Source of the DNA: Spirosoma montaniterrae | GTDB taxonomy: Bacteria; Bacteroidota; Bacteroidia; Cytophagales; Spirosomataceae | DNA length: 64,000 nt | Reading direction: 5' to 3' | NCBI RefSeq assembly: GCF_001988955.1 | Contig: NZ_CP014263.1 | Location: forward strand, 1,984,001-2,048,000 | In this document: positions 1 to 64,000 of the stretch, one piece after another | How the letters are laid out: every line of letters begins with the position of its first letter | Numbering within the stretch: the first letter of the stretch is position 1 | Notes under the pieces: model-generated | Told to the model about the DNA's origin: nothing | What the model saw: only the letters and a program-made list of their open reading frames with translations | Database searches by the model: none | Made by a program: the position numbers and the translations under genes

Positions 1-3000
1 TCACCGAATACGTACCGCTCTGGCTCACCGTAGCGGTATTACCACTACTGCCCCCAATCTGGCTGGCCCCACTGCTGAAGGTGTAGGATGTACCCCCACC
101 GGCGGTAAGCGTCAGTGTGTTACCGGCGCAGAAGGTCAAACTACTGGCCGTCAGCGAGGCTGTGGGCGTTGTATTCAACGCTACGTTACCGCTCACTGCC
201 GACGCACTCGCACTGGGCGAACTCAGTACGGTTAGCGTATATGAACCCGCTACGGTAGGCGTCAGGCTGGTTTGTACCGCCGTAGCCGAGATACCCGTTG
301 CGCTGGTGTTATTCGTACCGTTGCTGATGGTGTAGCTATAGGTTTCGGCATTGGCTAATCCACCGACGGTTATCGAGAAATTGACCGGGCTACCCACACA
401 CACGCCCGTGGCACTGGCTGCAAGCGTTGCCGACAGCGAAGGCGGAATCGTGAACCGGGCCACACTGGGGTCGTGGTCGCTCAACTGATCGAGGAACTCA
501 GCGTTGATATGTACCGCATCAAACGCATCGAGTTTGCTGTTCATGGCATTACTCGCCAGAATGTAGTCGAGTGCCTGCGCGTTACCGTCGAAAATATAGG
601 TGTACCGCTCCGCAACCGGCAGCGTCTCGATGAGGTTGGTCAGCACGGGCGTTTCGGCGTTGACGTTGCCCGTCAGGTATTGCAGCGCCGGGAAGAACTG
701 GAATTCGTTGAAGTCGCCCAAAACGACTACGTTCGTATTCGGGTTCACGGCCAGCAACTGATCGACAAAGGCATTGACCACTTTACCCTGCTCTTCGCGC
801 CGTTCCTGATCGCCCTGAGCCGGTGGCTGAAAACGCCCGGTCAGCGGCCCACTACCACCCCGCGACGAGAAGTGATTGACAATCACGTAAATGGGTTGCC
901 CATTGAAAGTAAATTCGCCCACTAACGGCTTGCGTGTCGAGGTAAAGTCATCACCCGGATAGGAGTCTGTTTCTGCCGGGTTGGGGTCAAGAATACGACC
1001 GGGACTGGCCGAAATACGCGGCAAACCGCCTACGTTGCTAACGGTGGTGTTTGTGGTTGAGCCGCCCCCCGGACGGTCGACAAACTGCACGCGAGCCGGA
1101 TTGAACAGGAAACCAACCCGGATGTTACCGCCTGGTTCGCCACCATCCTGCCCGTTCACGGGGTTGATCTGCCGAAATTCATATACAGGGCCTGTTCCTC
1201 CGTTTTGCGCTGCAATAGCCTGAATGAGTCGGCTCAGCGTTACGTCGGCGGCAACCGTACCGTCGTTGGTGGCTCCATTGTTGTCCTGAATTTCTTCCAG
1301 GCCGATAATGTCAGGCGAACGCAGGTTTGTGACAATGGCTGCGGCCAGCCCATCAAACTTGGCCTGATCTTCGTTGCCACCCAGATTTTCGACGTTGAAC
1401 GAAGCAATCGTAACCTGATTGGTTGTTGGTGTTAAGGCAGTAATTTCCTTCTGATTTGTGCTGGGCGTTACTACCGTTGGGGCCACCGAGGGCAGCACTT
1501 CATAACTCTGGAAATCGTAGTTCACTACGCCGATAATGGTGCTGAGCGTCGAACCAGGGTTTACGTTTGGCGTATTGCCCGTGCCGTACAGCACGTCGTC
1601 GATCTGGATACGCTCGGGGTTGAAATCGCTGTTGGAAATGGCAGCGGTAATGTTGGTGGTATTCGTACCGCTGATGGTGATGGTTTTACGGCTGTTGAAG
1701 CCGGTGGCTCCTGCGCCCCCGTCGGCGATGACGAACAATTCACCGAAAGTACTACGGAAGCCCGATGTGACTGGCGAGTTGATCTGCACCCGCATTCCTT
1801 CGAGTGTCTCGAAGAAATCCAGCCCGTCTTCTGCCGGGTCGAAGGTCGACAACTCGACGTCGCCACTGGCCGGGTAGTCGTTCGAGATGCTATTCGTCGG
1901 AATTACCCGCACCCCCGTTCCGGCCTGCGAACTGATGACCGTGGGCGCAGGTAATGTATTGCCGCTCGACGTTACAGTAATGACCGGACTGGTAAGTTGC
2001 GTGAGACTCAGGTTGTTGCTATTCGCTCTAAACTCCTGCACGGTTCCGCTTACCAATACGCCATCGCCCACGACCACGGTTGGAGCAGAACTGGTGAAGA
2101 CGAAAATACCTTCCGATGTGTTATCGTCGCTGTCGGGATTAGGGTCCTGCATCCAGAAGCCGTTATTCCGTCGCACCGTTACAATACCCGTTACACCCGT
2201 CACCGATTGCCCGGCTACTGGCGAAATATGCCCATTTCCCTGAATTTCGCGGATGCGAACAGTGGTGGCTGGCGGATTGCTCACCGTACCGGCCACGGCT
2301 ATGGTGGTAGAAGCTCCACCCCCAGCGAAAGTCAGCGTGGCAGAATACGGTCCGGCAGTCAGACCTGCTACCAGCCGGGCGGTTAGTGTGGCATTGGTGA
2401 GCGTACTGTTGCTGTATGGCAGCGTTACCGAGCCAACGAACGTATTGCCATCGGTCGAGAGTGTTACGGCGGTGTTCGACGAAGTAACGGTTACGTTGCC
2501 CGATGCCGTCGACAAATTGCTGGCGTTCACTGTCACGGTTTGCGAAGCCGGGCCGCTACCAGCTACGTAGTTCAGGTTTACGGGATTAGGCGTAGCGGTG
2601 ATCGTAGCAACCGGCTCAGGGGTTGTGCCATTGGTGGTCAATGAAAAATCATCGACAGACAGCCCATCGTCGGAATTAGTTACGTCAAAATCGGTGAACC
2701 GAATCCAGAACGTAGCTCCCGGCTGTATCGATAAACCCGTAATTGTATTGGAAACAGCGGTTCGGTTGGCCGCATCGTTGCCATCTCTGGCTCCCACCGT
2801 TCCCGCTAGATTAGGTGTTATAAAGTCTAAAGCGTCAACATCCGTGTATGTTCCCGCCGACAGGGAGGTAGCATTCAGGCTGTACTGAAAATCCAGCCGG
2901 TCGGCAGCCCCCCGGCTTGCTGTACCAAGCCGCCATTGCTCACCGGTATAGTTGATGGTAATAGAGGTTATGATACCCCCTGTGTTGTTTGTAAATGAAG

Positions 3001-3325
3001 CTCCGATTAGGGGAACAAGACTGCCGCTTCGTAACCCACCAAACGCACGTTCATTGTTGCCGTCTAACCCAAAGCTGTAAGTATCGCCAGCATTGTTGCT
3101 ACCCGTGCCGACCCGGTATTGCCCATTGGCATTGGTACCCGTTTCAACCAGCGTCCAGCCGGTAGGCAAACTGGTATTCGCTGTCCCCGATGTAGCCAGT
3201 GTGTTAAACGATTCGCTGTAGGTGGCCCCGGTAAGTGATACCGACTGCGCCCAGGCACCTGATGCCCATAAAAGTAGAAGAGACCATGCCCAGAGCGAGA
3301 TGGCTTTTGGTAAAAGTTTGCCCAT
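1..3325 (-). CDS. Secreted multidomain endonuclease/exonuclease/phosphatase-family nuclease, C-terminus outside window
   Basis: Extracellular nuclease of the ExeM/NucH type, expected to degrade DNA (or RNA) outside the cell. The reading frame is open from the ATG at 3325 to the window edge, so at least 1108 residues are present and the C-terminus is missing. A signal peptide (residues 1-26, ending GAWA before QS) is followed by a Ser/Thr/Asn-rich beta-sandwich region, then a segment VRIREIQGNGHISP...GFWMQDPNPD typical of the OB-like domain preceding the catalytic domain in this family. The catalytic domain lies at about residues 630-955 and shows ASFNVENLGG, VNHFSSRGG, VVVLGDFNEFQ and the terminal SDHDPSVARF. 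After it come Ig-like or PKD-like repeats rich in Ser, Thr and Gly. The missing end may carry a type IX sorting domain, but this cannot be seen. Start chosen because the signal peptide begins exactly there. Confidence 0.88.
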   Translation of the reverse strand, partial: MGKLLPKAISLWAWSLLLLWASGAWAQSVSLTGATYSESFNTLATSGTANTSLPTGWTLVETGTNANGQYRVGTGSNNAGDTYSFGLDGNNERAFGGLRSGSLVPLIGASFTNNTGGIITSITINYTGEQWRLGTASRGAADRLDFQYSLNATSLSAGTYTDVDALDFITPNLAGTVGARDGNDAANRTAVSNTITGLSIQPGATFWIRFTDFDVTNSDDGLSVDDFSLTTNGTTPEPVATITATPNPVNLNYVAGSGPASQTVTVNASNLSTASGNVTVTSSNTAVTLSTDGNTFVGSVTLPYSNSTLTNATLTARLVAGLTAGPYSATLTFAGGGASTTIAVAGTVSNPPATTVRIREIQGNGHISPVAGQSVTGVTGIVTVRRNNGFWMQDPNPDSDDNTSEGIFVFTSSAPTVVVGDGVLVSGTVQEFRANSNNLSLTQLTSPVITVTSSGNTLPAPTVISSQAGTGVRVIPTNSISNDYPASGDVELSTFDPAEDGLDFFETLEGMRVQINSPVTSGFRSTFGELFVIADGGAGATGFNSRKTITISGTNTTNITAAISNSDFNPERIQIDDVLYGTGNTPNVNPGSTLSTIIGVVNYDFQSYEVLPSVAPTVVTPSTNQKEITALTPTTNQVTIASFNVENLGGNEDQAKFDGLAAAIVTNLRSPDIIGLEEIQDNNGATNDGTVAADVTLSRLIQAIAAQNGGTGPVYEFRQINPVNGQDGGEPGGNIRVGFLFNPARVQFVDRPGGGSTTNTTVSNVGGLPRISASPGRILDPNPAETDSYPGDDFTSTRKPLVGEFTFNGQPIYVIVNHFSSRGGSGPLTGRFQPPAQGDQERREEQGKVVNAFVDQLLAVNPNTNVVVLGDFNEFQFFPALQYLTGNVNAETPVLTNLIETLPVAERYTYIFDGNAQALDYILASNAMNSKLDAFDAVHINAEFLDQLSDHDPSVARFTIPPSLSATLAASATGVCVGSPVNFSITVGGLANAETYSYTISNGTNNTSATGISATAVQTSLTPTVAGSYTLTVLSSPSASASAVSGNVALNTTPTASLTASSLTFCAGNTLTLTAGGGTSYTFSSGASQIGGSSGNTATVSQSGTYSV

Positions 3326-3354
3326 GAAGAGAATGAGTAGTTGTGTTTCGGACA

Positions 3355-3382
3355 CAAAACTACCGGCTCTCATCACTACAAA
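3355..3382 (-). promoter_or_regulatory. Probable Bacteroidota promoter of the nuclease gene
   Basis: Read on the minus strand, TTTG (3382-3379) is followed after 16 bases by TAGTTTTG (3362-3355), matching the Bacteroidota -33/-7 pattern. The -7 element lies 30 bases before the nuclease start codon. Confidence 0.5.
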
Positions 3383-3606
3383 GTTCTATCAGATGTTATG
3401 TTATTGTTAAGTCATAATATTATAGCTATGTTCAGATGCCATGATTTCATCGACTAATTTCATAACTAAATTTTTACCTTTCCACTCCTTGTCGCCGAAC
3501 GTTGCTACCAACTCAAAATAAATAGTTGCTTGACGTAACAGTCTACCAGCTAACATTTACCGGACGACTGCTTCCCTGAGCTTACCAAAATAGTTTGCTT
3601 AACCGT

Positions 3607-3638
3607 TTGGTTTTGTACATACGAAGTATTTATCTTTG
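3607..3638 (+). promoter_or_regulatory. Probable promoter of the marR-like gene
   Basis: TTG at 3607-3609, a 21-base spacer and TATCTTTG at 3631-3638 fit the Bacteroidota TTG-N17-23-TAnnTTTG promoter. It lies 20 bases before the MarR start codon. The gap 3326-3657 between the divergent genes is AT-rich and holds only this promoter and the nuclease promoter as far as I can see. Confidence 0.6.
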
Positions 3639-3657
3639 CCGCTAAGATATTTAGGCA

Positions 3658-4125
3658 ATGAGTAAAAACAAACCTGATAGTATTATCCAACAGTTCAGGA
3701 CTGTAAGTCGGCAATATTCGGATGCCTCAATATTTATGCATGAAGCAATCGCCCGCAAAGCAGGGCTAACAGGCTCTGACCATAAATATTTGGGGCTTAT
3801 TATACAACACAAAGAACTTTCAGCGGGCGAACTGGCAAAAATTACCGGCCTAACAACAGGTGCAGTAACCGGTTTAATTGATCGCCTGGAAAAAAAGAAA
3901 TTAGTTAAAAGGCACTTTACGGAGGCCGACAGACGCAAAGTGATGATAGTGCCCAATGAAGAGAACACCATGAAATTATTACAACCGCTCTTCCACGACC
4001 TGCAACAAAGAACATCAGCCCTTATTGCGTCTTTCTCATTAACAGAAATACGAGCTATTGAGCGGTATTTTGTTGAAGCAACTTTAGTAATGAAAGAGGT
4101 GACTGATACTATAAATAACAAGTAA
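3658..4125 (+). CDS. MarR-family transcriptional regulator
   Basis: A 155-residue winged-helix DNA-binding protein, the usual length for MarR. The core is at about residues 42-97: HKYLGLIIQHKELSAGELA, then the recognition helix TTGAVTGLIDRLEKKKLV and the wing with TEADRRKVMI, the classic D-R-R/K wing motif. Flanking helices would form the dimer interface. MarR proteins usually bind an operator next to their own gene and release it on binding a small ligand. The next gene, a small membrane protein, begins one base after the stop codon, so the two are almost certainly co-transcribed and this regulator probably controls it. Both genes are noticeably more AT-rich than their neighbours, which suggests acquisition from elsewhere. 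Confidence 0.88.
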   Translation: MSKNKPDSIIQQFRTVSRQYSDASIFMHEAIARKAGLTGSDHKYLGLIIQHKELSAGELAKITGLTTGAVTGLIDRLEKKKLVKRHFTEADRRKVMIVPNEENTMKLLQPLFHDLQQRTSALIASFSLTEIRAIERYFVEATLVMKEVTDTINNK

Positions 4126-4135
4126 AGTGATTAAG

Positions 4136-4663
4136 ATGGAAAATATAACAGCGAGCTATTTGACAAGAGCCGAAATATGGCTTTGCGTCACAACGCTCAT
4201 CTATTTTTTGATGAACGGAGCACAAATTTTTGAAACGCTTGTATTTGTTCCCAAATGGGTAGCATCGCCACCTGACAATTTTAACCTCCTGATAGACGGA
4301 CGAGGAGCAAGCTTAAAATTCTTTTGGATAATTTTCCACTCATTACATGAAATTACGTTCATCCTTGCAATAGTCTTCTGTTGGCAAATTGACCCAGTGA
4401 GAAATTGGCTTCTGATCTTATTTGCAATCCATTTTGCCGTTAGGATTTGGACACTTTCGTATTTTGCGCCAAACATTATTGACTTTCAGAGAATTGCTGA
4501 GACAACAAATCTCACGAAAGACTTAATGGACAGAACTTCGCTTTGGCAGACGCTGAATTACATTAGGGTTGCACTATTTATGGCTGTTTCATTTGGACTT
4601 ATACCTCTGTGTATTAAGATCCATGTTCTACTAACTAGCTCATCCCATCTCACTGGTGAATGA
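4136..4663 (+). CDS. Small integral membrane protein co-transcribed with marR, function unknown
   Basis: About 175 residues with four likely membrane segments: around WLCVTTLIYFLMNGAQIFE, then FFWIIFHSLHEITFILAIVF, NWLLILFAIHFAVRIWTL and RVALFMAVSFGLIPLCI. The shape resembles small four-helix DUF1772-like proteins, but I do not recognise the family with confidence. A GTG at 4127 is an alternative start three codons upstream; the ATG at 4136 is preferred. It directly follows the MarR gene, an arrangement common for a regulator and the membrane protein it controls. AT-rich like its partner. Confidence 0.65.
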   Translation: MENITASYLTRAEIWLCVTTLIYFLMNGAQIFETLVFVPKWVASPPDNFNLLIDGRGASLKFFWIIFHSLHEITFILAIVFCWQIDPVRNWLLILFAIHFAVRIWTLSYFAPNIIDFQRIAETTNLTKDLMDRTSLWQTLNYIRVALFMAVSFGLIPLCIKIHVLLTSSSHLTGE

Positions 4664-4691
4664 ATACATTTGTATTTTATTAGTTGCTATA

Positions 4692-5000
4692 GTGACACGT
4701 ACCGCCTACACAGATATCTCCCTCAACGAACTGGAAACGCTGCGCCAACAGCCCGGCACTGCCGTGGTCGACGTGCGCGACGTTTGGGAATATGATGAGT
4801 TTAACCTCGGTGGCATCAACCTGCCTCTATCCGACATTCGCGCCCGCCGACACGAACTTCTCCCCTACCAAACCCTCATTATGGTTTGTACCAACGGCAC
4901 CCGCAGCCGCATTGCCGCCAAAGACCTGCGCCGTCAGCCTGAATTTGATAGCAAAACCATCTACCACTTACAAGGCGGCCTTATTGAAGATGTTACGTAA
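4692..5000 (+). CDS. Single-domain rhodanese-like sulfurtransferase
   Basis: A one-domain rhodanese of about 102 residues, expected to carry sulfur as a persulfide on a cysteine. The domain signature is clear: AVVDVRDVWEYDEFNLGGI near the N-terminus, the active-site loop VCTNGTRSR with Cys near residue 66, and the closing HLQGG. The loop runs C-T-N-G-T-R, the six-residue size of true rhodaneses. An upstream GTG at 4656 would add a hydrophobic leader encoded in AT-rich sequence and overlapping the previous gene; I prefer the GTG at 4692 because base composition shifts about there. The last eight bases overlap the convergent bestrophin gene. Confidence 0.75.
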   Translation: MTRTAYTDISLNELETLRQQPGTAVVDVRDVWEYDEFNLGGINLPLSDIRARRHELLPYQTLIMVCTNGTRSRIAAKDLRRQPEFDSKTIYHLQGGLIEDVT

Positions 5001-5922
5001 CCACGGTGAAGCCGGGCCGGGCCGCTTCTTTATCTACATGTGGCAGATACATTTGCAGTATATCGTGGGCATTGACCCGGATTAGTTGACTCAACTGATT
5101 CAGCGGTAAATCGTTACGATCTAAATTGAACGGGTCTTCGATTTCTACGCCAATCATTTCCAGGCCTACCAGAATATAAGAAGCGGCAATAACTGCCGGA
5201 ATGGTCATGTAGCCGTACACTTCGATCACGGTAAAGGGCAGCACGAACACGTACATCATAATAAACAGCCGGATAAACAGGCTGTACGAAAACGGAATGG
5301 GCGTACTTCGGATGCGTTCGCAGATGCCGCAAACGTCCATCAGGGTAGTCAGGTGCTGATTGAGGTTAATATGCTGCGACTCCGAGAATTTACCCTGCCG
5401 GTAGAGTTCTTCGGTGCGTACCCAAAGCTGATTCGCCACAGCAGCCGGCTTGTGGTCGAAACTTATCAACTCCTGAAGAGAGCCTTTTCCGGCTTCTTCC
5501 AGTTCCGTTATGTCCCGATTGTCGCGCAGGTGGTTTTTGAGGGCGAACGGAAAGTTGGAGATGGCTTTGGCAAAAAATTCGCGATTCTCCCGATCATCGA
5601 CAGGTAGCACGGCGTTGAAGAAAATAGCCAGATTACGGCAATTATTGACGAGCGTTCCCCAGGCAATGCGGCCTTCATAAAAACGGTCGTAAGCCGTATT
5701 GGTACGAAAAATCAGCAGTAAGCTGAGCAGAATACCCATTGCCTGCAAAAACGACGTGGGTGTTTCTTTCAGCTTCAGGTCAAAGTAATTTAGCTCGACA
5801 ATCGTGATAAACGTGACGTACACCACCACGATAAGCAGTCGCCGAACCAATGATTTGGCCGTGGGGCCGGTATGGAAATAGTAAAGGGCTGACAGCCAGT
5901 TTTTATTCTTGTAAAGAATCAT
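4993..5922 (-). CDS. Bestrophin-family ion channel (YneE/UPF0187-like)
   Basis: A 309-residue membrane protein of the bacterial bestrophin family, which forms pentameric ion channels in the inner membrane; characterised bacterial members favour cations, unlike the animal chloride channels. Visible hallmarks are the first membrane helix VRRLLIVVVYVTFITIVEL, the neck helix PTSFLQAMGILLSLLLIFRT with the conserved NTAYDRFYEGR just after it, and the C-terminal pair around LFIRLFIMMYVFVLPFTVIE and ending with the conserved IEDPFNLDRNDLPL. Length is normal for the family. It converges on the rhodanese gene with an eight-base overlap. Confidence 0.88.
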   Translation of the reverse strand: MILYKNKNWLSALYYFHTGPTAKSLVRRLLIVVVYVTFITIVELNYFDLKLKETPTSFLQAMGILLSLLLIFRTNTAYDRFYEGRIAWGTLVNNCRNLAIFFNAVLPVDDRENREFFAKAISNFPFALKNHLRDNRDITELEEAGKGSLQELISFDHKPAAVANQLWVRTEELYRQGKFSESQHINLNQHLTTLMDVCGICERIRSTPIPFSYSLFIRLFIMMYVFVLPFTVIEVYGYMTIPAVIAASYILVGLEMIGVEIEDPFNLDRNDLPLNQLSQLIRVNAHDILQMYLPHVDKEAARPGFTVVT

Positions 5923-5970
5923 ACGGTATTTCTAACGTTGAGGTGCTGTCAGAAGTAACGCATGAAGGGG

Positions 5971-6744
5971 CTAAAGAGTTATGCTTCCAACAAAAACGCG
6001 CCGGGCCGGGCCAATCAGATAGATACTCTCAAAACGGCTGTTAGGCTGCGGGCTGAATGATATACGCAGGTTGCCGCCGAGGGTTCGGATAAATACCGGG
6101 TCAGACATGCTGCGCTGCTGATGCGCCACCAACGCCACCGCCGTTACGCCCGTGCCGCACGAATAGGTCTCATCTTCAACGCCCCGCTCATAGGTTCTGA
6201 CAAACAGCGTGTTGTCGTCAATTACCTGCACAAAATTTACGTTTGTTCCTCCGGGTTGAAACCGGCTGTCGTAGCGAATGGCGCGACCATCGGCCACCAC
6301 GTCGAGCGATTCGAGGTCATCGACAAACTGTACTACGTGGGGCGAACCGGTGTTCAGAAACGTCAGCCCGTCGCGGTCTTCGATGCCCGATACGTCGGCC
6401 ATCTTCAGGAAAATATCGTCTTCACATACTACCGCCGTATGTTCGCCATCGACGGCGATGAACCGCGTTTCAGACTCGAACAGGCCCAAATCGTGCGCAA
6501 ACCGAACAATGCACCGACCGCCATTGCCGCACATGCTGCCTTCGGCTCCGTCGGCGTTGAAATACACCATTCTGAAGTCATAGTCGGCATCGGTCTGCAA
6601 CAGAATCAACCCATCGGCTCCAATGCCAAATCGCCGATGACACAACCGCTCGATTAGTGGCTGATCGTGAGCCGGAAACGTTTTCGCCCGGTCGTCGATC
6701 AAAATGAAGTCGTTACCGGTACCCTGGTATTTTGAGAAATTCAT
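5971..6744 (-). CDS. dapF: Diaminopimelate epimerase
   Basis: Interconverts LL- and meso-diaminopimelate, the last step before lysine and the source of the peptidoglycan cross-linking residue; a cytosolic cofactor-independent racemase. The protein is 257 residues. Both active-site cysteines are visible: Cys72 in GSMCGNGGRC and Cys196 in YSCGTGVTA. The N-terminus MNFSKYQGTGNDFILID is the normal start of the family, so the start is secure. It lies downstream of rplS on the same strand but is separated by an rplS terminator and an imperfect palindromic repeat, so it probably has its own promoter. Confidence 0.96.
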   Translation of the reverse strand: MNFSKYQGTGNDFILIDDRAKTFPAHDQPLIERLCHRRFGIGADGLILLQTDADYDFRMVYFNADGAEGSMCGNGGRCIVRFAHDLGLFESETRFIAVDGEHTAVVCEDDIFLKMADVSGIEDRDGLTFLNTGSPHVVQFVDDLESLDVVADGRAIRYDSRFQPGGTNVNFVQVIDDNTLFVRTYERGVEDETYSCGTGVTAVALVAHQQRSMSDPVFIRTLGGNLRISFSPQPNSRFESIYLIGPARRVFVGSITL

Positions 6745-6766
6745 AGCCCATAAGTGTATTCCGTGA

Positions 6767-6878
6767 AGAGGTTATCACACAGAGATGCACTAAGAGAAAG
6801 GAGATACGCAGAGATTTTGCAGCAATCATTCTCAGTGTATCTCCGTGTTCCTTCGTGAATCTCTGTGTAACAGCCTCT
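6767..6878. repeat. Imperfect intergenic palindrome, CACAGAGAT family
   Basis: The left arm (6767-6815) contains GTTATCACACAGAGATGCAC and GGAGATACGCAGAG. The right arm (6831-6878) is its reverse complement with several mismatches and small indels. A related but more decayed copy lies at 21813-21884. Confidence 0.7.
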
Positions 6879-6892
6879 TACACCTCGTTCAT

Positions 6893-6919
6893 AAAAAAAG
6901 CCGCCATCAGGCAGCTTTT
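6893..6919 (-). terminator. Rho-independent terminator of rplS
   Basis: On the minus strand, AAAGCTGCC and GGCGGCTTT form a nine-base stem with one mismatch around TGAT, followed by a run of Ts. It lies 22 bases past the rplS stop codon. Confidence 0.7.
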
Positions 6920-6941
6920 CAGAGTTTTGATGCGCAGATAA

Positions 6942-7316
6942 TTAAGCCGCTGCAACTGGCTTGGGTTTGCGCTCTTTCAGACGAGCCGCTTTACCCTGAC
7001 GACCACGCAGGAAGAATAACCGTGCCCGACGTACTTTACCCATACGAACGACTTCAATTTTGTCGATATTGGGCGACAGAACCGGGAAGATACGCTCTAC
7101 ACCGACGCCGTTCGATACTTTCCGGACGGTAAAGGTTTCACCACCGCTGCTTGGATTCCGGCGTTGAATCACCGTACCCGTAAATACCTGAATCCGTTCC
7201 TTATTACCTTCGCGGATTTTGACGTGTACGTTCACCGTATCGCCCGCCCGGAACGTGGGCAACTCGGCGCGACGCTGCGCGTTGTCTGCCTCCACTAATT
7301 TGATTAACTCGCTCAT
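6942..7316 (-). CDS. rplS: 50S ribosomal protein L19
   Basis: Protein of the large ribosomal subunit at the interface with the small subunit. It is 124 residues long, with the family core [16 protein letters not shown], the central [10 protein letters not shown] and the basic C-terminal [19 protein letters not shown]. The C-terminus has a short Ala/Lys/Pro tail. In many bacteria rplS ends the rpsP-rimM-trmD operon; here those three genes are about 19 kb away and rplS is alone, with its own -7 element and terminator. Confidence 0.96.
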
Positions 7317-7359
7317 GACCGTATATAAATCGCCAGATAACTATTTGCGAAATGAGCCG

Positions 7360-7367
7360 CAAAGATA
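7360..7367 (-). promoter_or_regulatory. Probable -7 element of the rplS promoter
   Basis: TATCTTTG on the minus strand, a perfect TAnnTTTG, 44 bases upstream of the rplS start. I find no TTG at the expected -33 distance. Confidence 0.45.
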
Positions 7368-7430
7368 GTAAACTTATCGCTGACAGAAAATACTTTTGCA
7401 AAATTACCCCGCAATACCGACGCCAACTCC

Positions 7431-8933
7431 ATGAAAATTCTAAACGTTGATCAAATCCGCGCCCTCGACCAAGCTACTGTCCAACACGAACCCATCGCTC
7501 CTATCAACCTGATGGAACGGGCGGCCCTCTCCTTCGTCAACTGGTTCGCCGACCAATTTCCCCATAGCAGCCCTACCAAAATTTTTTGTGGCTTAGGCAA
7601 CAATGGCGGTGATGGACTGGCGATTGCCCGGCTGCTGCTCGAACGCGAATACCCGGTTGAGGTGTTCGTGGTGCGTCACGCCCCCCGCGAATCCGACGAT
7701 TTTATGCACAATCACCGGCGGCTGAAACTCGTTACCGACAAGATTAGGTATATCGAACAGGTTCAGGACATTCCGACGTTGCGGCACAACGAAATCGTTA
7801 TCGACGCCATCCTTGGATCGGGGGCGTCGCGTCCGGCAGAAGGTATTGTAAAAACAACCATCGAAGCCATCAATCGCGCCCCGGCCACGGTGGTATCGGT
7901 CGACATTGCCAGCGGCCTCTATGCCGATAAGCCCAACGAACCGGGCGATATAATTATCGAACCCGATTACACGCTGACGTTTCAGTTGCCCAAACTCGCG
8001 CTGCTGTTGCCCAAAAATGGCCGTTACGTAGGCGAGTGGCACATGCTCGATATTCAGCTTCACAAACGATTCATCGATCAGGCTCCTACACCCTATTATT
8101 TCACCCAACCCCACGAAGCCCGGCTGCTGCTACGAAAACGCGACCGGTTTTCCAACAAAGGTACGTTCGGACACGCGCTCCTGCTGGCGGGCAGTTACGG
8201 AAAAATGGGCGCAGCCGTATTGTCGGCGCGGGCGTGTCTGCGGGCGGGCGTTGGCCTGCTGACGGTGCAGGTGCCCCGCTGCGGCTATGACATACTCCAG
8301 ATCGCTGTACCCGAAGCGATGTGCCGCCCCGATACGCACGAAACCGTATTGACCGGCCAAACGGCTGTCGATGGTCCCGAACCGGCAGCTTATACGACGG
8401 TAGGCATAGGGCCGGGGCTGGGCAAAGCACCCGAAACGCTGGCGATGCTCCGAACGTTGCTGCCTACCCTCGCAAAGCCGATTGTTGTCGATGCCGACGC
8501 GCTCAACCTGCTCGCCGAAAACCGGGATTTATTGAAAAAGCTGCCGCCCAACAGCATTCTGACGCCCCACCCCAAAGAGTTTGAGCGGCTCACGCAGGCA
8601 TGGGCCAATGACTATGAAAAGTTAGATTTATTACGCGATTTCGCACAAAAAAATCGAGTGGTGGTGGTGCTGAAGGGAGCTTACTCTGCCGTAGCGACGC
8701 CCAACGGAGAGGTGCATTTCAACGCAACCGGTAATCCTGGGCTGAGTACGGGCGGCACTGGCGACGTGCTGACGGGCATTCTGATGGCGTTGCTGGCGCA
8801 GGGCTACGACGCTGTGGAAGCGGCTGTGCTGGGTGTGTACGCGCACGGGTTGGCAGGAGACCGTGTGGCCGAGCAACGTGGCCCCATCGGTATGACCGCT
8901 TCCGACGTCATCGACGCCCTACGGTGGCACTAA
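7431..8933 (+). CDS. nnr: Bifunctional NAD(P)H-hydrate epimerase / ADP-dependent NAD(P)H-hydrate dehydratase
   Basis: Repairs hydrated NAD(P)H. The N-terminal domain (about residues 1-215) epimerises NAD(P)HX, and the C-terminal domain (about 230-500) dehydrates it with ADP. The epimerase part shows ALDQATV near the start, then CGLGNNGGDGLAIARLL and the downstream VDIASGLYADK. The dehydratase part, a ribokinase-like fold, shows GSYGKMGAAVLSARACLRAG, GIGPGLGK, LTPHPKEFERL and the nucleotide-binding GNPGLSTGGTGDVLTG. The 500-residue length matches the fused form. A possible -7 element (TACTTTTG, 7391-7398) precedes it. The start MKILNVDQIRALD is standard. Confidence 0.95.
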   Translation: MKILNVDQIRALDQATVQHEPIAPINLMERAALSFVNWFADQFPHSSPTKIFCGLGNNGGDGLAIARLLLEREYPVEVFVVRHAPRESDDFMHNHRRLKLVTDKIRYIEQVQDIPTLRHNEIVIDAILGSGASRPAEGIVKTTIEAINRAPATVVSVDIASGLYADKPNEPGDIIIEPDYTLTFQLPKLALLLPKNGRYVGEWHMLDIQLHKRFIDQAPTPYYFTQPHEARLLLRKRDRFSNKGTFGHALLLAGSYGKMGAAVLSARACLRAGVGLLTVQVPRCGYDILQIAVPEAMCRPDTHETVLTGQTAVDGPEPAAYTTVGIGPGLGKAPETLAMLRTLLPTLAKPIVVDADALNLLAENRDLLKKLPPNSILTPHPKEFERLTQAWANDYEKLDLLRDFAQKNRVVVVLKGAYSAVATPNGEVHFNATGNPGLSTGGTGDVLTGILMALLAQGYDAVEAAVLGVYAHGLAGDRVAEQRGPIGMTASDVIDALRWH

Positions 8934-9107
8934 TCGTAGAACTTTTGGTACGGACCTGTAGCAATCTTTCTACACTGCCAACTAAGTAGAAAAAAGCTTT
9001 AGTGAAACTGACTACCGCTTACGAAATCTTGCTATTCGTCGGCCCAAATAATGGTCAGGTATTTATACGTATTGGTCAAAAAGCGGGTTTACGCGCTATT
9101 TTGGCAA

Positions 9108-9141
9108 TTGTAACGGTCTCAAATTTGTATCGGTAGTTTAG
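9108..9141 (+). promoter_or_regulatory. Possible promoter of the 54-residue membrane protein gene
   Basis: TTG at 9108-9110, a 23-base spacer and TAGTTTAG at 9134-9141, one base off the TAnnTTTG consensus, located 19 bases before the start codon. Confidence 0.4.
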
Positions 9142-9160
9142 CCTCATACCGACACACACT

Positions 9161-9325
9161 ATGAAACAGACCATGCAGCGCGACTGGCGCGTCAGTCGCC
9201 CTTCGCGCCGACCACGAGTAGCGTTCGATCAAACAACCGCGCTGGGCGGCCTAACGGTAGCGTTGTTTGCCTATATCATTTACCACTTTATCTACCCGCT
9301 CATTTCGAAGGGATTGCTGTTTTAA
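9161..9325 (+). CDS. Small single-pass membrane protein, 54 residues
   Basis: A short open frame with an Arg-rich N-terminal half (MKQTMQRDWRVSRPSRRPR) and one hydrophobic helix, TALGGLTVALFAYIIYHFIY, ending LISKGLLF. The positive-inside rule predicts the N-terminus in the cytosol. I do not recognise the family. Evidence that it is a real gene is contextual: it has a plausible promoter 19 bases upstream and a perfect 12-base-pair terminator hairpin 23 bases after the stop, with no other gene for that terminator to serve on this strand. Confidence 0.6.
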   Translation: MKQTMQRDWRVSRPSRRPRVAFDQTTALGGLTVALFAYIIYHFIYPLISKGLLF

Positions 9326-9347
9326 GTCTGGTTTGCCTATAAGAAGA

Positions 9348-9390
9348 AAGCCCGGCGATGACAAATCGCCGGGCTTTTATGCGTTTTTTT
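9348..9390 (+). terminator. Strong Rho-independent terminator
   Basis: AAGCCCGGCGAT (9348-9359) pairs perfectly with ATCGCCGGGCTT (9365-9376) around a five-base loop, followed by a T-rich run to about 9391. It follows the 54-residue membrane protein gene. Confidence 0.85.
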
Positions 9391-9493
9391 TACGCCACCT
9401 GAAGTGTTATTTCCTCATCAACTGAATGAAAATCAGCTTGTTCTAACTTACGTGCCCCGCTTTCGAGCAGTGCCGAATCAGCTACTATGCTAA

Positions 9494-9622
9494 TCTGAAC
9501 CAGGATTAGCCGGGATTGACAGGATTAAACAGGATTTATGCGCTGAGCTTACTGGATTATCAAACAAGCGCAGCGTAGAATCTTGCGGTAATCTGGCAAA
9601 TCCTGGCTAATCCTGGTTCAGA
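9494..9622. repeat. Palindromic repeat, CCAGGATTAGCC family, overlapping the feoB 3' end
   Basis: The left arm 9494-9517 (starting TCTGAACCAGGATTAGCC) and right arm 9599-9622 are inverted copies of 24 bases with one mismatch, separated by 81 bases. Further AGGATT copies lie inside the loop. The right arm encodes the last residues and the stop codon of feoB. Between the terminator and this repeat (about 9393-9493) I see only a short open frame without a start codon on the minus strand. Confidence 0.8.
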
Positions 9623-11742
9623 ATCTGGTACGTCAGGAAGGCTGCGCCGTAGGCCAGCGTCATCATGTAAGCAAGCTGCACGGCGGGCCAGAACCAGCTT
9701 TTGGTTTCGCGCTGCGTAGCGGCCAGCGTACTCATGCACATCATGGCGAACACGTAGAACACCAGCAACGACCACGCCAGCGCGGGTGTGTACATTGGTC
9801 CGCCGGTATCGGGGTTACGTTCCTGCCGGAGTCGTTCGCGCACGGTAACGCCTGCATCACTGCCCCCGTCGCCGATGCTATAGATAGTTGCCATTGTGCC
9901 AACAAATACCTCGCGGGCAGCAAACGAACTAAGTAGCGCAATGCCGATTTTCCAGTCGTAGCCCAGCGGGCGGATGGCGGGTTCGATAAAATGCCCGAAC
10001 CGCCCGGCATACGACGCTTCGAGCCGCTCGGAAGCTACGTGATTTTCGATCTCGTTTTGGTCCGTCGTGCTGGCAGAAGAAGTGGCGTATTGCCGCCGAA
10101 CGCGGGTTTCGGCCTGCTGCATGGTATCGCCGGGGCCGTAGCTTGCCAGCACCCACAGAATAATCGAGATTGCCAGAATAACCCGCCCGGCTTCCCACAC
10201 AAACGACCGGACGCTTTCCCAAACCGTTAGGCCAACGTGGTTCCAGCGGGGCAGTTTGAACGTAGGCAATTCCATGATAAAATAGCCCCGCTCTTTAGTT
10301 TTCAGCATCAGCTTCAGGATGTAAGCCGCCATCAGCGCACTAACTAATCCCAGCAGATAGAGAAACATCAGAGCTAAGCCCTGCAAATTGAAAACGCCCA
10401 GAACGCGCTGATTCGGCACGACTAATGCAATCAGGATAGTGTAGATGGGCAACCGGGCCGAGCAGCTCATCAGGGGCGTTACGAGGATGGTGATAAGCCG
10501 GTCGCGCCGGGTGCCGATGCTGCGGGTTGCCATGATGGCGGGCACAGCGCAGGCCACGCCCGAAATAAGCGGCACCACGCTCCGGCCATTCAGCCCAAAG
10601 GTTCGCATGATGCGGTCCATGATAACCATCACCCGCGACATATAACCCGATTCTTCGAGCAGGGCAATCAGCAGGAATAGAAAAGCAATCTGCGGGATAA
10701 ATACCAGAATACCGCCAATACCGGCCAGAATTCCATCGGTCAGCAAATCGGTGAGCGGCCCGGCAGGCAGGCTTTCTTTAAGCTGCCCGTTGAGCCAGGC
10801 CACACCCGCGTCGATGGCGTCCATAAACGGTTGCGCCCAGGCAAAAATCGCCTGAAAAATCAGCGATAGCACCAACCCGAAAATAACGTATCCCCAGACC
10901 GGATGGAGCAGGATGCGGTCGAGTTTCTGGGTTCGGGTAGGTTGCCCGGCAGGCCGCTTGTCGGTAACGGCGTCGGCTACGATAGTGGCGATGCGCTTGT
11001 ATCGTGCAATGGTCTCGTTGGCCTGAAACTTGATTTCAGCAAACCCATGCCGCTCAATCAGCGCGTCTAAGCCCTGTTGCTGCGGTTGGTCCAGAAACGT
11101 AAACCCATCGTGCTGAATCAGATATTGCAGGGCTAAGTAATTGTTAGTCAGGCCATATTTTTCTTTTGTATCGGCAATGAGCGCGGACACGTCGTTGGCG
11201 GGGTCGAAGAAAAGTTTGCCGGGCAGCGTGGGCGTTTGCATTTGTCCGAGCACCGCTTTTTTGAGCGAGTCGACACCGTCGCCGTTGCGGGCGTTGATAC
11301 GCACCACCGGCACCCCCAGCCGCATTGCCAGCCGCGTGGCATTTATATCTTTATCCTCCTGCCGGGCTACGTCGAGCATGTTCAGGGCCAGCACCGTTGG
11401 TACGCCCAGATCGGCTACCTGCGTGAACAGCAACAGGTTACGGTGCAGATTCGACGCATCGACTACCACCACCGCTACGTCCGGGTAATCGGGGTGAGCG
11501 GGGTTGGCGAGGATATCCGAAACAAGCTGCTCATCGAGCGATTTTGGATAAATTGAATATAGGCCGGGCAAATCGACAACCGTAGCCGTCGTATGCGCGT
11601 CGATAGGCCACACGCCCGATTTTTTATCGACCGTGACGCCGGGGAAATTGCCCGTTTTCTGGCGTAGGCCGGTCAGTTGATTAAACAGCGACGATTTTCC
11701 AGCATTCGGGTTGCCCAGCAGGGCTATGGTGGGGGCACTCAA
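9607..11742 (-). CDS. feoB: Ferrous iron transport protein B
   Basis: Inner-membrane Fe(II) importer with an N-terminal G-protein domain. It is 711 residues. G1 is GNPNAGKSSLFNQLTG (residues 10-25), followed by TVDKKSG, then G3 DLPGLYSI and G4 NMLD. The membrane part begins near residue 280 and contains two Gate-like pore regions, including GVACAVPAIMATRSI and SSFAAREVFVGTMATIYSI. The C-terminus ILNQD and the TAG stop lie within an inverted repeat that extends downstream, so the original end may have been altered by the repeat. feoA lies 19 bases upstream on the same strand. Confidence 0.95.
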   Translation of the reverse strand: MSAPTIALLGNPNAGKSSLFNQLTGLRQKTGNFPGVTVDKKSGVWPIDAHTTATVVDLPGLYSIYPKSLDEQLVSDILANPAHPDYPDVAVVVVDASNLHRNLLLFTQVADLGVPTVLALNMLDVARQEDKDINATRLAMRLGVPVVRINARNGDGVDSLKKAVLGQMQTPTLPGKLFFDPANDVSALIADTKEKYGLTNNYLALQYLIQHDGFTFLDQPQQQGLDALIERHGFAEIKFQANETIARYKRIATIVADAVTDKRPAGQPTRTQKLDRILLHPVWGYVIFGLVLSLIFQAIFAWAQPFMDAIDAGVAWLNGQLKESLPAGPLTDLLTDGILAGIGGILVFIPQIAFLFLLIALLEESGYMSRVMVIMDRIMRTFGLNGRSVVPLISGVACAVPAIMATRSIGTRRDRLITILVTPLMSCSARLPIYTILIALVVPNQRVLGVFNLQGLALMFLYLLGLVSALMAAYILKLMLKTKERGYFIMELPTFKLPRWNHVGLTVWESVRSFVWEAGRVILAISIILWVLASYGPGDTMQQAETRVRRQYATSSASTTDQNEIENHVASERLEASYAGRFGHFIEPAIRPLGYDWKIGIALLSSFAAREVFVGTMATIYSIGDGGSDAGVTVRERLRQERNPDTGGPMYTPALAWSLLVFYVFAMMCMSTLAATQRETKSWFWPAVQLAYMMTLAYGAAFLTYQILNQD

Positions 11743-11761
11743 GATAGTGGGGGTGTTGTGA

Positions 11762-11992
11762 TTACTCGATTAAAATCGTAGCCGCTTCAGAGCGTCGCAT
11801 CGACAGGCAGTAGCCCGACACATTCAGACAGATCGGATCGCCAAACGGGGCCTGCCCGTCCAAGCAAATTTCAGCTCCGGGCAAACACCCCATCTCCAAC
11901 AGTTTAAGCGACATGCGCTCATCATTGAACGACTGGATAATAGCCCGTTCGCCTAAGCGGAGGTCTGCGACGCTACGTTTATTCATTGGCAT
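11762..11992 (-). CDS. feoA: Ferrous iron transport protein A
   Basis: A 76-residue SH3-like cytosolic partner of FeoB. Family features seen are LGERAIIQSF near the N-terminus, LLEMGCLPGAEI in the middle, and DPICLNVSGYCLSMRRSEA near the end. It is the first gene of a feoAB operon with a 19-base gap to feoB. The region upstream to 12081 is shared with a divergent aminotransferase gene; no Fur box could be called by eye. Confidence 0.93.
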   Translation of the reverse strand: MPMNKRSVADLRLGERAIIQSFNDERMSLKLLEMGCLPGAEICLDGQAPFGDPICLNVSGYCLSMRRSEAATILIE

Positions 11993-12081
11993 GTACGGTG
12001 GTGCGTATTTAGATTAATTACAAATTAACGCAAGAATCCGTTCCGACTGATAACTTGCCATAAAATACTTTACTCCGTTGC

Positions 12082-13260
12082 ATGGTTCCTCTCGCTCCGC
12101 CCGTGCTTTCGTCCAAACTCCCCCGCGTTGGCACCACTATTTTCACGGTAATGTCGAAGCTCGCTACCGACCTGAACGCGCTAAACCTGTCGCAGGGATT
12201 TCCGAATTTCCCGACCGACCCGGCCCTGCTTGATTTGGTGACGAAAGCGATGCGGGCCGGGCATAATCAGTACGCGCCGATGCCGGGGGTGCCGCTGTTG
12301 CGCGAAGCCATCGCCCGGAAAACCATTGATTGCTACGGCGTTAGCTACCATCCTGACACCGAAGTGACCGTTACCACCGGCGCGACCGAAGGGCTGTATG
12401 CGGCCATCACAACCGTTGTGCAGCCGCTGGATGAAGTTGTCGTGTTTGAACCGGCCTACGACAGCTACGTGCCGGCCATCGAACTGGCCGGGGGCGTTCC
12501 GGTATACGTGACGCTGACACCCGCCAATAACTACGCCATCGACTGGGCGGTAGTGCGCGAAAAAATCACCGACCGCACCCGGCTCGTTATCATCAATACG
12601 CCCCATAACCCCACGGGCCGCGTCTGGACCCGCGATGACCTCGACACGCTGGCCGGCCTGATTCGCGACCGGGATATTTTTGTGGTGAGCGACGAAGTAT
12701 ACGAACACATTCTGTTCGATGGCCGGACACATCATTCATTGATGACGCACCCCGTTTTGCAGGAACGGACGTTCGTGATTGGCTCGTTTGGTAAAACGTT
12801 TCATACAACGGGCTGGAAAATCGGCTACTGTCTGGCTCCGAAAGAGCTGACCGCCGAGTTTCGGAAAGTGCATCAGTTTGTCACGTTCAGCGTTTCGACG
12901 CCCATGCAATACGCACTGGCCGAGTACCTGCAACAGCCCGAACGGTATCAAAGCCTACCCTCTTTCTACGAACAAAAGCGCGACCTCTTCCTGGCAGCCA
13001 TCGCGCCCTCGCGGTTTACGTTTATCCCTACAGAAGGCACCTTTTTCCAGAACGTCTCCTACGCCAGCATCACCGACGAACCCGACTACGACCTCGCCAT
13101 CCGCCTAACCCACGAGATTGGCGTAGCATCGATACCTACGTCCGTGTTTTACGAGCCGAACGCGGCCCGCCCGAAAAACGATTACAAGATGCTGCGATTC
13201 TGCTTCGCCAAAGACGATGACACGCTGCTTCAGGCCGCTGAGCGTTTGTGTAAATTATGA
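12082..13260 (+). CDS. PLP-dependent class I/II aminotransferase, methionine/kynurenine aminotransferase type
   Basis: A fold-type I PLP aminotransferase of 392 residues. The PLP lysine is Lys238 in SFGKTFHTTGWKIGY; NTPHNPTG (about 172-179) and VVSDEVYEHI (201-210) supply the Asn and the Asp/Tyr cofactor contacts. The N-terminal signature LNLSQGFPNFPTDP and the cofactor-cradle VTTGATEGLYAAI fit the YbdL/MtnE branch, which uses methionine or 2-oxo-4-methylthiobutyrate and aromatic amino acids. Exact substrate is inferred only from this resemblance. A second in-frame ATG lies at residue 24, but the upstream segment has the usual PRVGTTIFTVMS, so the long start is kept. Confidence 0.85.
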   Translation: MVPLAPPVLSSKLPRVGTTIFTVMSKLATDLNALNLSQGFPNFPTDPALLDLVTKAMRAGHNQYAPMPGVPLLREAIARKTIDCYGVSYHPDTEVTVTTGATEGLYAAITTVVQPLDEVVVFEPAYDSYVPAIELAGGVPVYVTLTPANNYAIDWAVVREKITDRTRLVIINTPHNPTGRVWTRDDLDTLAGLIRDRDIFVVSDEVYEHILFDGRTHHSLMTHPVLQERTFVIGSFGKTFHTTGWKIGYCLAPKELTAEFRKVHQFVTFSVSTPMQYALAEYLQQPERYQSLPSFYEQKRDLFLAAIAPSRFTFIPTEGTFFQNVSYASITDEPDYDLAIRLTHEIGVASIPTSVFYEPNAARPKNDYKMLRFCFAKDDDTLLQAAERLCKL

Positions 13261-13265
13261 AAATA

Positions 13266-13367
13266 AAGGGGAACACAGATTGTACGGATGCTACGGATGA
13301 ACACAGATTTATTTTTGGCTAAAAATCCGTGTTAATCCGTCTCATCCGTACAATCCGTGTTCCCCTT
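13266..13367. repeat. Long intergenic palindrome, CACGGATT family
   Basis: Two inverted 44-base arms (13266-13309 and 13324-13367) with five mismatches around a 14-base loop; the outer ends read AAGGGGAACAC. The unit ACGGAT recurs inside each arm. It separates the aminotransferase from the next gene and creates a spurious upstream start for it. A lone half-arm of the same family lies at 33684-33721. Confidence 0.85.
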
Positions 13368-13392
13368 TTCTGTGTTCCCCTCAACAAAAAAC

Positions 13393-13935
13393 ATGACTCC
13401 CCGTATTCACCCCCTACCCGAAACCGATGCCCCGCCCGACCTGATAGCGGCCTGGGCCAAACATATTGCCGACTACCCCGGCTCACGCATTACGAACATG
13501 AAAGCCACGCTGAGCCATTCGCCACTGGCGTTTGACGTGTATATGCAATGGTATCCGCTGTACTATGAGGTGATAAAGATTGTGGGCGAACGAACGGCTT
13601 ACCTGTTTGCCCATGCCATTTCGGAAGCCAGTAACTGCCCGCTCTGTACGCTGTTTTTCCGCAAGATTATCATCGAAAACGGCGAACGTCCCGAAGACCT
13701 GCACCTGAGTGAAGCCGAGCAACAACTGCTCGACTTTGGCAGCGAAATGGCCCGCAACCGGGGCGAAATTCCCGACGCGCACTACGAACCCGTCCGGCAG
13801 CGATACAACCCCGCCGAAGTCGTGGTGCTGGTGGCCTTCGCCGGACAGATGATTGCCACGAACGTATTTAACAATGCCCTGCACGTAGCCATTGACGGGT
13901 ATCTGGCCCCGTATTACCCCGTAACGCAGTCATGA
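13393..13935 (+). CDS. Carboxymuconolactone decarboxylase-like (AhpD-like) protein
   Basis: A 180-residue alpha-helical protein of the AhpD/CMD superfamily, whose members use a CxxC pair as a redox centre or act as decarboxylases. The signature is seen as AHAISEASNCPLCTLFFRK, with Cys82 and Cys85; the usual following His is not obvious, so whether it is a peroxidase-type or another member is open. The C-terminal half repeats helical structure and ends NNALHVAIDGYLAPYYP. The ATG at 13393 is preferred over one at 13357 because the latter lies in the intergenic palindrome. It overlaps the next gene, an SDR, by four bases (ATGA), so the two are translationally coupled and probably act in one pathway. 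Confidence 0.75.
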   Translation: MTPRIHPLPETDAPPDLIAAWAKHIADYPGSRITNMKATLSHSPLAFDVYMQWYPLYYEVIKIVGERTAYLFAHAISEASNCPLCTLFFRKIIIENGERPEDLHLSEAEQQLLDFGSEMARNRGEIPDAHYEPVRQRYNPAEVVVLVAFAGQMIATNVFNNALHVAIDGYLAPYYPVTQS

Positions 13936-14735
13936 CCAATCAATCAAAAAAGACAGCTTTTATTACCGGCGCAGCACATGGGCAGGGCCGGGAAGTGGCG
14001 TTGGCACTGGCCCGCGAAGGCTACAACATCGTTGCCTTCGACATTGCCAGAAACCTGACTTATCCGGCTTATGATTTCGGTTCCGAAAACGAACTCGATT
14101 CATTACAACGCGCCATTGAAACAGTTGGCGGCTCGTGCCTGACCGCGCAGGGCGACGTTCGTAACGACGACGATATTGCACGGGCCGTTGATGCCGCCAT
14201 TACTCGTTTTGGGCGGATCGACGTGCTGTTCAACAACGCGGGCATCTGTGCGTATGGCCTGGCCCATGAACTGACCGAAGCCGAATGGGACGCCATGCTC
14301 GACATCAATCTGAAAGGGGCGTGGTTAGTGGCCCGGCGCGTCATTCCGGTGATGCAGCGGCAGCAGTCGGGCGTGATTCTCAACAATTCGAGTATTGCGG
14401 GGCTGCGCGGTATGAACCGGCTGAGCCATTATGCGGCCTCGAAATGGGGGTTAGTGGGCCTGACCAAATCGTGGGCTATCGAACTGGCTCCCTACAACAT
14501 TCGGGTAAACTCTATTCACCCAACGGGCGTCAACACGCCCATGAACGACGGACTGGCCGCGCTGGAGGGCACCACCACGCAGGAAATAGCCGAACGCTCG
14601 GCGGGCAACCTGCTGCCTGTGCCGTGGGTTGAACCCGAGGACGTGGCCGGTATGGTGCTGTATTTGGTATCGGATGCGGCCCGTTACGTCACGGGTTCGC
14701 AGTTTGTGCTCGATGCCGGCTTGCTGACCCGGTGA
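13932..14735 (+). CDS. Short-chain dehydrogenase/reductase
   Basis: A 267-residue Rossmann-fold NAD(P)-dependent oxidoreductase. The cofactor motif is TGAAHGQGRE (residues 13-22), NNAG follows, and the catalytic set is Ser in NNSSIAG with Tyr and Lys in YAASKWG. The GAAxGQGR variant and the long loop after DIARNLTYPAYDFG resemble the subgroup annotated as mycofactocin-coupled SDRs, but no mycofactocin genes are visible, so I treat that as a sequence likeness only. It overlaps the CxxC protein gene by four bases. Substrate unknown. Confidence 0.88.
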   Translation: MTNQSKKTAFITGAAHGQGREVALALAREGYNIVAFDIARNLTYPAYDFGSENELDSLQRAIETVGGSCLTAQGDVRNDDDIARAVDAAITRFGRIDVLFNNAGICAYGLAHELTEAEWDAMLDINLKGAWLVARRVIPVMQRQQSGVILNNSSIAGLRGMNRLSHYAASKWGLVGLTKSWAIELAPYNIRVNSIHPTGVNTPMNDGLAALEGTTTQEIAERSAGNLLPVPWVEPEDVAGMVLYLVSDAARYVTGSQFVLDAGLLTR

Positions 14736-14790
14736 GGGTAGAGATCTGTTGCCTTTCACCTTTAACGCCTAAACTTATATCTCCCCTCCT

Positions 14791-16683
14791 ATGCGACCCT
14801 TCACTTATCTTCTCCTACTGCTTACTACACTCGCACAGGCGCAGAAAACGCCCATCTACCTCATTCCCCAACCCGTTGAAATTCAGGAAAAAACCGGCTC
14901 GTTTGTCCTGAACAAAACAACAGCCATTTCCTACGACCGCCCCGATGCCGAAGTAACGGCCAATCAACTCGCGCAGCGGCTGCGTCGGGCAACGGGGTTT
15001 GCACTGCCGGTTCGGTCGGTTAAAACGGCGTCGGCCAACAGCGTTTTGCTTCGGATTAATCCAACACCCAACGCAACGCTGGGTCGGGAAGGGTACGAAC
15101 TATCTGTGTCGCCAACGGGCGTGGTACTATCAGCCAATCAACCGGCGGGGCTGTTCTACGGTACACAGACGCTGCTGCAACTGTTCCCGCCCGACGTCGA
15201 CAACCAGACTATTGTAAAACGTGCCTGGGCCGTTCCGGCGGTGCGGGTCGTCGATTATCCGCGCTTCGGCTGGCGGGGCTTCATGCTCGACGTGAGCCGA
15301 AACTTCTTTACCAAACAGCAGGTCATGCGCTACATCGACAATCTGGCGCAACTGAAAATCAACACGTTCCATTGGCACCTGACCGACGATGAAGGCTGGC
15401 GAATCGAAATCAAATCGTTGCCCCGGCTTACGGAGGTGGGCGCATTCCGGGTGCCGCGCGTAGGAAAGTGGGGCGAACGCGAACCGCCCAAACCCGGCGA
15501 AGCAGCTACCGATGGCGGTTTTTATACCCAGGACGACATTCGCGAGGTGGTTCGCTACGCCCAGGAACGCCACATCACCATCGTACCCGAAATTGACGTG
15601 CCGGGCCACAGCATGGCGGCCATTGCTGCCTACCCCGAACTGTCGACAACGAAAGACCCCAACACCCGCGTAAATCCCGGTGCTACGTTTGCCGAATGGT
15701 TTCCGAACGGTACGTTCAAGATGAACATCGAAAACGCGCTGAACCCGTCGGACGAAAAAGTTTATGCGTTCTTAGACAAAGTATTCACGGAAGTAGCCGC
15801 CCTGTTTCCGGGGCAGTACATTCACGTTGGGGGCGACGAATGCTACAAAGGGTATTGGGAGAAAGACCCCGGCTGTCAGGCACTGATGAAGCAGGAAAAT
15901 ATGCAGCACGTCGAGCAGTTGCAGGGCTATTTTATGAAGCGCATGGAGCAGATTCTGAAAAGCAAAGGCAAAAAGCTGATTGGCTGGGACGAAATCCTCG
16001 AAGGTGGCATTGCGCCCGAAGCCACCGTAATGAGCTGGCGCGGTATCAAAGGCGGCATTGAAGCGGCCAAAATGGGCCACGACGTGGTGATGTCGCCCAC
16101 CACCTTCGCCTACATCGACTACATGCAGGGCGACCCAACGCTCGAACCGCGCATTTACGCATCGCTGCTGCTGAAGACATGCTACGAGTTCGAACCCGTT
16201 CCCGAAGGCGTTGACCCACAGCGGATTCTGGGCGGGCAGGCCAATCTCTGGACCGAAAAAATACAGTCTGTACCCCATGCTGAATACATGAGTTTCCCAC
16301 GTGTGTGGGCGTTATCGGAGGTGTATTGGTCGCCCAAAGCCCAGCGCAATTTTGCCGGGTTTGTGCCGCGCATGGAAACGCAGATGGCCCGCGCCGACCG
16401 CGCCGGTATCAACTACGCCCGTGCAGCCTACGACCCCGTCGTGACGCCCACCCTCACCGACAACAAACTGATGGTTTCGCTCGACGGCGGCATTCCGGGA
16501 TTACAAATTTACTATACCCTGAACGACGGTATGCCGGGCCGCTACGACACGTTGTACAATCAGCCATTCGAGATACCCGAAGGCCCGCTCACCCTGCGCG
16601 TTATTACTTACCGCAACGGGCAACCCATCGGTCGGCAAATCACCGTCACGCGGGACGAGTTACTGAAGCGGGTGAAAAAGTGA
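14791..16683 (+). CDS. Beta-N-acetylhexosaminidase, glycoside hydrolase family 20
   Basis: Removes terminal N-acetylglucosamine or N-acetylgalactosamine from glycans by substrate-assisted catalysis, probably in the periplasm or at the cell surface. It is 630 residues with a signal peptide ending TLAQAQ (about residue 18). A GH20 N-terminal domain (about 20-150) precedes the TIM barrel, which shows RGFMLDVSRNFF, NTFHWHLTDDEGWRIEI and the catalytic pair Asp349-Glu350 in HVGGDECYKGYW, then IGWDEILEG and SWRGIKGG. A C-terminal beta-sandwich (about 545-630) resembles the chitobiase C-terminal domain. The TGA stop is the second to fourth base of a long palindrome shared with the convergent kinase gene. 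Confidence 0.94.
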   Translation: MRPFTYLLLLLTTLAQAQKTPIYLIPQPVEIQEKTGSFVLNKTTAISYDRPDAEVTANQLAQRLRRATGFALPVRSVKTASANSVLLRINPTPNATLGREGYELSVSPTGVVLSANQPAGLFYGTQTLLQLFPPDVDNQTIVKRAWAVPAVRVVDYPRFGWRGFMLDVSRNFFTKQQVMRYIDNLAQLKINTFHWHLTDDEGWRIEIKSLPRLTEVGAFRVPRVGKWGEREPPKPGEAATDGGFYTQDDIREVVRYAQERHITIVPEIDVPGHSMAAIAAYPELSTTKDPNTRVNPGATFAEWFPNGTFKMNIENALNPSDEKVYAFLDKVFTEVAALFPGQYIHVGGDECYKGYWEKDPGCQALMKQENMQHVEQLQGYFMKRMEQILKSKGKKLIGWDEILEGGIAPEATVMSWRGIKGGIEAAKMGHDVVMSPTTFAYIDYMQGDPTLEPRIYASLLLKTCYEFEPVPEGVDPQRILGGQANLWTEKIQSVPHAEYMSFPRVWALSEVYWSPKAQRNFAGFVPRMETQMARADRAGINYARAAYDPVVTPTLTDNKLMVSLDGGIPGLQIYYTLNDGMPGRYDTLYNQPFEIPEGPLTLRVITYRNGQPIGRQITVTRDELLKRVKK

Positions 16684-16773
16684 TTTAAACGCAGAGGGAC
16701 AGAGGTGACGCAGAGTGCGCAGAGAAACTCCGTGTACTCTGCGTCACCTCTTGTCCCTCTGCGTTTAAATCAC
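16680..16773. repeat. Near-perfect palindrome between convergent genes, CGCAGAG family, containing both stop codons
   Basis: The left arm 16680-16715 begins GTGATTTAAACGCAGAGGGA; the right arm 16736-16773 is its reverse complement with a single one-base indel. The stop codon TGA of the GH20 gene lies at 16681-16683, and the convergent kinase gene stops at TAA in the other arm (16767-16765). It could serve as a bidirectional terminator although it lacks T-runs. Confidence 0.9.
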
Positions 16774-17838
16774 CCCTTTCTTCAAACTTCCAGCCGCTTT
16801 ATTACCCAGTTCAACAATCATTGGCAGCAACTGCCCGAAGCGGTCGTCTTTGGTGTGGCCCTGCTTCCAGCGGGCATAAATCTGCTGGGCAATCACGGCG
16901 TTTTTGTACAGCCCGAACACATAATAAAACAGAATATTCGAGACGTCGCGGCCAGAGCGTTCGGCATAGCGGGCCACGACTTCGGCGCGGGTCAGGTTGC
17001 CGGGCAACCACGTCAGGTTAAAGTTCCGATGAGCGGGGTTGTCGCCCGCTTCCGACCAGTAGGCCAACGATGCACCGAGGTCCATGAGCGGGTCGCCCAC
17101 GGTTGCCATCTCCCAGTCCAAGACACCGTTGATGAGTGGCATCGGCTCGCCCGTTTCGGGGTCAGCGGCCAGCACTACGTTATCGTATTTGTAATCATTG
17201 TGCAGAAAAGCGGGCGGCTGTTCAGGCGGGTAATTTTCAGACAGCCAGGCTCCTACGGCGTTCATGGACGGGATTTCGTCGGTTTCGGCAGCCCGGTAGC
17301 GTTTTATCCAGCCCTCAACCTGCCGTTGTACATACCCTTCAGGCTTTCCCAACTGCACCAGCCCCGTTGTGTTGATGTCAAGACCGTGAATCGTTACCAG
17401 ATTATCGACTAATGCTTCAGCGAGTTGCCGCATCCGGTCGGGCGTGAGGTTGAGTTTGGGGGCCATGTGCGCCCGCAAAATCAGCCCCGACACGCGCTCC
17501 ATCACGTAGAACGGCGCACCCAGCACGGCCACGTCTTCACAGAAAACAACCGGCCTCGGCACCCGGTCGTAGTGCCCGCGCAGCAGCGACAGCACCCGGA
17601 ATTCGCGGCCCATGTCGTGCCCGCCTTTGATGTTCGCACCAAACGGCGGACTGCGCAAAACATACTCACCATCAGCCGTTTGCAACAAGTAAGTCAGGTT
17701 AGAAAAACCACCCGGAAACTGCTGTACGTTCAGCACCAACCCCATATCGGGCGCGTGTTCACGCAGGTAATTATTTAAAACGGCAATGTCAAGTTCTTCG
17801 CCAGGCCGAACCGGGCGGGGAGAATCGGGAGAAAGCAT
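16765..17838 (-). CDS. APH-fold acyl-CoA-associated kinase (ACAD10/11 kinase-like, LvaA-like)
   Basis: A 357-residue aminoglycoside-phosphotransferase-fold kinase. The catalytic loop is HNDYKYDNVVLA at about residue 212, followed by the metal-binding VLDWEMATVGDPLMDLG. This matches the kinase domain of animal ACAD10/11 and bacterial LvaA, which phosphorylate 4-hydroxyacyl-CoA so that a partner acyl-CoA dehydrogenase can eliminate the phosphate. The gene directly upstream on the same strand is that kind of dehydrogenase, which supports the role. The ATG at 17838 is preferred; an apparent 31-residue extension lies in repeat sequence. Drug-resistance activity is unlikely. Confidence 0.8.
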   Translation of the reverse strand: MLSPDSPRPVRPGEELDIAVLNNYLREHAPDMGLVLNVQQFPGGFSNLTYLLQTADGEYVLRSPPFGANIKGGHDMGREFRVLSLLRGHYDRVPRPVVFCEDVAVLGAPFYVMERVSGLILRAHMAPKLNLTPDRMRQLAEALVDNLVTIHGLDINTTGLVQLGKPEGYVQRQVEGWIKRYRAAETDEIPSMNAVGAWLSENYPPEQPPAFLHNDYKYDNVVLAADPETGEPMPLINGVLDWEMATVGDPLMDLGASLAYWSEAGDNPAHRNFNLTWLPGNLTRAEVVARYAERSGRDVSNILFYYVFGLYKNAVIAQQIYARWKQGHTKDDRFGQLLPMIVELGNKAAGSLKKGVI

Positions 17839-17874
17839 TTTTAGTGAAAAATTAAGACGGGGTCGCCCGTGCGA

Positions 17875-17930
17875 TGAAAAGTGTAGAGTGGCATTGACTG
17901 CATTTTTCATTCTACATTTTTCACTTTTCA
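17875..17930. repeat. Decayed palindrome, GTGAAAAAT family
   Basis: TGAAAAGTG at 17875-17883 is inverted as CACTTTTCA at 17922-17930, with partly matching sequence between. The stop codon of the acyl-CoA dehydrogenase lies in the right arm. It is related to the better preserved copy at 26184-26245. Confidence 0.6.
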
Positions 17931-19192
17931 TTAAGCGAAGCGTACTGCATCATCCGGCGAAGTTCCTGCAATTCGCGGGCTTTTTTCTTGATGTCGAGGC
18001 CGTATTTTTTCAGGATACTGGCCGCTAAGTTTTGCTTGTGCACCTCGTCGGCACCGTCCCAGATGCGGGCACCACGTTCGTGTCGGTACATGGCTGAGAG
18101 AATGGTATCGTCGGTTACGCCCAGCGCACCATGTACCTGAATGGCCCGGTCGAGGACGCGCAGAAAGGCGTTGGCAACGTAGAATTTGATACCCGACACC
18201 GCATCGCGGACATTGGCAACGCCCACCGTATCAATCATATAGGCCGTGTTCAGGACGTATAATCGGCAGGCGTCGATTTCGGCGCGGCTTTCGGCAATAA
18301 AATCCTGAATAAACTGCTTTTCGCCCAGCATCACGTCGTCTTCGATCTCGCGGGTAGCAGCCCGGCGGCACATCAGGTCGAGGGCGCGTTCGGCATTGCC
18401 AATCCAGCGCATACAGTGGTGAATGCGCCCCGGCCCCAGCCGCTCCTGCGCCAGCCGGAAGCCCATCCCTTCGCCCGCAATCACGTTCGAGACCGGCACC
18501 CGGCAGTTGGTATAAGTCACTTCGGCATGGCTGAACCAGTCGGAACCGGCTTCGCCAAAGACCGGAATGTTGCGTTCTATTTTGAAGCCCGGCGTATCGG
18601 TCGGCACTACAATCATGCTGGCGCGTTGGTGCATGGGCGCGTCGGGATTCGTCACCACCATTGCTACGGCAAACGCGGCCCCGTCTGCCGACGACGTAAA
18701 CCATTTGCGCCCGTTTATCACATACTCATTGCCTTCGCGCACGGCGGTGGTTGCCATGCGGGTCGGGTTCGAGCCAGCGTAGTCGGGTTCGGTCATGGAG
18801 AAGCACGACCTGATTTCGCCCGCCATCAGCGGTTTCAGGTAACGTTCTTTCAGTTCGTCGGATGCGAAACGGTGCAGCAGTTCGGTATTGCCAATATCGG
18901 GAGCCTGACAACCGAATACGTAATGGCCGAAAAACGGCGCGTGGGCCAACTGTTCGCTGATTTGCCCAAACTCGGTGAGCGTCAGACCATAACCCCCATC
19001 GGCTTCAGACAAGTGCAGCCCCCACAGCCCGGCGGCTTTTACCATCTGCCGTTTCTGCTCCAGCACAGGCAGCATGGTTTTTACGTCATGGTGCGAAAAA
19101 TCGGCTTCGAGGGGTATTAGTTCGTTGTGAACGAAGTCGCGCACCTGCTTTAGCAAAGGCCGGACGCGTTCGGTTGTGAAAATCGTTTCCAT
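17921..19192 (-). CDS. Acyl-CoA dehydrogenase (ACAD10/11-like)
   Basis: An FAD-dependent acyl-CoA dehydrogenase of 423 residues. N-terminal helical domain with GLWGLHLSEADGGYGLTLTE, central beta domain with CFSMTEPDYAGSNPTRM and NGRKWFTSSADGA, and a C-terminal helical domain with RAIQVHGALGVTDDTILS and the closing ARIWDGADEVHKQNLA. These features place it nearer ACAD10/11 than to the short-chain enzymes. The kinase gene follows 82 bases downstream. Together they match the two halves of ACAD11 and may convert 4-hydroxyacyl-CoAs to 3-hydroxyacyl-CoAs for beta-oxidation (inference from the family). Confidence 0.88.
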   Translation of the reverse strand: METIFTTERVRPLLKQVRDFVHNELIPLEADFSHHDVKTMLPVLEQKRQMVKAAGLWGLHLSEADGGYGLTLTEFGQISEQLAHAPFFGHYVFGCQAPDIGNTELLHRFASDELKERYLKPLMAGEIRSCFSMTEPDYAGSNPTRMATTAVREGNEYVINGRKWFTSSADGAAFAVAMVVTNPDAPMHQRASMIVVPTDTPGFKIERNIPVFGEAGSDWFSHAEVTYTNCRVPVSNVIAGEGMGFRLAQERLGPGRIHHCMRWIGNAERALDLMCRRAATREIEDDVMLGEKQFIQDFIAESRAEIDACRLYVLNTAYMIDTVGVANVRDAVSGIKFYVANAFLRVLDRAIQVHGALGVTDDTILSAMYRHERGARIWDGADEVHKQNLAASILKKYGLDIKKKARELQELRRMMQYASLNEK

Positions 19193-19254
19193 AGCCGAAA
19201 ATTAGTATTTTTTTCGTAAGGAGTATTGTTTATAATAGTTATTCGCGAAAAAAG

Positions 19255-19285
19255 TTGCCCGTAAGTGCTACTTTTATTATCTTTA
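19255..19285 (+). promoter_or_regulatory. Probable promoter of the higBA-like operon
   Basis: TTG at 19255-19257, a 20-base spacer and TATCTTTA at 19278-19285 (one mismatch to TAnnTTTG), six bases before the toxin ATG. So close a promoter would give a leaderless or almost leaderless transcript. Confidence 0.5.
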
Positions 19286-19290
19286 TAATC

Positions 19291-19656
19291 ATGAGCGACC
19301 CACCAAAGCATCGTACAGTTATAATCTACAAAGAATATTTCCAGGATTTTTTTATCCAACAACGCGACAAAGTGAAAGATAAAATAATCTGGACGTTAAC
19401 ACTGATTGAGGAACTTCCCAAGATACCCGAAACCTACCTGAAGCATATTGAGAATACCGATGGCCTGTATGAAATTCGGGTGCAGCAAGGCAGCGATATA
19501 TTTAGAATATTCAGCTTTTTCGATGAGGGCCAATTAGTTGTACTGACCAATGGTTTTCAGAAAAAGACCCAGAAAACCCCGAAAAGTGAAATAACCAAAG
19601 CACTCAAAATCAAGAGCGAGTATGAAGACGAAAAAAAATACGGCAATGACGCTTAG
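19291..19656 (+). CDS. HigB/RelE-like type II toxin
   Basis: A 121-residue protein of the phage-derived Gp49/HigB branch of the RelE superfamily, ribosome-dependent mRNA interferases. Visible features are VKDKIIWTLTLIEELPKIP, LKHIENTDGLYEIRVQQG, FRIFSFFDEGQLVVLTNGF and QKKTQKTPKSEITKAL, the ordered core of this family with its basic C-terminal stretch. It precedes the antitoxin gene, the reverse of the usual order but normal for higBA. The ATG at 19291 is chosen over one at 19255, which overlaps the -33 element. Reading frames of toxin and antitoxin overlap. Confidence 0.85.
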   Translation: MSDPPKHRTVIIYKEYFQDFFIQQRDKVKDKIIWTLTLIEELPKIPETYLKHIENTDGLYEIRVQQGSDIFRIFSFFDEGQLVVLTNGFQKKTQKTPKSEITKALKIKSEYEDEKKYGNDA

Positions 19657-19930
19657 TGAATTTAAGCGTAAGCATTATGGTGAGCGAGGAACGCCTAAAC
19701 GAGACGAATTAGAGATTGGCTATGACAATTTTAAAATTGGCGTGATGGTTCAGGAAGCTCGGTTAGAGAAGGGGCTAACGCAGGCTGAACTTGCCGAAAA
19801 AGTAGGCACAACAAAGTCATACATCTCCAAAATCGAGAACAACGTGAAAGAAGTGCGCATTTCAACACTTCAAAAAATTGTAGAACTTGGTTTGGGAGGG
19901 CAACTACGGGTTATAATTGATCTGAGATAA
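19622..19930 (+). CDS. HigA-like antitoxin with Xre-type helix-turn-helix
   Basis: A 102-residue DNA-binding protein. The helix-turn-helix is at about residues 44-90: MVQEARLEKGLTQAELAEKV followed by TTKSYISKIENN and ISTLQKIVELGLG. It would neutralise the HigB-like toxin and repress their shared promoter. The start lies within the toxin gene, giving an overlap of 35 bases; an internal ATG at 19646 would shorten it by eight residues. The frame is intact. Confidence 0.87.
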   Translation: MKTKKNTAMTLSEFKRKHYGERGTPKRDELEIGYDNFKIGVMVQEARLEKGLTQAELAEKVGTTKSYISKIENNVKEVRISTLQKIVELGLGGQLRVIIDLR

Positions 19931-19961
19931 GTCAGGAAACACGAATGAACCGCTGACCATT

Positions 19962-20855
19962 TTGAGCGACAAACTTGACATTGACCTGCCGTTAGTGCGG
20001 CACCTGATTGACACGCAATTCCCGCAGTGGACCGATCTGTGCATAAAACCTGTAGCGTTGTCGGGCTGGGACAACCGAACGTTTCACCTCGGCGACGCGC
20101 TCTCGGTGCGGTTGCCCAGCGCGGAAGGCTACACGCCACAAGCCGCCAAAGAGCAGTATTGGTTGCCCCGACTGGCTCCGCAGTTGCCGCTGCCCGTACC
20201 GCAGTTGGTGGCAGCCGGGCAACCCGACAGCCGATTCCCATACCAATGGGGCATCTATCGCTGGCTCAACGGCGAACCCGCCCATGCCGGACCAATCGAC
20301 AGTATGGACGAGTTCGCCCGGACGCTGGCGCACTTTCTGCGAACGTTGCAGCAACTCGACACCACCAACGGCCCATTGGCGGGTCAGCATTCTTTCTTTC
20401 GCGGGGCACCACTGAGCGTGTATGACAGCGATACACAAACAGCTCTTGAAGCCCTTGAAAGCGAAATAGACACTAACTTGATGCGCAACATCTGGGCCGA
20501 AGCCCTGTCGTCAGACTGGCAACAGCCGCCCGTCTGGTTTCACGGCGACGTAGCATCGGGCAATCTATTAGTGAACAACGGGAAACTCTCGGCGGTGATC
20601 GATTTTGGCTGTTGCGGCATCGGCGACCCCGCCTGCGATCTGGCTATCGCCTGGACGTTTCTGCCCGCCCCCAGCCGACGCCTGTTTCGCACCGAACTCA
20701 GCCCCGACGATGCTACCTGGGCACGCGGACGTGGCTGGGCGTTGTGGAAAGCCCTCATCACCCTGCGGGAGCATCTGCAAACGGGCAATGCAGCAAAAAT
20801 CAGCGAAGCCCGGCATACGCTCGAGGCTATAATAGGGGAATTTCTTGTTCCGTAG
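19962..20855 (+). CDS. Aminoglycoside phosphotransferase family protein
   Basis: A 297-residue APH-fold kinase with FPQWTDLCIKPVALSGWDNR and YRWLNGEPAH near the N-terminus, the catalytic loop WFHGDVASGNLLV (near residue 193) and the metal-binding VIDFGCCGIGDPACDLAIAW. The layout resembles the APH(3'') branch, but many such chromosomal genes act on unknown substrates, so resistance should not be assumed. The start is a TTG at 19962; no in-frame ATG lies nearby. It follows the toxin-antitoxin pair by 31 bases. The stop codon abuts a perfect 18-base-pair palindrome. Confidence 0.8.
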   Translation: MSDKLDIDLPLVRHLIDTQFPQWTDLCIKPVALSGWDNRTFHLGDALSVRLPSAEGYTPQAAKEQYWLPRLAPQLPLPVPQLVAAGQPDSRFPYQWGIYRWLNGEPAHAGPIDSMDEFARTLAHFLRTLQQLDTTNGPLAGQHSFFRGAPLSVYDSDTQTALEALESEIDTNLMRNIWAEALSSDWQQPPVWFHGDVASGNLLVNNGKLSAVIDFGCCGIGDPACDLAIAWTFLPAPSRRLFRTELSPDDATWARGRGWALWKALITLREHLQTGNAAKISEARHTLEAIIGEFLVP

Positions 20856-20894
20856 TTCCGTAAGAGGGCGAATCAATTCGCCCTCTTACGGAAC
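20855..20894. terminator. Perfect 18-bp palindrome between convergent genes, likely bidirectional terminator
   Basis: GTTCCGTAAGAGGGCGAA (20855-20872) pairs without mismatch with 20877-20894 around TCAA. The plus gene stops at TAG 20853-20855 and the minus gene at TAA (20888-20886) within the arm. A sister copy with mismatches lies at 45917-45954. Confidence 0.8.
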
Positions 20895-21791
20895 ATTACG
20901 GCCCTGTAGCCCGCCCGTATGCACGGCAACGACGGTAGCGTTATCGGGAAAATAACCTTGCCGGGCGAGGTCGTAAATAGCATAAAACAATTTGCCGGTA
21001 TAGACCTGTTCGAGCAGGACGCCCGTTCGCTGTTCAAACGCCCGGATGAAATTCAGCAGTTCGGGCGTGGTTTTGGCGTAACCACCAAAGTGATAGTCAG
21101 TGAGCAGGTGCAGACAATCTTCTGGGTATTCGTTCAGATTTAAGCAAACAGCCGGGAAACTGTTTATGCCTTTCAGCACCACAACGCCCAGAACCTGCGT
21201 GGCTGGCGTGGCCGATTGCGCGATGCCCGCTACGGTCCCGCCCGTGCCTACGGCACAGCCTACGTAGTCGGGTGCTTGACCTAATTGCTGCGTGATTTCG
21301 GGCAGAATTTCGGCGGTGCCGCGCCGGGCGAGGTCGTTGGTGCCACCTTCGGGCAACACATAGCACGGGCCGAACTGCCTGAGCAAATCGGCCACAAATT
21401 CCGGTTCATCTTTACGGCGATAGTCGGTGCGGCTGACGAAATGGAGCCGCATCCCCGCCGATTCACAAAACGCGAGTGTTGCGTTGCGCGGCAGATACGC
21501 TAACTCATCACCGCGCACGATGCCAATTGCCTGAAAACCAAATACCTGCCCGGCTGCGGCTGTGGCGTAGAGGTGGTTGGAAAATGCCCCTCCGAAGGTC
21601 AGCAATGTAGAAAAATCCTGCTCGCGGGCGGCTATGAGGTTGTATTTTAGTTTCCGCCATTTGTTGCCCGATACTAATGGATGCAGCAGATCGTCGCGTT
21701 TCAGAAACAGCCGGATTGGTACAGGTTCGGGAAACGGGTCGGGCAGATAGTGCAGGGGCGAATCGGCAACAGTGTGCAGAATATCAGGCAT
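20886..21791 (-). CDS. PLP-dependent 1-aminocyclopropane-1-carboxylate deaminase / D-cysteine desulfhydrase-like enzyme
   Basis: A 301-residue fold-type II PLP enzyme of the ACC deaminase/D-cysteine desulfhydrase family. The PLP lysine is in LVSGNKWRKLKYNL and the carboxylate-binding loop is LTFGGAFSNHLYATAAA; further on, VLPEGGTNDLARRG and the phosphate-binding GCAVGTGGTVAGIA are seen. Members of this family break down D-cysteine or ACC to ammonia and a keto acid; sequence alone does not separate these. The ATG at 21791 is chosen because the upstream 22 codons fall in a palindromic repeat. Confidence 0.85.
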   Translation of the reverse strand: MPDILHTVADSPLHYLPDPFPEPVPIRLFLKRDDLLHPLVSGNKWRKLKYNLIAAREQDFSTLLTFGGAFSNHLYATAAAGQVFGFQAIGIVRGDELAYLPRNATLAFCESAGMRLHFVSRTDYRRKDEPEFVADLLRQFGPCYVLPEGGTNDLARRGTAEILPEITQQLGQAPDYVGCAVGTGGTVAGIAQSATPATQVLGVVVLKGINSFPAVCLNLNEYPEDCLHLLTDYHFGGYAKTTPELLNFIRAFEQRTGVLLEQVYTGKLFYAIYDLARQGYFPDNATVVAVHTGGLQGRNVP

Positions 21792-21812
21792 GGGGCTGTA
21801 TCTTCGTGGAGG

Positions 21813-21884
21813 GAAATAGTTATTACACAGCGATTCACAGAGAAAATAGAGACGCACTGAGGTCTCTGGGTATCTCTGTGTAAC
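21813..21884. repeat. Imperfect palindrome, CACAGAGAT family
   Basis: GTTATTACACAGCGATTCAC on the left is mirrored by GTATCTCTGTGTAAC on the right (to 21884) with several changes. Same family as 6767-6878. It lies between divergent genes, so it cannot be a terminator for either. Confidence 0.6.
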
Positions 21885-21892
21885 AAAGAAAA

Positions 21893-22918
21893 ATGCAAAA
21901 CGAGATTACCGACGACGAAGACGAGTTATACGAACACCACCGAATTGTGGTCGATAAAGGGCAAAGCCTGCTACGCATCGACCGGTTTCTGATGGACCGG
22001 CTGCAAAACGCTACCCGCACCAAAATTCAGGCCGCCATCGACGTCGAATCGGTGCGCGTGAACGGCAATGTTACCAAAGCAAGTTACAAAATTAAGCCGC
22101 TCGACGTTATCACGGTATCGTTGCCGCACCCGCCCCGCGATACCGACATCAAGCCCGAGGCAATTCCGCTCAACATCGTTTTTGAGGACACCGATTTGCT
22201 CGTATTGAACAAACCGGCTGGCATGGTGGTACACCCCGCCCACGGCAACTGGGACGGCACACTCGCCAACGCACTTGTCTATCATTTTCAGAACCTGCCG
22301 ACCACCCAAAACGGCGTGGCCCGGCCCGGTTTGGTGCATCGCATCGACAAAGACACGTCGGGGCTGATGGTGATTGCCAAAACCGAATACGCCATGACGC
22401 ACCTGGCCCGGCAATTTTTCGACCACAGCATCGAACGCACCTACCAGGCACTTGTGTGGGGACTACCCGAACCCGCCAACGGCACCATCACGGGCTACAT
22501 TGGCCGCTCGGTAAAAGACCGCAAAGTGCAGACCATTTACGACGACGAGACGAAAGGGAAATGGTCGGTAACGCACTACAAAACGCTGGAGCCGCTACGT
22601 TACGTATCGCTGATGCAGTGCAATCTCGAAACGGGCCGGACGCATCAGATACGGGCGCATTTTCGGCATATCGGCCACCCGCTCTTCAACGACGCCATGT
22701 ATGGGGGCGACCGCATTCAGCGCGGTATGCCCGTTGGCAGCTACAAAGCGTTCGTAGAAAATGCCTTCAAACTGCTTCCCCGGCAAGCCCTCCATGCTAA
22801 ATCGCTGGGTTTCGAGCATCCTCGCACCAAACAATGGCTTCAGTTCGATTCGCCCCTCCCCGACGACTTCCAGGCCGCGCTGGAGAAATGGCGGAAAATA
22901 GTGATGAGTGATGAGTGA
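21893..22918 (+). CDS. RluA/RluD-family 23S rRNA pseudouridine synthase
   Basis: Converts uridines to pseudouridine in large-subunit rRNA. The protein is 341 residues, with an S4 RNA-binding domain at about residues 25-85 (RIDRFLMDRL, VRVNGNVTKASYKIKPLD) and the catalytic domain with Asp152 in GLVHRIDKDTSGLMVIA, then RTYQALVWG and LETGRTHQIRAHF. The S4 domain places it with RluD/RluC rather than RluA. The last codons and stop (MSDE then TGA) are formed by the start of a GTGATGA heptamer array, so the native C-terminus may have been replaced. Confidence 0.93.
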   Translation: MQNEITDDEDELYEHHRIVVDKGQSLLRIDRFLMDRLQNATRTKIQAAIDVESVRVNGNVTKASYKIKPLDVITVSLPHPPRDTDIKPEAIPLNIVFEDTDLLVLNKPAGMVVHPAHGNWDGTLANALVYHFQNLPTTQNGVARPGLVHRIDKDTSGLMVIAKTEYAMTHLARQFFDHSIERTYQALVWGLPEPANGTITGYIGRSVKDRKVQTIYDDETKGKWSVTHYKTLEPLRYVSLMQCNLETGRTHQIRAHFRHIGHPLFNDAMYGGDRIQRGMPVGSYKAFVENAFKLLPRQALHAKSLGFEHPRTKQWLQFDSPLPDDFQAALEKWRKIVMSDE

Positions 22919-23450
22919 TGAGTGATGAGTGATGAGTGATGAGTGATGAGTTTTAAAAATAATTTTACTTTTTTCAAAATGCACAAATTATCGAAACAGC
23001 CGAGTGCTTTACAGGAGAAAACGCTGAATCTGGCGGTCAGAATTGTCAATCTTAGTCGATATTTGGCGCAGGATAAGAATGAGTATATTATCAGTAAACA
23101 GATACTGCGTTGTGGTACAAATCCAGGAGCGATGGTTCGGGAAGCCGCCAATGCTGAAACCGGCGTTGATTTTATTCACAAATTAGGCATAGCTCAGAAA
23201 GAAGCTGGCGAAACGCTTTATTGGCTCGAACTGTTACACAAAACCAATTTTTTGACTGCAAGCGAATACACTTCTATAGCTGTAGACACTGAAGAAATAA
23301 TGAAAATGCTAAGAAGTTCAATTTTGACGAAAAAGAAAAATTTGGCAACAAAAGCCGTCTCAGCCATATCACTAATTGCTATTCTCGTTTATTTTGCTTT
23401 TTAACTCATCACTCATCACTCATCACTCATCACTCATCACTCATCACTCA
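22901..23450. mobile_element. Gene-bearing inverted heptamer-repeat element, IVS-like
   Basis: A tandem array of GTGATGA (22901-22951, about seven units) and its reverse complement (23404-23450, almost seven units of ACTCATC) enclose exactly one gene, a four-helix-bundle S23-like protein. Transcribed, the arms would form a stem of more than 40 base pairs with the gene in the loop. This is the layout of the intervening sequences found in some 23S rRNA genes, which also encode S23-type proteins; here it stands between rluD-like and GNAT genes. That it moves as a unit is inference; the arms and their symmetry are seen directly. Confidence 0.55.
22979..23404 (+). CDS. Four-helix-bundle protein (23S rRNA intervening-sequence protein family)
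   Basis: About 141 residues, related to S23 proteins encoded in 23S rRNA intervening sequences and to Avd of diversity-generating retroelements. Seen: LNLAVRIVNLSRYLA, RCGTNPGAMVREAANAETG, FIHKLGIAQKEAGETLYWLE and the closing helix EEIMKMLRSSILTKKK. Unusually, a hydrophobic stretch (AVSAISLIAILVYFAF) follows at the C-terminus, which could anchor it in the membrane. An ATG at 22946 would add 11 residues but lies inside the heptamer repeat, so I prefer 22979. The function of free-standing members is not established; they form basic pentamers in known structures and may bind nucleic acid. No reverse transcriptase is nearby. Confidence 0.8.
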   Translation: MHKLSKQPSALQEKTLNLAVRIVNLSRYLAQDKNEYIISKQILRCGTNPGAMVREAANAETGVDFIHKLGIAQKEAGETLYWLELLHKTNFLTASEYTSIAVDTEEIMKMLRSSILTKKKNLATKAVSAISLIAILVYFAF

Positions 23451-23454
23451 AAAG

Positions 23455-23907
23455 ATGATTTCCATACGCCCCGGAACCCGCACCGACATTCCGCAAGCTT
23501 TCGATTTAGTTACTGAACTGGCCGTTTATGAACTTGCCGCCGATCAGGTTTCCAATACCGCCGAACAAATGGCCGAAGACGGCTTCGGGCCAAACCCGCT
23601 TTTTGGAATGCTCGTAGCCGAAGACTCTGAAAGTCAGAAAATTGTGGGCATGGCTCTGTATTATTTTCGCTACTCGACCTGGAAAGGCAAGCGGCTCTAT
23701 CTCGAAGATATTATCGTGACCGAAGCGTTTCGGGGCTACGGCATCGGTAAATTGCTCTTGGACGCCACCATCGAAATGGCCCACGAAACCAAATGCACGG
23801 GCATGATGTGGCAGGTTTTAGACTGGAATCAGCCCGCCATCGGTTTCTACCAGCAATTCGGCACCCGCTTTGACAACGGCTGGACCAACTGTCATTTAGA
23901 TTTTTAA
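23455..23907 (+). CDS. GNAT-family N-acetyltransferase (diamine/thialysine acetyltransferase-like)
   Basis: A 150-residue acetyl-CoA-dependent acetyltransferase. Acetyl-CoA is bound by the segment IIVTEAFRGYGIGKLLLDAT. N-terminal ISIRPGTRTDIPQAFDLV and VGMALYYFRYSTWKGKRLYLEDI match the spermidine/spermine and thialysine acetyltransferase branch, as does the ending WNQPAIGFYQQFGTRFDNGW. Substrate is inferred to be a small amine. The start lies four bases after the heptamer array ends. Confidence 0.87.
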   Translation: MISIRPGTRTDIPQAFDLVTELAVYELAADQVSNTAEQMAEDGFGPNPLFGMLVAEDSESQKIVGMALYYFRYSTWKGKRLYLEDIIVTEAFRGYGIGKLLLDATIEMAHETKCTGMMWQVLDWNQPAIGFYQQFGTRFDNGWTNCHLDF

Positions 23908-23922
23908 CCCGGCTGAAAACCC

Positions 23923-23930
23923 TATCTTTG
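23923..23930 (+). promoter_or_regulatory. Probable -7 element for the transglycosylase gene
   Basis: TATCTTTG, a perfect TAnnTTTG, 22 bases before the start codon at 23953. No TTG is seen at the -33 position. Confidence 0.4.
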
Positions 23931-23952
23931 CGCTTCCGAATAGTGATTGAGC

Positions 23953-26181
23953 ATGACGGATCGTCAACGTAAAGCCCTCCGTATTACCGGCTGGGTATTT
24001 TTAAGCCTATTTCTGATAGGACTGGTGGGTGCTGGTATTGCCTACTCCAAACGCGAAAACCTGTTGCGCGTAGCACTCGACCGGGCCATTCGTAAAGCCA
24101 AACGTGATTATAATCTCGACGTAACCATCGCGTCGGCCCAGTTCACCGGGTTAAGCTCCGTAGCGTTTACCGGCATTTCGGTGGTGCCGCAGAATCGCGA
24201 CAGTCTGGCCCGTATCGACCGGATAGAGGTGGGCGTTCGGCTGTGGCCGATGCTGGCAGGCAAAGTAAGTTTGTCGGCCATGACGCTCGAAAACGGGCTT
24301 ATTCAGGTGGTGAAGCGCGATTCGTTGACGAACATCGATTTCCTGATTCGCCGGAAAAAGCGCGACTCGACCGAAACACAAACCACCCGCCGGACAGACC
24401 TCTCGGACGTTGCCGAAAATCTCATCGACAACATTCTATCGAAAGTGCCTGACGATCTGAGCATCCGAAATTTAGAATTTAGGGGCATCTCAGACACAAC
24501 TACGGTTAGTCTGCTGACTGAATCGGCGGTTATCGATGATGAAGAGGTAAACTCAACCATTCGGGTCAACGGTAATTTTGCAACCTGGCACATCACCGGC
24601 ACCGCCGACCCCGCCGACCGCGAGTATGACCTGGCCCTGTTTGCCGAAGGGCAGAATGGTCAGCCGCGCCCGCTCGAACTGCCGTATATTCAGCAACGGT
24701 ACAAATTGAAACTACAGGTCGATACGCTCCGGGCAAAGTTAGACGACGTTGACCGCGACGGAAGTGAGTTTCGGATGGAAGGAGCCGGGTCGGTACGAAA
24801 CCTGCGTATCAACCACCCCGCCGTGGCCCGCACCGACGTGTTGGTGCCGTCGGCGTCGATGGAAGCCAATGTATTTGTGGGCGAAAATTACGTGGGCGTC
24901 GATAGTTCGTCGGTGCTGCGGTTAGGTGAAGTCAGTGCGCGGCCTTTCGTAAAATATACGCTCTCGCCAACCAAAGCCTATGAACTGCAAGTGCATACCG
25001 ACCCGATGGACGCGCAGGCGGTGTTCAACTCATTTCCGCAGGGCCTTTTCGAGTCGCTCGAAGGCATGCAGGTTACAGGCAAACTCAAATACGATCTGGC
25101 GTTTCAATTAGATACCGAACTACCCGATTCCGTCAGATTCAATTCTGCTTTAACGCAGGATGGTTTTCGGATTCTGAAAATGGGCCGGACCGATTTTGCA
25201 GCTATCAACCGCCCGTTTGTTTACACGCCCTACGAAAAAGGGCAACCCGTTCGCCCGATTATCGTTGGCCCCGAAAACCCTGATTTTACGCCTTTAGACC
25301 AGATTGCCCCTGATCTGCGTAATGCGCTGCTGACGTCGGAAGATTACACGTTTTTTACGCACAAGGGCTTCAACGAGAAAGCGTTTCGGGTGTCGATAGC
25401 AACTAATTTCAAGGAAAAGTCATTCAAGCGTGGTGCCAGTACGGTGTCGATGCAGTTGGTAAAAAACGCCTTCCTGAACCGAAATAAAACGCTCTCGCGC
25501 AAAGTCGAAGAAATTTTGATTGTGTGGCTGATTGAAAACGAGCGGCTGATTCCGAAAGAGCGGATGTATGAGGTCTATCTCAACATCATTGAATGGGGTC
25601 GCAACATCTACGGCATCGGCGAAGCAGCCCGCTATTATTTCGACAAAACACCTGCCGAACTGAACCTCGGCGAAAGCATTTTTCTGGCTTTTGTGGTACC
25701 GCGCCCTAAACGCGCCCTCGACTGGTTTTTGCCCGATGGCTCGTTGCAGGTTCGTAACGTGCGCGGCTATTTTAGAATTATTGGTCGGCTGATGGCTAAA
25801 CGCGGCCTGACCGCCCCTGATTCGGGTGCTTACGGCTTCTACGACGTGCGCCTACGCCCAGCCCTGCGCCGTCAAATTGCTCCTGTCGATAGCCTATACC
25901 CATCTGATAGTCTGCTGCTCGACGGTATGGAGGGTGATATTGACGATGGCGAAGACGGCGTTGGTGGTTTCCTACGTCGACTATTCAAAGGCAAGGACGA
26001 TGATAACCGGCGCGAAACCGAACCAACCACGGTTCAACCCGAACGCCCGGAGCCAGTACCCGGCGAAGTCACCCCGACCGACACAGTCAAAACCCGCAAA
26101 CAACTCCGGCAGGAACGGCGCGAACGCAAACGACGCGAACGCGAAGAACAGCGATTGCAGGAAGAAGGGACGTTGAATTGA
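23953..26181 (+). CDS. Membrane-anchored peptidoglycan glycosyltransferase (GT51) with large N-terminal domain
   Basis: Polymerises lipid II into glycan strands. The 742-residue protein has one membrane helix (about residues 10-32, ITGWVFLSLFLIGLVGAGIAY), a large extracytoplasmic region without a recognised fold (about 35-440), and a GT51 domain at about 450-595. The catalytic Glu is in LLTSEDYTFFTHKGF; other motifs are RGASTVSMQLVKN, RKVEEILIVWLIE and YLNIIEWGRNIYGIGEAARYYF. No transpeptidase domain follows, so it is monofunctional. The C-terminus is a low-complexity Arg/Glu-rich tail. The ATG at 23953 is preferred over a TTG two codons upstream. Confidence 0.88.
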   Translation: MTDRQRKALRITGWVFLSLFLIGLVGAGIAYSKRENLLRVALDRAIRKAKRDYNLDVTIASAQFTGLSSVAFTGISVVPQNRDSLARIDRIEVGVRLWPMLAGKVSLSAMTLENGLIQVVKRDSLTNIDFLIRRKKRDSTETQTTRRTDLSDVAENLIDNILSKVPDDLSIRNLEFRGISDTTTVSLLTESAVIDDEEVNSTIRVNGNFATWHITGTADPADREYDLALFAEGQNGQPRPLELPYIQQRYKLKLQVDTLRAKLDDVDRDGSEFRMEGAGSVRNLRINHPAVARTDVLVPSASMEANVFVGENYVGVDSSSVLRLGEVSARPFVKYTLSPTKAYELQVHTDPMDAQAVFNSFPQGLFESLEGMQVTGKLKYDLAFQLDTELPDSVRFNSALTQDGFRILKMGRTDFAAINRPFVYTPYEKGQPVRPIIVGPENPDFTPLDQIAPDLRNALLTSEDYTFFTHKGFNEKAFRVSIATNFKEKSFKRGASTVSMQLVKNAFLNRNKTLSRKVEEILIVWLIENERLIPKERMYEVYLNIIEWGRNIYGIGEAARYYFDKTPAELNLGESIFLAFVVPRPKRALDWFLPDGSLQVRNVRGYFRIIGRLMAKRGLTAPDSGAYGFYDVRLRPALRRQIAPVDSLYPSDSLLLDGMEGDIDDGEDGVGGFLRRLFKGKDDDNRRETEPTTVQPERPEPVPGEVTPTDTVKTRKQLRQERRERKRREREEQRLQEEGTLN

Positions 26182-26183
26182 AA

Positions 26184-26245
26184 GTGAAAAATTAAAAGTG
26201 AAAAATGCCTGCTGGTGAGCAACATTTTTCACTTTAATTTTTCAC
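26184..26245. repeat. Near-perfect palindrome, GTGAAAAAT family
   Basis: The 24-base left arm (26184-26207) starts GTGAAAAATTAAAAGTG; the right arm (26223-26245) is its reverse complement with one missing base. The trmD stop codon (26244-26242) lies in the right arm, and the plus-strand gene ends two bases before the left arm. Confidence 0.85.
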
Positions 26246-26925
26246 TGTACATTATCAAGTAAATCAGGTCGTCTGGCCTTCGTTCTGGCTAACGCTTGTT
26301 CGTGCCGCCACTCGTCAATTTTGGCTTCGTGACCGCTTAGAAGGATGTCGGGAATGCGATGGCCTTCCCATTCTGCCGGGCGGGTGTACACGGGTGGAGC
26401 CAGCAGGTTGTCCTGAAACGAGTCAGTCAGAGCCGATGTTTCGTCGTTCAGGACGCCGGGCAGCAGCCGTATAATGGCGTCGGCCAGTACGCAGGCTGCC
26501 AGTTCGCCCCCGCTCAGCACGTAATCGCCGATGCTGATTTCTTTGGTAACGAACAGCTCCCGCACCCGTTCATCAACGCCTTTATAGTGGCCGCACAGGA
26601 TAATCAGGTTCTGCCGCAGTGACAGCGCATTGGCCGTTTGCTGATTCAGCCGTTCGCCGTCGGGCGTCATGTAAATCACCTCGTCGTAGGTGCGTTCGGC
26701 CTGCAACATACGAATGCAGCGGGCAATGGGTTCAATCTGCATCACCATCCCCGCGCCACCGCCAAACGCATAATCATCGACGCGCCGGTGTTTGTCGGCG
26801 GTGTAATCGCGCAGGTCATGAACAACCACTTCGACGTAGCCGCCCGTTTGCGCCCGTTGCAGAATCGAGTGCGCAAAAAAGCTATCTAACAACCGCGGCA
26901 GGCAGGTGATAATATCAATCCGCAT
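26242..26925 (-). CDS. trmD: tRNA (guanosine(37)-N1)-methyltransferase
   Basis: Methylates G37 of tRNAs with S-adenosylmethionine, preventing frameshifts. It is 227 residues, beginning [20 protein letters not shown]. The trefoil-knot motifs are [31 protein letters not shown] and [19 protein letters not shown]. An apparent 29-residue upstream extension lies within rimM, so the ATG at 26925 is used; it overlaps rimM by 11 bases. Part of an rpsP-rimM-trmD operon. Confidence 0.96.
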
Positions 26926-27505
26926 CGGTTTCGTCTTTGTCGCCGTCAACATCGGGGGCATCCTTACTGTCTTCCATGTAGATTTCGAGCAACCCATCGG
27001 GCAGAGCCACATTCAGTTTCTGGTTGGCCCGGTCAACAGTGCGAACGATGTCGCTATTGATTGGAATCAGCACTTCGCGCCCCTGATAATCCATCGCAAT
27101 CAGGTCCTGTGCGTTCATGGCATACACGCCCCGCACGATGCCCAACGCGCCCGCTTCGGCATCAACTATTTGATAGCCAACGATTTCGTGAAAGTAAAAC
27201 CGGGTTTCGTCAGTGATCGGTTCGAGTTCGTCTAAGGGCAGATAAGCCGCACAATTGATGAGCCGCTCGGCCTGCTCAAGGGTATCGACGTCTTCAAAGG
27301 CCACAATGGCACGGCTGCCTTTCACAATGGCAATCGACTCGATGAAATACGGCACCAACTGCCCTTTTACTTCCAGCAGAACCGTCTCTAAATCAGCATA
27401 TTCGTTGGGCTGGTCAACGTCTAAGTATAAGACCAGTTCACCACTCACGCCATGCGTTTTGGTGATGTGCCCCAGTTGATAGCAATCGTCTTTTGTCATA
27501 TACAA
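26915..27505 (-). CDS. rimM: Ribosome maturation factor RimM
   Basis: Assists maturation of the 30S subunit head. The 196-residue protein has the N-terminal RimM domain with [18 protein letters not shown] and a C-terminal PRC-barrel domain (about 95-175) with [20 protein letters not shown] and [11 protein letters not shown]. The acidic tail (residues 178-196, rich in Asp and Glu) is longer than usual. An ATG two codons downstream of the first is an equally likely start. It lies between rpsP and trmD. Confidence 0.94.
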
Positions 27506-27508
27506 AAT

Positions 27509-27534
27509 GAGCCTGCTCAGGGTTGAACAGGCTC
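27509..27534 (-). promoter_or_regulatory. Hairpin in the rpsP-rimM spacer
   Basis: GAGCCTG (27509-27515) pairs with CAGGCTC (27528-27534). There is no T-run on the minus strand, so it is more likely an attenuator or processing structure that sets rpsP above rimM-trmD than a full terminator. Confidence 0.4.
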
Positions 27535-27559
27535 AGGAATAACCATGTTTGGCGAAAAA

Positions 27560-28123
27560 CTATTCCGCTGCGGGCGTTTCTTCCGTAGCGGCTGCAACAT
27601 CCGTTGCGGGCGTTTCTTCGGCAACAGCTTCTTCGGCTGCAGGAGCCTCAGCAACTGGCTCTTCTACGCGGTTTTTCTTGGCAATTGCTTCGGCGCGGGC
27701 TTCGTTCACCTTACGCTCAGCTTCCAGACGAGCGGCACGAGCCTGCTCTTTGGTTTGCGTTTTGGTGTCGGCAGCGGTGGCTCTACGACCTGCTTTTTCT
27801 TCTACCCAGGTATTGAATTTTTCATCAGCCTGTTCCTGCGAGATGGCCCCTTTATTGACGCCCACTTGCAGGTGTTTTTTAAACATGATGCCTTCGTGCG
27901 ACAATACCGAGCGGGCGGTATCGGTCGGTTGGGCACCTACCATCAGCCAGTAGAGCGCACGCTCCGGCTTCAGGACGACCGTTGACGGGTCGGTGTTGGG
28001 GTTGTACGTACCGATTTTTTCGATAAACCGGCCATCGCGGGGCGACGTCGATTCAGCGATTACGATGTCGTACATCGCCATTTTTTTGCGTCCACGACGC
28101 GCTAAACGAATTTTAACAGCCAT
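27560..28123 (-). CDS. rpsP: 30S ribosomal protein S16 with extended C-terminus
   Basis: Small-subunit ribosomal protein. The first 80 residues are the S16 fold: [20 protein letters not shown], then [20 protein letters not shown] and [20 protein letters not shown]. The protein runs to 187 residues; the extra half is a Lys/Ala/Glu-rich helical linker followed by a tail made of Ala, Glu, Val, Thr and Pro. Such extensions are common in Bacteroidota. First gene of rpsP-rimM-trmD with its own promoter. Confidence 0.95.
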
Positions 28124-28176
28124 TTGTGCTTGTTGGTTTTGATGGGAGGACGAACCCCCCGCGTAAAACGTGGCCG

Positions 28177-28205
28177 CAAAGGTACGAAAAAAGTTGGAGG
28201 TTCAA
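28177..28205 (-). promoter_or_regulatory. Promoter of the rpsP operon
   Basis: On the minus strand, TTG (28205-28203), an 18-base spacer and TACCTTTG (28184-28177) match the Bacteroidota consensus exactly, 53 bases before the rpsP start. Confidence 0.65.
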
Positions 28206-28291
28206 CGTTTTCTGCCCGAAGTTGTTTTGAACTAAGTAAATAAGCTGATACGCTTTGCTTTGATTGACGCATTAGCGTTACACACAACGAT

Positions 28292-28741
28292 ATGAAAACG
28301 ATTCAATTCTGGGCAGCCGGATTGCTTTTAATCATGGCAGTCAGCGACTGTAAAAAAACGGTTGTTGATAATGAGGAATTAACTTGCCAGCCACCCGCAA
28401 ATCTCATTGCCCAGTCTCCCTGCGAAAGCAATTACCCCGGCGCATTGCTGATTGCGTCAGGCCACCAACCGGCTACTGGCGTACAATTTGAGTATCAAAT
28501 CTTTGTGCAGAAAGACACGCTGTCGAACGATGTCTCGCCGGGCCGCACCACCTACGGCAATGCGTCGAACGAGCGCATTATCATTCCCGAAAGTGCGCTG
28601 AAAGATGCCCCCAAGTTTATCGTTGGTGTATTGCTCAATTGCCCATTCATTCCCAAGCAGCAGAGCGGACCAGTCTATTTTGCGTTCGTCAGACGACCGT
28701 CCACCACTTCGTGTTACGTTTGGGCACGGCAAAAACTATGA
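28292..28741 (+). CDS. Putative lipoprotein, paralogue of the convergent neighbour
   Basis: A 149-residue protein with a lipobox ending at Cys20 (IMAVSDCKK). The mature part is Cys-rich and predicted beta; it contains TCQPPANLIAQSPCES, then FEYQIFVQKDTLSNDVS and FAFVRRP, ending WARQKL. The convergent neighbour shares this plan: TCQPP...PCES...DTLS.DVS...APKF...C..IP...FAF.(K/R)RP...QKL. I do not recognise the family; function unknown. The conserved Cys residues suggest disulfides and export. Probably anchored in the outer or inner membrane. Confidence 0.75.
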   Translation: MKTIQFWAAGLLLIMAVSDCKKTVVDNEELTCQPPANLIAQSPCESNYPGALLIASGHQPATGVQFEYQIFVQKDTLSNDVSPGRTTYGNASNERIIIPESALKDAPKFIVGVLLNCPFIPKQQSGPVYFAFVRRPSTTSCYVWARQKL

Positions 28742-28773
28742 GACCTCTCACAGTACTGTCGCCTTCCGGTCTG

Positions 28774-29226
28774 TTACAATTTTTGCGGTATCCACCTGTA
28801 GCAATTTTCGTAATCGTCTGCTCGCGCCGGACGCTTGATAAACGCGAATGCAGAAGTTGCCAGCGGGATACCATTACACGTCATTGTTAGCTTCACAAAA
28901 AATTTAGGTGCAGTTCGCAATACCGAATCGAGAACGAATGTCCGCTCGCGATTGGCTGATACCGTACCCCATTTATTTCTTTTTATAGAAACATCGGCAG
29001 ACAATGTATCAGATTGTGGATATAGCTGAAACACGAACTGCGAATTCGGGGCGTCCGTGAAACCAGAAGCAACCAGTAACGTTGTTCCAATGCCGCTTTC
29101 GCACGGGCCGAGGGCAGTCAGTGCAGTTGGCGGCTGGCAGGTCGCCGTAGCGTTGTCATCTGGTTTTTGACAAGCATTTAACACCAGTAGCAACAGCACG
29201 TAGCTGCTGAGCAGTCGTAGCTTCAT
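28774..29226 (-). CDS. Putative lipoprotein, paralogue of the convergent neighbour
   Basis: A 150-residue protein with signal peptide and lipobox ending at Cys19 (LVLNACQK). Mature features are TCQPPTALTALGPCESG, LLVASGFTDAPNSQFVFQLY, SDTLSADVS, APKFFVKLTMTCNGIP and AFAFIKRP, ending WIPQKL. It aligns over its whole mature length with the neighbour at 28292-28741 and lies head-on to it with a 32-base gap, so the two arose by an inverted duplication that has since diverged. Function unknown. Confidence 0.75.
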   Translation of the reverse strand: MKLRLLSSYVLLLLVLNACQKPDDNATATCQPPTALTALGPCESGIGTTLLVASGFTDAPNSQFVFQLYPQSDTLSADVSIKRNKWGTVSANRERTFVLDSVLRTAPKFFVKLTMTCNGIPLATSAFAFIKRPARADDYENCYRWIPQKL

Positions 29227-29290
29227 AGCGAGTTGAGCCGTAAAACAGGCAAAGATTATAGTATTGTAGATCTACCGAGAGCATATAAAA

Positions 29291-29408
29291 TGGCTGACGC
29301 GAGAGAGACGCAACCCTTTGCGTCTCCCCTGCGTCAGCCATCAACCCGTTGCGTCTCTCGCGCGTCAGCCATCAATCCTTTGCGTATCCCTTGCGTCAGC
29401 CATACGAC
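29291..29408. repeat. Three 31-base direct repeats plus one inverted unit, GCGTCAGCCAT family
   Basis: Direct units at 29317-29347, 29348-29378 and 29379-29408 share TTGCGT(C/A)TC and GCGTCAGCCAT; an inverted unit lies at 29291-29316. GCGTCAGCCATAC also occurs in the spacers between permease genes near 48390 and 50905. There are no spacers between units, so it is not a CRISPR array. The rest of the gap 29227-29621 shows only small hairpins. Confidence 0.75.
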
Positions 29409-29621
29409 AAGGCTATTTTGTATTCTGTCCCGAACGTGTTCTGTAATCCATCGGTTAATTGAGACACGCACCCGGCGCAACCGGGTCACCATCAGGAAAT
29501 AAGCCTTTTCGTTTCCTTTTTACCTGGAATTATCGTGAATATTTGTCAGCGTAAAGTCGGGATAAACCATCTCAGATTCGCCGTTTTTTATCAAATTTAC
29601 AGAAGCTAATCCGCTACAGAT

Positions 29622-29810
29622 ATGAGAGGCATTCATTATTTAACCGATGACAACGGGCAACGGACGGCAGTAGTCATTGATATTCAGACTTACGGTGAAG
29701 CACTGGAAGATTTTCTCGACGGTCTGGAAGCCGAAGCCCGCAAAGCCGAACCAAAAGAAGATTTCAACGAAGCCGTGGAGCGGATAGTAGCCGAAAAGCA
29801 GAATGGCTGA
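29622..29810 (+). CDS. Small Phd/RelB-like antitoxin
   Basis: A 62-residue protein with HYLTDDNGQRTAVVIDIQTY near the N-terminus, the strand pattern typical of Phd/YefM-like antitoxins where a DNA-binding part is followed by an extended toxin-binding tail (here the Ala/Glu-rich LEAEARKAEPKEDFNEAVER). It overlaps the following RelE-like toxin gene by eight bases. The pairing with a RelE toxin supports the call; the family by sequence alone is weak. Confidence 0.75.
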   Translation: MRGIHYLTDDNGQRTAVVIDIQTYGEALEDFLDGLEAEARKAEPKEDFNEAVERIVAEKQNG

Positions 29811-30063
29811 GTATCGTATTATCATTTCACAGTCGGCAAGCAAAGAACTTTCAAAGCTACCCGTTGTCATAATCCGGCGAATACAGACATCCGTAAATGC
29901 CTTAGCTTCAGACCCACGTCCGACTAATTGCAAAAAGCTAAAAGGCCACACAGATTTATACAGCATTCGTGTGGGCGATTACCGGGTTGTCTACTGAGTT
30001 GAAGATCAGGAGTTAATCATTGAGGTTGTCAAAATTGGCAACCGTAAAGACGTATATAGTTGA
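29803..30063 (+). pseudogene. RelE-family toxin interrupted by an in-frame TGA
   Basis: The first 64 codons encode a RelE/ParE-like toxin: YRIIISQSASKELSKLP, then SDPRPTNCKKLKGHTDLYSI and RVGDYRVVY, followed by TGA at 29995-29997. The same frame then continues VEDQELIIEVVKIGNRKDVY to a TGA at 30061-30063, which is exactly the missing C-terminal end of the family (about 86 residues in total). So a single nonsense change splits the gene. The removed part holds conserved C-terminal residues, so the product is probably inactive. The full frame would overlap the dnaE start by one base. Confidence 0.8.
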
Positions 30064-33000
30064 TGCAATTCTCACACCTCCACTGCCATACCCAATACTC
30101 GCTGCTCGACGGGCAGGCCGATATTAAGAAGCTGATTAAAAAGGCCAAAGCCGACAACATGCCCGCCGTTGCCATCACCGACCACGGCAATATGTTCGGC
30201 GTATTCGAGTTTGTGGCCGAAGCCAGCAAACAGGGAATCAAGCCCATTGTCGGTTGTGAGTTCTACGTCGTGGACGACCATACCCGCAAGCAGTTCACCA
30301 AAGAACAGAAAGATATTCGCTACCACCAGTTGTTGCTGGCAAAGAATCCGCAGGGCTACAAAAACCTGGCAAAACTCTGTTCGCTGGGTTACATGGAAGG
30401 GCTGTATGGAAAGTACCCCCGCGTCACGAAAGCCCTTATCGACCAGTACAAAGAGGGGCTGATTGCCACGACCTGCTGCATCGGAGCCATTGTGCCGAAA
30501 ACGATTCTCAAAAAAGGCGAAGAAGCGGGCGAAGCCGAGTTCAAATGGTGGCTCGACCGGTTCGGCGAGGATTATTACGTGGAACTGCAACGCCACGAAA
30601 TCCCCGATCAGATCAAGGCCAACGAGGTGCTGGTGAAGTTTGCCCGGAAGTACAACGTCAAAATAATTGCGTCGAACGATTCGCACTACGTTGACCGCGA
30701 CGACTGGGTGGCGCACGATATTCTGCTATGCGTTAACACGGGTGAAAAGCAAAGTACCCCGTCGATGAAGGAGTTCAGCGACGACGAGGCCATGCCCAAA
30801 AATACGCGGTTCGCGTTCTTCTCCGATCAGTTCTATTTCAAGAACACGCAGGAGATGAGTACGCTGTTTCACGACATGCCCGAAGCTATCGACAACACCA
30901 ACGAGATTGTCGATAAGGTAGAAACGCTGAAGCTGAAACGCGATATTCTGCTGCCCAACTTCCCCATTCCGCAGGCGTTTCAGGTACACGACGACAACGT
31001 GTTGAACCAGTGGGAATACCTCAAACACCTGACCTACGAAGGTGCCCGCAAACGCTATGGCGAAATTGAAAGCCATGTGCAGGAACGGCTTGATTTTGAA
31101 TTGTTTACCATCAAAACGATGGGCTTCGCGGGCTACTTTCTTATCGTGGCCGACTTTATCCAGGCCGGGCGCGACCTCGGCGTGATGGTGGGGCCGGGGC
31201 GTGGTTCGGCGGCAGGCTCAGCGGTGGCGTATTGCATCGGCATTACCAACATCGACCCCATCAAGTACGACTTGCTGTTCGAGCGGTTTTTGAACCCCGA
31301 CCGGAAGTCGATGCCCGATATCGATACGGATTTTGACGACGAAGGCCGTCAGAAAGTGATTGATTATGTGGTCGATAAATACGGCAAGCAGCAGGTAGCG
31401 GCCATTGTTACGTATGGTACGATGGCGGCCAAGTCGGCCATTAAAGACGTGTCGCGGGTGATGGATTTGCCGCTCAACGATGCCAACGCGCTCGCCAAGC
31501 TCGTTCCCGACAAGCCGACCTACAACATGACCCTCAAGCGCATTTTTGAGGACCCCATCGACGGGCCGGGCGGGCTGGCTAACCTCATTCAACCCGAGGA
31601 GGTGGAGAACGTAAAGCGGATGCGGGCACTCGAAGCGGGCGATCAGAGCGTGGGGCGTACCATGAAGCTCATCGACACCGCAAAGGTGCAGAACGTGCTG
31701 CAACAGGCGCGTCGGCTCGAAGGTACGGTGCGTAACACGGGCGTTCATGCCGCCGGGATTATTATTGCCCCCGACGATCTGAGCAACATCGTACCGGTAT
31801 CGACCTCGAAAGATACCAACCTGATTATCACGCAGTATGAGGGCAAAGTAATTGAAGATGCGGGCGTTATCAAGATGGATTTTCTGGGGCTGCGTAACCT
31901 CACCATCATCAAAGAATGCCTGCGGCTCATCAAGCAAAATCACGACATTGAGATCGACATCGACGGTATTCCGCTCGATGATTCAAAAGCCTACGAACTG
32001 TTTCAGCGGGGCGAAACGAACGCCATTTTCCAGTTCGAATCCGACGGCATGAAAAAGCACATGAAGGACCTCAAGCCCGACCGCTTCGAGGACCTCATTG
32101 CCATGAACGCCCTCTACCGACCCGGCCCAATCGCCTACATTCCGAACTACATCAACCGCAAACATGGCCGCGAAGAAGTCAAATACGACCTGCCCGAAAT
32201 GGAAGAGTATCTGGCTGATACCTACGGCATTACGGTCTATCAGGAGCAGTTGATGCTGCTGTCGCAGAAGCTCGGCAACTTCACCAAAGGGGATGCCGAC
32301 GTGCTGCGGAAAGCAATGGGGAAAAAGCAGAAAGACGTGCTCGACAAAATGAAGGGCAAGTTCATGGACGGCTGCGCAGCCAACGGCCTGAACCTGAAAA
32401 TCTGCGAAAAAGTCTGGACCGACTGGGAAGCCTTCGCCAGCTACGCCTTCAACAAAAGCCACTCGACCTGCTACGCCTTCGTAGCTTACCAAACCGCCTG
32501 GCTCAAAGCGCATTACACGTCGGAGTACATGGCCGCCGTATTGACAAGCTGCCTCGGTAACATCGAAAAAATTACGTTCTTCCTGGAAGAATGTAAGAAC
32601 CTCGGCCTGCCCGTTCTGGGGCCGGACGTGAACGAATCGGAGCGCGTATTCGGCGTAAATAAAAAAGGTGAAATCCGGTTTGGGCTGGGCGGTATCAAAG
32701 GAGCGGGCGATGCGGCTGTAGAAGCCATTATCGAGGAGCGCAAAGCGGGTGGCCCTTATCAGGATATTTTTGACTTCGCCATCCGGGTTAATTTACGGAC
32801 GGTAAACAAAAAAACGTGGGAATCGCTGGCCTACGCCGGTGCGTTCGATTCTATTGACGAGTACCACCGGGCGCAGTATTTCGACGTGCCACCGACCGAG
32901 AACAGCCCGTTTCTGGAGAAAATCATCCGCTACGCCAACAATTACCATACTGAGAAGGCAGCCGCGCAACAATCGCTGTTTGGCGGGGCTGGTGGCGATC

Positions 33001-33677
33001 CCATGATTCCGCGCCCCAAAGCCCCGACCGTGCCGGAATGGAATCAGATCGAGAAGTTGAAGTACGAGAAAGAAGTGGTTGGTTTCTACATCACCGGCCA
33101 CCCGCTCGATGAGTTCCGGCTTGAAATGGATGCATTCTGCAACTGTGCGTTGAACAAGGTACTGGAAAGCAAACAGCCTGAAATCAAGATTGGGGGTATT
33201 GTGTCGTCGGCAGAGCAGCGGGTATCGAAAAACGGGAATCCGTGGATGAAATTTGTGCTGGAAGACTACGAAGGGTCAATGGAAATTGCTCTCTTCGGCG
33301 ATGATTACGTGCGGATGGGGCAGTACGTTGAAACGGGTCGGTTTTTGCACATTACGGGCAAAACGCAAAACAAATGGAGTTCCGACCAACTGGAATTCAA
33401 AGCCTCGTCGATCCGGCTGCTGAACGAGATGCGGGAGAAAATGTGCAAGGAAATCCGCGTATCGCTCACCCTCGACGCCCTGAACGCGCAGTTGGTGGCC
33501 CGGCTCAACGAGTTGGTCAGCGCACACCCCGGTCAGTGTACACTCTCGCTGAACGTGGTGGATCCTCAGGAAAATATTCAGGTTAGTTTGCAGTCACGAA
33601 CGCTGAAGGTATCTCCGGGAAACACCTTCCTGCGGGCGTTGGAAGCGATGGAGGGCGTAACGTGTAAGGTGGCGTAG
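30063..33677 (+). CDS. dnaE: DNA polymerase III subunit alpha
   Basis: Replicative polymerase catalytic subunit. 1204 residues. An N-terminal PHP domain begins FSHLHCHTQYSLLDG; the polymerase core has GRGSAAGSAVAYC and the catalytic MPDIDTDFDDEGR near residue 420, then PGRAYIP-like PGPIAYIPNYINRK and SHSTCYAFVAYQTAWLKAHY. A helix-hairpin-helix region (FGLGGIKGAGDAAVEAI) and a C-terminal OB fold (IKIGGIVSSAEQRVSKNGNP, near residue 1045) follow. The ATG at 30063 is preferred to a TTG one codon earlier. It lies directly after the toxin-antitoxin genes and may be read through from them. Confidence 0.97.
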   Translation: MQFSHLHCHTQYSLLDGQADIKKLIKKAKADNMPAVAITDHGNMFGVFEFVAEASKQGIKPIVGCEFYVVDDHTRKQFTKEQKDIRYHQLLLAKNPQGYKNLAKLCSLGYMEGLYGKYPRVTKALIDQYKEGLIATTCCIGAIVPKTILKKGEEAGEAEFKWWLDRFGEDYYVELQRHEIPDQIKANEVLVKFARKYNVKIIASNDSHYVDRDDWVAHDILLCVNTGEKQSTPSMKEFSDDEAMPKNTRFAFFSDQFYFKNTQEMSTLFHDMPEAIDNTNEIVDKVETLKLKRDILLPNFPIPQAFQVHDDNVLNQWEYLKHLTYEGARKRYGEIESHVQERLDFELFTIKTMGFAGYFLIVADFIQAGRDLGVMVGPGRGSAAGSAVAYCIGITNIDPIKYDLLFERFLNPDRKSMPDIDTDFDDEGRQKVIDYVVDKYGKQQVAAIVTYGTMAAKSAIKDVSRVMDLPLNDANALAKLVPDKPTYNMTLKRIFEDPIDGPGGLANLIQPEEVENVKRMRALEAGDQSVGRTMKLIDTAKVQNVLQQARRLEGTVRNTGVHAAGIIIAPDDLSNIVPVSTSKDTNLIITQYEGKVIEDAGVIKMDFLGLRNLTIIKECLRLIKQNHDIEIDIDGIPLDDSKAYELFQRGETNAIFQFESDGMKKHMKDLKPDRFEDLIAMNALYRPGPIAYIPNYINRKHGREEVKYDLPEMEEYLADTYGITVYQEQLMLLSQKLGNFTKGDADVLRKAMGKKQKDVLDKMKGKFMDGCAANGLNLKICEKVWTDWEAFASYAFNKSHSTCYAFVAYQTAWLKAHYTSEYMAAVLTSCLGNIEKITFFLEECKNLGLPVLGPDVNESERVFGVNKKGEIRFGLGGIKGAGDAAVEAIIEERKAGGPYQDIFDFAIRVNLRTVNKKTWESLAYAGAFDSIDEYHRAQYFDVPPTENSPFLEKIIRYANNYHTEKAAAQQSLFGGAGGDPMIPRPKAPTVPEWNQIEKLKYEKEVVGFYITGHPLDEFRLEMDAFCNCALNKVLESKQPEIKIGGIVSSAEQRVSKNGNPWMKFVLEDYEGSMEIALFGDDYVRMGQYVETGRFLHITGKTQNKWSSDQLEFKASSIRLLNEMREKMCKEIRVSLTLDALNAQLVARLNELVSAHPGQCTLSLNVVDPQENIQVSLQSRTLKVSPGNTFLRALEAMEGVTCKVA

Positions 33678-33683
33678 CGATTA

Positions 33684-33721
33684 TCTGCGTAAATCCGTAG
33701 CATCCGCTTAATCCGTGTTCC
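33684..33721. repeat. Solo half-arm of the CACGGATT palindrome family
   Basis: The stretch contains AATCCGTAGCATCCG and AATCCGTGTTCC, matching one arm of the palindrome at 13266-13367, with no opposing arm. It sits in the 48-base gap between dnaE and the convergent transporter gene. Confidence 0.6.
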
Positions 33722-33725
33722 ATCA

Positions 33726-34625
33726 TTACACCAACTCCTGCCACGAAATTAGGCCAATTGCCACTACCGCCAACGCCAGGCCGATTTTGTTGGCGGTTGA
33801 CAGCTTTTCCTGAAAAAACAGTGCGGCTACCAGCGCGGCCAGTAAAATGACGCCGATGTTGTAAATGGGATAGACAAACGCGCCGTTGCCGCCGTAGGCC
33901 GACAGAGCCAGCAGCAGGGTATAGAAGCTTAGAAAGTTCGGAATGCCCAGCGTTACAGCCGCCACCAGACTTTTGGCCTGAAACGTCTCCTGCCCACGCA
34001 CGAGCCGGATCGCCAGCATGAGCAGGCCCGTTACGATGGCCCCCAGCACCATCGTCAGCGTCACCTGAATGGTTTTGTCTGCCGACGGAATATAGCGCAG
34101 GTTCATGTAATTAATCATGGCGTTGGTGGCCCCGTAGAGCACAAACACCGCCACCGGCAACAGCACGTCGGCCCCCGCCCTTACGCCTTTATCCCCCACC
34201 CCCTGCTCCTTTTTATATGTACTCAAGCCTACGGCCACCACCGCCAGTACTAATCCGGCGTAGTTGAGCGCGTCGAACGGGCGACCCGCCGAACCGAATA
34301 CAAACAGGCTGAAACTGACTGGAATAACAAGCGACAGATTATTAGCCAGCGACGTAGCCGTGATGCCTATGCGCTGCGTACTGGCTCCAGATAGCAGAAA
34401 CGTTACTATAAACCCAACGCCCAGCCCCAACGCCAGCCACGTCCACGTAGCGGAGAAGTCAATACTGAACGATTGACCGGCAGGAAGCAGCGCGTAGCCC
34501 GTCAGGAAACAGACTAAATAGTTGACAACAATGGCCTGAAAGGTGTTGACGCCAAAGCGCGGAAATAGCCTGAAATTCAATAGCAACGCAACCGACAACA
34601 GAATACTGAGCACCAGAAAGAGCAT
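33726..34625 (-). CDS. DMT-superfamily (EamA-like) transporter
   Basis: A 299-residue inner-membrane protein with about ten hydrophobic helices in two homologous halves, starting MLFLVLSILLSVALLLNF and ending EKLSTANKIGLALAVVAIGL. The second half repeats the EamA ending with YPIYNIGVILLAALVAALFF. Members of the drug/metabolite transporter superfamily export metabolites or drugs; no substrate can be named. It converges on dnaE. The gene encodes a run of hydrophilic residues (TYKKEQGVGDKGVRAGAD) that links the two halves. Confidence 0.8.
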   Translation of the reverse strand: MLFLVLSILLSVALLLNFRLFPRFGVNTFQAIVVNYLVCFLTGYALLPAGQSFSIDFSATWTWLALGLGVGFIVTFLLSGASTQRIGITATSLANNLSLVIPVSFSLFVFGSAGRPFDALNYAGLVLAVVAVGLSTYKKEQGVGDKGVRAGADVLLPVAVFVLYGATNAMINYMNLRYIPSADKTIQVTLTMVLGAIVTGLLMLAIRLVRGQETFQAKSLVAAVTLGIPNFLSFYTLLLALSAYGGNGAFVYPIYNIGVILLAALVAALFFQEKLSTANKIGLALAVVAIGLISWQELV

Positions 34626-34727
34626 AAGCGCAGGGTGGAAGGGATAATTTTCGGGCGAAGTTAACAGCCCAATAGCGTTGTTAGGCTTATCTTTCGAGCG
34701 ATATTCGCAAAAAAGACAACCTGCGTT

Positions 34728-35402
34728 ATGAGTCGAAAATTATGCCTGTGGATAGGTTTGGCCGTTCTGGGTAATGTTTCAGTCAACGGACAAAGTAAGT
34801 TAGGCAAGTTGTCCGTAGCGGCTACACTGTCGCCCACCTATCGGCATATTGCTTATCGACCACAATACCTGTTTCCTGAAAGCGACGGCCAGATTGTTGA
34901 ACCCGTTTTTGTGGTCGGTAATCGCTGGACGCCCGGTTTCACTACGGGCCTGACCGCCCATTACGAGTATGCGCCCGGCTGGTCGGTAGTATCGGGAGCC
35001 TGGTTTCAGCAAACAACACTGCGACAAACCCGCCCCGGTAACGACGGTACTACCCGGATACAGAATCGGATAATTCGGATTCCGGTAGTGTTAAATTTTC
35101 AGTCGTCGCAAAAGCAGCTATCACCCTATTTTTCGCTTGGTTTCTTTGCCGATTGGCCCTTGATGGGCCGGAACATCGTTACCCGAACCGACCAGCCTAC
35201 GCAGCGGCTCCGGCTTCAGAGCGACAAAGGCCCGTATTTTCACGTTATGGCTGGTGCCGGAGCCATCTATCGTATCAACAAACAATATAGCGTTGTCGTA
35301 CAGCCGCAATACGCCTATGACCTGGGGCGGTTTGGCGGCTACCGAACGCATAATCCGGCGTTTGGCCTAACGCTGCTGACACAGGTTTTGTACACGTTCT
35401 GA
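34728..35402 (+). CDS. Outer-membrane beta-barrel protein
   Basis: A 224-residue protein with a signal peptide (about 1-22, ending SVNGQ). The mature sequence shows alternating hydrophobic and polar residues and several strand-turn pairs such as GWSVVSGAWFQQTTLRQT and YSVVVQPQYAYDLGRFGGY, ending GLTLLTQVLYTF with a terminal Phe as in barrel proteins. Ligand unknown. The histidine kinase gene starts 13 bases downstream, so the barrel protein and the two-component system form one operon; it may be part of the same sensing process. A near-match -7 element (TATCTTTC, 34688-34695) precedes it. Confidence 0.75.
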   Translation: MSRKLCLWIGLAVLGNVSVNGQSKLGKLSVAATLSPTYRHIAYRPQYLFPESDGQIVEPVFVVGNRWTPGFTTGLTAHYEYAPGWSVVSGAWFQQTTLRQTRPGNDGTTRIQNRIIRIPVVLNFQSSQKQLSPYFSLGFFADWPLMGRNIVTRTDQPTQRLRLQSDKGPYFHVMAGAGAIYRINKQYSVVVQPQYAYDLGRFGGYRTHNPAFGLTLLTQVLYTF

Positions 35403-35415
35403 CCGCATACCGACA

Positions 35416-36495
35416 ATGGCAACACCCTTCAACAAATGGTTTCGCTTGGTGGGAACGCCGTTGCTGGGGCTGCTGCTGTACCTGACCGTCTATTATATCG
35501 ACCCCCGTTCGTTTGAGCAGGATGCCCATTATCACGGCGACGACGCCTGGCAAACCTATTGCCTCGACATCGTGGCCGCGCTGTTCGGTGCCTTTCTACT
35601 GTCGGAAACCAGTTTCTGGATTATCGAAGAACTCAATCGGCTTATCTCGTGGGAAAACCACCCCGCATGGCGTGCGCTGGTTCAGCTCGTAACGCTGACC
35701 GTTGCCAGCATTGTCCTGATCTGGCTGTTGGTGTTGGGCATTACCTGGCTCGAAGACCCGGCCTATCAATACACCGAAACCGATCTGCTCAGTATCCGGC
35801 AAACGATTGTATTCGGTAGCCTGATGGCCCTGTTTATCAATGCAATTCATACGGGAGAGTACTTTTTTGGCCGATGGCGAACAACCACGCTCGAAGCCGA
35901 ACGACTCCGGCGCGAATCGGCAGAAGCTCAGTTGCAAGCCCTGCGAAGCCAGCTCGATCCGCATTTTCTGTTCAACAATCTGAACACGCTGCTGAACGTG
36001 GTCGAAGAAACGCCCGAGCAGGCCGCCGACTTCGTTACCAACCTGTCGATGGTGTACCGGGCCGTTCTGCAACAGCAGGAACAACCGCTCGTGACGCTGG
36101 CGCAGGAGTTGCGATTAGCGCAGTCGTATTTGTATCTGCTCGAAAAACGTTTTGGCAAAGGCTTTCACGCCGACATCGACGTACCCGACGCCTGGCATGA
36201 CCGGAAACTGCCGCCCCTGACCCTGCAACTGCTGCTCGAGAACGCTGTAAAACATAACAGTTTCACAGCATCGAAGCCGTTGCATATTCAGATAGAAAGT
36301 ACCGAACCCGACAGGCTGACGGTTCGTAACAATCGCCAGCCGAAACCTGCCAATGGCGTTCATCTGACCGACCTGGAGCCATCAGGAATTGGCCTGAAAA
36401 ATATTGATAACCGTTACCGGCTGCTGGGTCAACAACGGCCTCTTGTTCATAAAACGGAGACCGAATTTTCTGTACAACTGCCGCTTCTCCTATGA
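35416..36495 (+). CDS. LytS/YehU-type sensor histidine kinase
   Basis: An inner-membrane sensor kinase of 359 residues. Four hydrophobic segments lie in residues 10-150, followed by a coiled linker ERLRRESAEAQLQALRSQLD and the His_kinase motif with His183 in DPHFLFNNLNTLLNVV. The ATPase part has LTLQLLLENAVKHNSF (N box) and a G box SGIGLKNIDNRY. It overlaps the response-regulator gene by four bases (ATGA), so they are translationally coupled. The membrane part has no recognisable ligand-binding domain. Confidence 0.92.
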   Translation: MATPFNKWFRLVGTPLLGLLLYLTVYYIDPRSFEQDAHYHGDDAWQTYCLDIVAALFGAFLLSETSFWIIEELNRLISWENHPAWRALVQLVTLTVASIVLIWLLVLGITWLEDPAYQYTETDLLSIRQTIVFGSLMALFINAIHTGEYFFGRWRTTTLEAERLRRESAEAQLQALRSQLDPHFLFNNLNTLLNVVEETPEQAADFVTNLSMVYRAVLQQQEQPLVTLAQELRLAQSYLYLLEKRFGKGFHADIDVPDAWHDRKLPPLTLQLLLENAVKHNSFTASKPLHIQIESTEPDRLTVRNNRQPKPANGVHLTDLEPSGIGLKNIDNRYRLLGQQRPLVHKTETEFSVQLPLLL

Positions 36496-37250
36496 CCGTA
36501 CTACTCATTGAAGATGAACAGGCAGCCGCCCGTCGACTCACCCGGCTCCTGCTCGACATCGACCCAACCTTACAGATTGGCCCCGCGCTGGGTAGTGTAG
36601 CCGCTGCCGTAATGCATCTGCAAACCCAACCCCATCCTGATCTGATTTTGAGCGATATACAGCTTTCCGATGGGTTGAGTTTTGCTGTTTTCAGGCAGGT
36701 TGAGCCGCGTTGCCCCATTATTTTTACCACTGCCTACGACGAATATGCCATTCAGGCGTTCAAGCTGAACTCGCTCGATTATTTGCTCAAACCCATTGTG
36801 GCAACGGAATTACAGGCGGCTTTGGCAAAGTTCAGGAAATTGACACAATCCCAATCGCCCTCCGTTGACTATCAGCAGCTTTGGCAGGCGCTGAATCAAT
36901 CGCAGCGAACGTATAGGCAACGATTTCTGATTAGCTATCGCGATACCTACCGCACAATTCCAGCCAGCGAGGTGGCCTATTTTTACTCAGAAAACAAAAT
37001 TACCCGGCTGGTATGTCCCGATGGCAAATGGTATCCGCTAACCGAAACCCTCGAAGAACTCGCCGAACAGCTAAACCCGAATCAGTTTTTTCGCGCCAAT
37101 CGGCAGTATATTATCAACCTGACCAGCATCGTCACCATTCATAAGCACTTTAACGGTCGTTTGAAAGTAGATTTGCAGCCACCCATCCCCGACGACCTGT
37201 TCGTAAGTCGTGAACGCGCCGACGAGTTCAGGAATTGGTTGAATCAATAA
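36492..37250 (+). CDS. LytTR-family response regulator
   Basis: A 252-residue DNA-binding regulator. The receiver domain (1-120) has VLLIEDEQAA, the phospho-acceptor Asp55 in LILSDIQLSDG, the Thr in FTTAYDEYAIQAF and Lys in LLKPIV. The LytTR domain (about 145-250) shows RFLISYRDTYRTIPASEVAY and FFRANRQYIINLTSIVTI. LytTR proteins bind direct repeats with beta-strands. Partner is the upstream kinase; the gene order barrel-kinase-regulator suggests control of surface functions. Confidence 0.94.
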   Translation: MTVLLIEDEQAAARRLTRLLLDIDPTLQIGPALGSVAAAVMHLQTQPHPDLILSDIQLSDGLSFAVFRQVEPRCPIIFTTAYDEYAIQAFKLNSLDYLLKPIVATELQAALAKFRKLTQSQSPSVDYQQLWQALNQSQRTYRQRFLISYRDTYRTIPASEVAYFYSENKITRLVCPDGKWYPLTETLEELAEQLNPNQFFRANRQYIINLTSIVTIHKHFNGRLKVDLQPPIPDDLFVSRERADEFRNWLNQ

Positions 37251-37279
37251 GCAGGCCGATCAGGCTATCTTCACATACT

Positions 37280-37762
37280 ATGCCCCTAACTCTCCAACCC
37301 CTCACTGAGGCCGACGTTGCCTTTGCCATTGATGCCGAAAATCACCCCGACAATCGACGGTTTGTTGGTCAATGGACAGCCGAGCAATACCGTAACGCCC
37401 TCGCCGATCCCAATTACCAATGCTTCGTATTCATGGCAAACGGCGAACGTGTAGGCCACTGCCTGCTCTATGATTTGCAGAATCCCGACAATGCTGTGCT
37501 GCTAAAGCGAATTGTGATACAGGCGAAAGGAAATGGCTACGGACGAGCCGCCCTGCACGAACTGGCGCAGTACACGTTTAAAATACTAAAAGCCAACCGG
37601 CTATGGCTCGACGTTCGGGCATTTAACGACCGGGCTAAGTCGTTGTATGAATCGGTGGGGTTTGTTTGCGAAGGTACGTTGCGCCGGGCCTCGCGCGTAG
37701 ACGACGACTATGTAGACCTGAACCTGTACGGTCTGTTGCGCGAAGAGTATGTTGAAAAATAG
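37280..37762 (+). CDS. RimJ/RimL-like GNAT N-acetyltransferase
   Basis: A 160-residue acetyltransferase. The acetyl-CoA loop is IVIQAKGNGYGRAALHELAQ, and the C-terminal half has the RimL-like ending WLDVRAFNDRAKSLYESVGF and GTLRRA. Targets could be a protein N-terminus or a small amine; not predictable. The ATG at 37280 is used because an earlier in-frame ATG lies within the preceding gene. Confidence 0.87.
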   Translation: MPLTLQPLTEADVAFAIDAENHPDNRRFVGQWTAEQYRNALADPNYQCFVFMANGERVGHCLLYDLQNPDNAVLLKRIVIQAKGNGYGRAALHELAQYTFKILKANRLWLDVRAFNDRAKSLYESVGFVCEGTLRRASRVDDDYVDLNLYGLLREEYVEK

Positions 37763-37827
37763 AAAAAGCCGCGCAGGGCGGCATAGCAGATTAACCCTAA
37801 GGTAGAGATAGTTGCGTTAAAACAAAA

Positions 37828-37855
37828 AAGCCAAGCGAGACACCCTCTTGGCTTT
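37828..37855 (+). terminator. Likely terminator
   Basis: AAGCCAAG (37828-37835) pairs with CTTGGCTT (37847-37854), followed by a modest T-rich stretch. It lies 65 bases past the acetyltransferase. The rest of the gap to 38020 is AT-rich; a 45-codon open frame there (37873-38010) has no support. Confidence 0.55.
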
Positions 37856-38020
37856 CTGATTTACTCAACGTTATGAAAAACTTTTCTTTTCGACACAAGT
37901 ATAGAACAAAATTCGCAAAAAAAGATTCTATCGCAACAAAAAATTTTATTAAACAGGCTAATACCCTGACGATTAGCTATTTACAAATAATTTTTTCTAA
38001 ATTATTTTGAGTATATATAC

Positions 38021-38677
38021 TTACTCTATCACACCATCGCGGATTGTAACGGTCCGGTCGGCAAGGGCTGCGAGTGCCTCGTTATGCGTCACAATAATGA
38101 ACGTCTGCCCAAGTTCATCCCGTAATCGAAAAAATAACTGATGTAATTCTTCCGCATTTCGCGAATCTAAGTTACCACTCGGTTCGTCGGCAAATACAAT
38201 TGCCGGTTCGTTGATAAGTGCCCGCGCCACCGCCACACGCTGTTGTTCGCCCCCCGATAGCTGCGAGGGCAGATTACCGAGCCGCTCACGCAGCCCCAGC
38301 GTAGTTAAAAGCGATTCGGCCCGTTGCCGTACAGTGCGTTCATCTTTGCCCGCAATGAAACCCGGCAAACACACGTTCTCCAGTGCCGTAAACTCGGGTA
38401 GCAGGTTGTTGAATTGAAAAACAAACCCGATACGTTCGTTGCGGAAACGAGCCAACTGGTTGTCGGTCAAAATAAACACGTCCTGATTGGCAATCTGAAG
38501 GCTACCCGTGTCGGGCCGGTCGAGCGTACCCAGAATGTGCAGCAGCGTGGTTTTTCCCGCGCCCGACGCCCCTACAATCGACACCACTTCGCCGGGTTCG
38601 ATGGTCAGATTAATCCCTTTTAGAACAGATAAATTACCGTAATTCCGGCGCAAATCAGAAGCGTGTAACAGCGGCAT
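38021..38677 (-). CDS. LolD-like ABC transporter ATP-binding protein
   Basis: A 218-residue ATPase of the MacB/LolD group, which powers FtsX-like permeases that pull lipoproteins or peptides from the inner membrane. Walker A is GASGAGKTT (residues 36-44), the Q loop is in FVFQFNNLLPEFTALENV, the signature is LSGGEQQRVAVARALI and Walker B is IVFADEPSGNLDS. FNLLPEFTALENV with E-F is typical of LolD. No permease gene is adjacent; the nearest are the four permeases from 45959. Symbol left blank as the partner is not shown. Confidence 0.88.
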   Translation of the reverse strand: MPLLHASDLRRNYGNLSVLKGINLTIEPGEVVSIVGASGAGKTTLLHILGTLDRPDTGSLQIANQDVFILTDNQLARFRNERIGFVFQFNNLLPEFTALENVCLPGFIAGKDERTVRQRAESLLTTLGLRERLGNLPSQLSGGEQQRVAVARALINEPAIVFADEPSGNLDSRNAEELHQLFFRLRDELGQTFIIVTHNEALAALADRTVTIRDGVIE

Positions 38678-38680
38678 TTT

Positions 38681-38762
38681 TGAGTAATGAGTGATGAATG
38701 ATGAGTGATGAGTGGCTTGAGTTGGCTAAAAACTCATCGTTCATCGCTCATCACTCATCACT
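38681..38762. repeat. Gene-less inverted heptamer repeat, GTGATGA family
   Basis: The left arm 38681-38714 contains units like GTGATGA with a few changes, and the right arm 38732-38762 is the reverse complement (ACTCATC units with changes). The loop is 17 bases and encodes nothing. This is the same repeat as in 22901-23450, without the four-helix-bundle gene. It lies between divergent lolD-like and sucC genes and creates a false upstream start for sucC. Confidence 0.8.
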
Positions 38763-38817
38763 TCGTATTAACTTGCCGCCAAAATTACGATTTTCAACAC
38801 TCCTTGTTATAGTTGCC

Positions 38818-40035
38818 ATGAACATACACGAGTATCAGGGTAAAGACATTCTCAAGAAGTACGGCGTTCGGATTCAGGAAGGCATTGTAGCCGAATCGCC
38901 CGAAAAAGCCGTTGAAGCCGCCAAACAGATTATGGCACAAACTGGCTCAAAGTTCGTGGTAGTAAAATCACAGATTCATGCGGGTGGCCGGGGTAAAGGT
39001 AAAATCGTTGGCTCCGAACAACGGGGTGTGGCCCTGGCAAAGTCGGTCGATGATGTACGGACTATTGCTATTAACCTGATTGGCAACGTATTGGTTACGC
39101 ACCAAACGGGTCCCGAAGGCAAAAAAGTAAACAAAATATTAGTTGCCCAGGATGTGTTCTACCCCGGCGCATCGGAGCCCAAAGAGATGTACCTCGGCAT
39201 TCTGCTCGACCGCTCGAAAGCCTGCAACGTAATTATGGCGAGCACCGAAGGCGGTATGGACATTGAAGAAGTGGCCGAAAAAACGCCCGAAAAAATCGTT
39301 AAAGAGTGGATCGACCCCGCCGTTGGTCTACAGCCGTTTCAGGCACGCAAAATTGCGTTTGGTCTGGGGTTGGAGGGTGAAGCTTTCAAAGAAATGGTGA
39401 AGTTCGTGACCTCGCTCTACAAGGCGTATGTGGATACCGATGCGTCGATGTTCGAGATCAACCCGGTGCTGAAAACGTCGGATAACAAGATTCTGGCCGT
39501 TGACGCGAAGGTAAATTTAGACGACAACGCACTCTATCGCCATCCCGACCTCGCCAACCTGCGCGACCTGAGCGAAGAAGACCCGCTCGAAGTAGAAGCC
39601 TCGGCCAACGACCTCAACTACGTGAAACTCGATGGTAATGTGGGCTGTATGGTGAACGGAGCCGGACTGGCGATGGCAACGATGGACATCATCAAACTGT
39701 CGGGTGGCGAACCGGCCAACTTCCTCGACGTGGGCGGTGGTGCCAATGCCAAAACCGTTGAAGCCGGGTTCCGAATCATCCTGAAAGACCCGAACGTTAA
39801 AGCTATTCTGATCAATATTTTCGGCGGTATCGTTCGCTGCGACCGCGTGGCAACGGGCGTTGTAGAAGCCTACAAAGCTATCGGCGATATTCCGGTGCCA
39901 ATCATCGTGCGCTTACAGGGCACCAACGCCGAAGAAGGTGCCCGCATCATCGACGAGTCGGGCCTGAAGGTGCAGTCGGCAGTGCTGCTGAAAGAAGCCG
40001 CCGACAAAGTTCGGGCCGTGGTAGAAGCGATGTAA
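38818..40035 (+). CDS. sucC: Succinate--CoA ligase (ADP-forming) subunit beta
   Basis: TCA-cycle enzyme that makes ATP or GTP from succinyl-CoA with SucD. It is 405 residues, beginning [17 protein letters not shown]. The ATP-grasp domain has [15 protein letters not shown] and [20 protein letters not shown]; the C-terminal CoA-ligase part has [17 protein letters not shown] and [14 protein letters not shown]. sucD is not in this window, as is usual in this group. The ATG at 38818 is chosen; the in-frame ATG at 38698 lies in repeat sequence. A perfect 19-bp terminator follows. Confidence 0.96.
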
Positions 40036-40043
40036 ATGCGTTT

Positions 40044-40091
40044 AAATCGTCCCGTCAGCAACGTAATGTTATGTTGCTGACGGGACGATTT
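40044..40091 (+). terminator. Perfect 19-bp hairpin terminator of sucC
   Basis: AAATCGTCCCGTCAGCAAC (40044-40062) pairs without mismatch with 40073-40091 around a ten-base loop, starting eight bases after the sucC stop. There is no strong T-run, so Rho independence is uncertain. The gap 40092-40288 is AT-rich with no other visible feature. Confidence 0.7.
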
Positions 40092-40288
40092 GCGAAATGC
40101 GTATTTTTGTATTTTACGCAAATTTTCAAGATGTTAACTAATTAACAATCAGATATTTACTAAAAAATAAAACTTGTTTAGCGAATTTTTGAGAAAGACC
40201 GCAAAAGTCAAAGTACGCGTCTATTTAGGAGTTGATGGCAACTATTGAAGGCAGAATTAAGCGTTGACTATTAAACAAAAATTAAACT

Positions 40289-40804
40289 ATGGCAAACAAT
40301 CCTATGCTACATCTTATGGTCGGGAAGTGGAAAACGCCCAATCATTCAAATTGTAAAGCAGACGATGACAGTCATAAAGTTAAAAAAAAAATACTCAAAC
40401 GAATTGGACGAAAAAATTTTTCAAAAAAGGTTGGCGACAACCCTGATATTGATATTACTGTTGAAGGGGTAATAATCTTAAAAGGCAGGGGGAAATTTAA
40501 AAACAGACCCTATTTCGTTTCAGATATTTCTGCTGACGACTATTTTGTTTTGAAATTTGTTCCTTTCACCGAGTCAAATGAAGTTGAGATTTCTATTCTT
40601 GTTCCAGACAAGGAGGAAGAGAACAATGATACTGGATTTGAGTTTGAATTTATCTCAGACAAATTATACATCATTCCTAATGATGAAAGGCTTATTTTAA
40701 TCACTATCAATTATCTAATTGACAAATATATTAACAATAACACCAAGCAAGAAGAGAACTTTCTAGTTGTGTTACAGTCAAACAACTTGAAAAATGAGGA
40801 CTAA
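40289..40804 (+). CDS. Hypothetical protein in AT-rich cassette-like segment
   Basis: A 171-residue protein rich in Lys, Asn and Asp. No recognised domain; the pattern of short hydrophobic strands (ITVEGVIILKGRGKF, YFVLKFVPF, EVEISILVPDK, FEFISDKLYIIPND) suggests a mostly beta protein without membrane segments or signal peptide. Base and codon use are clearly AT-rich compared with sucC upstream, which suggests horizontal transfer. It is followed at once by an attC-like imperfect palindrome, as in a gene cassette. Function unknown. Confidence 0.65.
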   Translation: MANNPMLHLMVGKWKTPNHSNCKADDDSHKVKKKILKRIGRKNFSKKVGDNPDIDITVEGVIILKGRGKFKNRPYFVSDISADDYFVLKFVPFTESNEVEISILVPDKEEENNDTGFEFEFISDKLYIIPNDERLILITINYLIDKYINNNTKQEENFLVVLQSNNLKNED

Positions 40805-40810
40805 AAATAA

Positions 40811-40956
40811 GGCTGCTGCCAACATGTGTTTTGTGTCAGGCGGGCTGATGTGCAAACTTGAAGCTTTGTGCTTCTAATCAACTTTAGTAATAAAATGGAA
40901 CTTTTTGCTCCGAAATACCGCCCGAACGCAAAGCCCCAAACCGTTGATGGCAAGTG
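40811..40956. repeat. Long imperfect palindrome after an AT-rich gene, attC-like
   Basis: GGCTGCTGCCAACATGTG on the left is mirrored imperfectly by CAAACCGTTGATGGCAAG on the right; inner GGCGGG and CCGCCC also pair, as does GAAGCTTTGTGCTTC in the centre. The length (about 146 bases), ends and central asymmetry are like integron attC sites, but the exact core consensus RYYYAAC/GTTRRRY is not met. A related left half recurs after the next gene. Confidence 0.45.
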
Positions 40957-41014
40957 TAAAAATCACACCTTTGGACAACATTAAGCATCTTGACAACCAT
41001 TTTAATTTAAATTT

Positions 41015-42097
41015 GTGGACAGAGATATAACAATTATTGGTGCAGGTTCGACAGGACTTTCGGCAGGATTATTTTTGGAGTCGTTGGGCTATAAACCAAG
41101 GATATTTGAGAAAAGAGATAGAGTAAAAATAACAAAAGCAATCGGCATAAATCCTGTAACGCTTCAACTTTTTGAGAAATATGGACTTACAAAAAGATTC
41201 ATAAATAATGGTTGGAGATTAGATTGCATGAACTTTTGGTACAATGACGATTTAATATATAAAAACCAATTTTCAAAAGTAAGACACCCCTACCCTTTTA
41301 TGGTTATTCAGCCTCAGTTTGAAACTGAACAAATATTAGAGGACTATTTGAGCGAAAAAGGCATTAAAATTGAAAGAAACGTTGAACTTTTGAAAATATC
41401 GAATGACAGAACTTCAATGAACTTGGAATTCAAAAATATCAATAATGACACAAATTTTAGCCTTCAAACAGACGGAATTGTTATTGGGGCGGACGGAAAT
41501 AAAAGCAAAGTCAGACAAGAAATTGGTGTAGAAATGAAAGGTTGGGAACACCCTACCGAATATACTTTGTACGACATCGAATTAGAAACCCCTATTTCGC
41601 ACAAAGAAGGACATTATCGCTTTTATAGAGACGGTGCTATGCTTATGTTACATATTCGTGACGGAGTTTGGCGAGTTGGTGGAAATTTAAAAGACGTACT
41701 CAACTATTTACCAAAAGACACTAAAATTGGAAAAACAAGTTGGGAAACAAACTTTACTATTAGTGAAAAGGTAGCTCAAAATTATAGTGTTGGCAATGTA
41801 CACATCATTGGTGATGCGGCACATATTCATTCGCCTTTGGGCGGAAAGGGCATGAATATGTGCATTGAGGATAGTTACATTTTCTCAGAGCTTTTTCACC
41901 AAAACAGAGAGAAAGAGTTTTCAACTATTAGACGTAAAAGAGTACAAACTACGGTTGGAGTGTTAGGGCAACTTACCGAAGTAGTAGGCGGACAGCATTT
42001 TATTGGTAGGGTAATGCGAGGTAGCATGAAACCTTTTTCATTCTTATTTCCAGTTTTTATGCCTTACATGAGAAACTTTTTACTCGGACTAAAATGA
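41015..42097 (+). CDS. FAD-dependent monooxygenase (PHBH/TetX-like)
   Basis: A 360-residue flavoprotein of the aromatic-hydroxylase group. Nucleotide binding: ITIIGAGSTGLSAGLFLESL near the N-terminus; DGIVIGADGNKSKVR in the middle; and the FAD motif HIIGDAAHIHSPLGGKGMNM (about residues 263-282). The C-terminal helix is short. Substrate unknown: such enzymes hydroxylate phenols or inactivate antibiotics such as tetracyclines, but nothing here points to a specific one. Start is GTG at 41015. The gene is AT-rich like the previous one and unlike flanking genes, and is followed by a copy of the cassette-end sequence. Confidence 0.8.
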   Translation: MDRDITIIGAGSTGLSAGLFLESLGYKPRIFEKRDRVKITKAIGINPVTLQLFEKYGLTKRFINNGWRLDCMNFWYNDDLIYKNQFSKVRHPYPFMVIQPQFETEQILEDYLSEKGIKIERNVELLKISNDRTSMNLEFKNINNDTNFSLQTDGIVIGADGNKSKVRQEIGVEMKGWEHPTEYTLYDIELETPISHKEGHYRFYRDGAMLMLHIRDGVWRVGGNLKDVLNYLPKDTKIGKTSWETNFTISEKVAQNYSVGNVHIIGDAAHIHSPLGGKGMNMCIEDSYIFSELFHQNREKEFSTIRRKRVQTTVGVLGQLTEVVGGQHFIGRVMRGSMKPFSFLFPVFMPYMRNFLLGLK

Positions 42098-42118
42098 TAA
42101 AAACAGTATCAAGCGAAC

Positions 42119-42155
42119 ATAACACCTACCGCCAACATAGGTTTGTGACAAGTGG
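42119..42155. repeat. Second copy of the cassette-end sequence, left half only
   Basis: ACCGCCAACATAGGTTTGTG matches TGCCAACATGTGTTTTGTG of the palindrome at 40811-40956, again just after the stop of an AT-rich gene. No right half follows. The rest of the stretch 42156-42420 shows no gene, only the hairpin at 42341-42380. Confidence 0.45.
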
Positions 42156-42340
42156 ATCTGACAGAAATTATTGAACATTCGTAAGTAACTCAACGTCAGC
42201 AATTTACACTGGAAGATATTCCAGCCGATGAGTCCTCACCCACCTGCCACAACCCCCAAAAGCTGTCAACGAATAGCTATATTATCCTAACTTAGCAAAG
42301 AACACCCCACATTGGTTGAAGCGATACAGCAGACAACTGT

Positions 42341-42380
42341 ATACCGTTTGGAATGCAGTCTACTGCGCTCCAAACGGTAT
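42341..42380. terminator. Hairpin downstream of the broken accA
   Basis: ATACCGTTTGGA (42341-42352) pairs perfectly with TCCAAACGGTAT (42369-42380); GCAGT and ACTGC pair inside. It lies just past the accA remnant on the minus strand and may have been its terminator, or may be another member of the palindrome collection. Confidence 0.55.
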
Positions 42381-42420
42381 TTCGGAAAGAATGGCTGAAT
42401 TTTCCCGACACAAGCCAAGC

Positions 42421-42757
42421 TTATTCGAGGACAACGCCCATATCGCAAAACTTCTCGATGCGCTGATTGATGCGCTCTTCCGGCGTCAGGGCGTTGAGTT
42501 CGGCGAGGGTATCGAGAATAACGGTCTTGAGTTGGTGAGCCATTGCCACGTGGTCGTTGTGTGCTCCGCCGAGAGGTTCGTCAACGATGCCATCGATGAG
42601 TCGGGCCGTTTTCATGTCTCGGGCCGTAAGTTTCAGGGCTTCGGCGGCCTGTTCTTTAAAATTCCAGCCACGACTCCGCTAACGTCAGCACTGCTGCTTT
42701 GCGCCAGTTTCCTGGTTTCTTCCAGCCGCGCTTCGAGGTCGGCATAGGCTTTTCAAA
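42421..42757 (-). pseudogene. accA: accA remnant with internal deletion and frameshift
   Basis: The acetyl-CoA carboxylase carboxyltransferase alpha subunit, normally around 320 residues. Only its two ends are visible. A C-terminal piece (42421-42678) reads WNFKEQAAEALKLTARDMK, then LIDGIVDEPLGGAH and EERINQRIEKFCDMGVVLE with its stop; upstream in that frame is a TAG. Just before it in another frame is ADLEARLEETRKLAQ (42679-42757), typical of the accA N-terminus, preceded by FEKP in a third frame. About 200 central residues are missing. A functional accA must therefore lie elsewhere. I infer deletion during rearrangement at the edge of the AT-rich segment. Confidence 0.75.
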
Positions 42758-42864
42758 ATTGGGCGGCTACGCTTCAGCAGTTGACGATATTGTTCAGTGA
42801 ACGGGTGAAAAGCTACATCACCATCTGAAACGATGACACACCTCATCGAAGAACATTTCCTTTC

Positions 42865-43629
42865 TTATGCGGCTGTCTGACCGCCATCGACTGTAAACTG
42901 ACCACCTGTCAAAAACGATGCATCATCTGAAGCGAGAAACAAAACTAACTTCGATACGTCGGTTTCCTCGGCGTAGCGTTGAAGCGGAATAGCTTTGGCA
43001 AACTGCTCCTTAGCCTGAGCCGCCCCACCCGGTGCAAAGCCTTCTTCGAGCGAGCGCATCATTCGATTATCGACCGGCGAGGGGTGTACGGTATTGACCC
43101 GAATGTTATCGGCGGCTCCTTCCAAAGCAGCAACCTTCATCAGGCCGACTACGGCGTGTTTGCTGGTGACATAGGCCGATACGTTGGGAGTGCCGCGCAG
43201 ACCCGCCACCGATGACGTGATGATAACACTGCCACCCCCGCCCTGTTTCATAATCGGCATTACGTATTTCAGGCCCAGCCATACACCCAGTACATTGACA
43301 GACAGTACTTTCTGAAAGATATCTTCGGGATAATCGACGAGTGGCTTCACAATACCTTCGATACCCGCATTATTGAAAAATATGTCTACACCACCCATTT
43401 TATCGGCGGCTGCTTTGGCATATGCCTCTACTTCGTCGGCCTTTGTTACATCGGCTTTTGCGTAGTGAGCGCGGTCGCCGAGTTCGTTGGCAACCGCCTG
43501 AAGTTTCTCTTCGTCAAGGTCAACGAGTAATACTGTTGCGCCTTCTTCCAAAAAAAGTTTGGCCGTGGTCTTTCCAATTCCGCCCGATCCACCGGTAATA
43601 ATAACTCGTTTTCCCTGAAAGCGATTCAT
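42865..43629 (-). CDS. Short-chain dehydrogenase/reductase
   Basis: A 254-residue NAD(P)-dependent oxidoreductase. Cofactor motif TGGSGGIGKTT (residues 12-22), NNAG in FFNNAGIEG, catalytic Ser in ITSSVAGLRG, Tyr/Lys in YVTSKHAVVG, and the usual C-terminal FLTGGQFTVDGG. ADVTKADEVEAYA precedes the NNAG strand. The acidic end of the second strand (LLVDLDEEK) favours NAD(H). The ATG at 43629 is used; the longer frame has no support. Substrate unknown. Confidence 0.9.
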   Translation of the reverse strand: MNRFQGKRVIITGGSGGIGKTTAKLFLEEGATVLLVDLDEEKLQAVANELGDRAHYAKADVTKADEVEAYAKAAADKMGGVDIFFNNAGIEGIVKPLVDYPEDIFQKVLSVNVLGVWLGLKYVMPIMKQGGGGSVIITSSVAGLRGTPNVSAYVTSKHAVVGLMKVAALEGAADNIRVNTVHPSPVDNRMMRSLEEGFAPGGAAQAKEQFAKAIPLQRYAEETDVSKLVLFLASDDASFLTGGQFTVDGGQTAA

Positions 43630-43702
43630 AATTCTGTTGAGTTTGGTACTACTAACCCAACAGAATGAATAGCGTATTGTTTGATAAAGATCGGCAGACA
43701 TA

Positions 43703-43732
43703 AAAAAGCCACCCCGGCTGGGATGGCTTTTC
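43703..43732 (-). terminator. Rho-independent terminator of the small lipoprotein gene
   Basis: On the minus strand, AAAAGCCAT...GGTGGCTTTTTT forms a stem with one mismatch and ends in a T-run. It lies 20 bases past the stop of the gene at 43753-44139. Confidence 0.75.
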
Positions 43733-43752
43733 GACGGGACCACAACGATTGG

Positions 43753-44139
43753 TTAGTCACCAATCGTTGTTTCAACCATCTTGCCTTTGCGCTTACCGGC
43801 GATAGCGGCATTGTTAGTAGCCGACTGCGCCGGACGCTGCATTTTATAGTTACGCTCGGCCACGTCGGTCGAGGGTGTATGCTCTACAGTGACGCCACCA
43901 GCAGGTTGTTGGGCCGGAGTTTGCCGCTTGTAGTTAGCCACGCTGGCATCGCCCGGTTTTGGCTGTTGTACGGCCACGCCTTTGTTGGCTTCCCACTGCC
44001 GGGCTGTAGCTGCTTTGTTGGCATGCTTGTAGTTGGCGGTCGAATAGGTATGATCGTTTCGCTTGTTATCCTGAGCCATCGTACAGCTTGTCAGTGCCAG
44101 TAAACATAGCACGGCTAAGGTGAAGATTGATTTTTTCAT
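43753..44139 (-). CDS. Small exported protein with NYK repeats, probable lipoprotein
   Basis: A 128-residue protein with a signal peptide and lipobox (CLLALTSC, Cys19). The mature part has low complexity, rich in Ala, Gln, Lys and Asn, and repeats a motif three times: STANYKHANKA, ASVANYKRQTP and VAERNYKMQRP. No known domain. It has its own -7 element and terminator, so it is a single-gene unit. The ATG at 44139 is used because MKKSIFTLAVLC is a typical signal start. Function unknown. Confidence 0.75.
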   Translation of the reverse strand: MKKSIFTLAVLCLLALTSCTMAQDNKRNDHTYSTANYKHANKAATARQWEANKGVAVQQPKPGDASVANYKRQTPAQQPAGGVTVEHTPSTDVAERNYKMQRPAQSATNNAAIAGKRKGKMVETTIGD

Positions 44140-44166
44140 GGCCTTTACTGTGGTTTTGTTGTTGGG

Positions 44167-44174
44167 CAAATGTA
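44167..44174 (-). promoter_or_regulatory. Probable -7 element for the NYK-repeat protein gene
   Basis: TACATTTG on the minus strand is a perfect TAnnTTTG, 28 bases before the start codon. No good -33 element is seen at the normal distance. Confidence 0.4.
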
Positions 44175-44219
44175 TAGTACACTTACCAAATATAAAAACA
44201 CAAAAAAGTACTACTATGT

Positions 44220-44762
44220 TTATAGTTTTGCATATATTTTACTCCGTATTCGGGAAAAAGCAGAATCGTTGGTATAGAAATCGGCTTCATCAAGAGAAAA
44301 CCATCGGATATTTTTAATTTCTGTAGAAAAGCCAAATTTTTCTCTTGTATTAGAAACAAACAAAAAACGCACGTCATAGTGCAAATGTTCGGGCACGTCA
44401 CCCCGCGCCGGAATCGTGTGTACGTCAACATCGAAAATCTGCTGGCTGGCGAACTGCAACTGAGTCAGTCCGGTTTCTTCCTGCGCTTCGCGAAGAGCTA
44501 CGGCGGCTACGTCGGGGTCGCCATCGGCATGACCGCCGGGTTGCAGCCACCGGTCGAGTTTGCGGTGATGAATGAGTAGCATCTGCGCGTAGTCGGGGCT
44601 GACAATAAAGGCCGAGCCGGTAACGTGACCAATCAGCAACGACCGCTCAAAACAGTCGGGGTGCTTTTCTACGAAGGCAATGGTTGCCTCGGTCATGGCG
44701 CGTTCGTGGGTATCGGCGGGTGTGTGCTGACGGAGTAAGGTCAGCAGGGGCAGTCGATGCAT
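44220..44762 (-). CDS. NUDIX hydrolase
   Basis: A 180-residue hydrolase of nucleoside diphosphate-linked compounds. The Nudix box is GGHADGDPDVAAVALREAQE followed by ETGL: REAQEETGL is standard, but the first Glu of GX5E is replaced by Pro, as in the GGHxDGD subfamily. Flanking strands are GSAFIVSPDYAQMLLIHH and YDVRFLFVSN. Exact substrate unknown. The stop lies close to an AT-rich spacer of about 80 bases. Confidence 0.87.
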   Translation of the reverse strand: MHRLPLLTLLRQHTPADTHERAMTEATIAFVEKHPDCFERSLLIGHVTGSAFIVSPDYAQMLLIHHRKLDRWLQPGGHADGDPDVAAVALREAQEETGLTQLQFASQQIFDVDVHTIPARGDVPEHLHYDVRFLFVSNTREKFGFSTEIKNIRWFSLDEADFYTNDSAFSRIRSKIYAKL

Positions 44763-44832
44763 AAAAAGCGTTGGTTTTTATGGGGTAAAAGGCGCAATTT
44801 CGCGGTCGAATCACAATTCAAAAACAAAAACC

Positions 44833-45732
44833 ATGCGTAAGCTCGTACTTAGTGGCGTCACGCTGTGCTTAGTAGCTCAGTTGGCTACCGCCCAGATTAA
44901 ACTCCCCTCACCCAGCCCGGCGGCTACCATCATGCAGACCGTTGGTACTACCGACCTGACCGTAAAATACTCGCGCCCGAGTCTGAAAGGCCGCACGCCG
45001 TTCACCGATGCTTTTGTACCGCTCGGCAAAGTGTGGCGTACAGGTGCCAATCAGGCCACGGCGTTCACCACTACCACCGACCTGATGGTAAATGGCAAAA
45101 CGCTGCCCGCTGGCACATATGCTATTATGTCGATTCCGACCGAGAACGACTGGACGCTGATTTTCAACAAGAACACCAGCGTATCGGAGCAGTCGTACAA
45201 ACAGGAAGAAGACGCCCTGCGCGTATCGATTCAACCCACCGAGACCAATGAGAAAGCGGAAACGTTCACCATCGGTTTCGGCGACCTGACCGACAGCACA
45301 GCCACGATGAGTTTTATGTGGGCCAACTACAAAGCCACGGCCAACTTAGCCGTAAATACCGCTGCCAATGCAGCCGCCAATGTTGACAAAGCCGTAGCCG
45401 AAAAACCCGACGACGCGGCTGTTTTACAGGCCGCTGCCAGCTACAACCTCTCGAAAGGTCGTAATCTCGAACAGTCGCTGGGCATGATCGACAAGGCTAT
45501 TGCGGCTAAAGAAACGTTCCGCAACCTGTTCGTGAAAGCGCAGTTGCTGGGTAAGATGGGTAAGTTCACCGAAGCCCTGCCCGTAGCGCAGAAAGCTCTC
45601 TCGCTCGGCCAAACCTCGAACGACGCAGCCTTCCCGTTCTTCAAAGACGGCATCGAAAAGAGTATTGCTGAATACACCAGCAAACTGCCCGCCATGCCTG
45701 CGCTGAAAGGTAAAAAAGGCAAGAAAGCGTAA
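44833..45732 (+). CDS. DUF2911 domain-containing secreted protein
   Basis: A 299-residue protein with signal peptide (ending TAQ, about residue 21). DUF2911 occupies most of residues 25-175, with IMQTVGTTDLTVKYSRPSLK, LGKVWRTGANQATAF, LPAGTYAIMSIPTENDWTLI and FGDLTDSTATMSFMWANYK. The C-terminal part (about 195-285) looks like TPR-type helical repeats, ending in a Lys/Gly-rich tail. Common in Bacteroidota, function unknown. A terminator hairpin follows. Confidence 0.88.
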   Translation: MRKLVLSGVTLCLVAQLATAQIKLPSPSPAATIMQTVGTTDLTVKYSRPSLKGRTPFTDAFVPLGKVWRTGANQATAFTTTTDLMVNGKTLPAGTYAIMSIPTENDWTLIFNKNTSVSEQSYKQEEDALRVSIQPTETNEKAETFTIGFGDLTDSTATMSFMWANYKATANLAVNTAANAAANVDKAVAEKPDDAAVLQAAASYNLSKGRNLEQSLGMIDKAIAAKETFRNLFVKAQLLGKMGKFTEALPVAQKALSLGQTSNDAAFPFFKDGIEKSIAEYTSKLPAMPALKGKKGKKA

Positions 45733-45754
45733 AGAGCAGATTAGTTTATCAGGC

Positions 45755-45791
45755 GCAACGCCCGCTGGTGAAAGCCGGGGGCGTTGCTGTT
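45755..45791 (+). terminator. Rho-independent terminator of the DUF2911 gene
   Basis: GCAACGCCC (45755-45763) pairs with GGGCGTTGC (45779-45787), followed by TGTTTT. Confidence 0.7.
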
Positions 45792-45916
45792 TTCAGGCAT
45801 TGCCGTGCGTCCATCCCCGGACATTTACTGTACGATTTCGGACGCTTCCTTTTCCATTATCATTCGGCAACTGCGACAGAACGCCTTTTTCGAGGTTGGC
45901 AGGTTGTTTGCTCACC

Positions 45917-45954
45917 TTCCGTAAGGGACCGAATTAATTCGGCTCCTTACGGAA
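45917..45954. repeat. Palindrome, TTCCGTAAG family
   Basis: TTCCGTAAGGGACCGAAT is mirrored with about two to three mismatches by ATTCGGCTCCTTACGGAA. Same family as 20855-20894. It ends four bases before the first permease start, so it could affect translation or transcription of that gene. Confidence 0.75.
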
Positions 45955-45958
45955 AGCT

Positions 45959-48355
45959 ATGCTCCAGAACTACCTCAAAATCGCCGTTCGGAATCTCTGG
46001 CGGAACCCGCTGTATAGCCTGCTCAATCTGGGCGGGCTGGCCCTGAGTACGGCCTGCTGTCTGCTTATTGCACTCTATGTGTATGACGAATGGAGTTACG
46101 ACCGGCATTACCGCGACGCGTCGCGGATTTTTCGGGTGGTCGAACGGCAGCAGCAACCCGACGGTGTGTATGACGTAGCCGCAACACCCGGCCCGTTGGC
46201 ACCGTCGCTCAAGGCCACCATGCCCGACGTGGTCGAAGCCGGGCGGATTGGTCGCTGGAATGGTTTGCTGCGGTATGGCAGACAAGTTTATGAAGAGAAA
46301 AGTCTGTTCTTCGCGGATAACGGCTTACTTCAACTCTTCAATTTCCCATTTTTAAAGGGCAACCCCGCCACAGCCCTGACCCGCCCCGACGAACTGGTGC
46401 TGACCGAGACAGCCGCCCGGCGTTATTTCGGGGCTAACTGGCAACAAAATCCGAAGGTAATCGGAGCTACGTTGCGACTTAACAACGAGCGCGACTACCG
46501 GGTAGTGGGCGTACTGCGCGATCTGCCCACCAATACCCACCTGCGATTCGATGTACTGCTGTCGTTCAAAAACGTAGAACTCGATAAGTCGAGTTATAGC
46601 TGGGACTGGAATAGCTACCATACCTACGTGCGGATGCGCCCCAACTGGTCGGGCGACCGGGCCGACTTTGGTCAGAAGCTAACAGCCCTGTACGTCCGAA
46701 ATAACCCTACGAGCAAAAACACGCTCAGTCCACAACCGCTCACCGACATTCATCTATATTCTGATTTTGCCTTCAACACCGACTGGGGGCAGCGTGGCAG
46801 CATTTTCTACGTTCGGCTGTTTGCTACCGTCGGGCTGATTGTGCTGCTGATTGCCTGCGTCAACTTCATCAACTTAGCCACAGCCCGTTCGATGCAACGC
46901 GCCCGTGAGGTGGGCGTTCGCAAAACGATTGGTGCCCATCGGCGGCATCTGATTTTCCAGTTTCTGGGCGAGTCATTTTTGCTGACGGGCATAGCCGTTG
47001 GCCTGGCTCTGCTACTGGCAAGTGGGCTGATGCCGCTCTTTAACGACCTGACCGGCAAAACGCTGACGCTGGACGTAAGCCGGCTCTCATTCTGGGTTGC
47101 GCTGGTGTTGCTGACTGGTTTGATTGGCCTGTTGGCCGGTGCCTATCCGGCGTTTCTGCTCTCGTCCTTTCAGCCCGCTACCGTGTTAAAAGGAGCTATC
47201 ACGGTGCGGGCGGGCGTCACCTTCCGGCAGGTGCTGGTCGTGGGGCAATTCGCCTTGTCTCTTATACTAATTATAAGCAGTGTTTTGATTTACAGGCAGT
47301 TGGTTTATATTCAACAGAAAGACCTCGGATTCGATAAATCGCAATTGTTGTATGCTAGGATGGCTGGTGCGCTGCGATTCAAAGCGGCTGAGTTTAAGCA
47401 GGAACTGTTGCGGCAGTCAGGCATCGAATCGGCTGCGGCCACCACAGCAACGCTGGTCGACGTAGCGAATGAATCGGACATTGAGTGGGAAGGGCGGCAG
47501 GGCCGGATCGAGCGCGTCAGGACTGACTTTTTCATCACCCAAATGAACATCGACCCCGATTTCACAAAGACGGTGGGCATGAAAGTAGCGCGGGGGAGCA
47601 ACTTCAGGCCCAAAGCCGCTACGGATACCAATCAAACCTACCTGATCAACGAAACAGCGGCCCGGCGCATGGGCTACACCGTAGAGTCGGCTATTGGCAA
47701 GCGGGTAAAATTCTGGGGTAAAGTCGGCCCGATTGTTGGCGTAGTGCGCGATTTTCATTTCCGCCCACTAAACGTCCCGATTCAGCCGTTCATTTTCCGC
47801 TACGCGCCCGACAATCCGTACTTCCAGCTTTTGGTGAAAACCCGCCCTGGACAAACGGCCACCGTACTACGCCATATCGAACAGCTTTACAAACAATACG
47901 AAAAAGAAAGTCCGTTACACTACGGCTTTGTCGATCAGGAATTGGACCAGCAGTACCAGCGTGAACAGCGCACCGGGCGCATCGTACTCTATTTTTCAGG
48001 GCTGGCCGTGCTGATTTCGTGTCTGGGCCTGTTCGGGCTGGCCGCGTTCACTGCCGAACAGCGCACCAAAGAAATTGGCATCCGTAAAGTACTGGGGGCC
48101 AGCGTTGCCAGCATCGTAGCCCTGCTCTCCAAAGATTTCCTGAAATTGGTAGGGGTGTCTATCCTGATTGCTTCGCCCTTAGCCTGGTATGCTATGAACC
48201 GCTGGTTAGCCGATTTTGCGTATCGTATTGATATTGAGTGGTGGGTGTTCGCCCTGGCGGGAGTGCTGGCGGTAGGTATCGCCCTGCTGACGGTGAGCTT
48301 CCAGAGCATCAAAGCCGCCCTGATGAACCCGGTGAAAAGTTTGCGGAGTGAATAG
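45959..48355 (+). CDS. MacB/FtsX-type ABC transporter permease
   Basis: A 798-residue inner-membrane permease of the duplicated MacB/FtsX type. MLQNYLKIAVRNLWRNPLYS leads into TM1 and a periplasmic MacB-like domain (about 20-250); FtsX core 1 (about 285-400) contains ATARSMQRAREVGVRKTIGA; a second periplasmic domain (about 430-640) and FtsX core 2 (about 680-795) contain FTAEQRTKEIGIRKVLGASV. It ends KAALMNPVKSLRSE, as do its neighbours. These usually work with a MacB/LolD-like ATPase and move peptides, lipids or signals; no ATPase gene is adjacent. First of four related genes. Confidence 0.92.
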   Translation: MLQNYLKIAVRNLWRNPLYSLLNLGGLALSTACCLLIALYVYDEWSYDRHYRDASRIFRVVERQQQPDGVYDVAATPGPLAPSLKATMPDVVEAGRIGRWNGLLRYGRQVYEEKSLFFADNGLLQLFNFPFLKGNPATALTRPDELVLTETAARRYFGANWQQNPKVIGATLRLNNERDYRVVGVLRDLPTNTHLRFDVLLSFKNVELDKSSYSWDWNSYHTYVRMRPNWSGDRADFGQKLTALYVRNNPTSKNTLSPQPLTDIHLYSDFAFNTDWGQRGSIFYVRLFATVGLIVLLIACVNFINLATARSMQRAREVGVRKTIGAHRRHLIFQFLGESFLLTGIAVGLALLLASGLMPLFNDLTGKTLTLDVSRLSFWVALVLLTGLIGLLAGAYPAFLLSSFQPATVLKGAITVRAGVTFRQVLVVGQFALSLILIISSVLIYRQLVYIQQKDLGFDKSQLLYARMAGALRFKAAEFKQELLRQSGIESAAATTATLVDVANESDIEWEGRQGRIERVRTDFFITQMNIDPDFTKTVGMKVARGSNFRPKAATDTNQTYLINETAARRMGYTVESAIGKRVKFWGKVGPIVGVVRDFHFRPLNVPIQPFIFRYAPDNPYFQLLVKTRPGQTATVLRHIEQLYKQYEKESPLHYGFVDQELDQQYQREQRTGRIVLYFSGLAVLISCLGLFGLAAFTAEQRTKEIGIRKVLGASVASIVALLSKDFLKLVGVSILIASPLAWYAMNRWLADFAYRIDIEWWVFALAGVLAVGIALLTVSFQSIKAALMNPVKSLRSE

Positions 48356-48462
48356 CGTAGAGACGGAAGATGTTCCGTCTCCCTCGCGTCAGCCATACAC
48401 CTGCGTCAGCCATACATTAAAAAACCATCCGGCGTGGAGACGGAACATCTTCCGTCTCTACA
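48356..48462. repeat. Spacer between permease genes 1 and 2 with two GAGACGGAA hairpins
   Basis: GAGACGGAA/TTCCGTCTC hairpins at 48360-48381 and 48437-48458 flank GCGTCAGCCATAC copies. The spacer is nearly identical to 50875-50975, including CATTAAAAAA and CATCCGGCG. The gene start ATG is 18 bases after. Confidence 0.85.
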
Positions 48463-48480
48463 CGGCAATCCCCTACAACC

Positions 48481-50874
48481 ATGTTCCGAAACTATTTCAA
48501 AATCGCTTTTCGTAGTCTTTGGAAAAACCGTGTTTATAGCGGTATCAACGTTGTTGGCCTGGCGGTGGGGCTGGCAGCTTGCCTGCTCATTACGCTCTAC
48601 GTAGCCGACGAACTCAGCTACGACCGTTACCACAAACGCGCCGACCGTATCTATCGAGTGGTTCATCGGGCAACGTGGGAAGGCGGCAGCATGAACCTCG
48701 CGCCCACCTCGGCTCCCTACGCGCCGACGCTCAAACAGACGTACCCCGAGATTGAACAGGCCGTGCGTATACTGCCTGAAGGCGGGGGAATCATTCAGTA
48801 CGGTACTACCAAAGTTGAGGCCGAAGACATCGCCTTTGCCGACCAGAATCTGTTTCAGGTGTTCAGTTATTCGTTTCTGCACGGCGACCCCAACATGGCC
48901 CTCAGCAAGCCTCATTCAATTGTTCTTACGCAAACATTGGCTGCCCGCCTGTTTGGCGATGTAGCCAGTGCTATGAGTAAAACTGTACTGTTTGAGAACA
49001 ACTTTCCGAATGTGGTAACAGGAATTATCAGCGACATGCCCGCCAATTCGCACGCCCGGTTCAGTGCCCTGCGTTCCTTCTCGACGGGTTTCACGAGCGG
49101 ATGGCAGCAATTCAATCTACACACGTACCTACTCTTGCAGGAAGGGGCTGACCCGAAAAAAGTAGAAGCTAAATTCCCGGCTTTCTTCGAGCGGTACATC
49201 AAGCCCGAAGTGGGGAATGTTGCCTATGAGATGAGCCTACAACCGCTCACGTTTATTCACCTGCGTTCCAACCTGGATTATGAATTAAGCCCCAACGGCA
49301 GCTACCGCACGGTATCGGTATTTGCCATTATTGCGGGTTTGATTTTGTTGCTGGCCGGGATCAACTACATCAATTTAGCCACAGCCCGCTCGTCCATCCG
49401 GTTGCGCGAGGTGGGCGTTCGGAAGGCAGTGGGGTCAGGGCGGGGCCAACTGGCAGGGCTTTTTCTGATTGAAACATCACTGCTGACAGTATTGGCCACT
49501 ACGTTGGGCGTTGGGCTGGCCTACGCGCTGATGCCTTTCTTCAATCAGCTTACGGGCAAAGAACTATCTATGTGGCGATTCGGGACAGGATATAGTATGC
49601 TAATTTTGGTCGGATTTGCCGTGATAACGAGCCTGTTGAGCGGTACGTATCCGGCACTGTTTTTGTCGGGGTCGCGCACCGTAGCGGCCCTGCGCGGCCA
49701 GATGGGCAGTCAATTGGCGACGATTATGTTTCGGAAGTCACTCGTTACGTTTCAGTTCGCCATTACGGTCGCGCTCATAGCCGCGTCGGGCATCATCTAC
49801 CAGCAATTGCAGTTCGCGATGAATAAATCGCTTGGTTTCAACAAAGACCAGGTGCTGACCTTCCATCTGCACGACGATGAAACGCGCACTAAAATTCCGG
49901 TCCTTAAAGCCAAACTGCTACAAAGCCCGCTCATTGAGGACGTTGCAGTAGCGAGCAATCCTATCGGTACGAACAACTTAGGCGGGGGTGGCTATTATTT
50001 TGAGATTGACGGTAAAATGACAACGTCGTCTAAAATCATCCACAGCATCATGGTAGACGGCGACTTCTTGAAAACGATGGAAATTGGCTTAGTGGAGGGC
50101 CGGAGTTTTTCGAATACCATCCCCGCCGACCGCTATAATGCCATTCTGGTCAATGAAACGTTGGTGAAGGAACTGGGCTGGAAAGACCCAATTGGCAAAC
50201 GGGTAAAGTTCTACGTCGATGACAAGGGTACGCAGGCCGAACGCCGGGTAGTGGGCATAGTGAAGGACTTCCATACCCATTCGCTACAACACAAAATTGA
50301 ACCGCTGGCTTTGCAGATGCCCCCCTCTGCCGACGAGCAGGACAACGTGTATATCAGAATAAGGGCGGGCCAAACGGAAGCCGCGTTAGCATTCATCCAG
50401 AAAACATATGAGCAGTTTGAACCGGGCGGGGTATTCGACTACCAGTTTCTGGACCAGAATTTTGCCCGACAATACACCAATGAGCAGAACCAAAATAATC
50501 TACTCCTGATCTTCACGGCCTTAGCCATTTTCATTGCCTGCCTCGGTCTCTTTGGCCTCGTCACGTTCACTGCCGAACAGCGCACCAAAGAAATTGGTGT
50601 TCGAAAAGTGCTGGGAGCCAGCGTAATCAGCATCGTAGCCTTGCTCTCAAAAGAGTTTTTGAAATTAGTGCTGATCGCCATCATGATTGCATCACCTTTA
50701 GCCTGGTATGCCATGAATCGTTGGCTACAAGGTTTTGCCTACAAGATCGACATTTCGTGGTGGATGTTCGTGCTGGCGGGTCTGCTGGCGGTGGGCATTG
50801 CCCTGCTGACGGTGAGCTTCCAGAGCATCAAAGCCGCCCTGATGAACCCGGTGAAGAGTTTGCGAAGCGAATAG
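48481..50874 (+). CDS. MacB/FtsX-type ABC transporter permease
   Basis: A 797-residue permease with the same architecture as the previous gene: MFRNYFKIAFRSLWKNRVYS, a periplasmic MacB-like domain, FtsX core 1 with ATARSSIRLREVGVRKAVGS, a second periplasmic domain, and FtsX core 2 with FTAEQRTKEIGVRKVLGASV and the ending KAALMNPVKSLRSE. Its final 90 or so bases are nearly identical to those of permease 1, while the periplasmic domains differ strongly, suggesting that the substrate-contacting parts have diverged or that the 3' ends are being homogenised. Confidence 0.92.
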   Translation: MFRNYFKIAFRSLWKNRVYSGINVVGLAVGLAACLLITLYVADELSYDRYHKRADRIYRVVHRATWEGGSMNLAPTSAPYAPTLKQTYPEIEQAVRILPEGGGIIQYGTTKVEAEDIAFADQNLFQVFSYSFLHGDPNMALSKPHSIVLTQTLAARLFGDVASAMSKTVLFENNFPNVVTGIISDMPANSHARFSALRSFSTGFTSGWQQFNLHTYLLLQEGADPKKVEAKFPAFFERYIKPEVGNVAYEMSLQPLTFIHLRSNLDYELSPNGSYRTVSVFAIIAGLILLLAGINYINLATARSSIRLREVGVRKAVGSGRGQLAGLFLIETSLLTVLATTLGVGLAYALMPFFNQLTGKELSMWRFGTGYSMLILVGFAVITSLLSGTYPALFLSGSRTVAALRGQMGSQLATIMFRKSLVTFQFAITVALIAASGIIYQQLQFAMNKSLGFNKDQVLTFHLHDDETRTKIPVLKAKLLQSPLIEDVAVASNPIGTNNLGGGGYYFEIDGKMTTSSKIIHSIMVDGDFLKTMEIGLVEGRSFSNTIPADRYNAILVNETLVKELGWKDPIGKRVKFYVDDKGTQAERRVVGIVKDFHTHSLQHKIEPLALQMPPSADEQDNVYIRIRAGQTEAALAFIQKTYEQFEPGGVFDYQFLDQNFARQYTNEQNQNNLLLIFTALAIFIACLGLFGLVTFTAEQRTKEIGVRKVLGASVISIVALLSKEFLKLVLIAIMIASPLAWYAMNRWLQGFAYKIDISWWMFVLAGLLAVGIALLTVSFQSIKAALMNPVKSLRSE

Positions 50875-50975
50875 CGTAGAGACGGAACATCTTCCGTCTC
50901 CCTCGCGTCAGCCATACATTAAAAAAACCATCCGGCGGGGAGACGGAACATCTTCCGTCTCTACACGGCACTCCC
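50875..50975. repeat. Spacer between permease genes 2 and 3, near copy of the previous spacer
   Basis: Contains the hairpins GAGACGGAA/TTCCGTCTC near 50879-50900 and 50940-50961, one GCGTCAGCCATAC and the CATCCGGCG stretch. It lacks one GCGTCAGCCATAC unit compared with 48356-48462. The hairpins lack T-runs. Confidence 0.85.
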
Positions 50976-50983
50976 CTACAACC

Positions 50984-53386
50984 ATGCTACGAAACTATTT
51001 CAAAATCGCCTGGCGGAATCTTCTCCGCAACAAAACCTATTCTTTCATTAACATTGGCGGGCTGGCCGTAGGCATGGCCGTCGCGATACTCATTGGCCTG
51101 TGGATTTACGACGAGCTATCGTTCAACAAATACCACCAGAATTATGACCGCATTGCGCAGGTTAGGGAGCATGGTATTCGGGAAGACGGGAAACACTATT
51201 CAAACACATCGCTCCCATACCCGCTGGCAACTGAATTAAAAACCAGCTATCAACGCTTCTTTAAACACATTCTGATTGCTAATGATCCAGGCGAGTATAT
51301 CCTAACTACCGGTGAAACGAAACTAACCCAAAAAGGTCAATTTATTGAAGCAGGTGCCCCCGAAATGCTCACCTTGACAATGCTTAAAGGCTCTTGGGCC
51401 GGGTTGACTGATCCACACTCAATTTTGCTTTCCGCATCGGCTGCTACCGCATTGTTTGGCGACGCAGACCCAATTGATAAACCCGTCAAAATCAACGCGG
51501 ATATGGAAGCTAAAGTGACAGGAGTTTATCTGGACTTACCTCATAATTCGGAGTTTCACCCGATAAAATTCTTCGCTCCGTTCGACTTGTGGACTTCGGC
51601 AAACCCCTGGGTGAGAGAACAGCAGTGGAATAACTGGTTTCTTTCTGTATATGCTCAAGTTCAGACGAACGTAGACTTCGATAAGGTTTCTGCTATCATT
51701 AAAGATATTGAAATTAACCAGATCAAGAACCTGAAAGACAGGCAGGAGCAGGTGGCCCGCCAGCCGCAAATAGCGTTACTCCCAATGAGTCGGTGGCATC
51801 TGTATGGCAGTTATTACGTTGATGATAACGGGCCGGTACAAATGGTTTGGCTCATTGGTTTGATTGGTGCATTTGTATTGCTGTTGGCCTGCATCAATTT
51901 TATGAATCTGAGTACGGCTCGTTCAGTGAAGCGAGCACAAGAAGTAGGTATTCGTAAAGCGGTGGGTTCGTTGCGCGGGCAATTAATGAGTCAATTTTTC
52001 AGTGAGTCGTTTTTAGTCGTTTTATTGGCCTTTATGTTATCGTTATCGCTGGTTGGCATTTCGTTGCCGTGGTTCAATGATATTGCTGCCAAGCAACTGA
52101 CCGTCCCCTGGACCGCTTCTCCCTTCTGGCTGGCGTGTGTTCTGTTTGTTCTGGCGACCGGATTTTTAGCAGGGAGTTATCCAGCATTTTATCTATCTTC
52201 ATTTCAGCCAGTTAAGGTTCTCAAAGGAGTCGTCATACAGGGGCGTTTTGCGGCTCTTCCCCGAAAGCTCCTGATTGTGTTGCAGTTCACCGTTTCGGTA
52301 ACGTTGATAATTGTCACTCTCCTCGTTTACCGGCAGATTCAACACGCTAAAAATCGCCCAATCGGATACGACAAAGCGGGCCTGGTGATGGTCGAGAAAA
52401 AAACGGCTGATTTTAACGACAAGCAGCAGTTGCTCCGAAGTGAATTGAAAAATACGGGCGTGGTGGTCGAGGTGGCTGAATCAAGGAGTTCGCCGACTGG
52501 CATTACAATGTGGAACGGCGGTTTTTCGCGAAAAGGTATTGCTTTCGACTGTCCAAACGGGTGCGGCACCCTGCCAGTCAGCCCCGAATACGGTCAAACA
52601 GTAGGCTGGCAATTTGTGGCAGGCCGAGATTTCAGCAAAGCATTGGCGACCGATTCATTGGGGTTTATCATAAACGAGTCATTCGCCAAACTGCTTGAGC
52701 TAAAAACACCCGTCGGTGAGCAGGTTACGTGGGGTCCTGGGCAGCGGCTGCCAAAAACGTATACTGTTTTAGGAGTAGTGAAAGACATGGTTGCCCTGTC
52801 GCCTTACAAGCCGACCATCCCAACTGTTTTCTTTTTAGAAGACAATTATAACTGGATAAATATCCGGCTCAATCCTGCCATAAGTGCCAGCGAAGCGTTG
52901 CCGAAAATTGAGGCTGTTTTCAAGAAGATTATTCCAACGGCTCCCTTCGATTACAAGTTTGCCGATCAGGAATATGCCGCCAAGTTTGCTGCTGAGGAGC
53001 GCATCGGTAATCTCGCTTTGGTCTTCACCGTCCTCGCCGTTCTCATTTCCTGCCTGGGTTTGTTCGGGCTGGCGTCGTTTATGGCTGAAGCCCGGACTAA
53101 AGAAATTGGGGTGCGTAAAGTACTGGGAGCCAGTGTGCTGAACCTGTGGGGGTTACTCTCCAAAGATTTCGTCATACTGGTCATTATCTCCTTCTTCATC
53201 GCCACGCCCATTGCGTATTATTTCCTCTCGAACTGGCTTCAGAAATACGAGTACCGCACGGAGCTGTCGTGGTGGATTTTTGCCGTCTCAGGTGCGGGCG
53301 CGTTGGTAATCACGTTATTGACCATCTCATTCCAGAGCGTGAAAGCCGCCCTGATGAATCCGGTGAAGAGTTTGCGGACGGAGTAG
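50984..53386 (+). CDS. MacB/FtsX-type ABC transporter permease
   Basis: An 800-residue permease: MLRNYFKIAWRNLLRNKTYS, a periplasmic MacB-like domain, FtsX core 1 with STARSVKRAQEVGIRKAVGS, and FtsX core 2 with FMAEARTKEIGVRKVLGASV (EARTKE where permeases 1, 2 and 4 have EQRTKE), ending KAALMNPVKSLRTE. It is more diverged from permeases 1 and 2 than they are from each other, and slightly more AT-rich in its first half. No ATPase adjacent. Confidence 0.92.
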   Translation: MLRNYFKIAWRNLLRNKTYSFINIGGLAVGMAVAILIGLWIYDELSFNKYHQNYDRIAQVREHGIREDGKHYSNTSLPYPLATELKTSYQRFFKHILIANDPGEYILTTGETKLTQKGQFIEAGAPEMLTLTMLKGSWAGLTDPHSILLSASAATALFGDADPIDKPVKINADMEAKVTGVYLDLPHNSEFHPIKFFAPFDLWTSANPWVREQQWNNWFLSVYAQVQTNVDFDKVSAIIKDIEINQIKNLKDRQEQVARQPQIALLPMSRWHLYGSYYVDDNGPVQMVWLIGLIGAFVLLLACINFMNLSTARSVKRAQEVGIRKAVGSLRGQLMSQFFSESFLVVLLAFMLSLSLVGISLPWFNDIAAKQLTVPWTASPFWLACVLFVLATGFLAGSYPAFYLSSFQPVKVLKGVVIQGRFAALPRKLLIVLQFTVSVTLIIVTLLVYRQIQHAKNRPIGYDKAGLVMVEKKTADFNDKQQLLRSELKNTGVVVEVAESRSSPTGITMWNGGFSRKGIAFDCPNGCGTLPVSPEYGQTVGWQFVAGRDFSKALATDSLGFIINESFAKLLELKTPVGEQVTWGPGQRLPKTYTVLGVVKDMVALSPYKPTIPTVFFLEDNYNWINIRLNPAISASEALPKIEAVFKKIIPTAPFDYKFADQEYAAKFAAEERIGNLALVFTVLAVLISCLGLFGLASFMAEARTKEIGVRKVLGASVLNLWGLLSKDFVILVIISFFIATPIAYYFLSNWLQKYEYRTELSWWIFAVSGAGALVITLLTISFQSVKAALMNPVKSLRTE

Positions 53387-53412
53387 GGGCCTGTCCTGAA
53401 CCGTACACATAC

Positions 53413-53510
53413 TGTCCGGTAATGGACAATTCAAAACGGTTTTTTCTGAGCAGAAAGCCTTTTCTGAGCAGGAGAGGCCGTTTTGCGTTATTGGCAACCT
53501 ATTTGCTCAG
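53413..53510 (+). promoter_or_regulatory. Candidate PadR operator region with repeated CTGAGCA
   Basis: CTGAGCA occurs at 53446-53452 and 53464-53470 (18 bases apart) and inverted as TGCTCAG at 53504-53510. An inverted pair AAAACGG (53433-53439) and CCGTTTT (53478-53484) encloses two of them. The spacing of 18 and the location before a PadR gene suggest autoregulation; a role as terminator for permease 3 is also possible. Confidence 0.4.
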
Positions 53511-53534
53511 CAAAAATAGAGTTAATAAGAAATC

Positions 53535-53873
53535 ATGAAACGAACCTACTTAGGCGAGTTTGAAGAGATTGTGCTGCTACTGGTGGTAAGTATGGATGGC
53601 GAAGCCTACGGCGTCGGCCTTACGCACAAGCTGAACGAGGAAACCGACCGCTCGGTACGGCTCAATCAGGTCCATGCGGCCCTGCACCGGTTGCAAGAGA
53701 AAGGCATGGTGGCCTCGCGGCTGGGCGATCCCACGCCCGAACGCGGGGGCCGACGCAAGTTGCTGTTCACCGTAACGGCCTATGGCTACCGGACCTTGCA
53801 GGACATCAAAGTGATGCGGGCACAACTGTGGAACGCCGTACCTACCACACCCAAACTCGCCATTGGCTTATGA
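53535..53873 (+). CDS. PadR-family transcriptional regulator
   Basis: A 112-residue winged-helix protein with MKRTYLGEFEEIVLLLV, the helix-turn-helix part ALHRLQEKGMVASRLGD and the wing PERGGRRKLLFTVTAYG. PadR proteins of this small size often repress an adjacent transporter operon and are released by ligand. The downstream permease gene overlaps its end by four bases (ATGA), so they are translationally coupled. It probably controls permease 4, and perhaps the whole array. Confidence 0.93.
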   Translation: MKRTYLGEFEEIVLLLVVSMDGEAYGVGLTHKLNEETDRSVRLNQVHAALHRLQEKGMVASRLGDPTPERGGRRKLLFTVTAYGYRTLQDIKVMRAQLWNAVPTTPKLAIGL

Positions 53874-56554
53874 AACCAAGCCCGCCCCGCCTTGCCGACC
53901 GCCTGCTGGAATGGTTCGTAGCTCCGCACCGGCTGGAAGCCTTGCAGGGCGACCTGCACGAGGAGTTCGCCTACCAGGTCGGGCGAATGGGTGTTCGGCG
54001 GGCGCGGTGGCAGTATTGGCGCGACGTGCTGGGGTTTATGCGGCCCTGGGTGGTGAAACGTAAAGCGAACGAATATCCTAATCCAACAAATACGGACATG
54101 ATCCAGAATCATCTGAAAATCGCCTGGCGGAGCATACTGCGGCATCGAAGTTTTACCGGCCTGAATGTGCTGGGCCTGAGTGTAGGCATAGCCGCAGCCC
54201 TTTTGTTGTTCATGACGGTACGTTACGAACTCAGCTTCGATACGTTTCACCCGGAACACGACCGAATTTACCGTGTCGTTCGCGAGCAGTTTCTGACGAA
54301 CGGCGACAGAGACGTAACGCCGGGAAATCCGTTGCCAGTGGCAGACGCCCTTAAAACCGACGTCGCTCAGTTCGAAAACGTTGTTTCGGTTTTCGGAACG
54401 CTCGATCCGCAGGTGACGGTGCTTGGCAGCGATCCCAAAACAACCAACGCAACGACCAAATTCCTGGAAGATGACGAGGGCATGATTGTGGGGCCGGAAT
54501 TTTTCCGGCTGTTCAACTTCCCCTGGCTCATCGGTCGGCCCGACGCGCTGACGCAACCGAACGTAGTGGCTCTGTCGAAAACGTTTGCGGAGAAGTATTT
54601 TGGCAGCCCACAACAGGCGATGGGCAAGTTTCTGCGTATCAACAAACACACGACCATGCGCGTAGTAGGTGTGCTGGCCGATGCGCCCCCCAACACGTCT
54701 TTCCCCATGAATTTGGTAATCTCGTATGCCACGAAGAAAGCCGACAAAGGTGAGCGGTTTGGCTTCGGCTCCTTTGACGATTGGGGCAGTACGTCGAGCC
54801 AGGACCAGATTTTTGTTCGGTTGCCGCGCAACCTCCCGGTAGCTTCGGCCAACGCACTGCTGGAGAAGTTCTCGCGCAAACACTACGATGGGCGAGATGA
54901 AAGCAAAAAGACGCATTTTCTCAGTCCACTGGCCGATCTGCACCACGATAACCGGTTCGATACGTTTACGACCAAAGTTGCCGTCGTCCCCTTCCAACGT
55001 ATCTGGAATCTGGCTTTGGTGGGTGGTCTATTGTTACTGATGGCCTGCGTCAACTTCGTCAATATTGCTTCAGCACTGGCGACCCGCCGAGCTAAAGAAG
55101 TGAGTGTTCGGAAAGTGTTGGGCAGTCAGAAAAGCCAGTTGGTCGGGCAGTTTCTCACCGAGACCTTCCTGATGGTGCTGGCATCGCTGATGCTGGGCAT
55201 TGGGCTGGCCTATGTTGCCCTGCCGCTACTAAACACGCTGTTCGCTATTCCGGCGGATGCTTCACTGTATTTCAAGCCGGAACTGGGGCTGGCCCTGCTG
55301 GGGTTGCTGGTTTTGCTCACGTTGCTGGCGGGACTGTATCCGGCCTTAGTACTATCGTCGTTTTCTCCGCTCGACGTATTTCGGAAGCGGGTAGCACGCG
55401 GTTGGCTACGTGGCATTTCGGTACGCCAAAGTCTGATTGTGTTCCAGTTTGCAACGGCGTTAGTGCTTATAATCAGCACGGTCATCAACCTAAGGCAGAT
55501 GAACTACCTGAGCCGGATGGACACGGGCTTTAGCAAGGAAGGCGTGTTCAACTTCGGCATGGATACCGAATACCGCACCCGAAACGCGACCTTGCGTAAT
55601 GAACTCCTACGGGTGCCCGGCGTTTCCGCCGTTACGTTTTCATCGGACGTTCCCTCGTCCGACAGCCGGTGGCAAAGCACATTTGCCTTTGCCAATCTCT
55701 CGAAAGATGAGGACTTTACCGCATCCATGAAGATGGCCGATGGCAACTACTTTACAACGCACGGAATAACCTTTGTGGCGGGTGCATCCTACGCGGTCGG
55801 TGATACGTTGCCTAAGTTCGTGGCCAACGAAACGCTGCTCAAAAAGCTGGGTGTGAAGAATCCGGCGTCGGTTATTGGCCGAAACCTACGATTAGGTGAT
55901 GTTACCGGCCCCATTGTGGGCGTTGTAAAAGACTTTCATACGAACTCGGCGCGAGACGACGGAGGGCCGCGCACCAGGGGAATCCAGCCGCTGCTGCTTA
56001 CGCCGTCCGATAAGTTCTATTATGCGGGCAGCGTGAAAATTCGTTCGCAAAATCTGCCGCAAACAGTGGAGCGTATCAAGGCTGTTTACGCCCGTGTTTT
56101 CCCCGAAGTAGCCTTTACGGGTCGTTTTTATGAGGATGCCTTGAATGCCTACTACAAAGCCGAGCAACAGATGGGTCTGCTGTACCGCGTCTTCGCCGGA
56201 CTAACGATCTTCATTGCCTGCTTAGGTCTGTTTGGTTTGGCTGCATTCACGGCAGAACAACGCACCAAAGAAATCGGGGTACGTAAAGTGCTGGGTGCAT
56301 CGGTAGCTGGTATCGTTGCTCTGTTAAGCAAAGATTTTCTCAAACTCGTACTGGTTGCCGTTCTCATTGCCTCGCCTATTGCGTGGTATCTGATGAATGG
56401 ATGGCTCCAGGATTTCACGTACCGTATCAATATCGACTGGTGGGTGTTCGCGCTGGCGGGCTTGCTGGCGGTGAGTATCGCGTTACTGACGGTGAGCTTC
56501 CAGAGCGTGAAAGCCGCCCTGATGAATCCGGTGAAGAGTTTACGGAGTGAATAA
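53870..56554 (+). CDS. MacB/FtsX-type permease with N-terminal permease-prefix domain
   Basis: An 894-residue permease. The first 65 residues form a prefix not found in the three previous genes: PPRLADRLLEWFVAPHRLEA, then GDLHEEFAYQVGRMGVRRAR and FMRPWV, the permease-prefix domain type 2 that occurs in PadR-linked permeases. The MacB/FtsX core starts near residue 77 (MIQNHLKIAWRSILRHRSFT), with FtsX core 1 ATRRAKEVSVRKVLGSQ and core 2 FTAEQRTKEIGVRKVLGASV. Ends KAALMNPVKSLRSE. The ATG at 53870 is used, not the GTG at 53828, as it gives the ATGA overlap. A 403-codon open frame on the opposite strand is a shadow. Confidence 0.93.
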   Translation: MKPSPPRLADRLLEWFVAPHRLEALQGDLHEEFAYQVGRMGVRRARWQYWRDVLGFMRPWVVKRKANEYPNPTNTDMIQNHLKIAWRSILRHRSFTGLNVLGLSVGIAAALLLFMTVRYELSFDTFHPEHDRIYRVVREQFLTNGDRDVTPGNPLPVADALKTDVAQFENVVSVFGTLDPQVTVLGSDPKTTNATTKFLEDDEGMIVGPEFFRLFNFPWLIGRPDALTQPNVVALSKTFAEKYFGSPQQAMGKFLRINKHTTMRVVGVLADAPPNTSFPMNLVISYATKKADKGERFGFGSFDDWGSTSSQDQIFVRLPRNLPVASANALLEKFSRKHYDGRDESKKTHFLSPLADLHHDNRFDTFTTKVAVVPFQRIWNLALVGGLLLLMACVNFVNIASALATRRAKEVSVRKVLGSQKSQLVGQFLTETFLMVLASLMLGIGLAYVALPLLNTLFAIPADASLYFKPELGLALLGLLVLLTLLAGLYPALVLSSFSPLDVFRKRVARGWLRGISVRQSLIVFQFATALVLIISTVINLRQMNYLSRMDTGFSKEGVFNFGMDTEYRTRNATLRNELLRVPGVSAVTFSSDVPSSDSRWQSTFAFANLSKDEDFTASMKMADGNYFTTHGITFVAGASYAVGDTLPKFVANETLLKKLGVKNPASVIGRNLRLGDVTGPIVGVVKDFHTNSARDDGGPRTRGIQPLLLTPSDKFYYAGSVKIRSQNLPQTVERIKAVYARVFPEVAFTGRFYEDALNAYYKAEQQMGLLYRVFAGLTIFIACLGLFGLAAFTAEQRTKEIGVRKVLGASVAGIVALLSKDFLKLVLVAVLIASPIAWYLMNGWLQDFTYRINIDWWVFALAGLLAVSIALLTVSFQSVKAALMNPVKSLRSE

Positions 56555-56669
56555 CAGGTAAAGAAACGCGCTTTTTATAGCTCAGAATGAGTAGATTAGC
56601 GTATCGGTTGGCTCTTTTTTGGTACGGCTGATATTGTGATATACAGCAACTTATCTGTCTTGTTCTGTC

Positions 56670-58199
56670 ATGCGCTGGTCGGTGGGCTTGATCGTGTGTC
56701 TATCGCTATGGACGTCTGTCCGGGCTTTCGGGCAGGAGTTGATACCCAATGGCGGCTTTGAGACCTACGCAACCTGCCCCCGGAAAGACAACCTGCTCTC
56801 CGAAGCTACCCCCTGGTACAACCCCAACACGGCCACACCCGATTTCTACCATAGCTGTTTTCCAACCCCTCAGATGGAGCTTCCGCCCCATTCAGGGCAG
56901 GGACTGGCCCGGCTATTTATGGATTTGGGCTGGGCCGAATATCTGGCTACCCCGCTGAAAGAACCCCTGCTGGCGGGCGAAACCTACCAGTTTGAACTGT
57001 ACGTGGCCTCGCCAAAACCGACCCAATATCCGATTGGGTCGTTCGGGGCTTATTTCGCCAATCAGCCGGTTGGTTCGGCAGACAAAACACTGCTGCGGCT
57101 CGACAATCCACCCCAGGTACTCGATAATACGCCCAGACGACTGACGCAGCGGCTGAAGTGGGAGAAAATGGGCGGTTGCCTGCTTGCGAAAGGTGGGGAA
57201 CGCCACGTCGTTATCGGCAATTTTGCCGCACTACCCAGCACCTTAGGCGACTATTACCTGTTCATCGACGACGTGTCGCTGAAACCCATCCGGCTCGACC
57301 TGGGTCGTGACACCACGCTTTGCGGACGGAGAAGTACCCTTCTACTCGATGCGACAACCCCCGGTGCTATCTTTTATGAATGGAACACGGGCAGCAACGC
57401 ACCCACCCTACAGGTAGCAAAACCGGGCCGCTATTGGGTAACGGTGCAAACGCCCTGCAAAACCCTGCGCGACACCATCACTGTTACGTATCCACCTGAT
57501 TTCAGCTTAGGTGCCGATACTACGCTTTGCGAGGGTAAAACCCTGATGCTGCACGTCGATGCGCCCGGCACCTACCAATGGCAGGATGGTTCCCGGCGAA
57601 ACACGTTTTTGGTCGAAAGAGCGGGGCAGTATGTTGTTCAGGTTACAAATAAAAACTGCATGGTAGCTGATACAATCGCCGTGCGGTATAGCCGACCTCC
57701 CCAGTTGGATTTAGGAGCCGATCAGCAGTTGTGCGGAACCGAGGTGTACACTATCCGCCCTACGTTTGCCAACGGCACATTCCGCTGGCTCGATGCCTTC
57801 GCCGATGTGGAGCGAACCGTCAACGCGTCGGGCATCTTCCGGGCGTCGGTAACGAATGCCTGTGCCACACGCACCGACGACGTGCTGATTGATTATAGCG
57901 GCTGCTCGTGTCAGGTGTACGCGCCCGATGCCTTTTCGCCCAACACCGATGGCCTGAACGATGTTTTTGAGCCGTTTGCCTGCAACGACATTACCTTTCT
58001 GACCTTAACGGTTTACGACCGATGGGGCGAAGCCGTTTTCCATACCGACCAGCCGCCTTTTCGGTGGAATGGTACGTATCAGGGCGAACGCTGCGCCACA
58101 GCGGTTTACACCTGGCAGTTGAGCTACCTGTTCCAACGCCCCGACGCCCCACCCATTCGCCAGACAAAGCAGAAACGGCTGACGCTGTTGAGCCAATAA
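56670..58199 (+). CDS. Secreted protein with CHU_C-type C-terminal domain (type IX secretion, B-type sorting)
   Basis: A 509-residue exported protein. Signal peptide about residues 1-22. N-terminal part starts LIPNGGFETYATCPRKDN and resembles a carbohydrate-binding beta-sandwich; two or three repeats follow, each with LG.D.TLC (DLGRDTTLCGRRSTLLLDA, SLGADTTLCEGKTLML, DLGADQQLCGTEVYTI). The C-terminal domain CQVYAPDAFSPNTDGLNDVF ... TVYDRWGEAVFHT ... ERCATAVYTWQL is the gliding-motility-associated CHU_C domain that directs secretion and surface attachment by the type IX system. Biological role unknown, possibly adhesion. Confidence 0.88.
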   Translation: MRWSVGLIVCLSLWTSVRAFGQELIPNGGFETYATCPRKDNLLSEATPWYNPNTATPDFYHSCFPTPQMELPPHSGQGLARLFMDLGWAEYLATPLKEPLLAGETYQFELYVASPKPTQYPIGSFGAYFANQPVGSADKTLLRLDNPPQVLDNTPRRLTQRLKWEKMGGCLLAKGGERHVVIGNFAALPSTLGDYYLFIDDVSLKPIRLDLGRDTTLCGRRSTLLLDATTPGAIFYEWNTGSNAPTLQVAKPGRYWVTVQTPCKTLRDTITVTYPPDFSLGADTTLCEGKTLMLHVDAPGTYQWQDGSRRNTFLVERAGQYVVQVTNKNCMVADTIAVRYSRPPQLDLGADQQLCGTEVYTIRPTFANGTFRWLDAFADVERTVNASGIFRASVTNACATRTDDVLIDYSGCSCQVYAPDAFSPNTDGLNDVFEPFACNDITFLTLTVYDRWGEAVFHTDQPPFRWNGTYQGERCATAVYTWQLSYLFQRPDAPPIRQTKQKRLTLLSQ

Positions 58200-58224
58200 A
58201 AACTTTTGTCGGTACGGCGATTCC

Positions 58225-60255
58225 TCATCGCACTACAGGGAACTGCGATATCCGAAGCGTTGTGCAGCCGTAAGGAATCAGCGTAATTTCCTCTTCCTCT
58301 TTCGCTACCTCCATATAGTCGATAACGCTGAATGGAATTGGCCCAGCCATCTCGTTGTACAGTTTCCACGACGGGATTCGCCGGGCCTTTAGCCGGATTT
58401 CAGACGGGGCGTTGGCAACGTTCCACGGGTAATCAGAGGTGGTCTCTCTGGAACTAAATCGGGCATTCTGTTCTACCGGCTGCTTATCGGTCTCGATCAG
58501 GCCGTAATTCCAGGGGGTAGTGGGCCGCACTTCGATGTACTCGGCTCCGAACTCGATGGGGTCTTTATCATTTCTGACAATCTGCGTCTCCTCCCCCATT
58601 TTCAGCGCGTATGCCAATGGGCCGCGCTCCACCGATACAGAATTCTCGTGCCACTGATTCTTGAAAATATGCATCGGCAGGCGTAATTCTACCACGTCGC
58701 CCGACTGCCAGACACGCTTCACAACCGCAATCTGATTACCTGCTGATTCCTTTACAACCTGCCCATTTACCAGCACCGTTGCTTTGCGGCACCAGGCTGG
58801 TATCCGCAGATGAAATGGAAACGACACGGTTTTACTGCCGCCGTTCAGCGTCAGCGCAAACCGGATGCTTTCGCCGAATGGGTAGTTTGTTTGTTCGTCA
58901 ACCATCACGCGGGTTCCGTTACCAACGGTAGCCGTTACCGTACTCGGCGAGTACACAAGCGCGGCCAGCCCCCGGTCTGGGGTAGCGTACCAGAGGTTTT
59001 GCACGAATTTGGGCCAGCCCTGGTGCATGTTCGAGGTGCAGCACGGGTAGCCCGTCAGCAATCCCATACAAAGGTCGGTGCCGCCGTGGTTGACGTCGAA
59101 GTTGCGAACGTGCCGGGTCAGCATCACCTGATTGGCCTGCTGAAAATACTGCCGCCCCATGTAATCGTCGGTGGCCTGCGTGGGCAAGGCATTGAACGCA
59201 ATTTTCTCCAACTGATCGGCATACGTTACGTCGCCGGTAATAGTCAGCATACTTTCGAGACTGAACATCATCTCTACGGCACTGCACAGTTCAGACCCCT
59301 GCGTGGGGTTGTTGCCGTGCAGAGCCTCGTCGCCCCCATACAAACCGTGGGCCATGCCGTTGAACCGGCGCAGGTCGGCCAGCCCTTTCTTCGACGCGTT
59401 CAGGTAGCGAGCGTCGGGCCGGTGCTGGTAGTACACGAGCGGCTCTTTAAATCCCTGCGCCAGATTTACGCAGTGGATGCTGCCGGGCGTCGTTAGCAGG
59501 TCGCCCGCCAGAAACGCGCCGGTATAATCGAAAGTTTGCTTATGAATCAGGTCGGCCAGGTCGAGCAGAAATTTATCGCCAGTGATGGTATAGAGCCAGT
59601 ACACAACCTGTAAATTATCGCCCCCGCGATACCGCGCCCAGAATGTCCAGTGGTCGAGGGGTTTAGTTGGCAACTCCTTCAGTTGATACCGGAAGTAGTT
59701 GGTCATCAGGCGAATAACACGCTTATCGCTGGTAGCCGAGTAGTACTGTTTGAGCACCTTCAGCATCACCATTTTGGGCCACCAGTCGCGGCTGTTGTTG
59801 CGCTGAATGCCGCGTTCGTGCGGGTAGTCGGTTTTGGGGCCGAAATAGCCGTCGGGCTGCTGACTGTTCAAGGTCCACTCGATCCAGGGTTTCGCCCTGG
59901 CAATTAACGTGCTGTCGTTCAGAATGTAAGCTAACGGCACCAGCCCATCGATCCAGTACGGGCCGCGTTCCCATTGGTCGCCATCGCCCCCCAGCCAGCC
60001 GTTTCGTTGGTTCATTACCAGCGGATAGAGCTTGTCCAACTGCCCGGTCATGCCCGTTTTCTGCCGAACCAGCATTTCGTTGAGCCACCCCTGTGGTTTG
60101 ATGGCTCCCAATGGCAGTTCGATATACGGATTGGGCCGGAGCGGGGCGCGGTTGTTCAGGTACGGTGCTACCGACGAACGGGTTTGAGCCGTGGCGATTA
60201 GGGTAGCAAAACAACTGAAAACGAAAAAGATTCGGAGCGACCTGCTTAGTGCCAT
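58225..60255 (-). CDS. Glycoside hydrolase family 127 protein (beta-L-arabinofuranosidase-like)
   Basis: A 676-residue secreted hydrolase with signal peptide (SLRIFFVFSCFATLIATAQ). The GH127 (DUF1680) barrel includes YIELPLGAIKPQGWLNEML, GDGDQWERGPYWIDGLVPLA and the paired cysteines in GYPCCTSNMHQGWPKF, the catalytic Cys region of the beta-L-arabinofuranosidases. A C-terminal beta-sandwich follows. Substrate likely L-arabinofuranosides of plant glycans. A symporter gene lies 73 bases upstream on the same strand, so released sugar may be imported. ATG at 60255 preferred over 60285 for its signal peptide. Confidence 0.85.
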   Translation of the reverse strand: MALSRSLRIFFVFSCFATLIATAQTRSSVAPYLNNRAPLRPNPYIELPLGAIKPQGWLNEMLVRQKTGMTGQLDKLYPLVMNQRNGWLGGDGDQWERGPYWIDGLVPLAYILNDSTLIARAKPWIEWTLNSQQPDGYFGPKTDYPHERGIQRNNSRDWWPKMVMLKVLKQYYSATSDKRVIRLMTNYFRYQLKELPTKPLDHWTFWARYRGGDNLQVVYWLYTITGDKFLLDLADLIHKQTFDYTGAFLAGDLLTTPGSIHCVNLAQGFKEPLVYYQHRPDARYLNASKKGLADLRRFNGMAHGLYGGDEALHGNNPTQGSELCSAVEMMFSLESMLTITGDVTYADQLEKIAFNALPTQATDDYMGRQYFQQANQVMLTRHVRNFDVNHGGTDLCMGLLTGYPCCTSNMHQGWPKFVQNLWYATPDRGLAALVYSPSTVTATVGNGTRVMVDEQTNYPFGESIRFALTLNGGSKTVSFPFHLRIPAWCRKATVLVNGQVVKESAGNQIAVVKRVWQSGDVVELRLPMHIFKNQWHENSVSVERGPLAYALKMGEETQIVRNDKDPIEFGAEYIEVRPTTPWNYGLIETDKQPVEQNARFSSRETTSDYPWNVANAPSEIRLKARRIPSWKLYNEMAGPIPFSVIDYMEVAKEEEEITLIPYGCTTLRISQFPVVR

Positions 60256-60328
60256 GAGACGATGCGGTGAACGTTGATTTGCCATCTAAAGCCAGCCCCT
60301 AACGTGGTCTAATCAAAAGTCAACCTTT

Positions 60329-62020
60329 CTACGAACGATCTGCCCCCAACACCCGCTGCAACAACCACGCAAAGCCCATTACCAGCACGCAGCCGATGGC
60401 ATTAAGCCAGAGAAAGGCCGTCAGGTCAAAATACCAGCTCAACACAACAAATACCTGCCCGATGAGCGCGGCCCAGAACGTGGCCCGCCCGCCAATCTGC
60501 TTCATGTAAAACGCCACGACAAACACGCCCAGAATGACGCCATAGAACAGCGATCCCAAAATATTGACAGCCTCGATCATGCTGCCCATGCGATTGGCAA
60601 ACTGCGCGACTACAATACAGAATACTCCCCACCCTACCGTGGCCCAGCGCGACGCCCGCAGGTAATCGGCATCACTACCGTTTGTGCTAACCAACCGCTT
60701 ATACACGTCTACCACCGTTGTTGACGCCAGCGAACTGTAGGCCGACGCTATCGACCCCATCGACGCGCTGAAGATGACCGCAATCAGCAGTCCAATCAGG
60801 CCGTGTGGCAGGTGATCGAGTACAAACCGCAGAAACACGTAGTTGGCATCGTTCGTGTCGGCAGCGGGGTTATTCTTATCGATTAGCTTCACCACGTCGG
60901 CTTTAACGGTTTTCAGGGCCACGTCGGTTTCCTGAAGCATCGCGTTGGCGGCCTGTTGCCCGGCTTCATCGTTCGTTTTCAGAGCCACCTGCATATCGAG
61001 TACGGCCCGCTGGCGTTGGGCGGCCAGGTTCTGATGCCGTATTTCGGTAAGCTGATACTCGCGGGCGTAGGGGCTGGTTCGGAGCCGGTCGGTTTCCTGT
61101 TTGTTGAAAAAAGCCGGAGCCGGGTTAAACTGGTAAAACACGAATACCAGCACGCCTACCAGCAGAATCAAGAACTGCATCGGTACTTTGAGCAGGCCGT
61201 TCATGAGCAATCCTAACCGACTTTGCCCGATGCTCTGCCCCGTCAGATACCGCCCCACCTGCGACTGGTCGGTGCCGAAATACGACAGTTGGAGAAAGAA
61301 CCCGCCAATCAGTCCCGACCACAGATTGTATCGGTTATCGGGGTCAAACTTCAGATCGATGAGGTTCATGCGCCCGGCTTTTCCGGCCACTTGCAGCGCA
61401 TCGACAAAGCCGACGCTTTCGGGCAGGAGTCGCACCGTCAGGAATCCGGCCACCACCATCGCCAGCGTTACAACCAGCATCTGCTGGAGGTGCGTGTGCG
61501 AGATGGCCTTCGTGCCGCCCGTAACGGTGTAAATCAGCACAATACCACCCATGAGGAGGTTGGTCCAGTAGATATTCCAGCCCAGAATAGTTGACAGAAT
61601 AATGGCCGGCGCGTAGATCGACAGGCCCGTTGAAAGACCTCGTTGCAACAGAAACAGCCCCGCCGTAAGCGTTCGGACGCGCACGTCGAAGCGGGTTTCG
61701 AGAAACTCGTAAGCGGTGAAAATTTTCAGCTTGTGAAAAATCGGCACGAACGTAATCGACAGCACGACCATCGCCAGCGGCAGACCAAAATAGAACTGCA
61801 CGAACCGCATTCCATCGACAAAGCCCTGCCCCGGTGCCGACAAAAACGTGATGGCACTCGCCTGCGTCGCCATCACCGACAGCCCTACGTGATACCACGG
61901 CAGCGACTGCCCCGCCAGCAGGTAATCGTCCATGCTGCGGCTACGTCGGCTCCGAATCATGCCATAGGCAATGATGCCAAACAACGTTATCACGAGCACA
62001 CCCCAGTCCAGTATGCTCAT
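60329..62020 (-). CDS. Sodium:solute symporter family transporter with long cytosolic-type insertion
   Basis: A 563-residue SSS-family Na+-coupled transporter with about 13 membrane helices. Features include SMDDYLLAGQSLPWYHVGLS near the N-terminus, LSYFGTDQSQVGRYLTGQS and GSIASAYSSLASTTVVDVYK. Between two membrane helices, about residues 310-390, is a charged helical insertion (ETDRLRTSPYAREYQLTEIR, AAQRQRAVLDMQVALK). Such transporters take up sugars, sialic acid or small acids. Co-oriented with the GH127 gene, so a sugar is likely. An ATG seven codons upstream is an alternative start. Confidence 0.88.
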   Translation of the reverse strand: MSILDWGVLVITLFGIIAYGMIRSRRSRSMDDYLLAGQSLPWYHVGLSVMATQASAITFLSAPGQGFVDGMRFVQFYFGLPLAMVVLSITFVPIFHKLKIFTAYEFLETRFDVRVRTLTAGLFLLQRGLSTGLSIYAPAIILSTILGWNIYWTNLLMGGIVLIYTVTGGTKAISHTHLQQMLVVTLAMVVAGFLTVRLLPESVGFVDALQVAGKAGRMNLIDLKFDPDNRYNLWSGLIGGFFLQLSYFGTDQSQVGRYLTGQSIGQSRLGLLMNGLLKVPMQFLILLVGVLVFVFYQFNPAPAFFNKQETDRLRTSPYAREYQLTEIRHQNLAAQRQRAVLDMQVALKTNDEAGQQAANAMLQETDVALKTVKADVVKLIDKNNPAADTNDANYVFLRFVLDHLPHGLIGLLIAVIFSASMGSIASAYSSLASTTVVDVYKRLVSTNGSDADYLRASRWATVGWGVFCIVVAQFANRMGSMIEAVNILGSLFYGVILGVFVVAFYMKQIGGRATFWAALIGQVFVVLSWYFDLTAFLWLNAIGCVLVMGFAWLLQRVLGADRS

Positions 62021-62199
62021 GACAGCCAGCGCATTAACCAATAAAACAATAAAATTTCAGCTACTAAGCTACCTAACACGATAGAGTATAGCTGACGCCA
62101 GGAACGAACAAAAGGGGGCAGGTCGGGAAAGTCTTCGGGCATGAAACGGCAGGGTCTTTTACTATTAACGGCGAAATTAGGGAAACTATGCCGTAAACA

Positions 62200-63420
62200 T
62201 CAATCCTTGCCGATAATCAGGTTATAGCCGATGTAGGGAAAGAGACGCGCTTTTTTGTCGCCTTCCCACAAAAAGGGTTTTTCGTAGATGAGCATGTAGG
62301 CACCCGCATCGAACGCGTGACGTTTGCGGTCGAAACGGAGGGCGAGCGACACCCGCGCCCGCCCGTCGGCATATGAATAATAGCGGTATTGCTTCCCTAA
62401 ACTAACCGAGTTGTCGCTAACGACCGTTAGCTTCGGACTTACTTTTTTAATCACCCCAAACGACAAAAGCTGCTGATTGGCAACACTGACGGACACCGGT
62501 TGCGGTGGCATGGACGATGAAAAGCTTGGCCATGCCGGGTAAAGTACGTATTTGAACTTCGGCACGGCGATGCTATAGCCCAGCGTTACGTTGTTCTGAC
62601 TGCTGCCAAACGACAGCAGCCCCTGAAGCGTAAATTGCCCGCCCGTTTTCGAGGAGCCAATGAGTTGGTTGGCCGTAAACGACGCATTCACCCCCGCCCG
62701 GAACAGCGGGCCGACACCCGCGCTCAGTTGGGTGTATAGCCGGGGCATATTCCAGCTATATAGGCCGCTGCCGTAATAATTTTCGGCTGTGGCAAGGTAT
62801 GGAATTGGTGTGATGAACGTGGCTCCTACGCTCCAGAACCGGGTGATGCCGTATTGAAGTTCATGGCGCGAAAGCCAGGTGTTTCGGTAATAAAAACGCC
62901 CTTTTTCGGCGTTGTGAGCCGTATTTCCGGTCAGCAGCCATGGCGCAAACCGATTTGGGGACATGCCGGTCAGTTCGCCGACTGTTTCCATCGACAGCGT
63001 ATCGGTACGCAGCAGTAGCTCCGGCTCAAAGTAGGTTAGCTGCCCATTCCGTTTCCTGACCGTTATCATGGTACTGTCGCGCCGAACGAACGTACCTTCT
63101 ACCCGCGCTCCGTCGCGCATCACAAACACCTGATAGGGCAGTATTGTATTTTCGGAACCAAACGCCGGTTTGGGTACGGCTGCCGCATCGCCCACCACCC
63201 GAATTACCTGATCGGCCTCAACAAAACTCATGTTGCCGTTGCGTTTCCTGACGCTGATAAGTATGCTATCCTGCCGCAGAATCTGTCCCCGCACGGTTGA
63301 ACCATCGCGCATGAGCAGATACGACTGCCGCCGGGCCAGGTCGTCGGGCGTTACTTTGTAGGTTTGAGCGAAGAGTAGCGATGGTAAAAACGCAAATAGA
63401 CCAAGCAGAACTGTTTTCAC
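62200..63420 (-). CDS. Outer-membrane protein with duplicated N-terminal repeat and beta-barrel
   Basis: A 406-residue protein with signal peptide (about 1-19, ending LLFAQ). Two N-terminal repeats align closely: MRDGSTVRGQILRQDSILIS plus VRKRNGNMSFVEADQV, and MRDGARVEGTFVRRDSTMIT plus VRKRNGQLTYFEPELL. The remaining 270 residues show beta-barrel-like alternation, including FYYRNTWLSRHELQYGITR and RVSLALRFDRKRHAFDAGAY. No known family recognised. It diverges from the aminotransferase gene across a 41-base gap. The 158-base stretch 62042-62199 after it holds no visible gene. Confidence 0.75.
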   Translation of the reverse strand: MKTVLLGLFAFLPSLLFAQTYKVTPDDLARRQSYLLMRDGSTVRGQILRQDSILISVRKRNGNMSFVEADQVIRVVGDAAAVPKPAFGSENTILPYQVFVMRDGARVEGTFVRRDSTMITVRKRNGQLTYFEPELLLRTDTLSMETVGELTGMSPNRFAPWLLTGNTAHNAEKGRFYYRNTWLSRHELQYGITRFWSVGATFITPIPYLATAENYYGSGLYSWNMPRLYTQLSAGVGPLFRAGVNASFTANQLIGSSKTGGQFTLQGLLSFGSSQNNVTLGYSIAVPKFKYVLYPAWPSFSSSMPPQPVSVSVANQQLLSFGVIKKVSPKLTVVSDNSVSLGKQYRYYSYADGRARVSLALRFDRKRHAFDAGAYMLIYEKPFLWEGDKKARLFPYIGYNLIIGKD

Positions 63421-63461
63421 GGTTGAGGGTGTTAGTGGATTGTTAATAATGAAGTTTTGTC

Positions 63462-64000
63462 ATGCAAACGGTTACACACCGGCAATTATTTTTCCAGCAT
63501 ATAGCACAGACCTCTGATTTCCCTTTAGCGTTGGAAATCGACCGGGCCGAAGGCATATTTATTTATGGTCCGACACTCGGCGGTTCAGCGGAAGGCGCGG
63601 CCCAACAGCCGAAGCGGTACATCGACCTGATTTCGGGCATTGGCGTCAGTAACGTAGGTCATCGTCACCCGCACGTACTGCAAGCGATTCAGACACAGTT
63701 AGATAAATACCTGCACCTGATGGTCTACGGCGAATACGTGCAGTCGTCGCAGACGCAACTGGCCCACGCGCTCGCGCAAACGCTTGCTTCTCATACTGGC
63801 CCGGTTGGCGTTTTAGACAACGTGTATTTCACCAACTCTGGCACCGAAGCCGTTGAAGGGGCAATGAAATTAGCGAAACGCTACACGGGCCGCACCGAAA
63901 TCATTAGCTGCCTGAACGCCTATCACGGTGCTACGCAGGGCGCGTTATCGTTGTCGGGCGATGAAAATTTCAAGCGTAACTACCGCCCGTTATTGCCCGG
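63462..64000 (+). CDS. Class III PLP-dependent aminotransferase, C-terminus outside window
   Basis: The first 179 or so codons of an aspartate-aminotransferase-superfamily class III enzyme, the family of acetylornithine and 4-aminobutyrate aminotransferases. Seen are the N-terminal YIDLISGIGVSNVGHRHPHV, then the cofactor-phosphate-binding region YFTNSGTEAVEGAMKLAKRY and LNAYHGATQGALSLSG. The PLP lysine is beyond the window edge, so the specific activity cannot be judged. The ATG at 63462 is the only plausible start. It diverges from the outer-membrane protein gene. Confidence 0.88.
   Translation, partial: MQTVTHRQLFFQHIAQTSDFPLALEIDRAEGIFIYGPTLGGSAEGAAQQPKRYIDLISGIGVSNVGHRHPHVLQAIQTQLDKYLHLMVYGEYVQSSQTQLAHALAQTLASHTGPVGVLDNVYFTNSGTEAVEGAMKLAKRYTGRTEIISCLNAYHGATQGALSLSGDENFKRNYRPLLP

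Follow-up and report, generated by a model that had tools for sequence, protein, structure and literature searches.

S23 genes within inverted tandem arrays point to a two-part repeat system in Spirosoma

An S23 gene enclosed by a long inverted repeat

Why should a single S23 gene be enclosed by a long inverted repeat of tandem heptamers, outside rRNA, in the chromosome of Spirosoma montaniterrae? The question is raised by a stretch of 64,000 nucleotides of this genome (NZ_CP014263.1, positions 1,984,001 to 2,048,000), hereafter called the window, whose own numbering is used for all coordinates unless stated otherwise. An earlier sequence-only reading had described about seven repeat units, one gene and nearly seven units in reverse complement. 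This description is accurate. The left arm consists of 7.4 perfect AGTGATG units (22900..22951, + strand, from the tandem-repeat reading of the window) and the right arm of 6.7 perfect ACTCATC units, the reverse complement of the left arm (23404..23450, +). Between them lies a gene of the S23/four-helix-bundle family (PF05635; 22979..23404, +), which encodes 141 amino acids from its ATG, a GTG start at 22943 being also possible. The two arms are complementary at 100% over 45 nt, or at 96% over 53 nt, and the RNA fold of 22895-23455 pairs them as a single long stem enclosing the gene (-183.5 kcal/mol), in agreement with the proposed stem of more than 40 base pairs carrying an open frame in its loop.

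The family assignment of the enclosed gene is clear, with matches to PF05635 at 3.1e-21 (76 bits, cut-off 33.8 bits) and to TIGR02436 at 1.5e-24 (86.3 bits, cut-off 24 bits), and the encoded protein, modelled as a monomer, is predicted to adopt the four-helix-bundle fold of the solved S23 family members. PF05635 is the sole Pfam match of the open reading frame between the arms. On the left, an RluD-like pseudouridine synthase gene (21893..22918, +) has its stop within the left arm; on the right, a GNAT acetyltransferase gene (23455..23907, +) follows directly past the right arm, and both genes are considered as host flank. The earlier claim that the repeat edges touch the stop codons of an rluD-like and a four-helix-bundle gene holds for the left arm, which overlaps the rluD-like stop at 22918; the right arm starts at the stop codon of the S23 gene itself, and the right neighbour, taken for a four-helix-bundle gene, is actually the GNAT gene. 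These neighbours, together with the lack of any Rfam match at gathering scores between window positions 15000 and 45000, confirm that the element lies outside rRNA. Family searches on the four genes that occupy 21893 to 26181 assign them to the pseudouridine synthase, S23, GNAT and transglycosylase families.

The hydrophobic C-terminal extension of the S23 protein (encoded by 23340-23404), which lengthens its last helix, had been noted as unusual. It is present, and is missing from the nine nearest S23 relatives compared. It is a peculiarity of the S. montaniterrae copy and not a trait of the S23 family.

Inverted tandem arrays accompany S23 genes in many phyla

The association was quantified with a flank score, which takes for each S23 unit the strongest inverted match that its left flank makes with its right flank, a unit being called bracketed when this score reaches at least 30. 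In the window, only 2 of 54 genes reach this value, the S23 gene and one gene lying between an unrelated palindromic pair. The whole S. montaniterrae genome (5.8 Mb, one contig) contains four PF05635 matches, and all four S23 genes sit in inverted arrays of 7-8 nt with four distinct units: AGTGATG, AGTGAAA, and octamers of the GTTGTAAA type and of the TTGAATGA type.

The S23 family is present in 35 of 36 congeneric genomes, where 73 of 99 S23 units are bracketed, against 9 of 99 with mispaired flanks and none of 99 with shuffled ones. Neighbouring genes reach the threshold in 18 of 182 cases, several of these being second S23 genes of the same locus, and the expectation that heptamer inverted repeats flank S23 genes more often than other genes is thereby verified. 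The other 26 of the 99 units score below 30, so that about a quarter are without clear arms. At the level of the phylum, the family was found in 235 of 296 genomes; of 30 units, taken from the best-scoring 30 loci only, 14 reach 30 and 16 do not. A third collection was drawn from named loci of Acidobacteria, Planctomycetes, Firmicutes, Gammaproteobacteria, candidate phyla and others, 80 loci being taken out of at least 588 pattern matches and four of them dropped for short flanks. Among the 76 usable loci, 54 reach 30, compared with 1 mispaired control, 1 shuffled control and 7 of 74 neighbouring genes. The association in cis of S23 genes with inverted short tandem arrays spans many phyla.

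The units are varied and polar. Of 205 units, 142 are bracketed. A period of 7 fits best in 88 of these 142, a period of 8 in 36 and a period of 9 in 8; the arms have a median length of 33 nt, and in 134 units G exceeds C in the left arm, regardless of gene orientation. Unit and S23 subfamily are correlated (rho 0.495, 0 of 500 permutations) across the 85 units kept once those with an HMM score below 40 or an arm score below 26 were left out, a correlation that may stem from linkage alone. A comparison of own arms with arms of the same clade (41 versus 25.7, 77 of 80) was not used, being biased by the choice of arms according to their own fit.

Some loci are conspicuous in their own right. The S23 arms are very long in a Terriglobia bin (L195, 22 perfect AGTTCTC units per side) and reach about 240 nt in a Planctomycetota bin (L203, GGTGGAC-type units). 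In several congeners, paired low-scoring S23 genes with octamer arms lie about 1.6-1.7 kb apart (L101, L105, L109, L118, L123 and L267).

Gene-less hairpins built from the same units

The unit of the window locus is not confined to it. The exact pattern AGTGATGAGTGATGA occurs 165 times in the 5.8-Mb genome versus 0 times when reversed, and only 11 of the 165 matches belong to the locus's own arms. Fifteen of the genomic sites were read, and nearly all are intergenic hairpins of roughly 80-110 nt, with the unit and then its complement, close to stop or start codons; the exceptions are a site with a degraded right arm (L017) and an irregular one (L034). Of 27 arms read in gene-less AGTGATG hairpins, 20 contain four full units. 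The window itself contains two gene-less hairpins, listed with no strand. One, at 38681..38762, has imperfect AGTGATG-type arms (38681-38714 and 38734-38762). The other, at 26176..26245, has arms of the AGTGAAA type, the unit borne by a different S23 gene of this genome (L002), and its right arm continues beyond 26245.

Many of these hairpins share a core. GCTGACGC or GCGTCAGC was found inside 7 of the 15 hairpins read in S. montaniterrae (both in two of them), and all 7 AGGAGYK hairpins fetched from genome G007 contain GCTGACGC and/or GCGTCAGC. The core pattern GCTGACGC...GCGTCAGC is present in 29 of 36 genomes. When one locus per genome is considered, the arms outside the core are built from many different units, and 8 of the 29 have no outer stem; in the other 21 loci, the median stem length is 30 nt, which amounts to 3.9 units. 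Once these 8 and 2 further loci without S23 arms are left out, 19 core loci remain. When 33 genomes are ranked by the similarity of their S23 arms to the arms of such a locus, the genome that contains the locus has a median rank of 4 (permutation p 0.0002), without being the best match in most of the 19. Only 11 of 108 S23 units have the core nearby, so the gene-less hairpins are not simply S23 elements with the gene deleted.

Outside the genus, the evidence for dispersal of gene-less copies is mixed. TTAGTGR arrays were counted in ten genomes of the named S23 loci, two of which had been picked for an S23 gene with such arms. In the Ruminococcus genome, all 6 matches lie at the S23 gene itself and none is gene-less; Thiohalocapsa has 9 matches. 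Some genomes contain such matches though the S23 locus fetched from them bears another unit, and in one (G337) the reversed control equals the count, the array reading alike backwards.

Copy number follows the matching S23 gene

If the hairpins depended on S23 proteins, their number should follow the presence of the gene carrying the same unit. Three units were considered in the 36 genomes of the genus, a genome being scored as positive when an S23 gene carries the unit in both arms. ARTGATG has a median of 69.5 copies in the 8 genomes with the gene versus 4 in the 28 without, AAAGAGYG 74 (11 genomes) versus 15 (25), and AGGAGYK 36 (7 genomes) versus 0 (29), the last 7 including one false call (G000, through the 2 mismatches allowed) that also enters the regression. 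In a phylogenetic regression on log10 copies, using a tree of one gene (RluD) in 35 of the 36 genomes (G028 has no RluD row), the slopes are 0.96 for ARTGATG (p 5e-7), 0.40 for AAAGAGYG (p 0.024) and 0.84 for AGGAGYK (p 7e-6), AAAGAGYG being the weakest of the three links. The reversed control is unclean for AGGAGYK, with 25 versus 142 in G007.

The quality of the copies differs as well. ARTGATG was also counted in a relaxed manner, with 3 mismatches allowed across three units. In the 18 genomes that lack the gene and have at least 20 relaxed copies, the ratio of strict to relaxed copies is 0.20; where the gene is present (8 genomes), it is 0.38 (p 1e-4). Relics, fewer and more degenerate, remain in the genomes lacking the ARTGATG S23 gene. 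Within the genus, copies of a unit are more numerous and better kept where the genome has an S23 gene bearing it.

Individual genomes depart from this rule. In G006, 62 ARTGATG copies pass the strict count and 259 the relaxed one, yet no matching S23 gene was found there, which could reflect a recent gene loss, an assembly gap or a true counter-example. G016 and G018 are rich in AAAGAGYG and the matching S23 gene was found in neither. G015 possesses the AGGAGYK S23 gene and only 3 copies of the unit. Between congeners, copy numbers range from 0 to hundreds and units turn over from genome to genome.

The rluD-GNAT site in related genomes

A search for empty sites in relatives had been suggested, and the regions downstream of rluD were read in 35 of the 36 genomes. 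An intact S23 gene with arms is found at this site in G000, G003, G008 and G016, and a decayed gene with its arms still present in G001, G014 and G021. The remaining 28 of 35 have neither an S23 gene nor a remnant of one before GNAT. The distance from the end of the RluD match to GNAT is 50-130 nt in 19 of the 23 gene-less sites measured, and four of the 28 (G012, G018, G025 and G032) contain a gene-less hairpin of another unit. The spacers of gene-less congeners share too little sequence with the window locus for a target-site duplication to be read by eye. A gene conserved in place without its repeats would have argued against any link between the two; at this site, arms accompany all four intact and all three decayed genes.

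On the RluD tree, the three genomes in which the gene has decayed group together as a single clade; they contain only 1 (G001), 4 (G014) and 2 (G021) strict ARTGATG copies, while G003, G008 and G016 contain 78, 110 and 58. The S23 proteins of G000 and of G003, G008 and G016 are 49-55% identical, G000 standing apart on the RluD tree. Related S23 genes occupy two further sites, each held in two to three species (G011 and G017; G034, G009 and G020). Since related genes are kept at the same sites across species, S23 genes seem to move seldom and to stay long in place.

Comparison with known systems

Two known systems invite comparison. The intervening sequence (IVS) in the 23S rRNA of Coxiella contains an S23 ORF and complementary ends that form a 28-bp stem, is excised by RNase III, and has two to three tandem heptamers directly before the ORF (PMC4990558). 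The window element resembles it by its S23 ORF within complementary, stem-forming ends. Unlike the IVS, it is placed between rluD and GNAT genes, has arms made of long, perfect tandem arrays and is accompanied by gene-less relatives throughout the genome. A search for S23 copies inside rRNA, with five 23S landmark strings and one mismatch allowed, gave three isolated single matches in 211 S23 loci and no rRNA-like locus.

In organisation, the closest known system is REPIN/RAYT. PMC3116915 and PMC8049555 describe dispersed intergenic inverted doublets that form hairpins and a correspondence between kind of gene and kind of repeat, and such doublets are what the 15 sites read in S. montaniterrae revealed. 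The gene, however, encodes an S23 four-helix-bundle protein and not a Y1 tyrosine transposase, and the arms are tandem arrays of 7-9 nt. The S23 locus is thus REPIN/RAYT-like in organisation and IVS-like in gene and stem, and it lacks one defining feature of each. It also differs from an insertion sequence by the absence of a transposase gene (none was detected with Pfam between the arms), and from a diversity-generating retroelement by the absence of a reverse transcriptase gene beside the S23 gene, among the four annotated genes from 21893 to 26181. TAACTGA heptamer arrays, described in PMC4679880, are dispersed intergenic tandem 7-mers found in several phyla with no evident transfer mechanism; they differ in being chiefly direct repeats upstream of genes, and that text contains neither 'S23' nor 'four helix'.

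Structures of S23 proteins are available (2gsc and 2rld), their titles mentioning a hypothetical protein or an unknown function. 2rld has five chains, and the title of a reference in PMC10053308 attributes five bundles to Xcc0516. In the open-licence literature, preprints excluded, no description was found of a link between S23/four-helix-bundle proteins and tandem or inverted repeats, the Coxiella IVS paper being the one earlier sign; elsewhere the protein appears in gene tables or is named only briefly. The association is real and wider than first noted, and it points to a two-part S23 repeat system not found described in that literature.

A master-locus reading and its alternatives

We favor, with a probability of roughly 60%, the reading in which free-standing S23 genes are the master loci of dispersed tandem-unit hairpins, in a RAYT/REPIN-like organisation where a protein of the Avd/S23 fold replaces the nuclease. 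One part of this system would be the S23 gene, enclosed by inverted arms that each consist of a few tandem units of 7-9 nt and that vary in unit from one S23 subfamily to another. The other would be the population of intergenic hairpins that contain no gene; their arms repeat that unit and often enclose, in this genus, a core with GCTGACGC and/or GCGTCAGC. The S23 protein, which has the same fold as Avd and the pentameric S23 structures, would recognise tandem units of its own type, either in RNA or in single-stranded DNA. This recognition would either protect the hairpins or allow their copying to new intergenic places by enzymes borrowed from the host or from reverse transcription. Our first guess is a route through RNA that makes use of a borrowed reverse transcriptase, because Avd, in diversity-generating retroelements, serves a reverse transcriptase (PMC10053308; PDB 8ub7 and 4dwl); copying from single-stranded DNA at replication would be the alternative route. 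The master genes would move seldom and stay long in place and, once they have decayed, their hairpins would erode. The suggestion of the sequence-only reading, a mobile or RNA-processed unit whose protein may bind the stem, is partly supported in that the link between S23 genes and inverted tandem repeats proves general.

The contiguity of the units, the G-rich 5' arms and the matching of unit to subfamily would all fit a pentamer reading tandem units in RNA or single-stranded DNA. One unit per pentamer subunit is a hypothesis, only loosely consistent with the mostly 4 full units of gene-less arms. A bolder proposal, which has some appeal but in our judgment falls short of even odds, is that the free-standing S23 proteins of many bacterial phyla guard or mobilise hairpins, each acting on its own unit. 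They would form a counterpart of RAYT/REPIN that lacks a nuclease and is of an undescribed kind; the pentamer would read several tandem units of 7-9 nt, about one per subunit, in either RNA or single-stranded DNA, and the rRNA IVS and Avd would be offshoots. The arms of each S23 gene supply a candidate binding site of its own, which ties S23 proteins to heptamer arrays and makes both testable. If the dependence in trans is true, this would be a system that spreads or keeps repeats with no nuclease of its own, and would suggest an origin for rRNA IVS and Avd.

Against the master-locus reading stand G006, G016 and G018, the Ruminococcus genome, the S23 units without arms and the rarity of the core near S23 genes. 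Several of these observations are those expected if the hairpins were spread by another factor, such as replication slippage or an unrelated transposase or reverse transcriptase, the S23 genes being passengers that settle or survive inside them: one core is common to hairpins with many kinds of arms, G006 retains its many copies with no matching gene, and arrays occur in genomes whose fetched S23 locus has another unit. We nevertheless regard this as unlikely, though a serious contender. Copies track, unit by unit, the S23 gene bearing the unit and degrade in its absence, and in the Ruminococcus genome the pattern is seen at the S23 gene with no gene-less copies, so that there the arms come with the gene. 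A RAYT as the driver was rejected, the three Y1_Tnp genes of the S. montaniterrae genome having no AGTGATG array in their loci.

A domesticated RNA-binding regulator is rather improbable. Here, S23 proteins would bind the units in transcripts, and the hairpins would be immobile regulatory or RNase III sites; their intergenic positions near stop or start codons, the S23 genes held in place across species at several sites, and the RNase III cutting of rRNA IVS with S23 ORFs (PMC4990558) would all agree with this. Regulatory sites are difficult to reconcile with the swings in copy number among congeners, the turnover of units and the decay of S23 genes in whole clades. Such a role could be combined with the master-locus explanation. 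That some gene was simply bound to fall between two repeats in a palindrome-rich genome is hardly credible: hairpins are indeed common in these genomes, but the mispaired and shuffled controls in congeners and named loci, and the fact that no two of the four S23 genes of S. montaniterrae share a unit, exclude chance as an explanation.

Other repeats of the window and genome

Other repeats were met during this analysis. In the S. montaniterrae genome, one Y1_Tnp gene lies between long inverted palindromes with a flank score of 136 (L266, C1:3915248-3915523) and may represent a separate RAYT-like pair. In the window, two inverted copies of a sequence of about 30 nt (GTAGAGACGGAAGATGTTCCGTCTC..., 48357-48387 and 50935-50964) enclose a gene at 48481-50874, which from its appearance we take to encode an FtsX/MacB-type permease. 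These copies belong to a different repeat family, and a relative is found at L296 in the same genome. Finally, a 31-nt tandem repeat, CAACCCTTTGCGTCTCCCCTGCGTCAGCCAT, is present in three copies at window positions 29311-29403.
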